Source: an uncultured Elusimicrobia bacterium | GTDB lineage: Bacteria > Elusimicrobiota > Endomicrobiia > Endomicrobiales > CAIRNS01 | Direction: 5' to 3' | DNA length: 39,083 bases | Assembly (NCBI GenBank): GCA_903880015.1 | Contig: CAIRNS010000017.1 | Coordinates: forward strand, 1-39,083 | Shown here: in pieces, positions 1-39,083 of the stretch | How positions within the stretch are numbered: the stretch's first letter is position 1 | Layout of the letters: each line of letters starts with the position of its first letter | The notes under the pieces: generated by a model | Databases searched by the model: none | The model's input: only the letters and a program-made list of their open reading frames with translations | What the model was told of the DNA's origin: nothing | Position numbers and translations under genes: made by a program

Positions 1-394
1 CAGTGCACATCCAACAACCCCGCCCGCGCCCATCGCTCTTCCCTTCGGGGTGACGGTCAGGAATTGGACCCCAAGCTCCGACGGGACGCGGATGTGGGTG
101 ACGGGAAATGACGGCAAGCTATACCTTTTCGACAGTGCACATCCAACAACTCCGCCCGCGCCCTTCGCTCTTCCCTTCGGTGTGACGGTCTGGTATTTGT
201 GGCCTAGCCACGACGGGATGCGGCTGTGGGTGAAGGGAGACGACGGCAATCTATACTGTGTCGACAGTGCACATCCAACAACCCCGCCCGCGCCCATCGC
301 TCTTCCCTCCGGCGTGAAGGACAAGAATTTGACCCCTAGCCCCGACGGGACGCGGCTGTGGGTGTGGGGACAAGACGGCGGGTTGTATGTGGTG
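1..394 (+). repeat. 132-bp in-frame tandem repeats encoding 44-residue propeller-like units
   Basis: The phrase coding for DSAHPTTPPAP begins at -1 (cut by the window edge), 131 and 263, an exact 132-bp period. The part coding for DSAHPTTPPAPxALPxGV is almost identical at the DNA level, while the next stretch (RNWTPSSDGTRMWV, WYLWPSHDGMRLWV, KNLTPSPDGTRLWV) varies. The array continues upstream out of the window and ends near 394. Confidence 0.92.
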
Positions 395-3300
395 AATGCG
401 CCCCACGGCTCGAAAACAGCAATAGCCGAAAAGATCAAAGCGCAGGTGCATACATCGCATGTTTCTGTTTTTGGGGTTCCCGAGATCATCGGAGGTTCAG
501 TCGTCAGCGGGAACGTGCGTCTTGCTCAATCAAACGACACCGAGTACCCCGGTGAGGATTACGAATACGCGCCAAAATCAAGCCCGACGATGAATGGGGT
601 GATACACGAGATACTGCGCGGGATGGGGCTCAAGCGGAACATCTTGCTGGTAGGCCCAGTGGGGACGGGGAAGACCTGGGTGGTAAGAGCGGTGATGCGT
701 TTGTTGAAGAAACGGGTAGAAATGATATCGGTGCACGAGGGGACGACGGAACGGGACCTGACCTGCTGGCCGAAGACGAAACGGGAAGGCGGGGAACTCT
801 CGACGGACTATGAGTTGTCAGCGTTGGCGGTGGCGATGTTGGAAGGGCGGAGCTGTTTGGTGGATGAAGTCAGCCGGGGGGGCACGGGTGTTCTTGCGGT
901 GCTCAACCACGCCCTGCAGTACCGGGAGCTGGTACTGCCGAAGGTAGTGAAGGTGCAGTTGAGCGACGGGAGCTGGTTTGAGGGCGACCGGATAAAAGCG
1001 AAGGAAGGATTTAGCTTATTTATGACGATGAACCCGCCCGGGGGGCGTGTTGAAGTCAACGATATGATGTACGACTTTATGGACCGGATGTACACGATAC
1101 AAGTCGGGTACATGCCTCAAGAGGAGGAAGTTGATTGGCTGATGCGCACCGTGGGGGAAACCAATCCAGCCGTCAGGCAGGAAATAAAAAATCTGGTAAC
1201 CTATGTTGCGCATATGCGTACGACACAAGACAAGAAGCCTTCATTGCGTTCATTGGAGCGGGTAGTACGAGCCATGAAACAGTATCCCGGAATGGACCCC
1301 GTCGTGTTGTTGAACCTTAAAATGGGGCTGGCGCTGTCAGGGAATGCTGTTCGGGAAGGATTTAAAACGGCGCTTGCGTCAAAACGATTTGGCCAGGATA
1401 TACAAACGGTTTGGCGGCAGGTAAAACAGGTTACCGCGGGAGCCGGCGCGTTGGTGATGAATATGGCGATGAATATGGCCTCGGGTATAAGCAGTCAGTG
1501 GGAAGGGCCGTATGATCCAAAAGAGTGGTGGAAGTTCGGCGCGCGACCCCTTTCCATCCAATCACGCGCTCGTCAGCGTCGGACGGTATTAGAACAGGTG
1601 GTACGCATAGTTTCCGGCATCAGTATGCCGTTGAAAGCGTGGTACAAGCTTCCGGGACCGATGGGTGGGATGAAAACCTGGCGGTGTGTGTGGAACACTA
1701 AGGACATGGTCCCGCGAGAGATGAACTTTGTAGCGGAAGATCTTCTGGAACCCAAGACGGAAGAAGGGGTTCTGGGCGTGCTGTACCACGAATTGTTCGA
1801 GCTCATGTATCGTCATCCCGAAGCGACGAGCGCTGAATTCTTAAAAAAGCCGGGCGCTGCGTTGCTTAATAACGGTATTGGGGATTTGTGGATCAACGAG
1901 ATAGGGTCAAAGGAGTTTCCCGGGGCCCGGGGATGGTTGTTAGAATGTTACTACGAGAACTATGCGCCGGATCGTTTTGGGACCATCGAAGAAGGCAGGG
2001 GGGTGATGGAAAAGCAGCCTTTTGCATCGCAATTCGTCTTTGGGTGCATATATGGGTGGGTCTATAACAACATCTATAACAACACTGCCGATCCACTGAT
2101 CACGGATGAAGGGGTTTTGCAGGCGATTGACTCGCTGCGAGAAATAGTGCACGCGGTGTATATGACGATGGATGTTGGGGAACATAAAAAGCTGATGGAA
2201 GAATTATATGAGAGCCCTGAATTCCAAGCGTTGCTTGCGCGGGACAAGGAGAATGAGCAGCAACAAGGGGAGCAGCAACAAGATGAGCAGCAACAACGCG
2301 AAGAACAAAAAAACAAAGGGCAACAAGGCGAAGGGCAACAAGGCGATGGGCAACAAGGCGATGGGCAACAAGGCGATGGGCAACAAGGCGAAGGACAACA
2401 AGGCGAAGGGCAACCAGGTGAAGGTCAACCCGGCGATAAAACGATGCCATCCCTTGATTCCGGAGCACAACATGTTGACGAGAACGGCAACGCATTAACC
2501 CCGGAACAACGTAAAGCAGCTTCAAAAGTAATGAATGAATCGATAAAGAAAGCGGAAGCGGAAGCCAAACGCGCAGCGGAAGAGGAAGAATTAGCGCGGA
2601 TGGAAGAAGCGGCGCGTGGAGCGGAACGCAAAAAAGCTGAACGAGAAAAGGAAGGGATCACTGCGGATGAACAGGGTCAGTATGATGTACGCTATGAACG
2701 GGTAGTTCGTGACATTTCGCGGATGAAGATGGTGTTCCGTCGGTTTTACCAGCAGCAGAAGGGCTATTGGGAGCGGTGGCGGGAACGGGGAATGCTTGAC
2801 GACGCGTCAATACCGCTGATAGTTGCTGGGGAAGACCGTGTATTTAAAAAGCGCAAGGAACCCAAAAAGTACAAGGTGCGTATTTCTTTGTTGGTTGACC
2901 AAAGCGGGAGCATGGGCGGCTACAAAATCAGTGCTGTTGCGGACACGGTATTGATGATGCTTGAATCAATCAAAGATGACCAAAAAAAAGGGGTGCTGGT
3001 CGAGGTTGCAGGATGCTATGATTTGACCCCGGGCGTAAAACAGGATGACCCGCAAGCGCATTATTTCGAGTATGGCGAAAAGATAACCAAACAGCGCATT
3101 ATAGAAGTGTTGTCGGAAACCAAACAGACTTACGGCGGCAATAACGATATCAAAGGTATATTCTGGGCGCTGCGTCGTATCCCGAAACAAGAGAGCAACA
3201 CCTTAAACCTGGTAATCCATTTTTCCGACGGTGATCCCAACTTCCAATTCAGCAGGGACCTATTTAGGAATATGCTGGCAAAGCGCCCGGATGTTATGAC

Positions 3301-6169
3301 GGTCGGTTTGGGGATTGGTCCAGAAGCTGATTTGGTGATGGACCTGTACCCGAAAGGGCAGGGTGCATGGGCGGAACGCACGCGCGATGTGCCGGACAAA
3401 GTGGGTGCGATACTGATGAAGTTTATAGGCCGGCTCGGCCGCAACGGTATGGCAACAACGGAGCGAAAAGGCCGGGAGGATATGCTTGATATGGAAATGA
3501 CGGTGCATGGCAAACCTACCGGTCAGGCGAATTATGCAGCGGCGGAAGGGCTGCGCAACGCGGTTTTGTTTGGCATGGTGCCGTTGGTTGTGCTCGGGTT
3601 TTTGTCCGTGATGATGGCGGGGACCGGCATAGCGATTCCTTTGGCTCTGGCGATACGGGGTATGGGTGCGGTAACGGTATTTTTGTTTGGCAGGGCGGTG
3701 GCGGCGCTTCTTGTAGAGAGCGCCACGGGGTCGCCAGTGATATCGTTTAGAAATGGTAAAGTACATTTTCTGCCGGCAGCTCACGAAGGCGACGGACTTG
3801 CGGGGCCGGCACTGAATGCAGCAGTAGGGTTCGTCGGTCTTATCGCTATCGTGCACGAAAGCGTTCATCAACTCTTGTACTGGCTTGGCGGTCCGCGGCG
3901 CGGATGGTGGCATTCTGAATCGCTGGCGTATGGTCTTGAGGCCGCGGGGTTGGGAATGACAGTAACGCTGGCAATGGGCGGGTTCGGGTGGGTGCCTTTT
4001 GCCGTAGTATATGGCAGTGCGCTGATTGCTGTTATGGCCGGTCAGGTGAACATGCATGCGGTGATTCGCTCAGCGGGATCCTCGGTACGATGGGCGTCGT
4101 TTGTCGGCGCCGGCGCGCATCTGGCAAGATTTTCGGGATTGGGCAAACCAGCGAGCATGGTGCATCGCCTCGCTCCCGAACTGGAAGGGAAACACTATGT
4201 GGTATATGACGCGGATTACGGGTACACGCGCGGGCGGGTACAATCGTTGACGGCAGCGGGCGTAGCAACGATTGGAATTGCGGCGTTGCCGGCGGGATAT
4301 ACGGGTACAGCAATGACCATGAGCGGAAATATCAATGAGGGTGGGATGGGGTTAGGCCGCATTGATGTCAACGGCCGGTTCTGCGATGTGGTGGTTGAAC
4401 GGGTGGGCACGGGCTGGGTGCTTATGTATCATTTTATTGACGGGAACAACGCTGATGAATCCGGTACCGGTGCAGCGGTTATCGGATGGTTACAGGGGAA
4501 CAACCGCGCAGCGGGCCTGCTGGGGATGAAATCTGATGGCAAAGGTTTTGCAGTAGATGTTATCGAGACCAGGGATGTTGCCGGGCTGGGCAGGAACAAT
4601 CAATTTTCGCGGAGCATGGTGGTATACGCCGGCCGCCCGCAGGTGTCAGATGAACGATTTGAAAAAACCTTTGACGGAACGATTGACCCCGAAGCGTCTA
4701 TAGAAACGCAGTTGACGGGCATGGATGGATACTACCAACAAAAACGCATTGAGCGTTTTGCCAAAATCGACCCCGGCGTATTTGAAACCGTTGCTGCGTC
4801 CGGACTGAGCCGTACGGAAGTGCTCAGCAGGATTAGTGTGCACGCCGGTGCGGGCATAGGGACCTTCGTTATAGACGGGATGAATAATACAGACAGTGCG
4901 GCTGTTGTAACGGCCATCAAAAAGGACAAATCATTGTCTGAGGTAAAGATTTTCATACGCTTTGCGGTGAGCACTGCCGGGGAAAGCGCAACCATTGGTA
5001 CCGGAGCGGGGGACCTAGTTCGTGCCGGCGCGGCGGGCATTGTTCTGGATGTCGTTGGTCAATGGGAAGGGCGTGCCGAAGGGGTACAATCAGTGCGCGC
5101 GCGGATGTCGTTGATAAACCCAGCGAGCGCTTTAGTTGTTTTCGGTGATGCATTGCCGGCGTTGGACGGTGTGACTAAAGGTTTACGCTACGCGCCCGGC
5201 ACAGCAATGCCTACAGGGATGAACACATCATGGATTGAGCTTATCGAAAACAGTATTCCGCGCGCGGTTGACGATGGGGCTACCGTGCAGGCATTTGAAC
5301 AGATTATTGGGAACACAGGTGTTGCGATGGTAGGATTCAATGGCGCGCTTCTGCAGGGGCTTGCAGATGAATTGACGGGTACAGCAGGATGGGATGTAGT
5401 GGGCTATATAGAGAATCTATTGACGAAGCGTGCTCAGCAGAAAATGATTGACCCGGCGGTTGCCTACCAAAGCGGTCGGATAGCGGCGTATGGGATTGAT
5501 GTGCGCGAGCTTCCTGTTCTTAACGATAGTGCCATTGCGTTGCTGACAGCAACGGTAAAGAATTATGATGCCACCGGTGATATCGGGAATGTGTTTGCGG
5601 AAGGGTTTATTAATCTTTCTGGCCTGGCAGGGAACTATTTTGGAAAACGGTCGCGTGTAGCAGCGGTGCTGGCAAACGAGCCGGAGCGCCTGGCACAGCG
5701 GCATATGGCGGCAGGTATGGCGCGGGGCCTTTTAGAGCGTCAACGGTCATTGGCAGTTCTCGGCGAACGATACACGCTGATGCCTGCGGCACAACAGAAA
5801 ATGTACGGCTGGAGCATTGTCACCGTAGAAATGCAGTCAAACAAACGGATATCGATGCCAGGCGACGCCACGACAGTCGAGCGGGAACAGGCCTACACCG
5901 CGTACACGGCTTTGCAGATTACAGCAGACGAACAAACACGCAGAGCACTGGCTGATAATGCGGGGCTGAGCGCGCCTGAATGGATTGCAAAATTGTGGGG
6001 TATTGTCGAGACGGCACCCGCGGAGTCACGCCCTGCAGCAATTGTTGAGTTATTAATGATACTGGATATCACCGCTGACACAAGGAACCCGTTGATAAAC
6101 GAGCGCCTCAGAAAGTCCGCCGCTATAATCGCTCCCAGCGTTATTCAATCCATCCTCAGTGCCGCTTAA
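2..6169 (+). CDS. Giant multidomain protein, 5' end outside window: propeller repeats, MoxR-like AAA+ ATPase, VWA, HExxH membrane region
   Basis: The reading frame is open from base 2, so the true start lies upstream; the GTG at 50 is internal to a repeat. Counting that GTG as residue 1, the visible order is: about 115 residues of 44-residue SDGTRxWV-type repeats (beta-propeller-like); an AAA+ module with Walker A GPVGTGKT (202-209), Walker B CLVDE (269-273) and sensor-1 Asn (N328), resembling MoxR/CobS ATPases; a helical region with HELFE (580-584), similar to a metallopeptidase HExxH but lacking the second His; a Q/G/E/D-rich linker (736-797); a VWA domain with MIDAS motif DQSGS (950-954); hydrophobic segments from about 1171 to 1330 containing HESVH (1269-1273); and about 700 C-terminal residues, part of which (about 1558-1800) alternates strands and helices like a barrel. 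AAA+ and VWA proteins of the MoxR/CobS-CobT type usually remodel or insert metals into partners as separate subunits; here they are fused. The actual substrate is unknown. Confidence 0.9.
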   Translation, partial: SAHPTTPPAPIALPFGVTVRNWTPSSDGTRMWVTGNDGKLYLFDSAHPTTPPAPFALPFGVTVWYLWPSHDGMRLWVKGDDGNLYCVDSAHPTTPPAPIALPSGVKDKNLTPSPDGTRLWVWGQDGGLYVVNAPHGSKTAIAEKIKAQVHTSHVSVFGVPEIIGGSVVSGNVRLAQSNDTEYPGEDYEYAPKSSPTMNGVIHEILRGMGLKRNILLVGPVGTGKTWVVRAVMRLLKKRVEMISVHEGTTERDLTCWPKTKREGGELSTDYELSALAVAMLEGRSCLVDEVSRGGTGVLAVLNHALQYRELVLPKVVKVQLSDGSWFEGDRIKAKEGFSLFMTMNPPGGRVEVNDMMYDFMDRMYTIQVGYMPQEEEVDWLMRTVGETNPAVRQEIKNLVTYVAHMRTTQDKKPSLRSLERVVRAMKQYPGMDPVVLLNLKMGLALSGNAVREGFKTALASKRFGQDIQTVWRQVKQVTAGAGALVMNMAMNMASGISSQWEGPYDPKEWWKFGARPLSIQSRARQRRTVLEQVVRIVSGISMPLKAWYKLPGPMGGMKTWRCVWNTKDMVPREMNFVAEDLLEPKTEEGVLGVLYHELFELMYRHPEATSAEFLKKPGAALLNNGIGDLWINEIGSKEFPGARGWLLECYYENYAPDRFGTIEEGRGVMEKQPFASQFVFGCIYGWVYNNIYNNTADPLITDEGVLQAIDSLREIVHAVYMTMDVGEHKKLMEELYESPEFQALLARDKENEQQQGEQQQDEQQQREEQKNKGQQGEGQQGDGQQGDGQQGDGQQGEGQQGEGQPGEGQPGDKTMPSLDSGAQHVDENGNALTPEQRKAASKVMNESIKKAEAEAKRAAEEEELARMEEAARGAERKKAEREKEGITADEQGQYDVRYERVVRDISRMKMVFRRFYQQQKGYWERWRERGMLDDASIPLIVAGEDRVFKKRKEPKKYKVRISLLVDQSGSMGGYKISAVADTVLMMLESIKDDQKKGVLVEVAGCYDLTPGVKQDDPQAHYFEYGEKITKQRIIEVLSETKQTYGGNNDIKGIFWALRRIPKQESNTLNLVIHFSDGDPNFQFSRDLFRNMLAKRPDVMTVGLGIGPEADLVMDLYPKGQGAWAERTRDVPDKVGAILMKFIGRLGRNGMATTERKGREDMLDMEMTVHGKPTGQANYAAAEGLRNAVLFGMVPLVVLGFLSVMMAGTGIAIPLALAIRGMGAVTVFLFGRAVAALLVESATGSPVISFRNGKVHFLPAAHEGDGLAGPALNAAVGFVGLIAIVHESVHQLLYWLGGPRRGWWHSESLAYGLEAAGLGMTVTLAMGGFGWVPFAVVYGSALIAVMAGQVNMHAVIRSAGSSVRWASFVGAGAHLARFSGLGKPASMVHRLAPELEGKHYVVYDADYGYTRGRVQSLTAAGVATIGIAALPAGYTGTAMTMSGNINEGGMGLGRIDVNGRFCDVVVERVGTGWVLMYHFIDGNNADESGTGAAVIGWLQGNNRAAGLLGMKSDGKGFAVDVIETRDVAGLGRNNQFSRSMVVYAGRPQVSDERFEKTFDGTIDPEASIETQLTGMDGYYQQKRIERFAKIDPGVFETVAASGLSRTEVLSRISVHAGAGIGTFVIDGMNNTDSAAVVTAIKKDKSLSEVKIFIRFAVSTAGESATIGTGAGDLVRAGAAGIVLDVVGQWEGRAEGVQSVRARMSLINPASALVVFGDALPALDGVTKGLRYAPGTAMPTGMNTSWIELIENSIPRAVDDGATVQAFEQIIGNTGVAMVGFNGALLQGLADELTGTAGWDVVGYIENLLTKRAQQKMIDPAVAYQSGRIAAYGIDVRELPVLNDSAIALLTATVKNYDATGDIGNVFAEGFINLSGLAGNYFGKRSRVAAVLANEPERLAQRHMAAGMARGLLERQRSLAVLGERYTLMPAAQQKMYGWSIVTVEMQSNKRISMPGDATTVEREQAYTAYTALQITADEQTRRALADNAGLSAPEWIAKLWGIVETAPAESRPAAIVELLMILDITADTRNPLINERLRKSAAIIAPSVIQSILSAA
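2321..2440 (+). repeat. 15-bp coding minisatellite (QQGEG/QQGDG units)
   Basis: Eight consecutive 15-bp units from 2321 encode QQGEG, QQGDG (three times), QQGEG (twice), QPGEG and QPGDK. They sit inside a longer Q/E-rich tract starting at 2255. The tract links the AAA+/helical half of the giant protein to the VWA half, and is probably a flexible, length-variable linker. Confidence 0.93.
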
Positions 6170-6185
6170 TCCCCGGATTTTTTAG

Positions 6186-6214
6186 TTGTAAACAGATTGT
6201 AAATACCGTATAAT
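6186..6214 (+). promoter_or_regulatory. Putative sigma-70 promoter for the FAH-family gene
   Basis: A -35-like TTGTAA (6186-6191) is separated by 17 bp from a perfect -10 TATAAT (6209-6214), 150 bp upstream of the FAH-family start. The transcript would carry the palindromic repeat at 6241-6270 in its leader. Confidence 0.5.
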
Positions 6215-6235
6215 ATAAAAAGTATCCTGGTACAA

Positions 6236-6270
6236 CAAATCCCCCTGTGTCCCCCTTTGTCAAAGGGGGA
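6236..6270. repeat. Intergenic palindromic repeat, family A
   Basis: The element reads AAATCCCCCTGTGTCCCCC followed by a palindrome. The core 6251-6269, CCCCCTTTG-T-CAAAGGGGG, is a perfect 9+1+9 inverted repeat. Similar copies occur at 7162-7200, 7267-7287, 7320-7356 and, more diverged, 24507-24560, all between genes. The type resembles REP/MITE-like repeats of environmental bacteria. The rest of the 6170-6368 gap holds only the promoter and a ribosome binding site. Confidence 0.85.
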
Positions 6271-6368
6271 TAGTCAAAACCATTATCAGGGGACAAGAAA
6301 ATATTTAATTCCTTAATAAACGAGTAGGAAAAAATTTTATATTGAGACAGTATGGTCAAGGGACAGCG

Positions 6369-7121
6369 ATGATATATGTGAGATTTATTGCAGGCGGAAA
6401 AACGAAACACGGGATTCTTGATCGCAAGACGGTGTGCGAGATAGCGCCGCATTTTTATGGGCCGTTTAGAAAGACGGGGAAAAAATATCCGCTGGCGAAA
6501 GTAACCCTTGTGCCGCCGTGTCAGCCGGGTAAGATTGTTGCGTTGGGGCTCAATTATCTGGACCACGCCCGTGAAATGAAAATGCCGATTCCGTTGCAGC
6601 CGCTCCTGTTTCTGAAGGCGACATCAGCGATAATTGGACCGGGTGAACGCATTGTCTGTCCGGCAATGTCCCGCAGAGTTGATTATGAAGCGGAACTGGC
6701 TATCGTCATCAAAAAAAAGGTGAAGAATGTTGCGGTTAGCCGCGCGCAGGAATATATTCTCGGCTACACCTGTTTCAATGATGTGACGGCGCGCGACCTG
6801 CAGAAAATCGACGGGCAGTGGGCGCGGGCAAAGTCGTTTGATACCTTCGCGCCGATAGGTCCGTGGATTGTCGACGAAATCGATTCACAGGATCTGAAGA
6901 TTGAGACACGCCTCAATGGAAAGATTATGCAAAATTCAAGCACCAAAGAGCTGATATTTAATTGTAATGAAATCGTTGCCTTTGTGTCGCAGGTGATGAC
7001 GCTGATGCCGGGCGATGTGATAGCAACGGGCACGCCTCCGGGTGTCGGTCCGATGAAAGCGGACGACCGCGTGGAAGTGCGGATAGAGCATATCGGTTCG
7101 TTGATAAATACTGTTGTGTGA
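6369..7121 (+). CDS. Fumarylacetoacetate hydrolase (FAH) family protein
   Basis: This 250-residue protein matches the FAH superfamily, which includes 2-hydroxyhepta-2,4-diene-1,7-dioate isomerases, acylpyruvases and oxaloacetate decarboxylases. Visible family features are the LGLNYLDHAREM segment near residue 60, the metal-binding DYEAELA (D105, E107, E109), GYTCFNDVTARD, the KSFDTFAPIGPW stretch and the C-terminal GDVIATGTPPGVGP. ATG 6369 is preferred over the TTG at 6342 because AAGGGA lies just upstream and MIYVRF is a typical family N-terminus. The exact substrate cannot be read from sequence. It stands alone, flanked on both sides by palindromic repeats. Confidence 0.9.
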   Translation: MIYVRFIAGGKTKHGILDRKTVCEIAPHFYGPFRKTGKKYPLAKVTLVPPCQPGKIVALGLNYLDHAREMKMPIPLQPLLFLKATSAIIGPGERIVCPAMSRRVDYEAELAIVIKKKVKNVAVSRAQEYILGYTCFNDVTARDLQKIDGQWARAKSFDTFAPIGPWIVDEIDSQDLKIETRLNGKIMQNSSTKELIFNCNEIVAFVSQVMTLMPGDVIATGTPPGVGPMKADDRVEVRIEHIGSLINTVV

Positions 7122-7161
7122 GGGACGCCGTAGGTGCATCATGAGAGAAGAGATGAATGCA

Positions 7162-7200
7162 CGGCAAACCCCCCTGTGTCCCCCTTTGTCAAAGGGGGAG
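7162..7200. repeat. Intergenic palindromic repeat, family A, copy 2
   Basis: CGGCAAACCCCCCTGTGTC is followed by the same perfect CCCCCTTTG-T-CAAAGGGGG palindrome (7180-7198) as copy 1. The 297-bp gap 7122-7418 holds this copy, the pair at 7267-7356, and no gene I can support. Confidence 0.85.
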
Positions 7201-7266
7201 ACGGATAGGCAATGAAAATAATTTATTATGTTAGGGTTTGCCATATGTCTGAATGTTGTTTGTGCT

Positions 7267-7356
7267 CCCTCCTTTGACAAAGGAGGGCGGGTAGGATTTG
7301 CCGTGCTGGAAAAGTGCGAACGGCAAATCCCCCTGTGTCCCTCTTTGCAAAGGGGG
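7267..7356. repeat. Inverted pair of family A palindromic repeats
   Basis: A reverse-orientation copy (CCCTCCTTTG-A-CAAAGGAGGG, 7267-7287) is followed by a forward copy (7320-7356, with CTCTTTGCAAAGGGGG core). The arms GGATTTGCCGT (7294-7304) and ACGGCAAATCC (7320-7330) are exact reverse complements, so the pair could fold into one large hairpin. Confidence 0.8.
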
Positions 7357-7418
7357 AATAATTACCCAATCTTTGGTAGGGGTGGCGGGGGTGGATGTGA
7401 AGTGTGCGGTGAGGATAC

Positions 7419-7799
7419 ATGAATTTTAAAAAATTAAAAGAATATTTTAAAGCGGTTCTGTCAGACGAAGAGGGTCCTGATGAGCCCGTCTATGATCCTG
7501 CTCATGTCGGTGCGATGATTGTGATAGTGTTGTTCGTTATGACGGTTCTGTTCTGGTTGTTGTGGGCGTTGATGGTGTTTGGCGGGGGGATACAGGCGAA
7601 GATTGTGCCGTTATTTCAAATCCTATTTACGGCGAAAACAGCCGGGGATTTCGGCTATGTCGGTTCTCCCTATGCCATGGGTATTTTCGAGGGTTGGCAA
7701 ACCAATGCGGTCGCGTTGGTGCTCGCCCTGTCCGTTGTTTTCGCAGTTGCATATGTTTTCAAAATTGCCGCAACAAGGAGTCCTCGTCATGAAAGTTGA
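7419..7799 (+). CDS. Small two-pass membrane protein of unknown function
   Basis: This 126-residue protein has a charged acidic N-terminus (DEEGPDEPVYDPAHVG), then two strongly hydrophobic segments at about 31-55 and 92-115. GTGAGG precedes the ATG. Its last 11 bp overlap the start of the DapL gene, and the DapL ribosome binding site (AAGGAG) lies inside its 3' end, so the two are probably cotranscribed and translationally coupled. I recognise no family. The coupling suggests a link to lysine or peptidoglycan precursor supply, but that is only context. Confidence 0.75.
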   Translation: MNFKKLKEYFKAVLSDEEGPDEPVYDPAHVGAMIVIVLFVMTVLFWLLWALMVFGGGIQAKIVPLFQILFTAKTAGDFGYVGSPYAMGIFEGWQTNAVALVLALSVVFAVAYVFKIAATRSPRHES

Positions 7800-8952
7800 G
7801 TATAGTGCGAAACTCAAGAAACTGCCGCCGTATCTGTTCGTCGAGATTGACCGGAAGAAAAAAGCGGCCATTGAACGCGGCGTTGATATTATATCTTTGG
7901 GTGTGGGAGACCCGGACCAGCCGACGCCGGACCATATAGTCCGTGCCGGCCAGGAAGCTTTAATGAAGGGGACCAATCACCAGTATCCTTTTGGTACGGG
8001 TTTGAAAAAATACCGCGCGGCGGTTGCGCAGTGGTATGATTCGCGGTTTGGCGTTTCTCTTGACGCCGATACCGAAGTGTGCGCGCTGATCGGTTCCAAA
8101 GAAGGTATCGGTCATTTTCACCTGGCATTCATTAATCCCGGCGATGTCGTTCTCATCCCGGAGCCGGGGTATCCCGTCTACGCTACCGGCACTATTTTTA
8201 CCGATGGCGTGCCGTATTTTATGCCCCTGCTTGAAAAAAATAATTTTCTGCCGGATTTTTCCGCCATTCCCGAAGATATTCTCAAAAAAGCAAAAGTGAT
8301 GTTTATTAATTATCCCAATAATCCAACCGCGGCAACGGCCGACGCCGGTTTCTTCGAGACAGTGATAGCCGTGGCGAAGAAATACAATATTATCGTCGCT
8401 CACGATGCGGCGTATTCTGAAATATATTATGACAAGAAGCCGATCAGTTTTCTTTCGGTGGCGGGAGCCAAAGAGGTTGGTGTGGAATTTCATTCGCTGT
8501 CTAAAACCTATAATATGACGGGGTGGCGCATCGGCTGGGCGTGCGGCAACGCAGACATTATCAAGGGTTTGGCGACGGTGAAGGAAAATTTTGATTCCGG
8601 TGTGTTCCAGGCGATACAGGAAGCAGGGATCGCCGCGCTTACCGGCCCTCAGGATTGCGTGGAACAGATGCGCGGGCTATATAAACAGCGTCGCGATACC
8701 TTGGTTGACGGTTTAAACGGCATCGGCTGGACGGTGCGCAAGCCCTCTGCTACTTTTTATGTGTGGGCAAAAGTTCCGGCGGGATATACTTCCTCGGCGG
8801 TGGTGGGAAAACTGTTGGATGAAGCCGGTATTGTCTGTACGCCGGGCAACGGGCTCGGGACTTCAGGGGAAGGGTTCGTGCGGTTTGCGTTGACAGTCGA
8901 TGTTCCCCGTATCAAGGAAGCGCTGAAACGCATTGAAAAAATTAAGTGGTAG
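7789..8952 (+). CDS. dapL: LL-diaminopimelate aminotransferase (DapL-type)
   Basis: This 387-residue class I/II PLP aminotransferase matches the DapL group, which converts tetrahydrodipicolinate directly to LL-diaminopimelate for lysine and peptidoglycan. Motifs include LGVGDPDQPTPDHI near the N-terminus, HQYPFGTG, EPGYPVY, INYPNNPTAATA, HDAAYSEIYYD, the PLP-binding lysine in HSLSKTYNMTGWRIGW (K239) and the C-terminal FVRFALT. ATG 7789 follows AAGGAG; a longer open frame upstream is only the shadow of the small membrane gene. Related alanine/aspartate aminotransferases look similar, so the substrate assignment is strong but not certain. Confidence 0.88.
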   Translation: MKVEYSAKLKKLPPYLFVEIDRKKKAAIERGVDIISLGVGDPDQPTPDHIVRAGQEALMKGTNHQYPFGTGLKKYRAAVAQWYDSRFGVSLDADTEVCALIGSKEGIGHFHLAFINPGDVVLIPEPGYPVYATGTIFTDGVPYFMPLLEKNNFLPDFSAIPEDILKKAKVMFINYPNNPTAATADAGFFETVIAVAKKYNIIVAHDAAYSEIYYDKKPISFLSVAGAKEVGVEFHSLSKTYNMTGWRIGWACGNADIIKGLATVKENFDSGVFQAIQEAGIAALTGPQDCVEQMRGLYKQRRDTLVDGLNGIGWTVRKPSATFYVWAKVPAGYTSSAVVGKLLDEAGIVCTPGNGLGTSGEGFVRFALTVDVPRIKEALKRIEKIKW

Positions 8953-9442
8953 GGCAATAGTTTTTCTGGGCATCGGTTCCAATGCCGGCAATCGTGCACA
9001 AAAGATTTCCGCGGCTATCAGGGAGATAACAGCGCGGTGGCCGTTACTGCGCGCTTCGTCATTGTATCTGACATCGCCCATCGGCCCTCGACAGAGAGAT
9101 TTTCTCAATGCGGTTGTTTCCGTCACGGCAAGCGGTTTGCCCGGCGATATGTTGTGCGCACTGAAGGCGATAGAGCGGAAACTGGGGCGCCGGTCCGCCG
9201 GCGTTCAGCGATGGGGCCCGCGTACCATTGATATCGATATTTTGTTGTGGGGAAAAAGAATTCTGCGCACTCCCGCGCTGGTCATTCCGCATCCCGAAAT
9301 GCTGCGCCGTCGTTTTGTTCTTGAACCGTTGGCAGAAATCGCGCCGCACCGCGTGCATCCGGTTGCAAAGAAATCCATGACGTGCTTGCGGGATGAACTG
9401 CGCGAGCGTCGGCACAATCAAAAGGTGAAAAAGTATGAATAA
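8933..9442 (+). CDS. folK: 2-amino-4-hydroxy-6-hydroxymethyldihydropteridine pyrophosphokinase (HPPK)
   Basis: This protein of about 169 residues transfers pyrophosphate from ATP to the pterin in folate synthesis. It has the signature LGIGSNAGNR at the N-terminus, LTSPIGPRQRDFLNAV, and the HPPK hallmark GPRTIDIDILLWG with metal-binding D100 and D102, then IPHPEMLRRRFVLEPL. The only in-frame start is the TTG at 8933, 20 bp inside dapL, with no clear Shine-Dalgarno; translation is probably coupled. The basic tail overlaps panB by 8 bp. Confidence 0.9.
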   Translation: MKKLSGRAIVFLGIGSNAGNRAQKISAAIREITARWPLLRASSLYLTSPIGPRQRDFLNAVVSVTASGLPGDMLCALKAIERKLGRRSAGVQRWGPRTIDIDILLWGKRILRTPALVIPHPEMLRRRFVLEPLAEIAPHRVHPVAKKSMTCLRDELRERRHNQKVKKYE

Positions 9443-10235
9443 AGTTACGACATCTACCGTCAGGGAAATGAAAAAAAATGGCGAGAAAATAGTCATGCTG
9501 ACCGGGTATGATTGCCCCATGGCAAAAATGCTCAACGACGCCGGCATCGACATTATTCTGGTAGGTGATTCACTGGGTATGGTAAAACTGGGTTTTGACA
9601 GTACCCTGCCGGTGACTTTAGACGATATTTTGTACCATTGTAAGTCGGTGCGCAGGGGGAATACCCGGGCGATGCACGTGGCCGATATGCCGTTTATGTC
9701 GTACGAGGTCAGTGTTGACGAGGCCATCGCCAATGCCGGAAAACTAATAAAATTGGGCGGCGCCGAAGCGGTGAAAATCGAAGGCGGGACTGAGATAGTC
9801 GGGACTGTCACAGCGCTGGTCAACGCAAAAATACCGGTTATGGGACACATCGGGCTTACACCACAGGCCATAAATACTTTGGGCGGCTACCGGGTTCAGG
9901 GAAAAAACGCAATGGCGGCGCAGAAACTGGTTGATGCGGCTGTTGCCCTGGAAACTGCCGGTATATTCGCTCTCGTTCTTGAATGTGTCCCTGAGGCACT
10001 CGCCGCGGAGATTTCGCAGCGCTTGGCTATCCCGGTAATCGGCATCGGCGCCGGTGTCGGTTGCGACGGACAAGTGCTGGTAACTGACGATATGCTTGGG
10101 CTCTTCGCGGAATTCAAACCGAAGTTTGTCAAACGCTACGCCGAACTTCGTCCGCTAATCTTGGGCGCTCTGAAGCAATACACTGCAGAAGTTAAGAGCA
10201 AAGCATTCCCCGGCGATGAAAACACCTACAAGTGA
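9435..10235 (+). CDS. panB: 3-methyl-2-oxobutanoate hydroxymethyltransferase (ketopantoate hydroxymethyltransferase)
   Basis: This 266-residue PanB makes ketopantoate from 2-oxoisovalerate and methylene-tetrahydrofolate, the first pantothenate step. Conserved pieces are VMLTGYDCPMAK, VGDSLGMV with the metal ligand D45, VADMPFMSY with D84, AVKIEGG with E116, MGHIGLTPQ and the C-terminal IGIGAGVGCDGQVLVTDD. Length is typical. It overlaps folK by 8 bp, which fits a folate-dependent enzyme next to a folate gene. panC follows after a 193-bp gap filled by palindromic repeats. Confidence 0.97.
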   Translation: MNKVTTSTVREMKKNGEKIVMLTGYDCPMAKMLNDAGIDIILVGDSLGMVKLGFDSTLPVTLDDILYHCKSVRRGNTRAMHVADMPFMSYEVSVDEAIANAGKLIKLGGAEAVKIEGGTEIVGTVTALVNAKIPVMGHIGLTPQAINTLGGYRVQGKNAMAAQKLVDAAVALETAGIFALVLECVPEALAAEISQRLAIPVIGIGAGVGCDGQVLVTDDMLGLFAEFKPKFVKRYAELRPLILGALKQYTAEVKSKAFPGDENTYK

Positions 10236-10278
10236 TGTGATGCATAGCTCTTGGTCATGGCCTTTTTCAGTTCTCTTT

Positions 10279-10397
10279 GTCATTCCCGAGGTAGTAATCG
10301 GGAGTATGGTTTTGTCTTTTGAGTGACATAAAACCATATCCCCGATAACACAATTCGGGGATGACAGACTGTGGGTAGTAATCTGGGATATGGTGTT
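10279..10397. repeat. Intergenic palindromic repeat, family B (GTCATTCCCG type)
   Basis: The arm GTCATTCCCG...TATGGTTTTGT (10279-10315) is mirrored by ACATAAAACCATA...GGGGATGAC (10326-10365). A third partial copy in direct orientation (GGTAGTAATCTGGGATATGG, from 10374) follows. The element fills most of the panB-panC gap and resembles widespread GTCAT-type REP sequences. Confidence 0.75.
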
Positions 10398-10428
10398 GTT
10401 TGGTCATTTGGGGAATCGTTAATACGAC

Positions 10429-11283
10429 ATGAAAATTATTCGATCTGTTGCTCAGATGCAGAAGATGATGATGCGGCGTGCTGGCAAGTCGCTGGGGTTC
10501 GTGCCGACCATGGGGGCGTTGCATGCCGGCCACTTGTCTCTGATCCGGCGCGCGCGGACTGAAAATGATCTGGTGGCGGTTTCAATTTTTGTTAATCCCG
10601 CTCAGTTCGGTCCCCGGGAAGACTATCAGCGTTATCCGCGGCCGTTCGCTCAGGATGCGCGCTTATGCCGGGCCGCCGGAGTTGACTATTTTTTCGCGCC
10701 CGCCGCGGCAGACATGTATCCGGATGGCTATGCGACTTATACGGAAGTAACGCACCTGTCGAATGTTTTGTGCGGGGCGTCGCGGCCGGGACATTTCCGC
10801 GGGGTTGCCACCGTGGTCGCCAAATTATTGAACATAACCGCACCCGACCGGGCATATCTCGGCATAAAGGATTACCAACAGGTGCACATAATCTCGCGCA
10901 TGGTCCGGGACCTCAATATGCCGGTAAAAATTGTTGCGTGCCCCACTGTCCGCGAACCTTCGGGTCTTGCGCTTTCCAGCCGTAATCAATTTCTTTCCGC
11001 TGAACAAAAAGCGGGCAGTGCGGTCATCGCCCGCGCTTTACATCATTGCCGTGATTTGATACTATCGAAAAAACAGCGCAAGAGCCGTGAAATAATACAG
11101 TGCATGAAAAGAATGATTACATCAATTCCCGGCGCGAAGATTGATTATGTGGCGGTTGTTGACTGCCAGACGCTTGATCCGATAACGGTAGTTGGTTCGG
11201 TAGCCGCAATTGTGTGTGCCGTCCGTGTGGGGACGACTCGACTTATTGATAATATAGTTGTACGCAGTGCCGTGTCCCGGTAG
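10429..11283 (+). CDS. panC: Pantoate--beta-alanine ligase (pantothenate synthetase)
   Basis: This 284-residue PanC condenses pantoate and beta-alanine using ATP. The nucleotidyltransferase-fold motif TMGALHAGHLSLI (H32, H35) is intact, with FVNPAQFGPREDYQRYPR, CGASRPGHFRGVATVV, YLGIKDYQQ and the LALSSRNQFLS ATP loop. The start ATG 10429 begins MKIIRSV, a usual PanC N-terminus. panD, needed for beta-alanine in many bacteria, is not in the window. Confidence 0.97.
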   Translation: MKIIRSVAQMQKMMMRRAGKSLGFVPTMGALHAGHLSLIRRARTENDLVAVSIFVNPAQFGPREDYQRYPRPFAQDARLCRAAGVDYFFAPAAADMYPDGYATYTEVTHLSNVLCGASRPGHFRGVATVVAKLLNITAPDRAYLGIKDYQQVHIISRMVRDLNMPVKIVACPTVREPSGLALSSRNQFLSAEQKAGSAVIARALHHCRDLILSKKQRKSREIIQCMKRMITSIPGAKIDYVAVVDCQTLDPITVVGSVAAIVCAVRVGTTRLIDNIVVRSAVSR

Positions 11284-11300
11284 CGCAAGGAGGAGCATCC

Positions 11301-11813
11301 ATGACTCGCAAAACATTTATAGTCAGGCCGCGTTTGCAGTTTAAGTATCTTGCCTTGTCGCTGATGGTCGTGTGCTTGACGGCATTGGCCGTTTATTATG
11401 TTTTTTGGAGCTCTCTGGTCACCTCGCCGGGCATGGAAGAGCTCAACTCCGGTGAAGTCAGAGCCCTGCAGTATGCCTATCAAACCAATTTCATCTGGGT
11501 GGTGCTGATTATCGTTGTTGCCATCGGATTCATCAGTATTTTTTATTTTCACCGTCTGATTGGACCTATCTATATGATAGGGAAAACTGTCAAAACAATA
11601 GGGACCGGGGATCTTACCGTAACCGTGCATTCTCGCAAAAAAGATGAATTGAAGGATATTTCGGTTCACCTGCAGGATATGATAGACAATATCCGCCGCG
11701 CTGTTGTTTCAGACAGGGAGCGTATCCGTTTGATTGGAGAAGCGCTTGACAAAAATGATGCGGCGGCGGCAAAAGAGAATCTCGCCCAGTTGACCAACTG
11801 GTACAAAATATAG
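11301..11813 (+). CDS. Membrane protein with HAMP domain and no output domain
   Basis: This 170-residue protein has two transmembrane segments (about 15-37 and 65-85) around a short periplasmic loop. A HAMP-like linker follows (RLIGPIYMIGKTVKTIGTGDL), with a helical stretch (HLQDMIDNIRRAVVSDRERI) at the C-terminus. No kinase, methyl-accepting or cyclase domain follows. AGGAGG lies just before ATG 11301. A second protein of the same layout sits on the other side of nadB. Function unknown; it might relay a membrane signal to a separate partner. Confidence 0.8.
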   Translation: MTRKTFIVRPRLQFKYLALSLMVVCLTALAVYYVFWSSLVTSPGMEELNSGEVRALQYAYQTNFIWVVLIIVVAIGFISIFYFHRLIGPIYMIGKTVKTIGTGDLTVTVHSRKKDELKDISVHLQDMIDNIRRAVVSDRERIRLIGEALDKNDAAAAKENLAQLTNWYKI

Positions 11814-11823
11814 TTCTTCCTCA

Positions 11824-13407
11824 ATGGCACATCACATCAGCGATTATCTTGTCATCGGCAGCGGTATAGCCGGCCTGTCTTTTGCCATCAAGGCAAGCCA
11901 GACGGGCTCGGTGACGCTTATTACCAAGCGTCGGCTCGCCGACGCGGCGACGAGCTACGCCCAGGGCGGGATAGCCGCAGTATCCGACCCCGAGGATTCG
12001 ACGGAGCGGCACATTTCCGATACGCTTTCCGCCGGGGCAGGATTGTGTTCACAGGATGTTGTATCGTATGTCATCGAACATGCGCCGGCGCGTATGCAGG
12101 ACCTCGTTGATTGGGGGATGCGCTTTGATGCTGAGAGAGGGTTGGAGGCCGGCCACACATTCCGCCGGGTTTTCCATGCCGGTGATTTTACCGGCAGAGA
12201 GATCGAAGATGTTTTGATTAAGAAAATAAGTCAACAAAAAAATATTGCCGTTTTTGAAAATCACATCGCCGTTGACTTGATCACCACCGGAAAAATAAAC
12301 CGCCGCTTTGCCGGCGCCGATGAGCGCTGTTGGGGCGCCTATGTGTTGGATATCAACGGCAATACCATACAGACTTTTCTGGCAAAAACGGTTGTCCTGG
12401 CGACGGGTGGCGCGGGGAAAGTATATCTTTACACATCCAGCCCCGATGTTTCCACCGGTGACGGAATGGCTATGGCGTACCGGTGCGGCGCCACAATGGC
12501 AAATATGGAATTTGTCCAGTTTCATCCGACCTGTTTGTTCCATCCTCAGGCAAAATCATTTCTTATTTCCGAAGCGGTCCGGGGAGAAGGGGCCATCCTG
12601 CGGCTTAAGAACGGCCAGCCGTTCATGCACAAATACCATCCGATGAAAGAGCTTGCCCCCCGCGATATCGTGGCGCGTGCCATCGACCAGGAATTAAAAT
12701 CATCCGGTGAAGATTTTGTCTATCTCGATATAACGGCAAAAGGCGAGAAGTTCCTTACCGCGCGGTTCCCTAATATTTATTCTACCTGTTTAAAATACGG
12801 CATTGATATGGCAAAGGATTTTATCCCTGTCGTGCCGGCAGCTCATTATTTTTGCGGTGGCGTTAAAACAACCCTTTCGGGGGAAACATCAATCCGCCAT
12901 TTGTTCGCCATTGGAGAAACCGCTTGTACCGGCATGCACGGCGCCAACCGGCTGGCGTCCAATTCACTGCTTGAAGCGCTGGTATGCGCCGACACCGCGG
13001 TAACGCGTGCGCGGGAACTTGTCGCCGCGCCCTGTTCGTTCCCGGACATTCCCGTCTGGGATTCTGGCAACGCCCGGGATAGCGACGAGTCCGTGGTTGT
13101 CAGCCAGAACTGGGAAGAAATCCGCCATTTCATGGGGAACTATGTCGGCATAGTTCGCAGTACCAAACGCCTTGAGCGCGCCGCGCGCCGCATAGAGCTT
13201 CTCCAACAGGAAATCAGCGAATACTATTGGAATTTTATTATAACCAGTGATTTGATAGAACTGCGCAATATCGCGACGGTGGCTGAATTAGTTATCCATG
13301 GCGCGCAACAACGCCGCGAAAGCCGGGGACTGCATTACACCCTTGATTTTCCGGCATCCTCCGCCCATCCCGCTGACACAATCATCCGTCGTTTTCCGAC
13401 AGTATAA
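11824..13407 (+). CDS. nadB: L-aspartate oxidase
   Basis: This 527-residue FAD enzyme oxidises aspartate to iminoaspartate, the first step of de novo NAD synthesis. It shows the N-terminal Rossmann motif VIGSGIAGLSFAIKA, the ATSYAQGGIAAV segment, FQFHP-type EFVQFHPTCL, the catalytic-region SEAVRGEGAILR, GANRLASNSLLEALV and a C-terminal helical domain typical of the succinate dehydrogenase/fumarate reductase flavoprotein family. The SASS..EAL pattern and length favour NadB over SdhA. No Shine-Dalgarno precedes ATG 11824, only 10 bp after the HAMP gene, so translation is probably coupled. nadA and nadC are not in the window. Confidence 0.95.
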   Translation: MAHHISDYLVIGSGIAGLSFAIKASQTGSVTLITKRRLADAATSYAQGGIAAVSDPEDSTERHISDTLSAGAGLCSQDVVSYVIEHAPARMQDLVDWGMRFDAERGLEAGHTFRRVFHAGDFTGREIEDVLIKKISQQKNIAVFENHIAVDLITTGKINRRFAGADERCWGAYVLDINGNTIQTFLAKTVVLATGGAGKVYLYTSSPDVSTGDGMAMAYRCGATMANMEFVQFHPTCLFHPQAKSFLISEAVRGEGAILRLKNGQPFMHKYHPMKELAPRDIVARAIDQELKSSGEDFVYLDITAKGEKFLTARFPNIYSTCLKYGIDMAKDFIPVVPAAHYFCGGVKTTLSGETSIRHLFAIGETACTGMHGANRLASNSLLEALVCADTAVTRARELVAAPCSFPDIPVWDSGNARDSDESVVVSQNWEEIRHFMGNYVGIVRSTKRLERAARRIELLQQEISEYYWNFIITSDLIELRNIATVAELVIHGAQQRRESRGLHYTLDFPASSAHPADTIIRRFPTV

Positions 13408-13436
13408 TTGAAGAGACGCCCAAAGTTTGCTATCAT
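13408..13436 (+). promoter_or_regulatory. Putative sigma-70 promoter downstream of nadB
   Basis: TTGAAG (13408-13413), a 17-bp spacer and TATCAT (13431-13436) begin immediately after the nadB stop codon and about 70 bp before the HAMP-like gene at 13503, which leads into uvrA. Confidence 0.5.
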
Positions 13437-13502
13437 ACTTATGCTGTTCCGGCACCTCACCATTATACATCAGTTTGCGCAATGCTCGCGGGGGAAGCGG
13501 TT

Positions 13503-13946
13503 ATGGAAAAAATGATCGAAAAACGGCGTAAGATTGTTTTAACGAGAGAAGAAATCATCATTTTAAGGTCTTTGTTTTTCAAGGCAATGGTGCCGGTAGG
13601 CGTTATGATTATCATCAGCTCGCTGGTTCTGACCAGAGGGCTGTTTTTTTTGTTAAATAAAACCAGTTTTTACAATTACGGTATTGCACCCGGAATCTCA
13701 ATGAAGAACGCTTCTGATTTTTTTCATACGTATCTGTCTATTTCCTGCATCAATATCGTTCTCATGGCGGTACTGGCTATCATCGTCAGTTATATAGCGC
13801 TGCACAACATCATTCTCCCGGTGATGCGCATTACCCGTGAGCTCAAGAGCAACCGGGAAAACAAGACAAAAAAAATTATTACCGTCCGGTCAACCGATAC
13901 GCTCTTAGTCCCGCTGGTAGCGTTGATAAACGAGTACATGGCGTGA
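13503..13946 (+). CDS. HAMP-like membrane protein without output domain
   Basis: This 147-residue protein has two transmembrane segments (about 25-46 and 72-96) enclosing a periplasmic loop. A HAMP-type start (ILPVMRITRELKSNRENKTKK) and a short cytosolic tail follow. ATG 13503 is chosen over ATG 13482 because GGGGGAAG lies at proper spacing before it. The layout echoes the protein at 11301-11813. uvrA follows 55 bp later. I recognise no specific family. Confidence 0.72.
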   Translation: MEKMIEKRRKIVLTREEIIILRSLFFKAMVPVGVMIIISSLVLTRGLFFLLNKTSFYNYGIAPGISMKNASDFFHTYLSISCINIVLMAVLAIIVSYIALHNIILPVMRITRELKSNRENKTKKIITVRSTDTLLVPLVALINEYMA

Positions 13947-14001
13947 CGGACCCCCGATAGGGACATTCGGGTGACCACAAACCCAATAATGGATATACAT
14001 A

Positions 14002-16806
14002 ATGGATCACATAGTCATTCGTGGCGCCCGCCAGCATAACCTTAAGAATATCAGTTGTGAAATTCCCCGTAATAAACTGGTTGTGATAACCGGCTTGTCC
14101 GGTTCCGGCAAATCTTCTTTGGCGTTCGATACCATTTACGCCGAGGGGCAGCGGCGCTATGTCGAGTCGCTATCCGCCTACGCCCGGCAATTTCTGGAAT
14201 TGATGGACAAGCCCGATGTGGATATTATTGAGGGTTTGTCTCCGGCTATTGCGATCGAGCAACGGGCTCCCTCGCATAACCCTCGTTCTACCGTTGGAAC
14301 AGTTACGGAAATATACGATTATCTGCGGCTGCTCTTTGCCCGCATCGGCGTTCCCCATTGTCCGGATTGCGGGCAGGAGATAAAACCGCAATCCGCCCAG
14401 CAGATTATTGATGATGTCGTTGCCCTGCCTGCCGGAACGAAAATTCAAGTGCTGGCTCCTCTGGTGCGCGGGAGGATCGGGACCTATGAGGAATTGTTTT
14501 CGCACTTGAAAAAAAATGGGTATGTGCGCGTTCGTGTAGACGGGAAAATAGTTGATCTGGAAGACAGCATCAAACTTGACCGGTATAAAAAACATACGAT
14601 TGAGCTGGTAGTTGACCGTTTGGTCATCCAGCCGGGAGTGCGTACCCGTTTGGCTGATTCAGTCGAGACTGCGCTGAAACAATCAAAAGGGCTTGCGTTA
14701 ATCACCGCCGACGGCGCGGCGCCGTTTAAGGAAAAACTGTTCAGCGAACATCACGCCTGCGCGGCATGCGGCATCAGCCTTCCGGATATCGAGCCGCGAT
14801 TATTTTCATTTAATTCGCCCTACGGCGCCTGTCCGGATTGTACCGGGCTGGGCAATAAAATTGAAATTGACGAGGACCTGGTCGTTCCCGACGCCGGGCG
14901 TTCTATCGATGAAGGCGCGATCGTTGCTTGGTCGCAGCCCATAACGACGCGGACGCACCGGTGGAAGAATTCATGGAGCGGTTATTACGGCGGGATGCTG
15001 GCCGAGGTCTGCAAACGCAACGGTATTTCGCGCACCAAGCCATGGTCGCAGCTTTCACGCAAACACCAGGAAATGCTGTTGACAGGCGAAGGTGATTTTG
15101 AAGGCGTGATGACAAATCTCCAGCGCCGCTATAATGAGACAGAATCAGAATTCGTTAAAGAAGAAATCGACGCGACCTATATGCGCCGGCGGATATGTCC
15201 GACATGTAAGGGTGCGCGCCTAAAGAAGGAGGCGCTGGCGGTGAAAATTGACGGGAGATCCATTGTCGATCTTACCGGAATGTCGGTGACCGATTCCCGT
15301 GATTTTTTTTCCCGTATGCCGCTGTCCGATAAAAACAAGGTCATCAGCAAGGCGGTTCTCAAGGAAATAAATGCGCGCCTGTCTTTTCTTGCCAATGTCG
15401 GGCTTGGCTATCTTACCATCAACCGGTCCAGCGTGACTCTGGCGGGCGGCGAAGCCCAGCGCATTCATTTGGCGACCCAGATCGGTTCAGGGTTGACCGG
15501 TGTTCTGTATGTTCTTGACGAACCGTCCATAGGATTGCACCAGCGCGACAATAAAAAATTGTTAGACACGTTGCTGAAACTGCGCGATCTCGGCAATACG
15601 CTGATTGTCGTTGAACACGATGAAGAGACCATGCGCGCCGCTGACTGGATAATCGATCTCGGGCCGGGAGCCGGCGTGCACGGTGGCGCTATCGTAGCTC
15701 AGGGGCCGTTGTCCCGGGTTCTCAAAGAAAAGCAGTCAATGACAGCGCGCTATCTTAACGGGAAGCTGACCATTCCGGTCCCTGCACAGCGGCGCAAGCC
15801 CCATGAGTCCCGCTGGTTAACCGTCAAGGGCGCGGCACAGTTTAATTTAAAAAATATCGATGTCGCCATCCCCTTGGGGTTGTGCGTTTGCATTACCGGG
15901 GTTTCGGGTTCCGGCAAATCAACCCTGGTGCATGAAGTGCTGTTTAAAGCGCTTGCCCAGAAACTCTACGGTCTTAAGGATATTCCGGGTAAGCACCGCG
16001 CTCTCATCGGCGGAGAAAATCTGGACAAAGTAATCATTGTCGATCAATCGCCAATCGGGCGCACGCCGCGTTCCAACCCCGCGACCTATACCGGCGCGTT
16101 CGGACCCATCCGGGAACTTTTTTCGCAGATGCCTGAGGCGAAAAGCCGCGGGTATCAGCCGGGTCGTTTTTATTTTAATGTCAAAGGTGGCCGGTGCGAG
16201 AACTGTCAGGGCGACGGAACGCTGAAAATAGAAATGCAGTTTCTGCCGGATGTATATGTGCATTGCGAGGTCTGCGGGGGAAAACGGTTTAACGAGGAAA
16301 CCCTGCGCGTCAGGTACAAAGGAAAAAATATCGATGAAGTGCTGAGTATGACGGTTGAAGAAGGCGGTGAATTTTTTAAAAATATTCCACCGCTTGCCCG
16401 CATTTTGGGCACGCTCAACGATGTGGGGCTTGGATATATAAAACTGGGACAACCGGCGACAACGCTCTCCGGCGGTGAAGCGCAGCGGGTGAAGCTGGCG
16501 ACCGAATTGTCAAAACGGGCTACCGGCAGGACGCTCTATATACTCGATGAACCGACGACCGGACTTCATTTCGCCGATGTACAGAAACTGCTGGGTATAT
16601 TGCATCGCTTGACGGATTCCGGCAACACGGTGATGATTATTGAGCACAATCTTGATGTCATAAAAACTTCTGACTGGATTATCGACCTTGGCCCTGAAGG
16701 TGGCGCCGCCGGCGGCAGTATCGTCGCCCAGGGCACACCGGAGCAGGTTGCCCGCACCGCGGAGTCGTACACCGGCCGGTATCTTTCGCCACTGTTGAGT
16801 ATTTGA
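14002..16806 (+). CDS. uvrA: UvrABC excision nuclease subunit A
   Basis: This 934-residue UvrA is the damage-recognition ATPase of nucleotide excision repair. It has two ABC modules. The first carries Walker A GLSGSGKS (31-38), a CPDCG pair, an inserted zinc site (CAACG...CPDC) and a CPTCKG element; the second carries Walker A GVSGSGKS (633-640) and the C-terminal zinc finger CENCQGDG...CEVCGG. Both signature and Walker B motifs are present ([58 protein letters not shown]). Length is normal. uvrB and uvrC are not in the window. Confidence 0.99.
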
Positions 16807-16828
16807 TCAAATTGAAGTACAATGTCGA

Positions 16829-16834
16829 TATAAT
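16829..16834 (+). promoter_or_regulatory. Candidate -10 element for the pal-tol cluster
   Basis: A perfect TATAAT lies 42 bp upstream of the pal ATG, in the 69-bp gap after uvrA. No convincing -35 hexamer is found at 16-18 bp. AAAGGAGAA precedes the start codon by about 14 bp. Confidence 0.35.
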
Positions 16835-16875
16835 GAATCAAATTACTGAACGGAAAAGGAGAACTTAAAATCGTT

Positions 16876-17376
16876 ATGAAAAAATTAGCCGTGTGTTTGC
16901 TTGTCAGCCTATTTTTTACAGTGGGGTGTGCCAAAAAATCGATTAAACCTGCTGTTTCGCCGCAACAGCCGGTTACTTCTGCCGACGAATCGCAAAAAGA
17001 TGAACCATCCATCCGTTATGCCGATTGGAATAAAGCCCCTGATTTAAAAACCATTTATTTTGATTATGATAAAAGCGAGTTGACCCTCGATGCGCGTCAG
17101 ATCCTTCAGAAAAATGCCGTATATCTAAAGAATAACGAAGATTTGATGATCCTGATTGCCGGGCATTGCGACGAGCGGGGTACGACGGAATATAATTTGG
17201 CTCTCGGGCAGCGACGGGCGACCATCGTTCGCGAGTATTACGGTAAGCTGGGATTGCCGCTTACACAGGTGGGCACCATATCATATGGGAAAGAAAAACC
17301 TGAAGATCTCCGCAATTCTGAAGAGGGATGGGCGCTCAACCGCCGTGCTGAAACGAGAACAAGGGTCCGGAAATAA
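16876..17376 (+). CDS. pal: Peptidoglycan-associated lipoprotein Pal (OmpA family)
   Basis: This 166-residue lipoprotein should tether the outer membrane to peptidoglycan and engage TolB. A signal sequence ends in a lipobox-like TVGC with lipidated Cys18, followed by a Pro/Ser-rich linker. The C-terminal OmpA-like domain has IYFDYDKSELTLDAR, ILIAGHCDERGTTEYNLALG, RRATIVREYY and ISYGKEKP, the usual Pal pattern. It heads a rearranged Tol-Pal cluster, whereas in Escherichia coli it is near the end. Confidence 0.95.
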   Translation: MKKLAVCLLVSLFFTVGCAKKSIKPAVSPQQPVTSADESQKDEPSIRYADWNKAPDLKTIYFDYDKSELTLDARQILQKNAVYLKNNEDLMILIAGHCDERGTTEYNLALGQRRATIVREYYGKLGLPLTQVGTISYGKEKPEDLRNSEEGWALNRRAETRTRVRK

Positions 17377-17425
17377 ATTCATTTAGTCGTCGAGTATGGT
17401 GCTGCGTTTAGGGGACTACATAATC

Positions 17426-18166
17426 GTGGATAGAAAAAACAGTTTTTTGCCTGTTGCCATTGTGATTGTTTCTTTAGGCACGCTGTGTCTGAGCGGCTGT
17501 ATTGCCACATCCAAGGAAATGATTGATTTGCGCGACGATATCGCACAACTTCAGGTGAAGCTTACCGAAGTCCAGAGAAATCAGGCGGACTTGTCGCTTA
17601 AAATGGATACGATGAACGGTTCCATGGGTGTGCTGACTTCGGCGTTGCAGGAAACTCAGAACCACATGTCCCTGCTCAGCCAGCGGCTCGATGATGTTGA
17701 GGCCAATATCAGTCAGCGGGTCGGAAAACTCTCAGATCAGTCAGCACCGCCCAGCGTAGCTTCCCGGATGGGTCTTGAGCCGACTCCTTCAGATCTTTAT
17801 CGAATGGCGTACAGTGATTTTTCCCGTGGTAAATACGATGTGGCCATTACGGGATTTAAATCATATTTGGAAAAATATTCCAAGGGTGAGCTTGCTCCTC
17901 AGGCGCAATATTATCTTGGCGAATCATATTATTCACGCAGTGAATGGCAAAATGCGTTGGATCAGTACGAATGTGTAGAAAAACTATTTCCGCGATCTGA
18001 AGTCGTTTCGCCCACGCGGCTAAAAAAAGCACAGTGCCTCGAATTGCTTGGGAAAAAAGGGGAAAGCGGCGATATGTTTAAATCAATCATCAAAGATTTC
18101 CCCGGTTCCCAGGAAGCAATCATCGCTCAGGAAAAACTGCATCCTGCAAAATCTCCGGCAAAGTAA
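17426..18166 (+). CDS. cpoB: CpoB/YbgF-like lipoprotein: coiled coil plus TPR
   Basis: This protein of about 246 residues has the CpoB/YbgF layout, with an N-terminal coiled coil (IDLRDDIAQLQVKLTEVQRN, then repeated heptads to about 110) and C-terminal TPRs (LYRMAYSDFSRGKYDVAITG, YYLGESYYSRSEWQNAL). In E. coli CpoB tunes Tol function and peptidoglycan synthesis. It carries a lipobox LSGC (Cys25), unlike the soluble periplasmic CpoB of E. coli. GTG 17426 is preferred for its AGGGGAC Shine-Dalgarno and compact signal peptide; ATG 17396 in the same frame is the alternative. Confidence 0.85.
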   Translation: MDRKNSFLPVAIVIVSLGTLCLSGCIATSKEMIDLRDDIAQLQVKLTEVQRNQADLSLKMDTMNGSMGVLTSALQETQNHMSLLSQRLDDVEANISQRVGKLSDQSAPPSVASRMGLEPTPSDLYRMAYSDFSRGKYDVAITGFKSYLEKYSKGELAPQAQYYLGESYYSRSEWQNALDQYECVEKLFPRSEVVSPTRLKKAQCLELLGKKGESGDMFKSIIKDFPGSQEAIIAQEKLHPAKSPAK

Positions 18167-18178
18167 CGCACCCTGTTC

Positions 18179-18790
18179 ATGATAACGCTTCGTCAGACCT
18201 TTATCGTTTCTCTGGGTCTCCATTGCGCTGTTTTTATATTTTCAGCGATCCGCTGGACTTCTCAGCATCATATTACCTTGCCTATCGAAGTAACATTCTA
18301 TTCGCCTCCTCAGCCGGCACCTGCTCATGCGGCCGTTGTTGAGAAGATCATCGAGCCGCCAAAAAAAGACGAAATTGCCGTTTCAAAGAAAAAGCATGCC
18401 CGGACAGAAAAAAAGGTTGTTGCTCCTTCTCCGGCTCCCGCTCAACCGGCGGCGGTAACGCCTCCGTCGGATACTCCGCCGGCGCCTGCCAGCAGGATCA
18501 GTTTGGATACCAAGAATTTTCCGTACGCTTATTACACGAACATGGTCGTTAAGAAAATCAGCCGTTACTGGCAATGGTCAACGGATTTCGGTTCCTTAAA
18601 AACAGTTGTGTATTTTAAAATCGACAAAGACGGCGTGGTGACTGAAGCAATGGTCAGCGACACTTCTGGTGACAGATTGTTTGACCAGCAGGCCGTGCGG
18701 GCTATAAAATTATCGAGCCCGTTCCCGCCCCTGCCCCAGGAATTCCCCGAGCCCGATTTGGGCGTCTATTTTGAGTTTTCGTATCATTGA
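18179..18790 (+). CDS. TonB/TolA-type energy-transducing protein
   Basis: This 203-residue protein has one N-terminal transmembrane segment (about 6-25), a Pro/Lys/Ala-rich periplasmic linker (about 40-105) and a TonB C-terminal domain. That domain includes YYTNMVVKKISRYWQW, VYFKIDKDGVVTEAMV, SGDRLFDQQAVRAIKLSSPF and PEPDLGVYFEF. Its position between cpoB and tolB, with tolQ/tolR downstream, points to the TolA role: linking the TolQR motor to Pal and TolB. By sequence the C-terminal domain is closer to TonB, so service to another receptor cannot be excluded. Confidence 0.85.
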   Translation: MITLRQTFIVSLGLHCAVFIFSAIRWTSQHHITLPIEVTFYSPPQPAPAHAAVVEKIIEPPKKDEIAVSKKKHARTEKKVVAPSPAPAQPAAVTPPSDTPPAPASRISLDTKNFPYAYYTNMVVKKISRYWQWSTDFGSLKTVVYFKIDKDGVVTEAMVSDTSGDRLFDQQAVRAIKLSSPFPPLPQEFPEPDLGVYFEFSYH

Positions 18791-18843
18791 TGTAAACGGA
18801 CATCCGAAGTTAAGCACCGCAGTTTTTGAAGGGATCTGAAACA

Positions 18844-20115
18844 ATGAAAAAAATAGTTTTGATGTGCGCACTTGTCGGATTGATGCCTGCGATGGCGCCG
18901 GCGACGGATGTGTATTTGAGTTTGTCGAGCCATGCGCAACGGAGCGAGCTGGGGGTGGCAGGTTTTGCTCCGGCGACGCCCACGGTGGATGAATCGAAGC
19001 TTTCCCGAGAGATACAGGAAGTGCTTCGGGATGATCTTTTGTTTTCGCGGTATTTTAACATTATAGAAGAAGGGCCGATGTACACCGGCAAAGAAGAGGA
19101 GCTCAAGGATTGGGAAGCGCGCGGAGCGGCCATGGTTGTCAGCGGTTCTTTGAAAGTTTCCGGCGAAGATGTTCGCCTGATCGGTCGTCTGGTAGATATC
19201 GGGTCAAAACGGGTTGTGTGGGAAAAAAAATACGACGGCAATACACTGTCGTTCCGGCAGCTGGCGCACGACATGAACGACGATATTATTCAACGCTTCA
19301 CCGGTGAGCGCGGTATCGCGCATACGAAAATCGTTTTTACCAATGACCAGACGCAGTATAAAGAATTGTATGTGACTGATTATGACGGCCACAATGTGCG
19401 CAAGCTGACCGGTGATTCTACCATCAACATCTTGCCGAAATGGTCGCCGGACGGCACAGAGATATTGTATACCACCTATCTATACGGCAATCCTGATCTA
19501 TTCATGTATTCAGTCACCGGCGCGCGGCGCAAGCCCGTGTCTCAAAGCCAGGGACTCAACTGTGCGGGGATATTTTCTCCTGATGGAGCGCACATCGCGC
19601 TGACCATGTCGCGGGGTGGCAATCCGCACCTTTATATTATAAACCGTGACGGATCGGTGGTAAAAAAATTAACTTCCGGCATATCCAATAACACCAGTCC
19701 GTGTTTTGCGCCTAACGGCAGGGAAATGGTGTTTATTTCCGACCGCTCAGGTAATCCGCAGCTGTATATCATGAGCCTTGACGGCGGCAATGTCCGGCGG
19801 CTTACGGCAGACGGATTTTGTGATTCGCCGGCATGGTCTCCCCGCGGGGATAGAATTGCATTTACCATGCGCCGGGGGAATGGATCAACATTCGATATTT
19901 ATGTCTATGACCTGGGTACGGGGCAAATAACCCGTCTTACGCAGGACGAACGGCATAATGAAAACCCCACATGGTCACCCGACGGCCGATTCATTGTTTT
20001 TTCTACAACCCGGTCCGGCAGAAAAGAACTGTATTTAATCGCTGCCGACGGATCGGGCCTGCGCCGCCTCTGCGAAATGGCGGGATCATCCGCCACCCCC
20101 AGCTGGGGCCCCTGA
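18844..20115 (+). CDS. tolB: Tol-Pal system beta-propeller protein TolB
   Basis: This 423-residue periplasmic protein has a signal peptide ending near MAPA (about residue 20). The N-terminal TolB domain (SREIQEVLRDDLLFSRYFNI, GAAMVVSGSLKVSGEDVRLI, FRQLAHDMNDDIIQRFTGE) is followed by six PD40-type propeller blades with the recurrent WSPDG, FSPDG, FAPNG, WSPRG motifs. TolB binds Pal and TolA during outer-membrane constriction. ATG 18844 is chosen over TTG 18826 because AAGGGA precedes it and the signal peptide then starts MKKIV. Confidence 0.97.
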   Translation: MKKIVLMCALVGLMPAMAPATDVYLSLSSHAQRSELGVAGFAPATPTVDESKLSREIQEVLRDDLLFSRYFNIIEEGPMYTGKEEELKDWEARGAAMVVSGSLKVSGEDVRLIGRLVDIGSKRVVWEKKYDGNTLSFRQLAHDMNDDIIQRFTGERGIAHTKIVFTNDQTQYKELYVTDYDGHNVRKLTGDSTINILPKWSPDGTEILYTTYLYGNPDLFMYSVTGARRKPVSQSQGLNCAGIFSPDGAHIALTMSRGGNPHLYIINRDGSVVKKLTSGISNNTSPCFAPNGREMVFISDRSGNPQLYIMSLDGGNVRRLTADGFCDSPAWSPRGDRIAFTMRRGNGSTFDIYVYDLGTGQITRLTQDERHNENPTWSPDGRFIVFSTTRSGRKELYLIAADGSGLRRLCEMAGSSATPSWGP

Positions 20116-20167
20116 TACAACCCCGTTAACTAATATGCCCACGATTCCGCTTTTTGTTGTGCAGCCG

Positions 20168-20229
20168 CGAAGCTTGCTTCGACGCCGTTATGTGTACGGC
20201 CCTTTAACCCCGGCAGAGCAAGCTCTGCC
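20168..20229. repeat. Two short hairpins in the tolB-TPR intergenic gap
   Basis: CGAAGC-TT-GCTTCG (20168-20181) and GGCAGAGC-AA-GCTCTGCC (20212-20229) are perfect short palindromes in the 202-bp gap 20116-20317. Neither is followed by a T run, so they are not typical terminators; they may be a third family of interspersed palindromes. Confidence 0.6.
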
Positions 20230-20300
20230 GCTAGAGTGATAACCGGCTTCGGCAAAGGTCCTGTTGGGGAGTAAATGCGGGAGACGAAAACGGGTAAATA

Positions 20301-20309
20301 TGGTATAAT
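20301..20309 (+). promoter_or_regulatory. Extended -10 promoter next to the TPR gene start
   Basis: TGGTATAAT is a perfect extended -10 (TGnTATAAT). Its last base is 9 bp before ATG 20318, and no Shine-Dalgarno is present between. Initiation at the usual distance would give an mRNA with a leader of 0-3 bases. Confidence 0.5.
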
Positions 20310-20317
20310 TACACCTC

Positions 20318-23047
20318 ATGAAAAACTGTATTATTGGATTACTTCTTCTTTCAATGTTGCCGTCGTTGTCGCATGCTGATTTTATTGTCGGCGAAAAGTT
20401 GTTCGCGGGGGAAAAATTCCCTGCGGCGATAACGGAATTCCGTTCTACTGCTGTTCATGAGATGGGCACGGTAACAGGCGAAAAAGCACAAATCAGATTG
20501 GCTGACTGCTATTTCGCTATAGGGGATTATGAACAGGCGCAAGCAAATTATCAGCAATTTATTGTTCAATATCCGCAAAGCGAATTCCGCGATGATGTTG
20601 AATTTTTTCTTGCCCGCTCATTATTCCGTCAGCAGAAATACGACGAATCCATCGCCGTATATGAAAATTTCCTGACCACCTATAAAAACAGTTCTTATTA
20701 TCCTGACGCCTGCTATGGCCAAGCGTGTTGTTTGTTCTACCAGGAGAAATATACTGCTGCCTTGTCCCGACTGGGCGTGTTGATCAATTCCTATAAAAAT
20801 CGGACTGATTTGAAAGAAGGGGCGCAGTATTACGCGGGAGAAGCATGGTTCCAGCGCGGCAGTTATGTGGACGCCGGCCGGGAATTCCGGAAGTTTCTCG
20901 TTGAGTATCCCCGCTCGAGCTATGTTCCTTTGGTCCGCTATCGCTTGGCGCAATCGCTGCGTTGCCGGGGAAAAATGAAGGACGCCCGGGAAGAGTTTGA
21001 AATGATCATTGCCGGGTCGGTGCCGGCGGACATGAAAGCACTCACCATTTACGAATTGGCGGAAACATATCTCTTTGAAGGTAATTATAAAGCAGCGGTG
21101 GTTCAGTATCAGGAAATAGTTGCTACAGCCGATGATCCCGATATCGTTGCTCAGTCCTATTTTAATGTCGGCTGGTGCAATCTTATGATGAATGATTTTG
21201 CCCGCGCTCGTCAGTTTTTTGGCGATCTTCCCCGTCGGTATCCCACTGCGGAAATTATCCCTTCAGCAGCGTATTGCGCGGGACTGAGTTGTTATCTCAG
21301 CGGCAGTTATGGCGACACGATTGCCGTTTTCGACCGGTTTGTAAAAAAATACCCCAAGAATCTTTTAGCCGGCGACGCGCTGTATTGGTCTGGCTGGAGC
21401 AAATTCAAGCGCAAAGAAATGCCTGAGGCCTTAAAAGTATTCCAGCAAATTACGCGGAAATTCCCTCAGTCCGATTGTCGTGAAAAGGCTGATTTTATGC
21501 AGGCAGAATGTTATTTCCAGATGGGGGAATTCGATACTGCCCGCAAGTACTACCAGCAGTTTCTCGACCGCTACCCCTCAACAGATTTGTTCGATGATGC
21601 GCTCTATGGTATTGGCCGCTCTTTTGCCGGTCGGGGCGACTTTGGCATGGCGCGGGATGTGTATCAAAAGCTCATCCTAAAGTTTCCGCAAAGCGAATTG
21701 ATATTTGCGGCGCGGATGGATGTGGCTAACAGCTACTTGTTCCAAGGGGAATATGACAAGGCGATAGAACTGTACCGGGCAATGAAGAACAGTCCTGAGG
21801 TTGATTTCCGCATCGGGTTTGCCTACTATAAGAAAAGCGATTATCTCAAAGCTGCCGAAAAGTTTGCCACCGTCAAGGATAAGAACTTTTCCAACCGTGA
21901 TGAAGCGTTGTATTATCTCGGCTGGAGTTATTATAAGCAAAAAAAGTATGACGAAGCCACTACGCAGTTTCAGGCAGTTCTTTCACTCGTGCCTGATTCG
22001 CCGCTGGCCCCGGAATCACATCTGCGGCTTGCGGACATATACTGGGCTCGAAAACAGCTTGCCCTCGCCCAAGAGACCTACCAGGCGGTCATTGACCGCT
22101 ATCCCCGGAGTTCCGTGGCGCCCTATGCATTATACGCGCTCGGGGAGTGCTACAACAAGTCAGGCGCCCAGGATAAGGCATTGTCTGTATGGACAACACT
22201 GGTGGATAAATACCCGCTCTCAAATCTGACTGCCGAAATCAATTTTCAGGTGGCCGAATATTTGTGTACTCAAAAAAATTATCCGTTGGCGCAAAAGGCC
22301 TATCAGGTGCTGCAGAGCAACTATCCGAACTCAGAATTAGCGCGGCGCTCACAGTTCAAACTCGGAGAGATCCAAATGACTCTCGGAAATTTTGTTGCTG
22401 CCACTGATATCTTTCAGGCGATCATCCGCGATAATCCCGCCACCGAGTTTGGCGCTCAGGGCCAGATGAAACTGGCGGAAATAAGCGTGGCGCTTGATAA
22501 ACTGCGCGGGGCAATCGGATTATACCGCAAAGTCGTTGATGATTATCCGTCAACTGCTCAGGCGCCTCAAGCGCAGTTAATGATTGCAAAAATTTGGGAC
22601 AAGCTTCAGGAACATTCGCTTGCACAGAAGGCATACGAAATGGTGCTGACTAAATTCCCCAAGAGTGAACCTGCCGCGCAGACATTGCTTGCGCGCGGTG
22701 TTGATAATGAGACCGGCGGCAGGTATGATGCGGCGATAGATAATTTCCGTCTGGCCGCTGAATCATTTCAGGGTGCGGTATCCGCGGAAGCCCAAAAGCG
22801 ATTGGGTGATATATTCTTTATTCGAAAATTGTATAAGGAAGCCACGGTCGAGTATTTGAAAACAGCCTATTTATTCCGCGACTATCCTGCATTTTCCGCT
22901 GAGGCGCAGTTCCTCGCCGGTAAATCATGCGAGGCCTACAACCAACTGGCGGAAGCCCGTAATGCGTATAAACGCACCATGACTTTTTTCGCAACGACTT
23001 TGTGGGCGGCTGAAGCCGAAAAGCGTTTGGATGAATTGAAAAAATGA
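20318..23047 (+). CDS. Large periplasmic TPR-repeat protein
   Basis: This 909-residue protein has a signal peptide (MKNCIIGLLLLSMLPSLSHA) and then tetratricopeptide repeats over nearly its full length. Typical units are YFAIGDYEQAQANYQQFIVQ, FRQQKYDESIAVYENFL, YFQMGEFDTARKYYQQFLDR and YYKQKKYDEATTQFQAVL, often separated by YP(Q/R/N)S turns. The repeat type resembles CpoB/YbgF and BamD-like envelope TPRs. It lies between tolB and a predicted outer-membrane barrel with which it overlaps by 4 bp (ATGA), so the two are probably made together. A periplasmic scaffold for the Tol machine or the barrel is plausible; no enzymatic motif is visible. Confidence 0.9.
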   Translation: MKNCIIGLLLLSMLPSLSHADFIVGEKLFAGEKFPAAITEFRSTAVHEMGTVTGEKAQIRLADCYFAIGDYEQAQANYQQFIVQYPQSEFRDDVEFFLARSLFRQQKYDESIAVYENFLTTYKNSSYYPDACYGQACCLFYQEKYTAALSRLGVLINSYKNRTDLKEGAQYYAGEAWFQRGSYVDAGREFRKFLVEYPRSSYVPLVRYRLAQSLRCRGKMKDAREEFEMIIAGSVPADMKALTIYELAETYLFEGNYKAAVVQYQEIVATADDPDIVAQSYFNVGWCNLMMNDFARARQFFGDLPRRYPTAEIIPSAAYCAGLSCYLSGSYGDTIAVFDRFVKKYPKNLLAGDALYWSGWSKFKRKEMPEALKVFQQITRKFPQSDCREKADFMQAECYFQMGEFDTARKYYQQFLDRYPSTDLFDDALYGIGRSFAGRGDFGMARDVYQKLILKFPQSELIFAARMDVANSYLFQGEYDKAIELYRAMKNSPEVDFRIGFAYYKKSDYLKAAEKFATVKDKNFSNRDEALYYLGWSYYKQKKYDEATTQFQAVLSLVPDSPLAPESHLRLADIYWARKQLALAQETYQAVIDRYPRSSVAPYALYALGECYNKSGAQDKALSVWTTLVDKYPLSNLTAEINFQVAEYLCTQKNYPLAQKAYQVLQSNYPNSELARRSQFKLGEIQMTLGNFVAATDIFQAIIRDNPATEFGAQGQMKLAEISVALDKLRGAIGLYRKVVDDYPSTAQAPQAQLMIAKIWDKLQEHSLAQKAYEMVLTKFPKSEPAAQTLLARGVDNETGGRYDAAIDNFRLAAESFQGAVSAEAQKRLGDIFFIRKLYKEATVEYLKTAYLFRDYPAFSAEAQFLAGKSCEAYNQLAEARNAYKRTMTFFATTLWAAEAEKRLDELKK

Positions 23048-24507
23048 CCCGCTGCCTGCTGAGATGTCTTTTCTTTGCGGCAGCGAGCATCAGTATCTGC
23101 GGTTTTTTATTCGCCGATGACGATGTGGATCATTTTATTTTGCCAGAAACGCCGCCGACGATAGACCGGCTTAAAAAACCGCCGCTCGATAAACCAACCC
23201 TTAAACGGCAGAACTTTCTGCCGCAAACCGACATCATACTGCCGCCGGTTCTTTTGGGGTATAATTTCTTTCCGTTCTTTTTGCCGGAATATGCGCGAAC
23301 GATTGGTATGGCTGCCGGCAGTTTTTCTTCGCGGATGGGGCAGTTTTCTTATGCTTCGCCCGGCAATGTTACGGTGCAGTACCGGATGTTTCGCAGTGAC
23401 GGGGAATCGCCGGGGTTGTATCAGGAACAACGATTGTTTTCCACAGCGGGCGAACAGTTTTTGCAATCCCCGGTTCGCATCAAGTGGGATGCGCATAGCG
23501 ACGAGAGCGTGGTGTTTGATCAAAATCAAAAACAATATGCACTCACCGCGGGCGTTATCGGATATCCGCAGAAAAATATCCGTCTGGGTGCCGATGCATC
23601 CTATGAAACGGGGCAACTGGGCTTGCACGACAAGAACGAGAATATCCGCGGCGGGATGAGTCTGTTGTGGCAGCCGAAAGAACGGCATTCCGTTGATGTG
23701 TCTGTGACCGGTGAAAGCGATACAGCTTTTAGCGATACGCGGGATTTCACGAGCGCGGAGTTTATCTATACCATTGAACCGTTGACGGCGTTAACCGTAG
23801 GCAGTGGCTGCCGCTATCTCAAGGATGCCGTGTTCCCTTACGGGAATATCACCTGGTTTGCTTTTCACCGTGTCCGTGTGAGTGTTGTTTACCGGCCCGG
23901 ATTCGAAAAATTGTCATGGACAGAAACATATCTGAAGAACCGCTGGTACGCAGCGGCAAACCCCCTGCTGGCGTATCCGGAAAACACTTTTTGTTTGACG
24001 GAAGAAATGGCGTATCATCAGGGTGAGCGAACCGTTATGACGGCAAGATTTACTCAGAAAAAGCAGAAGAATTATCTTTTTTGGGAACAACCCGTCGGAG
24101 CGCTGGTGCTGACACCGGGTAACGGTCCTGAAACAGCTTTGCATGAAGTGTGTTGTGATTTTTCTCATCAGGGCGATATCTTTTTCGGCCGCGCATCCGT
24201 GACCGCCCGTTCGGACAGCAATGCTCCGTTGGTGCCCGAATACCGGAGTACTGCGGAACTGGGATGCACCGTGGCATCATGGACCATAAGCGTGGGATAT
24301 GACTATATCGATTCTCGATTGGTTCGACAAGGATCTTTGGAACGATTGGATGCCCAGGGATCGGTAACCGCAGGAATAAAGAAACGACTGGGCAGTGCAG
24401 AAGCCGCAATTACGGTAGACAACATCACCGGCCAGCGCTTGACGCTTCAACCCGGTTTTGTCCGTGAACAGCCCAGTGTCATCGGCAGCTTAACGGTACA
24501 ATTTTAA
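23044..24507 (+). CDS. Predicted outer-membrane beta-barrel protein, unknown function
   Basis: This 487-residue protein has a signal peptide ending near FLFA (about residue 24) and a Pro-rich stretch (about 33-65, PETPPTIDRLKKPPLDKP). About 400 residues follow with alternating polar/hydrophobic strands and many aromatic residues (VTVQYRMFRSD, IRLGADASYETGQLGL, WTISVGYDYID), ending in a strand with terminal Phe (SLTVQF), the classic Bam-recognised end. No TonB plug domain or named porin motif is recognised. ATGA overlap with the TPR gene implies coupled translation. The assignment rests on strand pattern and C-terminus, not on a recognised family. Confidence 0.75.
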   Translation: MTRCLLRCLFFAAASISICGFLFADDDVDHFILPETPPTIDRLKKPPLDKPTLKRQNFLPQTDIILPPVLLGYNFFPFFLPEYARTIGMAAGSFSSRMGQFSYASPGNVTVQYRMFRSDGESPGLYQEQRLFSTAGEQFLQSPVRIKWDAHSDESVVFDQNQKQYALTAGVIGYPQKNIRLGADASYETGQLGLHDKNENIRGGMSLLWQPKERHSVDVSVTGESDTAFSDTRDFTSAEFIYTIEPLTALTVGSGCRYLKDAVFPYGNITWFAFHRVRVSVVYRPGFEKLSWTETYLKNRWYAAANPLLAYPENTFCLTEEMAYHQGERTVMTARFTQKKQKNYLFWEQPVGALVLTPGNGPETALHEVCCDFSHQGDIFFGRASVTARSDSNAPLVPEYRSTAELGCTVASWTISVGYDYIDSRLVRQGSLERLDAQGSVTAGIKKRLGSAEAAITVDNITGQRLTLQPGFVREQPSVIGSLTVQF

Positions 24508-24560
24508 GGCAAAACCCCCTCAATCCCCCTGTGTCAGAGGGGGGCCAAGGGGGGTTTGAA
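24507..24560. repeat. Diverged family A palindromic repeat before tolQ
   Basis: AAACCCCCT...AATCCCCCTGTGTCAGAGGGG...CCAAGGGGGGTTT forms a nested inverted repeat right after the barrel gene stop. It shares CCCCCTGTGTC with the copies near 6241 and 7171. The remaining gap to 24626 carries only a GGGGGGC ribosome-binding-like site. Confidence 0.7.
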
Positions 24561-24626
24561 GTTTGCAATTACAAGAATTAGAAACAAGCATGTCCAATAA
24601 TACGCCATTAAGCCAGGGGGGCAGTA

Positions 24627-25256
24627 ATGTTTGAAGGGAAAACAGTGTGGCAGATTTTTGCGATGGGCGGATTTTCCATGTACATACTCTTGCTATGCTC
24701 GGTAGTTTCCGTGGGCGTTGCTTTGGAACGGTTATTATCGTATCGTGCGAAGTCGCGTATTGCGGTTCGTACATTCATGGATATGATTACTGAGAATGTT
24801 GAGCGGGGCGATAGTAAAAAAGCGATAGCGTACTGCGAGACGAGCTACACGCCGATAACGGCTGTTGTCCGCGCCGGGCTCAAAAAAAACGGCCATGACG
24901 AGAAAGAGATCACCAGCGCGATGGAGCGGGAGATCATGATCGAGACGGTGAAACTGGAGCACTATACCACCATTATCGGGACGATCGGCAATATCGCGGT
25001 ATATATCGGATTGTTCGGGACCGTTATCGGCATCATCAAATCGTTTCACAATATTTCCGTGCTCGGATCCGGCGGTATAACGGTGGTTATCGGCGGGGTT
25101 GCCGAAGCTCTCATAACGACGGCGAGCGGGTTGTTCGTTGCCATACCCGCCGTAGTCGCTTACAATTATTTCATTCGGCGGGTGGATACCTTTGTCACTG
25201 AAATGGAATACTGTGCGTCCCAGACCCTGGACCTACTGATTTCGCAAAGGAAATAA
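24627..25256 (+). CDS. tolQ: TolQ/ExbB/MotA-family proton channel protein
   Basis: This 209-residue inner-membrane protein has the TolQ/ExbB layout: one N-terminal transmembrane helix (about 11-32), a cytoplasmic loop with LERLLSYRAKSR and AVVRAGLKKNG, and two further helices (about 112-135 and 150-178). The family sequence IGTIGNIAVYIGLFGTVIGIIKSF is split across the second helix, and GVAEALITTASGLFVAIPAVVAYNYF matches the third. It uses the proton gradient with TolR to drive the TolA/TonB arm. Assigned as TolQ from cluster context; ExbB is the alternative name. Confidence 0.93.
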   Translation: MFEGKTVWQIFAMGGFSMYILLLCSVVSVGVALERLLSYRAKSRIAVRTFMDMITENVERGDSKKAIAYCETSYTPITAVVRAGLKKNGHDEKEITSAMEREIMIETVKLEHYTTIIGTIGNIAVYIGLFGTVIGIIKSFHNISVLGSGGITVVIGGVAEALITTASGLFVAIPAVVAYNYFIRRVDTFVTEMEYCASQTLDLLISQRK

Positions 25257-25258
25257 CA

Positions 25259-25300
25259 ATGCAGAAAAAGAAGAATATCCCGTGGCGGTTTGTTTCATGA
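25259..25300 (+). CDS. Possible 13-codon leader ORF before tolR
   Basis: ATG 25259 follows AAAGGAAATA and opens a 13-residue frame (MQKKKNIPWRFVS) whose stop overlaps the tolR ATG as ATGA at 25297. The tolR start has no good Shine-Dalgarno of its own, so this short frame could couple tolR translation to tolQ. It could equally be a remnant of a frameshifted longer N-terminus of tolR. Confidence 0.35.
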   Translation: MQKKKNIPWRFVS

Positions 25301-25713
25301 GACGCCCGATTAAGCGCGGCAGGGTGATGGCGGAAATCAATATCACGCCGTTTACCGATGTGGTGCTGGTGTTGCTGATTATTTTTATGATCACGACCCC
25401 CATGCTGGTTCAGCCCGGCATCAAGATAAAACTGCCCAAAGCCAACGCCGCGGAAACCGACAGCGACAAGAACATTACCATTACCATCAATTCCCTCGGT
25501 GAAGTGTTTTTGGAAAATAAACATATCGACATAACCCTTCTCAAAGAACGCCTGGTGGCGAAACTCTACAACCGGCAGGATATGCCGGTGGTGGTCAAAG
25601 GGGATAAAGAAGTGAAATATGATACCGTCATAAAAATTATCGATATTGCCAAACAGGCGGGAGCTAAGAAGTTTGCGTTGGCGGTTGAGATACAGAAGGA
25701 TGCGGCGCGATAA
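25297..25713 (+). CDS. tolR: TolR/ExbD-family protein
   Basis: This 138-residue protein has a short basic cytoplasmic tail (MRRPIKRGRVMAEINITPF), one transmembrane helix carrying the conserved proton-path Asp (FTDVVLVLLIIFMITTPML) and a periplasmic domain with IKLPKAN, ITINSLGEVFLENKHI and the end segment VVKGDKEVKYDTVIKIIDIA. The pattern is that of TolR/ExbD. ATG 25297 fits the family start; GTG 25282 in the same frame adds five residues and is less likely. It follows tolQ after 40 bp. Confidence 0.93.
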   Translation: MRRPIKRGRVMAEINITPFTDVVLVLLIIFMITTPMLVQPGIKIKLPKANAAETDSDKNITITINSLGEVFLENKHIDITLLKERLVAKLYNRQDMPVVVKGDKEVKYDTVIKIIDIAKQAGAKKFALAVEIQKDAAR

Positions 25714-25736
25714 TACGGATAGTAGCGTAATTTTCT

Positions 25737-26999
25737 ATGCACAAAGAACTCTTTGATCTCGTTTCCGGTCAGCCCGTCACCGATTGCACAATCGTGTGGC
25801 CGGCTCTGCGCTATATTTTAGAACCCCTGACCGGTTTTGCCGAATATATTCTTTCGTTTACGCGCTATATCGTTCAGTTGGTATCGTGGATTGCGTGGCT
25901 GATGATTGTAACGGCGGGGTGGGCGATTGTTCGCAAGAAAACCTTGCGGGATGCAGGTGTTAACGGTATGGGAGTTGTACTCTTCTTCCTTACCGTTGTC
26001 GTCGTTGTTTTGGTGTTCCCTCTGTCATGGCCGCGTTTGGTTACACCGTCGGGCACAGCGGTGGTGGATTTTCACAGCCATACTTTTTATTCCCATGACG
26101 GCATTAAAAGCCCCACGCAGAGCATTGCTTTTCACCGGCGACTGGGGTATACCGAATTCTTTGTTACCGAGCATGGGCACACGAACGGATTCCCGCAGTT
26201 TTCCGCCGCTGCTCAGTATGCAACGGTTTTTCCGGGCATGCAGGTTTCAACCAAGGAAAGGGTTTCGCTTCTAATTTTTGCTGATAGGCAGTTCGACGGT
26301 GCCGAGTTTCGGGACAAAACAGTTTCGCAAGTCATTGACTTGGCACACCGCTACGGATTTGTCGTTGTTTGTCCTCACTGGTGGAAATGGCGGTATTTCT
26401 CATGGGATGAGTTGTATAAAAAGGGAATAGATGGTTTTGAAATATACAATGCCGGATATAGAAATTTTTCCGCTGAGGAACGAGCTCGGTTGGTTCAGTT
26501 CTGCCGGGATAATCATTTGGTGATGCTGGGCAACACGGATTGGCACGGATGGGGATCCATGACGGATGTCTGGACGGTTGTCCCCGGAGTAACCCCCGGC
26601 GTCGGAGCACCGCTCATGCAGTTTCTGCGGGAACATCGATCTTCCCGCGTGCTGGTCAATCTGCAGCCGGAAGCGCAGGGGACGCTACGATATTTTTTTG
26701 AACCCTTCTGCGGAGCGTATTACTATTTTTCAGCGATAACCGTCCCTCAGGCGTGCGGCTTGATGGGGTGGATTATTGTCATCGTGATTGCCGGGCGTTT
26801 TTCTTGGTGCGCGCAGTTTCGCCGGCTTATACCCCAGATATTTGGGTTGGGACTGCTTGCACTGGTGTTTTATTGTCTGTTTATATGGCTTCCTCTACGG
26901 CCGGAGAATACGATATTAAACCGCCTGCTTGCCCCCATCATTGCTGTCATCGGCGTTCTCTGGCTGGTGTATGGGAAAGTGCAGAATAAAAAAAATTAA
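25737..26999 (+). CDS. Membrane-anchored PHP-domain metal-dependent phosphoesterase
   Basis: This 420-residue protein carries a PHP domain between membrane segments. Two helices (about 44-64 and 78-100) lead to VVDFHSHTFYSHDG (H113, H115, D121). Then come TEHGHTNG (E145, H146, H148), CPHWWKW (H214) and NTDWHGWG (D268, H270), the usual PHP metal-ligand series. Three hydrophobic segments end the chain (about 334-356, 366-388, 394-412). PHP proteins are metal-dependent phosphoesterases or nucleases. Topology places the domain either fully outside or fully inside; no signal decides this. It lies 23 bp after tolR and 2 bp before the glycosyltransferase gene, suggesting a role with lipid-linked or envelope phosphates, which is inference. 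Confidence 0.85.
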   Translation: MHKELFDLVSGQPVTDCTIVWPALRYILEPLTGFAEYILSFTRYIVQLVSWIAWLMIVTAGWAIVRKKTLRDAGVNGMGVVLFFLTVVVVVLVFPLSWPRLVTPSGTAVVDFHSHTFYSHDGIKSPTQSIAFHRRLGYTEFFVTEHGHTNGFPQFSAAAQYATVFPGMQVSTKERVSLLIFADRQFDGAEFRDKTVSQVIDLAHRYGFVVVCPHWWKWRYFSWDELYKKGIDGFEIYNAGYRNFSAEERARLVQFCRDNHLVMLGNTDWHGWGSMTDVWTVVPGVTPGVGAPLMQFLREHRSSRVLVNLQPEAQGTLRYFFEPFCGAYYYFSAITVPQACGLMGWIIVIVIAGRFSWCAQFRRLIPQIFGLGLLALVFYCLFIWLPLRPENTILNRLLAPIIAVIGVLWLVYGKVQNKKN

Positions 27000-27001
27000 T
27001 T

Positions 27002-28474
27002 ATGGATAGATTTCTTACCAGAAGAATAACCATTATTTTTGTCAGCGTTCTGAGCGTCTTTCGGGGTCTGCTTGCCGCGAAGCTGCAGCTTCATCCTGAT
27101 GAAGCGTATTACTGGTTGTGGTCACGCTACTTGGACACGGGGTATTACGACCACCCGCCTATGGTGGCCTATTTTATCCGGCTGACCACGCTTTTCTCGC
27201 AAGCGGAATTTTGGGTGCGCTTTTCAGGTCTTGCGGGAGCCGTTATCATGAGCGTTCTGCTGTGGACGCTGGTACAGCGGATGTTTAACAATGAAAAAAT
27301 AAGCGCTGCGAGCGTTATGGTATTTAATGCTCTGCCGCTGACCATGTCCGGAACGCTGATTATGACGCCGGACATCCCGGCGTTTTTTTTCTGGGCGCTG
27401 GCCATATTTTTTTACTGGGAACTAGTTCGCACCCAACAGCCGCGCTACTGGTACTTTACCGGGATAGCTTTTGGACTGGCGCTGCTTTCAAAATACACCG
27501 CGGTGCTTTTTGCGCCCTGTCTGCTGTTGTTCGTGGCGATGAGCGACGAGCGCAGATGGCTTAAGACCATCCATCCTTACGCGTCCTTTCTGCTCGGGTG
27601 CCTGTTTTTTCTGCCGGTGGTCTACTGGAACAGCCAGCATCAGTGGATATCATTTTCGTTTCAGATAGGTCATGGTCTTGCCGGCAAGGCGATGTCGCTG
27701 GGTAATGTCCTTGAATATTGCGGCGGGCAGGCGTTGGTGGCAGGGCCGTTCGTTTGGTTGTTCGGCATGATTGCGGCGGTAGTTTTTTTCTTCCGCAAGG
27801 ACAAAGCAGCATTGTATTTAAGCTGCATGTCGTTGCCGTTGATACTTTTTTTTGCGGCGACATCTCTTAAAAAAGTAGCGGGGCCAAACTGGCCGGCGTT
27901 TGCCTACTTTACTTTCAGCATTCTGGTCAGCAAATATTTGATTGAGGGAAAACGAGCGGCGCGGTTCGCCTGGGGCATGGCTGTCGCGGTGAACCTGCTT
28001 TTGACCGGTGTGGTGCTTTTGCATGCGGGATACAGCATCCTTCCTCTTTCGCGGTGGAACAAGGATTGGGCGCAGGCGGACGCCACGAATTTCTTTTATG
28101 GCTGGCGAGAACTGGGCAGTTTCATTGAGAAACATCCTGAACTGAAATTTGCCATTACCTTGTCGCACCAGTACAGTCCGGAAATAACCTATTATACGCA
28201 CGAAAAAGTGTTTGGCTGGGTAGACCGGGATCGCACCCGCGTCAGCCAGTTCAATTATTGGAAGTTCCCCGATGCGTTACGGGGCGAACAGGGCGTGTAT
28301 GTGTACTTGGAGGATGACGGCGTCGGGCCGTACACAACTTACTTCAACTCTGTCGGCGAAAAAATATCATTAACCATCATGCGCAATAACTTTCGCCTGA
28401 GGAAATATCAGCTTATTCCCGGCAGGGGCTTTGCCCTGCATGACCGTGCTGAAGGGGTGCCGGAGCGTCCGTAA
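27002..28474 (+). CDS. ArnT/PMT-type (GT39/GT83-like) membrane glycosyltransferase
   Basis: This 490-residue multi-pass protein has the catalytic first-loop motif HPDEAYYWLWSRYLD (D33, E34) and GYYDHPPMVAYFIR, hallmarks of the ArnT/dolichyl-phosphate-mannose mannosyltransferase (PMT_2) group. About nine to eleven hydrophobic helices follow, with conserved LSKYTAVLF and KKVAGPNWPAF. A C-terminal soluble part begins near 375. Such enzymes move a sugar from a polyprenyl phosphate donor to lipid A, protein or another glycan on the periplasmic side. The acceptor cannot be read here. Confidence 0.9.
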   Translation: MDRFLTRRITIIFVSVLSVFRGLLAAKLQLHPDEAYYWLWSRYLDTGYYDHPPMVAYFIRLTTLFSQAEFWVRFSGLAGAVIMSVLLWTLVQRMFNNEKISAASVMVFNALPLTMSGTLIMTPDIPAFFFWALAIFFYWELVRTQQPRYWYFTGIAFGLALLSKYTAVLFAPCLLLFVAMSDERRWLKTIHPYASFLLGCLFFLPVVYWNSQHQWISFSFQIGHGLAGKAMSLGNVLEYCGGQALVAGPFVWLFGMIAAVVFFFRKDKAALYLSCMSLPLILFFAATSLKKVAGPNWPAFAYFTFSILVSKYLIEGKRAARFAWGMAVAVNLLLTGVVLLHAGYSILPLSRWNKDWAQADATNFFYGWRELGSFIEKHPELKFAITLSHQYSPEITYYTHEKVFGWVDRDRTRVSQFNYWKFPDALRGEQGVYVYLEDDGVGPYTTYFNSVGEKISLTIMRNNFRLRKYQLIPGRGFALHDRAEGVPERP

Positions 28475-28491
28475 CGGGAATAAAATGGCGC

Positions 28492-28520
28492 TTGATACCC
28501 CCTATTGTTTTTGATACAAT
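28492..28520 (+). promoter_or_regulatory. Sigma-70 promoter for the yebC-ruvCAB-queH-queA operon
   Basis: TTGATA (28492-28497), a 17-bp spacer and TACAAT (28515-28520) place the start near 28527. GGAGG (28542-28546) then sits at good spacing before ATG 28554. This is one of the best promoter matches in the window. Confidence 0.7.
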
Positions 28521-28553
28521 TTCACAAATAGATTGATTCTGTGGAGGAATTAT

Positions 28554-29318
28554 ATGTCAGGGCATTCTAAATGGGCAGGTATTAAGCACAAAAAAGCGAT
28601 TATTGACGCCAAACGCGGCAAGGTTTTCACGAGGATTACCCGGGAAATCGTTGTCGCGGCGAAAGAAGGGGGCGGCGTTTTGGAACATAATGCCCGCTTG
28701 CGCAAGGCGATAGAATTGGGCCGCGAAGCGAACATGCCGCAGGACAACATTAAAAAAGCGGTCCTGCGGGGTACCGGCGAGATTCCGGGTGTTATGTACG
28801 AAGAAGTTGCTTATGAAGGATACGGCCCCTCAGGTGTGGCCATTATGCTTGAAGGAACGACGGACAACCGCAATCGCACGGCATCGGAGATCCGCAAGAT
28901 ATTCTCCAGCCATGGCGGCAATATGGGGGAAAACGGATGCGTTTCATGGATGTTTTCGCAAAAAGGATATATAGCTGTTGAAAAATCAAAACACAACGAA
29001 GAAGAATTGATGGAAGCGGCACTGGATCTCGGCGCTGAAGATTTTCGCGCTGAAGACGAAGATATGTATGAAATATTTACTAAGCCCGCGGATTTCGAAA
29101 AAGTAAAAAAGGGGCTTACGGAAAAAAATATTCCGCTGGCGAGCGCCGAGATCACCTTTCTGCCGCAAACCTATGTCAAACTTACCGGGAAACCCGCCGA
29201 GTCGATGCTGAAACTTTTGGACATCCTTGAAGACCATGACGATGTGAAAAATGTCTTCGCCAACTTCGATATTTCCGCTGAAGAGATGGAAAAGATTCAG
29301 GCGCAAGAAGGCAAATGA
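28554..29318 (+). CDS. yebC: YebC/PmpR-family protein
   Basis: This 254-residue protein has the full YebC signature: MSGHSKWAGIKHKKAIIDAKRGKVFTR at the start, MPQDNIKKAVLRGTGE, YEEVAYEGYGPSGVAIMLE, TDNRNRTASEIRKIFSSHGG, GCVSWMFSQKG and the C-terminal DILEDHDDVKNVFANFDI. The family has been described both as transcription regulators and as translation factors that relieve ribosome stalling at proline-rich stretches. ATG 28554 is chosen over TTG 28533. It is the first gene of the operon and overlaps ruvC by 4 bp, an arrangement common across bacteria. Confidence 0.97.
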   Translation: MSGHSKWAGIKHKKAIIDAKRGKVFTRITREIVVAAKEGGGVLEHNARLRKAIELGREANMPQDNIKKAVLRGTGEIPGVMYEEVAYEGYGPSGVAIMLEGTTDNRNRTASEIRKIFSSHGGNMGENGCVSWMFSQKGYIAVEKSKHNEEELMEAALDLGAEDFRAEDEDMYEIFTKPADFEKVKKGLTEKNIPLASAEITFLPQTYVKLTGKPAESMLKLLDILEDHDDVKNVFANFDISAEEMEKIQAQEGK

Positions 29319-29809
29319 CCGTCCCCCGCGGCACGGTGATTTTGGGGGTTGATCCGGGCCTCGCGGGAACCGGCTGGGGTGTTATCACCGTCGGAGAGCG
29401 CGGCATACTGCGCTTAGAACGATATGGATGCATCGAAACGAAGGCAGCCACGCCGCTTGTTGATCGTCTCAAACAGATATTTGTCGCGCTCAGCGCGGTG
29501 ATTGATGAATTCTCTCCGTCGGTCATGGCTGTCGAGGAACTTTTCTTTATGAAGCGCGCGACCGCAGTTGCCGCGGTCGGACAGGCCCGCGGCGCAATCC
29601 TTTTGGCGGCAGCCCTGAAAAATATTTCCGTATCCGAATACAATCCCCGGACCGTAAAGATAGCGCTGACAGGTTTTGGTTCAGCGGATAAACAGCAGAT
29701 TCAGCATATGGTAAAAGCTGTCTTGAAATTGTCTGTGATTCCGTGCCCTGATCATGCCGCAGACGCATTGGCGATGGCCATCTGTCATCTCCACACGGCG
29801 AAGTATTAG
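29315..29809 (+). CDS. ruvC: Holliday junction endonuclease RuvC
   Basis: This 164-residue RuvC cuts Holliday junctions after RuvAB migration. The acidic residues are visible: Asp in LGVDPGLAGTGWGV, Glu in AVEELFFMKRA, and the C-terminal DHAADALAMAICH. In that last motif a His replaces the first Asp of the E. coli DAAD, as in the Thermus-type active site, so activity is expected. ATGA overlap with yebC. Confidence 0.97.
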   Translation: MTVPRGTVILGVDPGLAGTGWGVITVGERGILRLERYGCIETKAATPLVDRLKQIFVALSAVIDEFSPSVMAVEELFFMKRATAVAAVGQARGAILLAAALKNISVSEYNPRTVKIALTGFGSADKQQIQHMVKAVLKLSVIPCPDHAADALAMAICHLHTAKY

Positions 29810-29839
29810 TGTAATATTTTGCTTTTCCATTAGGAAACT

Positions 29840-30448
29840 ATGATTACTTTTTTTAGAGGCATACTTGATTCTTCCACACTTGATACCGCCGTCATCGATG
29901 TTTCCGGTATCGGGTATCGGGTTAACATACCCGGATCGACTGCGGAGAAACTTCCGGCTGCCGGCAGGGATGTTAAACTCTTCATCGTGGAATCGGTGGC
30001 TATGTACGGCGGCAGTACTTCATATTACGGATTTTTGACCGCCGAGGAACGGGATATGTTCCAGCTTATCAAGGACGAGGTTCCGGGAACCGGCGCGAAA
30101 AAGGCGCTTGATTATCTCGATAAAATCACAAAATCACTGCCTGATTTCACCCGCGCAGTCTCAAACAAGGACAGTGCACTGCTGACCGGCATATTCGGGT
30201 TCAGTAAAAAGACAGCAGATAAACTCGTGATGGGTCTAAAAGATAAAATAGGCACGGTAACGATATCCGGGCCGGTGAAATGGTCGCCGAAAACTCTCGC
30301 TGGTCCCCGCGAAGAGGCGGTTGCCGGACTGGTCGCGCTGGGATATAAAGAAGCTCTCTCCCGTCAGACCGTTGAACGGGCTGCGGAATCAATGCCGGAG
30401 GGAACGATTGCCGCCGATCTTATCCGCCGCGCTCTTCAGGAATTATAA
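29840..30448 (+). CDS. ruvA: Holliday junction branch-migration protein RuvA
   Basis: This 202-residue RuvA has the OB-fold N-terminus ([38 protein letters not shown]), two helix-hairpin-helix elements and a C-terminal RuvB-contact domain ([20 protein letters not shown]). The hairpins differ from consensus: VPGTGAKKA (81-89) and IFGFSKKTA (118-126), the second lacking the usual PGIG. AGGAA precedes ATG 29840. ruvB starts 2 bp after its stop. Confidence 0.95.
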
Positions 30449-30450
30449 CT

Positions 30451-31503
30451 ATGGATACGACGAACCCCGAGCTTAACCGCATTATTGACGCCGCGCAGAC
30501 GCCTGACGAAGGCAGGGTTGAGAATACGCTGCGCCCCCAATCTCTCGATGAGTTCATCGGTCAGCAGCAGATGAAGGACAATCTAAAAGTGTTTATAGAG
30601 GCGGCGAAACGCCGCACGGAACCGCTTGATCATTGTCTTTTTTACGCACCGCCGGGTCTGGGTAAAACAACGCTCGCGCATATTATCGCCAAAGAAATGG
30701 GCGGCAATCTGCGTTCGACTTCAGGCCCGGTGCTTGAACGCGTTGGTGATCTTGCGGCCATCCTTACTAACCTCAGCGAAGGCGACATTTTTTTTATCGA
30801 TGAAATACACCGGATGAATCACCTAGTCGAAGAATCCCTGTATCCCGTGATGGAGGATTTTGAACTCGATATCATTATCGGACAGGGACCGTCGGCGAAA
30901 ACCATTAAACTGCCGATCCCGCGCTTTACCCTGGTGGGCGCCACTACGCGAGCCGGCTTGTTATCGAGCCCCTTGCGGGACCGGTTCGGCATCATCAATT
31001 ATCTGAACTTCTATGGTGAGGATGAGCTCAGGGCTATCGTGGCGCGCTCAAGCGCCATATTGAATATCCCCATTGATCCCGCTGGCACCGAAGAGATTGC
31101 CAAACGCTCCCGTGGGACGCCGCGTATTGTCAACCGCCTCCTGCGCCGCGTGCGTGATTTCGCCGAGGTCAAAGGTACCGGCACCATAACCCGCGATGTC
31201 GCACGGATGGCACTCAATGCGCTGGAAGTCGATACGGCGGGTCTCGATAAAATGGACCGGATGATCTTGTCGGTCATCATCAATAAATTTTCCGGCGGAC
31301 CGGTCGGCATTGAAACGATTGCGGTCGCTATTTCCGAAGAAGTGGACACTATTACCGACATGTGCGAGCCGTTCCTCATCCAGTCGGGATTTTTGTCCCG
31401 CACCTCGCGCGGTCGCGTCGCCACGCCGCTTGCGTACGCTCACCTCGGATTAAAAGCTCCCGCGCCATTGCCCCCTGCCGAAGACCTTTTTTCTTCTCAA
31501 TGA
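30451..31503 (+). CDS. ruvB: Holliday junction branch-migration ATPase RuvB
   Basis: This 350-residue AAA+ motor has [20 protein letters not shown], Walker [10 protein letters not shown] (Ala where most RuvB have Gly), Walker [30 protein letters not shown] with sensor and arginine finger, and the C-terminal winged helix ending in [16 protein letters not shown]. Length is typical. Its stop overlaps the queH start by ATGA. Confidence 0.98.
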
Positions 31504-32024
31504 AACAACTTCTCCTGCACCACTGCTGTGCCCCGTGTTCGCCTTCCGTAGTCGCCTCGTTCGTTAAGCGATTCGCCGTCAGCAGTTTTTGGTTTAACCC
31601 CAATATTCAGCCGGCGCAAGAATATACATCCCGCTATGAATCGCTAAAAAAGTTTGTAGGGTCGCAAGGATTGGCTCTCTCTGAAGGTCCGGCATATTCG
31701 CAGGACCAGTGGATTGCGGCGGCCACGGCATCGCCTGACCGGTGCACATTTTGTTACCGGTTGCGGTTAACGGAGGCGGCGAAGGCGGCACAGGCGAATG
31801 ATATGTCATTTTTTTCAACAACATTGCTCGCCAGTCCCTATCAAAAGCATGATTTGATTCGGGATATAGGCAATGATATAGGCGCTGCGCTGGGAGTGGC
31901 GTTTGTCTATGAAGATTTCCGTGCGCAGTTTTATCAGGGGAAAGATATTGCGCGCACGCAGGGGTGTTATATGCAAAAGTATTGCGGATGTTTGTTTTCA
32001 AAGGAAGAGCGCGGGATAAAATGA
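31500..32024 (+). CDS. queH: Epoxyqueuosine reductase QueH
   Basis: This 174-residue protein matches QueH (former DUF208), the iron-sulfur enzyme that reduces epoxyqueuosine to queuosine in tRNA as an alternative to QueG. It shows the N-terminal [38 protein letters not shown] and the C-terminal cysteines in [13 protein letters not shown] 31500 overlaps the ruvB stop. queA lies three genes downstream in the same operon, which supports the pathway call. Confidence 0.95.
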
Positions 32025-33160
32025 GAAGAATATTTTTCGTAGTCTTCCTTTTTCAAACGATGACAGTTGTGGCTGAAGAACTGCCGTATGATACCGTGCA
32101 GGTTGGGATCGTTCAGAATGTGCTCTCTATGCATGTTAGCTGTGCGGGCGGGGGGTATGTGTATGAACTGGCTGAGGGAACCCAGGCGGGGCTTCCCGCC
32201 GGGGACGATATACTCGTGAAGTTGCTTGATGATGGGAGAATAGCGTTCGGAGATATATCGTATCGTTCACCCGTTCGTATCGCCGCTGCCGGGAACGACG
32301 ACTTGATACGCATTAACGGAAAACGTTTTCACGATACCATCAATATTATGGCCCAGAATGGTCATTTGACGGCGGTCAATGAACTGCGGTTGGAAGATTA
32401 TCTGTGCGGTATCCTGCCGGTTGAAGCCGATCCTAACTGGGCGCCGGAGTCATTAAAGGTACAGGCGGTTGCCAGCCGGACATATGTATTGAGGAACATG
32501 AGGCGCCACGAGAAAGATGGTTTTGATGTTTGTGATACGATGCATTGCCAGGTGTACGGCGGGGTTGACTGTGAAGATGTCCGCAGCAATAACGCGGTAG
32601 CGGGTACCCGCAATGAAGTACTGATGTATCAGGGACAATTGGCGCAGACGCTGTTTCATGCGTCGTGCGGCGGCTGCACCGAGAATCCTAACAATGTCTG
32701 GTCGTGGGATGCCGAAGCGCCGCCCTATCTGCGCGGGCGCCGGGATAAATATTGCCGGAACAGCCCACATCAAGACTGGAAGAATCTGGTAAAAGAAGAC
32801 ATAATGCGAAAAAATCTTACAAAAGCAGGATATGTTATCGGCACCATACAGAGTATCAAAATTGAGGGAACCGACAGCTCTGGCCGCGCGAAAAAACTGA
32901 AGATAAAACACAAGAACGGCGTACTTGAAATGAAAGCGGCCTCGTTCCGCTTGGCTGTTGACCCCTGGATCATTCGCAGTACGATGTTTAAAAAGATCGT
33001 CAAAAAAGATGCAGGATTTTTGTTTTCGGGATATGGATGGGGGCACGGCGTGGGTATGTGCCAGTGGGGTGCAAAAGTAATGGCGGAGCGTGGCAAAGAT
33101 TATAAGGAAATATTAAAATATTATTACCCCGGGACAACTATCGAAAAAAGAGAACCATAG
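32021..33160 (+). CDS. SpoIID/LytB-domain protein, probable peptidoglycan-acting lytic enzyme
   Basis: This 379-residue exported protein (signal peptide [20 protein letters not shown]) has the SpoIID domain: LRLEDYLCGILPVEADPNW with the likely catalytic Glu135, PESLKVQAVASRTYVLRNM, MHCQVYGG, GTRNEVLMYQG, LFHASCGGCTENP and the terminal GYGWGHGVGMCQWGA with YYYPGTTI. In Bacillus SpoIID is a peptidoglycan lytic transglycosylase for engulfment; in non-sporing Gram-negatives it more likely trims denuded glycan during division. ATG 32021 overlaps the queH stop. Confidence 0.93.
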   Translation: MRRIFFVVFLFQTMTVVAEELPYDTVQVGIVQNVLSMHVSCAGGGYVYELAEGTQAGLPAGDDILVKLLDDGRIAFGDISYRSPVRIAAAGNDDLIRINGKRFHDTINIMAQNGHLTAVNELRLEDYLCGILPVEADPNWAPESLKVQAVASRTYVLRNMRRHEKDGFDVCDTMHCQVYGGVDCEDVRSNNAVAGTRNEVLMYQGQLAQTLFHASCGGCTENPNNVWSWDAEAPPYLRGRRDKYCRNSPHQDWKNLVKEDIMRKNLTKAGYVIGTIQSIKIEGTDSSGRAKKLKIKHKNGVLEMKAASFRLAVDPWIIRSTMFKKIVKKDAGFLFSGYGWGHGVGMCQWGAKVMAERGKDYKEILKYYYPGTTIEKREP

Positions 33161-33178
33161 CGCCTGCGAGGAATCCGT

Positions 33179-33682
33179 ATGCACGATGATATAGACCAGA
33201 TACAAAGGATATTTATTAAGGAACTCGAGCTGTATTTCGGTTCTGACGAGAAACGGATACGGCATGCCAAAAAAGTATTGCATTACGCCCGGGAATTGCT
33301 CAGCAAAGAACAGGCGGACCCGTATGTGGTCATTCCCGCGGCTATACTTCATGATGTGGGGATAAAGGCGGCGGAAGAGAAATACCATTCTTCTGCGGGC
33401 ACGTATCAGGAACAAGAGGGCCCGGCGATTGCCGGCAGGATACTGCTCGACAAAGATTATGACGACGAGAACATTTATGAGATATGCGCCATCATCGCGC
33501 ACCACCATACGCCCGGCCCGCAGGAAACGATCAATTTCAAAGTGCTCTGCGACGCCGACTGGCTAGTCAACCTGGCGGATGAAATGGATACCACAGATAT
33601 CCCCGCTCTGAAAATAGCCATTGATAAAATATTCCTCACCGAAACCGGCAAAAAAATGGCCAAAGAAATTTTTTTGCCATAA
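33179..33682 (+). CDS. HD-domain phosphohydrolase-like protein
   Basis: This 167-residue HD-superfamily protein has a full metal-ligand set: His in RIRHAKKVLHYA, His-Asp in AAILHDVGIK, a HHH cluster in IAHHHTPGP and Asp in VLCDADWLVNLADE. Such proteins hydrolyse phosphate esters of nucleotides or related compounds. GAGGA precedes ATG 33179. The substrate is unknown; it belongs to the operon by spacing (18 bp after the SpoIID-like gene). Confidence 0.9.
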   Translation: MHDDIDQIQRIFIKELELYFGSDEKRIRHAKKVLHYARELLSKEQADPYVVIPAAILHDVGIKAAEEKYHSSAGTYQEQEGPAIAGRILLDKDYDDENIYEICAIIAHHHTPGPQETINFKVLCDADWLVNLADEMDTTDIPALKIAIDKIFLTETGKKMAKEIFLP

Positions 33683-33736
33683 ATTATCACCCCTTAATCG
33701 TGCAATAATAATGTTAATAAGAAAGAGAAATAATCG

Positions 33737-34798
33737 ATGGAAAATGTAATTGATGATTTGCAGCTTTCCTCGTATGAATTTGAGGTTCCTAAAGAGTTGA
33801 TTGCGCAGGCGCCGCTGGCGGAGCGCGATGCGTCGAAATTGCTGGTTGTGCGCCGGCAGAATGAAAGCATCGAACACCGGCAATTTCGTGATATCGTGGA
33901 ATATCTTGATGCGGGCGATTGTTTGGTTATCAATAAAACCAAGGTGGTTCCGGTCAGATTGTTTGGTAAAAAGGAAACAGGGGGAATCGTTGAGGCTCTT
34001 TTTCTTGATCCGCGGGAATTCTCTTCAGGGACGGTTCGTGCGCTGCTAAAACCGTGGATGGACCCGGGGAAAAAAATAATTTTTTCTGGCGGATTGATAG
34101 CGACCGTTCAGGGGCGGGCGGCTACAGGGGAGACCATATTATTATGCAACGGAACAGCGATAGATACTCTTTTGACCGCAGCCGGGCATATGCCGTTGCC
34201 CCCGTACATAAAGCGCGATAAAAGTGGCGATGGGCGGGAACTACAGGACAAACAACGCTATCAGACAGTGTATGCGCGGGACAGCGGATCTATAGCCGCC
34301 CCGACAGCCGGATTACATTTCACTGATCAGCTCTTTGCGCGTCTCAGGGAGCGGGGAATCGAGGTTGCCGAGATAACACTGCATGTCGGCTGGGGAACGT
34401 TTCGTCCGCTGGTCGCGGCAACCGTAACCGATCACCGAATGCTCCCCGAATGCTATGAACTGACCTCTGAGGCAGCCCGCAAGATTAATCGCGCACACAG
34501 CATCGGCCGCAGGGTTGTGGCGGTAGGTACCACCTCGGTCCGGACGCTGGAATCGGTCGCTGAGGGTGCAGGAAAAACGATGGTCGCCGCCACCGGGGAA
34601 ACATCGCTTTTCATTCATCCGGGATATCAATTTAAAACGGTCAATGCTCTGATAACCAACTTTCATCAACCCCAGTCAACCCCATTGCTTTTGACATCCG
34701 CCTTTGCCGGTCGCGAAAAAATCCTTGCTGCGTATAGCGAAGCCATTCGCCGTCAGTATCGTTTTTTTTCCTACGGCGACGCGATGCTGATTCTTTAA
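33737..34798 (+). CDS. queA: S-adenosylmethionine:tRNA ribosyltransferase-isomerase
   Basis: This 353-residue QueA builds the epoxycyclopentanediol ring of queuosine on tRNA from S-adenosylmethionine. Motifs: YEFEVPKELIAQAPLAERDASKLL, INKTKVVPVRLFG, MPLPPYIKR, DKQRYQTVYARDSGSIAAPTAGLHF, LHVGWGTFRPL, AVGTTSVRTLES, TSLFIHPGYQFKTVNALITNFH and QSTPLLLTSAFAG. Length is typical. AAGAGAAA precedes the ATG. It converges on the minus-strand sigma-54-like gene, with stops 19 bp apart and no evident terminator between. Confidence 0.98.
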   Translation: MENVIDDLQLSSYEFEVPKELIAQAPLAERDASKLLVVRRQNESIEHRQFRDIVEYLDAGDCLVINKTKVVPVRLFGKKETGGIVEALFLDPREFSSGTVRALLKPWMDPGKKIIFSGGLIATVQGRAATGETILLCNGTAIDTLLTAAGHMPLPPYIKRDKSGDGRELQDKQRYQTVYARDSGSIAAPTAGLHFTDQLFARLRERGIEVAEITLHVGWGTFRPLVAATVTDHRMLPECYELTSEAARKINRAHSIGRRVVAVGTTSVRTLESVAEGAGKTMVAATGETSLFIHPGYQFKTVNALITNFHQPQSTPLLLTSAFAGREKILAAYSEAIRRQYRFFSYGDAMLIL

Positions 34799-34816
34799 CC
34801 GGCGCGCGTGCGGGTA

Positions 34817-35864
34817 CTACCGCTGATCAATCTCATTTCTGCACTTGCAAACCATTCTTCTGGAAACCTTGATTCCCTGTGACTCAAATAACTCATCTTT
34901 TATTTTTTTCATCGGAAAAGCGGGAGAATTTTTGGAAGGAATTTCGCAGTATATGCTGTATGACATCCTTGTTGTGGGGTAACAATGATTGTAGTGAAAC
35001 TTCCGTCGCATGCGGCGTAACGAGGCTGCGGGCGTATATGGTGCGGGAAACGGTGCTTTGAGATATCTTTAATCTGACAGCTAAATCTTTCGCACTAAAT
35101 ACTTTTAAAGAAGATAATTCATTGGATAGAAAAAAATCTTTTTGAATGTCCATCAATGTTTCGATGATGGAAAGAAGAATTGCCTTTTTAGCGTTAAACA
35201 TGTCGAGTGACGACAGAATTTCGTTTACCCGTACTTTTTCTTCAGCCGACAAACCCCTTTTTAGTGATGTCACTTTTTTATCATCAATCAGATACGCGCC
35301 TTTCTCCACGCTCATTGAATAGCATCCGTAGGTCAGCCGGCCGTGTTCGTTGTCGATTTTTGCAACCTTTCTAAAAGAGACGCCCTGCAGATGTATTTTC
35401 GATGGATGGAAAAATTCAGATAGCATAGAGACATCGTTCAATAAGGCGACGATTCTTTGCACTGTCGCCACCGGGATATGCAGGAACGATGAAACGGACT
35501 GGGCGTCAAAATGTTCGTTTTCGTAAAAATAAGTTTTGAATGCTGCTATACCGATGCTTCTTATAACCGGCAGTAACTCTTTGTTGGCGTCGATAATGCC
35601 GGAAATATCGGCATTGTCCGGTGAATGATGAACAATATTGTCATCAAATTCAAGGATATCCGAAGCGGTTGCGAACCGGTGTTTTCTTTCGTGCCTGACG
35701 GCGCCGGAGGTAAGCAATATGTCAAAGAGGGGATCATTTTCCACAGTACGAATCAGGGCATGCAGATCATGTTCGTTTATAGATAAAATACCTGCCAGTT
35801 TATAACGATAAACCAGTTTGTGTTTAAAGGTGTTCTTTTGCGCAAAGGTAGTCGATATGTTCAC
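34817..35864 (-). pseudogene. rpoN: Divergent RNA polymerase sigma-54 (RpoN-like), frameshifted near its C-terminus
   Basis: The main frame (35864 to 34893, 323 residues, GTG start) has a degenerate region I (KLVYRYKLAGILSINEHDL, then ENDPLFDIL), a core-binding middle, a KKAILLSIIETLMDIQKDFF stretch and a helix-turn-helix AKDLAVRLKISQSTVSRTIY (258-277), all matching sigma-54 order. It stops just after FSDEK. In the next frame the expected end follows: IKDELFESQGIKVSRRMVCK, including an RpoN box (SRRMVCKCRN, 34835-34864) like consensus ARRTVAKYRE. Removing one A from the A7 run (T7 on the plus strand, 34903-34909) joins them into a 348-residue protein reading FSDEKIKDELF. Sigma-54 is normally about 450-500 residues, so this form is short and diverged. 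It may be a sequencing error, a real mutation, or slippage-dependent. Confidence 0.85.
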
Positions 35865-35870
35865 AAAAAA

Positions 35871-35899
35871 ATTGTATTAAATAGGATTTTTATTGTCAA
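35871..35899 (-). promoter_or_regulatory. Sigma-70 promoter of the sigma-54-like gene, probably leaderless
   Basis: On the minus strand a perfect TTGACA (35899-35894), a 17-bp spacer and TACAAT (35876-35871) are followed by six T and then the GTG start at 35864. The transcript would begin at or next to the start codon, and no Shine-Dalgarno exists. Confidence 0.65.
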
Positions 35900-35975
35900 T
35901 GAACAGAGGGGCAAGCCGTCACCGGCCGCATATGCTTGATATAACGCGATGAATGTTCTAAAATAACTGTTCATT
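35898..35975. promoter_or_regulatory. 9-bp inverted repeat pair, candidate operator between divergent promoters
   Basis: AATGAACAG (35898-35906) and its exact reverse complement CTGTTCATT (35967-35975) lie in the 150-bp divergent gap. The first touches the -35 of the minus-strand promoter, the second covers the expected start site of the plus-strand promoter. Confidence 0.45.
35936..35964 (+). promoter_or_regulatory. Sigma-70 promoter for the split-barrel/kinase/activator operon
   Basis: TTGATA (35936-35941), a 17-bp spacer and TAAAAT (35959-35964) predict initiation near 35971. GGAGG (36003-36007) sits before ATG 36015. Confidence 0.6.
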
Positions 35976-36014
35976 CTCTCAAAATTCAGGAATCGGTCAA
36001 ATGGAGGATTTGTT

Positions 36015-36479
36015 ATGGACGCAATGCATGAGAACAGCAGGATACTATCCTGTCTCGGACGGGTAAATGTGGGCGTGCTGGCTACTCTGGAAAAAAAGTT
36101 AGGCACCATGAGACAGAGAGTAATGTACTACGGATTTGACGAGAATTTCAGCTGTTACCTGTTGTCTGCCAAAGGAAGCCCCAAGACCAATCACGCCCTG
36201 GCGTCCATCGATGTTTCATTTATGGTTTTTGGATTGGAAGACCCCTATGACAAGTCATGGGAAGTTGAAATTGACGGCAATAGCGAACTCTTAACGAAAG
36301 CGGTGGATATTAGTTTTGCCCTTGAAAAATTAAAGGGGCGCAATCCGTTTGCAGACATAGCCATAGAATCGGGTATCAGCGCCCAATTTGATTTAATACG
36401 GATCAATCCCACCATTGTAAGGTTTAGAGTGTACGGTGAAATACTCAAAGGCATGCCTCCCACTATCGTGGTTTTCTGA
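36015..36479 (+). CDS. Pyridoxamine 5'-phosphate oxidase-like FMN-binding split-barrel protein
   Basis: This 154-residue protein resembles the PNPOx-like split-barrel group. It has a leading VGVLATLEKKLGTMRQRVMYY strand pair, YLLSAKGSPKTNHALAS, VSFMVFG, a WEVEIDGNSELLTK strand and a final FDLIRINPTIVRFRVYGE. Members bind FMN, F420 or haem and include small redox enzymes and general-stress proteins. It is the first gene of an operon with a Cys-rich sensor kinase, 6 bp apart, which hints at redox or flavin sensing. The ligand is not provable from sequence. Confidence 0.75.
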   Translation: MDAMHENSRILSCLGRVNVGVLATLEKKLGTMRQRVMYYGFDENFSCYLLSAKGSPKTNHALASIDVSFMVFGLEDPYDKSWEVEIDGNSELLTKAVDISFALEKLKGRNPFADIAIESGISAQFDLIRINPTIVRFRVYGEILKGMPPTIVVF

Positions 36480-36485
36480 TAATCA

Positions 36486-37982
36486 ATGATACAATGCTGG
36501 CAATATTTTAAATGCAGTAAGTCCGAATGTCCTGCGTACCAGTCAGGTGATTCTCGCTGCTGGTTGCAGTCCGGAACATATTGCCATGACGAAATACGCA
36601 CTAATTGTCTCGAGAAAATGGAGCAATGCATTACCTGCGAAGCATTTCTCTCTAATTATCAGGAGAAGGATTTCAAGGAAACAATCCGTCTGATACATGA
36701 ACAATTTGTTGTGTACAACGCAACGGTCAATGAAAAAACAAAGGAACTTGAAGACGGCAAAAGGAAATTAACGGAGTTTAAGCTTACCAGTATATACATG
36801 CTGCAGCAGCTGGATAAAAAAAGCACGGAATTGACGCAAACGAAAAGCAATATACTCAATATTATCGATAATGTTAATGATGCTCTGATCGTGTTTGATG
36901 CGGATGGCATAATCGAGCTTATTAATCAGTCAACATTGGATCTTTTAGGGTATACCAGAGAGGAACTGGTCGGCAAACCGGCACATATTATTTTCGGCGG
37001 AGAAGATCAGGATAAGCTCTTTAAAAAAATCGTCGATACGCTTATTGAAAAAGGTGTGGTAAAGGACCGGGAGATTGTTTTCTTGACGAAAACCGGCGAG
37101 AAGATCCCGATGAGCCTTTCCGGACAATCAAAAAAATCAGAGCAGAGCGGTATTGGCGGTTTTGTGTGTACGGCCAGAGATATTCGCGCCATGAGCAGAT
37201 TAGTCAGGGATCTTGAGGAATCAAGAAATGATCTGGAGAGAAAGGTTGACGAGCGAACCCGGGATCTTCGTGCAATGCACGGTCAATTCATACAGTCCGC
37301 TAAGTTGGCGACGGTAGGTCAATTTGCGGCGGGGATCGCCCACGAAATAAATAACCCTTTGGGTGCCATCATTAATTATATCAGGGTCATTCTTGCCAAT
37401 CATCAGCTTCAGGGACAGGAAAAGGGATATTTAGAATTAAGTTTAAAAGGGCTTTTTAAAATTGAGAATATCGTCCGGCAGGTATTAGGATATTCGGCAC
37501 GAAAAACCGCCGAACCGCGATACACTCTTATTAATCAGGCAGTGGAGGATTCCATCGCCTTCATGCATCATAAACTAACCAAAAAGAACATTGAGCTTGA
37601 TTTAAAGTTGGACAAGGCGCTGAGCGAGATTCTCATCGATCCTTCTCAAATTCAGCAGATATTCACCAATGTCATCAGTAACGCGGTAGATGCCATGGAA
37701 CAAAGCGGAAATTTATCGATAGAGACAGCATCTCTTAATGGTGAGCAAACCATTCGCTTCACTGATACCGGCAAGGGAATAAAGGAAGACGATCTGCACA
37801 GGATATTCGATCCTTTTTTTACCACGAAGGATGTGGGCGAAGGAACGGGATTGGGCCTATTTATCGCTTATAATATCATTCAAATATATCAAGGGAAAAT
37901 AACCATTACCAGCACAGTAGGCAAGGGCACAACGGTCATCATTTGTTTCCCTGAAAGTGCCGGCATTCCCGCAGCAGTATAG
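36486..37982 (+). CDS. Sensor histidine kinase: Cys-rich (two-CW-like) domain, PAS, HisKA, HATPase
   Basis: This 498-residue kinase has no transmembrane segment, so it is cytosolic. The first 51 residues hold eight Cys (4, 10, 15, 25, 33, 41, 48, 51) including two CW pairs, like the two-CW Cys-rich domains of anaerobe signalling proteins. A coiled coil (about 60-115) leads to a PAS domain (about 118-230) and a second coiled coil. The phosphoacceptor is in GIAHEINNPLGAI (H286). The ATPase has N box NVISNAVDAM, DTGKGI, FDPFFTT and GEGTGLGL. The organisation is NtrB-like. An NtrC-type regulator follows 13 bp later. The Cys cluster may bind zinc or an iron-sulfur centre; that is inference. Confidence 0.93.
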   Translation: MIQCWQYFKCSKSECPAYQSGDSRCWLQSGTYCHDEIRTNCLEKMEQCITCEAFLSNYQEKDFKETIRLIHEQFVVYNATVNEKTKELEDGKRKLTEFKLTSIYMLQQLDKKSTELTQTKSNILNIIDNVNDALIVFDADGIIELINQSTLDLLGYTREELVGKPAHIIFGGEDQDKLFKKIVDTLIEKGVVKDREIVFLTKTGEKIPMSLSGQSKKSEQSGIGGFVCTARDIRAMSRLVRDLEESRNDLERKVDERTRDLRAMHGQFIQSAKLATVGQFAAGIAHEINNPLGAIINYIRVILANHQLQGQEKGYLELSLKGLFKIENIVRQVLGYSARKTAEPRYTLINQAVEDSIAFMHHKLTKKNIELDLKLDKALSEILIDPSQIQQIFTNVISNAVDAMEQSGNLSIETASLNGEQTIRFTDTGKGIKEDDLHRIFDPFFTTKDVGEGTGLGLFIAYNIIQIYQGKITITSTVGKGTTVIICFPESAGIPAAV

Positions 37983-37995
37983 AGGAAGGATTATT

Positions 37996-39083
37996 GTGAA
38001 TAGTGAAGGCATAAAGGCAAACATCCTCGTTGTTGAAGACGATGATCTCATGCAGATAATGATACGGGATTCATTGGTTAAGGTGCATTATGCTTTGACG
38101 GTGGCGGGGGACGGATTGGAAGGGTGGAGTAAATATCAGGAGTCATTATACGATCTGGTAGTTGTGGATCTTAACTTGCCCAAGCTTGACGGACTGGGAC
38201 TGCTTAAAAGAATAAAAGAACATTCTCCGGAAACGATAGTCATAATGATGACGGCGTATGGCAGTATTGATACAGCGGTCCGGGCGATGAAATTGGGTGC
38301 GTATGACTATATAACGAAACCGTTTCTGGCTGAGGAACTGCAGTTAATTATTCAAAAAGGACTTGAGTTCAAGGCCCTTAAAAAGGAAATAATCCTTCTC
38401 AGAAAAGAATTAAGCAGGAAATACGGTCTTGATAAAATTGTGGGGAAAAGTCAGCCCATGCAGGAGATATTCGGGCTGATAGAGAATATTTCAAATGCCA
38501 ACTCGACGGTTTTGATACAGGGCGAAAGTGGGACCGGCAAAGAATTGATAGCTGAAGCCATACATCATGCAAGCAGTCGAAAAAATAAGCCGTTAATAAA
38601 GATAAGCTGCATGGCGTTAGCCGAATCCATTCTTGAAAGCGAGCTTTTTGGCCACGAGAAGGGAGCGTTTACCGATGCGATATCGCAACGCATCGGGCGT
38701 TTTGAGCAGGCCGACGGCGGCACATTGTTTTTTGACGACATTGACGATATGAGCAATGCGGTACAGTTAAAACTTCTGCGGGTGATCCAGGAAAGAGAAT
38801 TTGAAAGGGTCGGCGGAAGCAAAACAATAAAAATTGATGTTAGGATTATCGCGGCAACCAAGAAGGATTTAAAAGAGGCAGTGTCAAAAGGTGCGTTCAG
38901 GGAGGATCTGTATTACCGGTTAAATGTTATTCCCATTGTAATCCCGCCATTGCGGCACAGAAAAGAAGATATACTGTTACTGGTTAATCATTTTCTCCTT
39001 AAATTCAATACTGAAACAAAAAAGAACATCACCATTTCCGAGCAGGCGTTGCAGCAACTATTTAATTACGACTGGCCGGGCAA
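37996..39083 (+). CDS. NtrC-type sigma-54-dependent response regulator, cut by window end
   Basis: GTG 37996 follows GAGGAAGGA. The 362 visible residues hold a receiver domain (E14, D15, D16; phosphoacceptor D58 in VVVDLNLPKLDG; T86; K108) and an AAA+ domain with Walker A GESGTGKE (176-183). The sigma-54 contact loop is GAFTDA (223-228) instead of GAFTGA, and Walker B reads TLFFDD (243-248) where most relatives have a Glu at the last position. FREDLYYRLNVIPI and LFNYDWPG are visible before the end. The DNA-binding Fis domain lies outside. It is the likely partner of the kinase upstream and of the sigma-54-like factor next door. Confidence 0.95.
   Translation, partial: MNSEGIKANILVVEDDDLMQIMIRDSLVKVHYALTVAGDGLEGWSKYQESLYDLVVVDLNLPKLDGLGLLKRIKEHSPETIVIMMTAYGSIDTAVRAMKLGAYDYITKPFLAEELQLIIQKGLEFKALKKEIILLRKELSRKYGLDKIVGKSQPMQEIFGLIENISNANSTVLIQGESGTGKELIAEAIHHASSRKNKPLIKISCMALAESILESELFGHEKGAFTDAISQRIGRFEQADGGTLFFDDIDDMSNAVQLKLLRVIQEREFERVGGSKTIKIDVRIIAATKKDLKEAVSKGAFREDLYYRLNVIPIVIPPLRHRKEDILLLVNHFLLKFNTETKKNITISEQALQQLFNYDWPG

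Follow-up and report, generated by a model that had tools for sequence, protein, structure and literature searches.

The gene at the left edge of the analysed stretch of DNA (the window, i.e. the whole contig C17, 39,083 bp, from a 31-contig genome of 1.81 Mb) probably encodes the C-terminal portion of a remodeller that forms an AAA+ ring from a single chain and works like midasin (Rea1/Mdn1). We also consider it rather likely that prokaryotes have evolved, independently of midasin and dynein, a single-chain ring of six AAA+ modules to which a MIDAS domain is tethered; three A-B pairs would make up this ring, with GKD in all A sites and specialised positions, related Elusimicrobiota keeping the pre-fusion tandem propeller-AAA+ genes beside a VWA gene. 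Six-AAA+ rings on a single chain have been described for dynein and midasin, both eukaryotic (PMC4047620); our literature search, which covered few subscription papers, found no report of a prokaryotic midasin-like six-module protein.

The first-pass annotation had described a single chain with propeller repeats, an AAA+ module, a Q/G-rich linker, a VWA domain, an HExxH membrane region and some 700 residues more. Apart from the HExxH membrane region, which is not supported as a feature, Pfam, TRF and the motif scan confirm this description (Table 1).

Table 1. Features of the giant gene fragment in the window.
Feature	Position	Strand	Basis or remark
3' part of the giant gene	2..6169	+	2055 codons without a stop, open at the 5' contig edge
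Propeller-like blades, ~3 near-identical 132-bp units	1..390	+	TRF; homologous repeats in G047
AAA+ module, type B	485..1480	+	Pfam AAA_5 (aa 213-363, 5e-20); module alignment
Walker A, GPVGTGKT	653-676	+	Motif scan, module alignment
Walker B (DE)	854-877	+	Motif scan, module alignment
Sensor 1 (N)	1019-1045	+	Motif scan, module alignment
Arginine-finger motif, DFMDRM	1073-1090	+	Motif scan, module alignment
Sensor 2	1241-1267	+	Motif scan, module alignment
Metallopeptidase-like domain, HELFE at 1787-1801	1559..2221	+	Alignment of six proteins
Q/G-rich flexible linker, 15-bp repeat	2255..2429	+	TRF
VWA domain, MIDAS DQSGS at 2897-2911, SDGD at 3218-3235	2870..3460	+	Pfam, homologue alignment, weak CobT profile match
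Hydrophobic segments, probably membrane-spanning, holding HESVH at 3854-3868	3548..4050	+	Sequence scan
C-terminal end-piece, ~680 aa (aa 1379-2055)	4136..6166	+	Homology to giant Elusimicrobiota proteins

The assembly breaks inside the blade repeats at the start of the contig, where TRF finds 2.9 copies of the 132-bp unit (positions 1-379); the repeats of G047 homologous to these blades score as WD40 in Pfam (1e-14). In the AAA+ module every catalytic motif is intact in the module alignment and, judged by sequence, the domain is complete and belongs to the MoxR/midasin clade. The VWA domain (aa 962-1106) has a Pfam E-value of 4e-4, a match that falls slightly short of the curated cut-off, and NCBIfam yields weak GvpN and CobT matches for the protein. 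The hydrophobic segments fall within aa 1183-1349, and a CPBP/Rce1-like membrane domain occupies the equivalent place in G046 and G047. As homologues match over aa 160-1150 (identity 54-55% in Elusimicrobia and 36-41% in archaea), the segments of the gene are conserved and not a chance combination. Both G046 and G047 are Elusimicrobia, the phylum of the window's genome, and the bacterial relatives found all point there, not to Omnitrophota, the affinity suggested at first. The last 680 aa are homologous to the C-termini of a 9162-aa giant ORF and of two others (25.6% identity over 742 aligned columns with G001, 8e-65; 24.5% over 734 columns with the 9162-aa ORF of G004); giant proteins are abundant in Elusimicrobiota (PMC11573180).

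Scanning genome contigs with the AAA+-to-VWA core, we obtained records from two Elusimicrobia and two Methanosalsum. Six modules on one chain were observed in both archaeal species: Methanosalsum natronophilum AME2 has an uninterrupted ORF of 3312 codons, and the second species, with a closed single-contig genome of 2,138,444 bp, has one of 3262 codons, each with six AAA_5 domains (Pfam, E ~1e-145) and one C-terminal VWA. The order in Methanosalsum is A1-B1-A2-propeller-B2-A3-B3-HE[IL]FE domain-linker-VWA, the P-loops of the 3262-aa protein being at 322, 739, 1053, 1770, 2086 and 2390 (each number gives the first G of the scanned motif). Orthologous modules of the two species are 56-70% identical, module by module; within and between the species the identity is 43-70% for A-A, 37-65% for B-B and approximately 20-30% for A-B pairs. 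The P-loop is GxxGxGKD in all A modules and GxxGxGK[ST] in type B. Since all A modules have GKD, not GK[ST], half of the ATP sites may not hydrolyse normally. Arginine-finger motifs are present in 6/6 Methanosalsum modules, and B2 has lost both Walker B (IEG) and sensor 1 in all Methanosalsum copies observed, which argues for position-specific specialisation. No hydrophobic segments long enough to cross a membrane were found in the two Methanosalsum proteins.

Elusimicrobiota contigs break in the repeats, and the module number there is a lower bound. A single contig of G046 encodes, in this order, propeller-B-A-propeller-B-HELFE-linker-VWA-CPBP-like membrane domain, and a second one stops within A1; thus, from the module content of these contigs, G046 has at least four AAA+ modules. 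In G047, A1-propeller is on one contig and B-VWA on another, with signs of misassembly within the repeats.

The upstream part of the window's gene very probably lies at the open end of C11, another contig of the same genome. In searches of this genome with the AAA+ family, C11 and C17 were the sole contigs with matches, in both cases at contig ends. The C11 ORF (1184 codons) runs off the contig end. Its signal-like N-terminus is followed by membrane segments, then by an HExxH domain (VDHELYHWNN), and last comes the beginning of an AAA+ module. This beginning is of type A1 (P-loop GDAGTGKDW), unlike the module type of the window, and carries an A1-specific flank also present in G047 and Methanosalsum; the two modules seen in the genome are A1 (C11) and the last B (C17), on separate contigs. 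Over 518 aligned columns, the N-terminal region of C11 shares 30% identity with the N-terminus of the 9162-aa ORF of G004, a genome from the same taxonomic order as the window's. As both end-pieces match the same giant ORF, C11 and C17 look like opposite ends of a single gene. The assembly has no contig across the join, and a search for exact end overlaps between contigs gave none; we infer the continuity of C11 and C17 from these matches.

The fused form was seen in only 3 of 341 Elusimicrobiota genomes (G046, G047 and the window's own), 3 of 186 genomes of the Methanosalsum order and 2 of 393 genomes spread over the phylum of Methanosalsum, and viral, phage and plasmid collections contain no homologue past single AAA+ or VWA matches. 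In other Elusimicrobiota we observe related parts as separate genes, with up to three tandem "signal peptide-propeller-AAA+" genes and a separate "HExxH-Q/G linker-VWA" gene, once directly beside the tandem propeller-AAA+ genes. In one Elusimicrobiota genome, the AAA+ is already fused to the HExxH-VWA part. To judge from gene content, the separate-gene arrangement resembles a pre-fusion state.

Structure prediction for aa 160-1150 of the window protein gave a poor model (pLDDT 45), used as a hint only; Foldseek matched its AAA+ part to NorQ and its end to VWA domains, including Rea1-MIDAS. The model of B2-A3-B3 from Methanosalsum was moderate (pLDDT 64, pTM 0.43). Its best Foldseek matches were whole dynein and Rea1 chains, with alignments of approximately 940-1170 columns, and VIA-align yielded single-module Z-scores of 19 to NorQ/CbbQ and two-module fits to dynein covering 504-516 residues at 7-8 Å. 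The multi-module fits are loose (rmsd 7-18 Å), and the model agrees with a ring-like arrangement of consecutive modules without proving one.

From the observed gene, domains, motifs and module order we infer ring closure, VWA docking, the direction of force and the presence of a client as follows. Type A and B modules of the MoxR clade alternate along the chain, with a beta-propeller between modules, and would form a ring of fixed order; with the full set of six modules this would be a trimer of A-B pairs. The last B module is followed by the changed HExxH domain, the flexible linker and a single MIDAS-type VWA, which would grip the client. ATP cycling round the ring would then pull or twist the VWA-held client and so remodel or dissociate a complex. 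Docking of the VWA on the ring and receipt of its force would follow the analogy of midasin and NorQD, where both have been described (PMC11603028, PMC13036017). The Elusimicrobiota machine, which carries a signal peptide and membrane segments, would be membrane-tethered; in the window's genome it has giant-protein end-pieces too, and the Methanosalsum version has no membrane segment. The original proposal of a single-chain, membrane-linked AAA+/VWA remodelling machine is supported, whereas the suggested coupling to proteolysis at HESVH is not.

When the whole chain is used as a query, phmmer gives 5e-33 for midasin vs 2e-8 for NorQ. The former value arises because module scores add up; per module, NorQ is approximately equal (A3, 37.4 bits for midasin vs 37.6 for NorQ; B1, 28.5 vs 24.7). 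In a tree with long branches, few rows and only part of the midasin modules, a 96/95 split separates midasin modules from the prokaryotic family; constrained trees, weak for the same long branches and few rows, yield p-AU of 0.019 for an A+midasin clade and 0.050 for a B+midasin clade. Given the per-module tie with NorQ and trees that do not join them, midasin was rejected as a true relative. As midasin falls outside the family in the trees, the single-chain ring probably arose independently: the family is midasin-like in plan, its membership in the midasin family is unsupported, and independent concatenation is the better reading.

Downstream of the giant gene, the window carries genes of a common chromosomal kind: LL-diaminopimelate aminotransferase, panB, panC, nadB, uvrA, tolB and TPR genes, tolQ, YebC, ruvB, a SpoIID-like gene, queA and a two-component pair; the TPR and TolB genes form a Tol-Pal-like locus at least 11 kb away from the giant gene. 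In both Methanosalsum species there is a divergent amidohydrolase gene upstream and S-layer genes downstream. The neighbouring genes in the window and in Methanosalsum point to no client. The protein could simply be a fused version of the NorQ/NorD, CobS/CobT type of chaperone for cofactor or metal insertion, its ring twisting the VWA to open a metalloenzyme. Such an assignment would be consistent with the A3 module being as close to NorQ as to midasin, with the profile of the homologue alignment (A2) touching CobT, and with NorQ/CbbQ being the single-module structure matches; however, no metalloenzyme, cobalamin or nor genes were recognised in the window or beside the Methanosalsum genes, and we regard this chaperone role as unlikely.

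That the protein serves conflict or defence, as a relative of the MoxR-vWA-beta-propeller ternary systems (Kaur et al. 2020, PMC7159879), is distinctly unlikely. The three domain types are common to both, the spread over bacteria and archaea is patchy, the bpMoxR Pfam model weakly matches B1 (46 bits), and there is a weak PADLOC match to PDC-M37B, but the window protein itself gets nothing from PADLOC. Around the Methanosalsum genes we saw no effector, TPR partner or mobile context, and we recognised none in the window; a third TPR/propeller component with a variable N-terminus was not seen among the scanned Methanosalsum neighbours. Moreover, the ternary systems encode MoxR in its own gene and place the propeller on the C-terminal side of the VWA.

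If the machine were an ATP-driven protease, its HExxH-type domains (HELYH on C11, HELFE in the window) would cut clients fed by the ring. HESVH as an HExxH metalloprotease site was rejected, as it is not conserved in homologues: the aligned segment of G046/G047 is HLGERFH/HLGERVH. All fused proteins have HE[LI]FE, a changed HExxH, as the conserved motif of the middle domain, with H, E, F and E invariant in the homologue alignment, and separate-gene relatives have HE[SIV]WH at this position. The N-domain HELYH is present in Elusimicrobiota (C11, G047) and lost in both Methanosalsum species. Thus, although HExxH is intact in the N-domain of C11 and G047 and in the middle domain of separate-gene relatives, the two domains probably lack proteolytic activity in the fused machines, and a protease is very unlikely. 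Finally, C11 might hold a gene unrelated to that of C17, which would leave the window protein as an ordinary fusion of a lone AAA+ module with a VWA. The lack of a spanning contig or end overlap would fit, but this reading is highly improbable, given that a G046 contig reads propeller-B-A-propeller-B-VWA through, that six modules read through in two archaea, and that C11 ends in an A1 module with its characteristic flank.

If the single-chain ring is indeed what the family encodes, it offers a version without membrane segments in cultivable archaea, where one can test what concatenation is for (a fixed order, unequal sites, a single VWA for each ring), as well as relatives resembling the steps before fusion.

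AAA+ and VWA are fused in BchD/ChlD. The general statement that they normally act as separate subunits is correct only in part, as midasin also fuses both (PMC11603028). Like midasin, a pre-60S remodeller, each of the two Methanosalsum ORFs combines six AAA_5-type modules in a single chain with a MIDAS-type VWA at the C-terminus, attached by a flexible low-complexity tether, and some of the modules are degenerate; the window's protein has further domains after the VWA. Unlike midasin, the prokaryotic family has two strictly alternating module types, GKD P-loops in type A and a propeller insert, and it does not have the approximately 1700-residue stem/middle/top linker between AAA6 and the tether; an HExxH-like domain is found instead, and approximately 500 aa in all separate the last AAA+ from the VWA. 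In the dynein heavy chain, too, six AAA+ modules follow one another on the same polypeptide and their ATP sites are unequal, but this protein has no VWA and features an N-terminal linker and a microtubule-binding stalk. NorQ/NorD, CbbQ/CbbO and CobS/CobT share the MoxR-clade AAA+ fold (Pfam AAA_5/AAA_3) and a VWA partner, which in CobT follows a low-complexity linker, as in the window's family; however, NorQ, CbbQ and CobS are hexamers of a separate small protein with the partner encoded in another gene, whereas here everything is on one chain. The MoxR-vWA-beta-propeller systems likewise use the three domains together, with a single AAA+ per system, and the propeller of the window's family lies upstream of and between the AAA+ modules. 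As for the giant Elusimicrobiota proteins, the window's gene shares homologous end-pieces at both termini with the 9162-aa ORF, but the giant compared has no P-loop of the AAA+ core, whereas the window's gene has the AAA+.

In all A-type AAA+ modules, both bacterial and archaeal, the P-loop reads GxxGxGKD, an Asp replacing the Ser/Thr after the lysine. One of these copies, that of the Elusimicrobia genome G047, contains a frame slip and an exact duplication of 25 aa, both probably due to misassembled repeats.

In other Elusimicrobiota, genes encoding a signal peptide, a propeller and an AAA+ part form tandem arrays of at most three, their AAA+ parts being near-identical, and in one case an HExxH-linker-VWA gene directly adjoins such genes. 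In G004, a genome of the same order as the window's, CPBP-like membrane modules recur within a single ORF of 9162 codons, whose N- and C-terminal parts are shared with the window's gene. The window has a Tol-Pal-like locus, a cluster of TolB, YbgF-like TPR and TolQ genes.

Coordinates of the modules, genes and loci considered
Feature	Coordinates
A-type GxxGxGKD, Methanosalsum relative	L072:3775-13560
A-type GxxGxGKD, M. natronophilum	L060:3710-13645
A-type GxxGxGKD	L057:3-7934
A-type GxxGxGKD, G047 copy	L045:615-3716
A-type GxxGxGKD, other contig of the window's genome	C11 (L008:1-3552)
Slip and duplication, G047 copy	L045:1-700, L045:615-3716
Tandem propeller-AAA+ genes	L056:3743-10384, L077:3566-8281, L051/L083
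9162-codon ORF	G004:C28:98733-126218 (L013, L009, L010)
Tol-Pal-like locus	window 17396-25256
S-layer (PKD) genes	L060:15500-20444, L072:15388-17865

In both Methanosalsum species the six-AAA+ gene has S-layer (PKD) genes downstream and a divergent amidohydrolase gene upstream. The Methanosalsum protein encoded at L072:3775-13560 matched the PADLOC candidate model PDC-M37B (51 bits, three stretches), which probably reflects AAA+ similarity in common.

What the first reader, a model, noticed from the sequence alone, without database searches (positions are those of the whole stretch)
34817..35864. Sigma-54-like gene split by one extra base in an A7 run
Seen: the minus-strand frame with sigma-54 middle and HTH ends right after FSDEK, and the next frame continues IKDELFESQG...SRRMVCKCRN, an RpoN box. 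Deleting one A at 34903-34909 gives FSDEKIKDELF, which matches the family pattern LSDEKI.ELL. Established: homopolymer runs are sites of sequencing error, phase variation and transcriptional slippage. If real, the un-slipped product lacks the -24 reading RpoN box and slippage would set active sigma-54 levels. The rest of the frame is intact, which argues against old decay.
Basis: partly seen in the sequence, partly recalled or inferred. Interest (0 to 1): 0.72.

Follow-up and report, generated by a model that had tools for sequence, protein, structure and literature searches.

The report
Frameshifted sigma-54 in a one-promoter module
The only sigma-54 gene of this uncultured Elusimicrobiota bacterium carries one extra A that cuts off its DNA-reading tail, while its dedicated sensor, activator and single target promoter are all intact, so this is most likely a fresh knockout or an assembly slip rather than a slippage-based control switch.

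Summary
On the minus strand an A7 run (34903-34909) ends the sigma-54 frame at FSDEKNKR*; one A fewer restores FSDEKIKDELFESQGIKVSRRMVCKCRNEIDQR, an RpoN box, and lifts the Pfam Sigma54_DBD score from 34.1 to 51.4 bits. The organism is an Endomicrobiales member (Elusimicrobiota), and this is its only sigma-54. The protein is a compact sigma-54 type found in 142 of 341 genomes of the phylum; inspected relatives have the tail in frame and no comparable A run.

The gene sits in a self-contained module. Sensor kinase and activator are divergent from it; the activator is completed on contig C25, followed by the genome's only exact -24/-12 site upstream of a gene, before fixABCX. Everything except the one base looks intact, which rejects old decay.

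Slippage control is not supported: A7 lies below the detected limit for E. coli RNA polymerase, slippage mostly inserts (wrong direction), the run is not conserved, and 102 A7/A8 runs lie in frame-consistent coding sequence in the sampled 42% of this genome. Recent null allele and assembly error remain; reads decide. The compact one-sigma/one-activator/one-promoter module is the more interesting find.

The parts
34893..35864 (-). compact sigma-54 gene as sequenced (323 aa, GTG start, stops FSDEKNKR*), lacks the RpoN box
   Evidence: Pfam Sigma54_DBD 34.1 bits
34903..34909 (-). A7 run holding the extra base relative to the family reading frame
   Evidence: relatives without a comparable run
34817..34902 (-). 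displaced C-terminal tail with RpoN box SRRMVCKCRN, in the +1 frame, TAG at 34817-34819
34817..34912 (-). possible small ORF: ATG at 34912-34910 opens the tail frame (31 aa) 17 nt before the upstream stop; no sign that it is used
   Evidence: read from the sequence
36015..36479 (+). PNPOx-like small protein between sigma-54 and the sensor kinase (weak, below Pfam cut-off)
36486..37982 (+). PAS sensor histidine kinase (AtoS/NtrB-like), intact
37957..39083 (+). NtrC-type enhancer-binding protein (receiver, AAA+ with GAFTDA); runs off the contig, completed to 463 aa on contig C25 (20-nt exact overlap)
33737..34798 (+). queA, convergent neighbour; its stop lies 18 nt from the end of the displaced tail
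   Evidence: name from sequence, own knowledge

Best explanation
The gene is a compact Elusimicrobiota-type sigma-54 that belongs to a dedicated module: a sensor kinase phosphorylates the NtrC-type activator, which binds a palindrome about 160 nt upstream of the single -24/-12 promoter and opens the sigma-54 polymerase there to transcribe fixABCX (electron-transfer flavoprotein operon). One A has been added to an ancestral A6 (or equivalent) run, so the protein as encoded keeps the core part and the -12-side helix-turn-helix but loses the RpoN box that reads -24. The most likely reading is a real, recent loss-of-function allele, fixed or polymorphic in the sampled population, at a locus otherwise ready to work. 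Shown: frame break, single copy, intact partners, promoter and operon. Inferred: activator binding, loss of -24 binding, recency, that the base is real.
For: Frame break and intact tail. Sole sigma-54 and sole true activator in the genome. Activator complete with HTH on C25. Site TGGCACTTTTATTGCA at C25:509-524, the only one of 10 exact genomic sites lying upstream of a gene, 58 nt before the fixA start. fixABCX by NCBIfam best matches, below the curated cut-offs. ATTACCTTTTAGTAAT at C25:334-349 occurs once in 1.81 Mb. No general homopolymer problem: 130 runs of 7 or more with the same frame on both sides, 7 different, all explained by gene junctions or low complexity on inspection. No frameshift in 62 kb of orthologous coding sequence. 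The protein departs from 11 of 45 near-invariant family columns, against 3-7 of 36-38 in the others, a hint of relaxed constraint.
Against: The intact promoter, palindrome, activator and kinase are what one would expect if sigma-54 still works, so an assembly error fits as well. The error survey bounds all frameshifts, real or artefactual, equally; it cannot tell them apart. The 11/45 count comes from 11 sequences and is not a rate test. The absence of detected slippage is taken from E. coli RNA polymerase.
Confidence: 0.5

Rival explanations
1. Assembly or sequencing error: the organism has A6 and an intact sigma-54.
For: All other parts of the module are intact, the displaced tail keeps its conserved residues, and a one-base homopolymer indel is a common small error.
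Against: No other homopolymer frameshift in 137 long runs in coding context or in 62 kb of orthologous coding sequence; at zero found, the upper 95% bound is about 2% per run. Contig sizes and the 20-nt contig overlap look like a short-read graph assembly, where such errors are rare; this is not proof.
Confidence: 0.36
2. Transcriptional slippage or ribosomal recoding at the A run makes a fraction of full-length sigma-54.
For: Run of A followed by T and A4; precedents exist where slippage rescues broken genes (e.g. Citrobacter tssM, PMC4256274, title and abstract only).
Against: A7 is below the detected limit for E. coli polymerase (PMC6260861); deletions in homopolymers are rare (PMC5574713); +1 A and a -1 ribosomal shift both lead to DEKK*; no run at this place in the relatives inspected; many A7/A8 runs lie in intact genes.
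Confidence: 0.07
3. Phase-variable switch: sigma-54 ON at A6, OFF at A7.
For: In Campylobacter jejuni 7-8 base A/T tracts in flgR and flgS switch the sigma-54 regulon, and short-tract indels occur in rpoN (PMC7677240, PMC3930126).
Against: Run short and not conserved; A7/A8 runs are commonplace here, so nothing marks this one as selected for instability.
Confidence: 0.05
4. The truncated protein is functional as such, or the 31-aa RpoN-box peptide is made separately by reinitiation at ATG 34912.
For: An ATG opens the tail frame 17 nt before the stop.
Against: No SD-like sequence seen; the inspected family members keep both parts in one chain.
Confidence: 0.02

Closest known systems
RpoN / sigma-54 (Aquifex RpoN 5ui5; E. 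coli-type 7qv9)
   Same: DNA-binding half with HTH and RpoN box; NtrC-type activator next door; canonical -24/-12 sites
   Different: 350-400 aa instead of about 477; none of 11 members matches the Pfam activator-interacting or core-binding models; PDB profile matches cover only the C-terminal half
NifA/sigma-54 control of fixABCX in diazotrophs (own knowledge)
   Same: fixABCX behind a -24/-12 promoter with an activator
   Different: no nitrogenase: the only NifH-family hit is weak and partial; activator is a two-component NtrC type; sigma factor, activator and target are adjacent
Homopolymer frameshifts in Campylobacter flgR/flgS/rpoN
   Same: A/T-tract indel disabling a sigma-54 pathway
   Different: no evidence of switching here; run not conserved

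Membership tests
sigma-54 (RpoN) | Sigma54_DBD with HTH and RpoN box | tested here: met
   only when read through: 51.4 bits, profile 15-150; as sequenced 34.1 bits, profile 15-80, RpoN box missing
sigma-54 (RpoN) | Region I (AID) and core-binding domain recognisable | tested here: not met
   no Pfam AID or CBD match in any of 11 members; an N-terminal region-I-like stretch is visible by eye only. Hence filed as a compact variant, not as a canonical member
sigma-54 (RpoN) | co-occurs with AAA+ enhancer-binding protein | tested here: met
   sole activator of the genome is next door; across the phylum 142/341 genomes with the sigma factor and 142/336 with activators; 61 of 114 listed sigma genes have a listed activator within 5 kb (lower bound)
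sigma-54 (RpoN) | -24/-12 promoters in the genome | tested here: met
   one exact site upstream of a gene, before fixA; the other nine are inside genes or without a gene close behind
programmed transcriptional slippage | long (about 9 or more) conserved homopolymer | tested here: not met
   A7, not conserved
phase-variable contingency locus | run-length variation within the population | not testable with these tools
   needs reads or same-species genomes; none held
assembly artefact | other homopolymer frameshifts in the same assembly | tested here: inconclusive
   none found in about 42% of the genome, but one isolated error is not excluded

The most novel reading that the evidence does not exclude
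A minimal self-contained sigma-54 circuit (one compact sigma factor, one kinase, one activator, one enhancer, one promoter, one operon) whose sigma factor is switched between a -24-blind truncated form and a full form by A-run length in DNA or RNA.
Probability: 0.1. Interest if true: 0.75.

Novelty: new variant of a known kind. Interest (0 to 1): 0.42.

Why it matters
Sigma-54 is normally one factor serving many activators. Here a whole phylum carries a shortened sigma-54 whose genes often sit beside their own activator, and in this genome the predicted regulon shrinks to one promoter. That makes a natural minimal system for asking which parts of sigma-54 are needed. The frameshift itself would show how such a module is lost: all sampled genomes of the sister family f6 (taken to be Endomicrobiaceae) lack both sigma-54 and activators.

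Tried and rejected
Alignment of 11 members was too divergent for the genome-contig scan, replaced by a two-member alignment. The viral collection gave nothing. The AlphaFold model from two sequences was poor (pLDDT 47) and is not used. A frame-switch scan with codon scores could not separate gene junctions from frameshifts and was replaced by the run-centred survey. A first scan of 42% of the genome found no clear -24/-12 site and suggested loss of the regulon; the whole-genome search overturned this by finding the site before fixA. Nitrogenase link rejected. Missing SD before the GTG start not used: many window genes lack one too. G203, which also ended early, is cut by its contig end. GAFTDA and the DD Walker B are shared by relatives and are not signs of decay. 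fixABCX was not found in the relatives' sigma-54 neighbourhoods, so the target differs between lineages.

Full report
What is there. The minus strand carries a 323-codon frame (34893-35864) that ends three codons after an A7 run (34903-34909); removing one A joins it to a 26-28-residue tail with SRRMVCKCRN, ending 18 nt from queA. The Pfam Sigma54_DBD score rises from 34.1 to 51.4 bits with the joined frame. The joined tail keeps D318, L325, S334, R335, R336, R342 and E344, positions conserved in ten relatives. The gene is the only sigma-54 in the 1.81-Mb genome.

Where it comes from. The closest named relative is an Endomicrobiales MAG, 42% identical in this protein, so the organism belongs to Elusimicrobiota (phylum name from own knowledge); it is alone in its family in the collection. 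A profile of 11 members finds the protein in 142 of 341 genomes of the phylum, as frames of mostly 350-400 codons. None of 11 members matches the Pfam models of the canonical N-terminal or core-binding regions, and the best solved relatives match only in the C-terminal half. In the 16 loci read in detail the frames are open through the RpoN box where the contig allows, and no comparable A run lies at this place.

The module. The activator at 37957 runs off the contig. Contig C25 starts with the last 20 nt of the window and completes it to 463 aa with a C-terminal HTH. Roughly 230 nt behind it lies TGGCACTTTTATTGCA (C25:509-524), then fixA (GTG at 583), fixB with a ferredoxin part, fixC and fixX (named by best NCBIfam matches, which lie below the curated cut-offs). 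Of ten exact TGGCA-N6-TTGCW sites in the genome this is the only one upstream of a gene; the control pattern gives five sites, so most of the ten are chance. A palindrome ATTACCTTTTAGTAAT at C25:334-349 occurs nowhere else in the genome and sits where an enhancer is expected (function inferred). In relatives comparable sites precede other genes, often a FabF/radical-SAM cluster beside the sigma gene. The kinase/activator pair divergent from sigma-54 is shared with G006.

Error, loss or control. In 766 kb (42%) of the genome, 130 homopolymer runs of 7 or more have coding signal in the same frame on both sides; seven have different frames and each was judged on inspection a gene junction or low-complexity stretch. 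tblastn with relatives over 62 kb found no frameshift, but one in-frame stop in a GGDEF gene. Frameshifts of any cause are therefore rare, which does not tell a real mutation from an isolated error. The displaced tail is 26-28 residues and would itself have escaped the run survey, which asks for 150 nt of coding signal on each side.

Slippage is unlikely: no detectable slippage of E. coli polymerase on fewer than eight A (PMC6260861), deletions in homopolymers rare against insertions (PMC5574713), and insertion of one A, or a -1 ribosomal shift, ends at once. Phase variation has good precedents in the Campylobacter sigma-54 pathway (PMC7677240, PMC3930126) but no positive evidence here.

Verdict. 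A real recent null allele is slightly favoured over an assembly error; control by slippage is not supported. Papers found in the held library do not describe this sigma-54 type; one states that Elusimicrobium minutum lacks sigma-54 (PMC3162934). The library is partial, so novelty is provisional.

Noticed in passing
L093, L099, L101, L103, L105, L107: In six Elusimicrobiota loci a cluster of FabF-like ketoacyl synthase, B12-binding radical SAM proteins and a small membrane protein sits by the sigma-54/activator pair (in L107 beside sigma-54 without a near activator); five of the six show a -24/-12-like site before it.
   Followed up: partly
phylum-wide: Sigma-54 and activator genes co-occur in nearly equal numbers of genomes and often adjacently, as if each sigma had its own activator.
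   Followed up: partly
L131:11503-12357 (G000:C7): GGDEF-domain gene with an in-frame TGA at the conserved DLDxFK position; a second disrupted gene in this genome or a local error.
   Followed up: partly
window 39064-39083 and G000:C25:1-20: 20-nt exact overlap joins the two contigs through the activator gene.
   Followed up: yes
window 2-6169: Open frame of 2055 codons cut by the contig start, with beta-propeller-like repeats, a MoxR-like AAA part and a von Willebrand-type part; also a Q-rich repeat near 2300 (domain names by eye).
   Followed up: no
sister family f6 genomes: All sampled f6 genomes, probably Endomicrobiaceae, lack both sigma-54 and activators.
   Followed up: no
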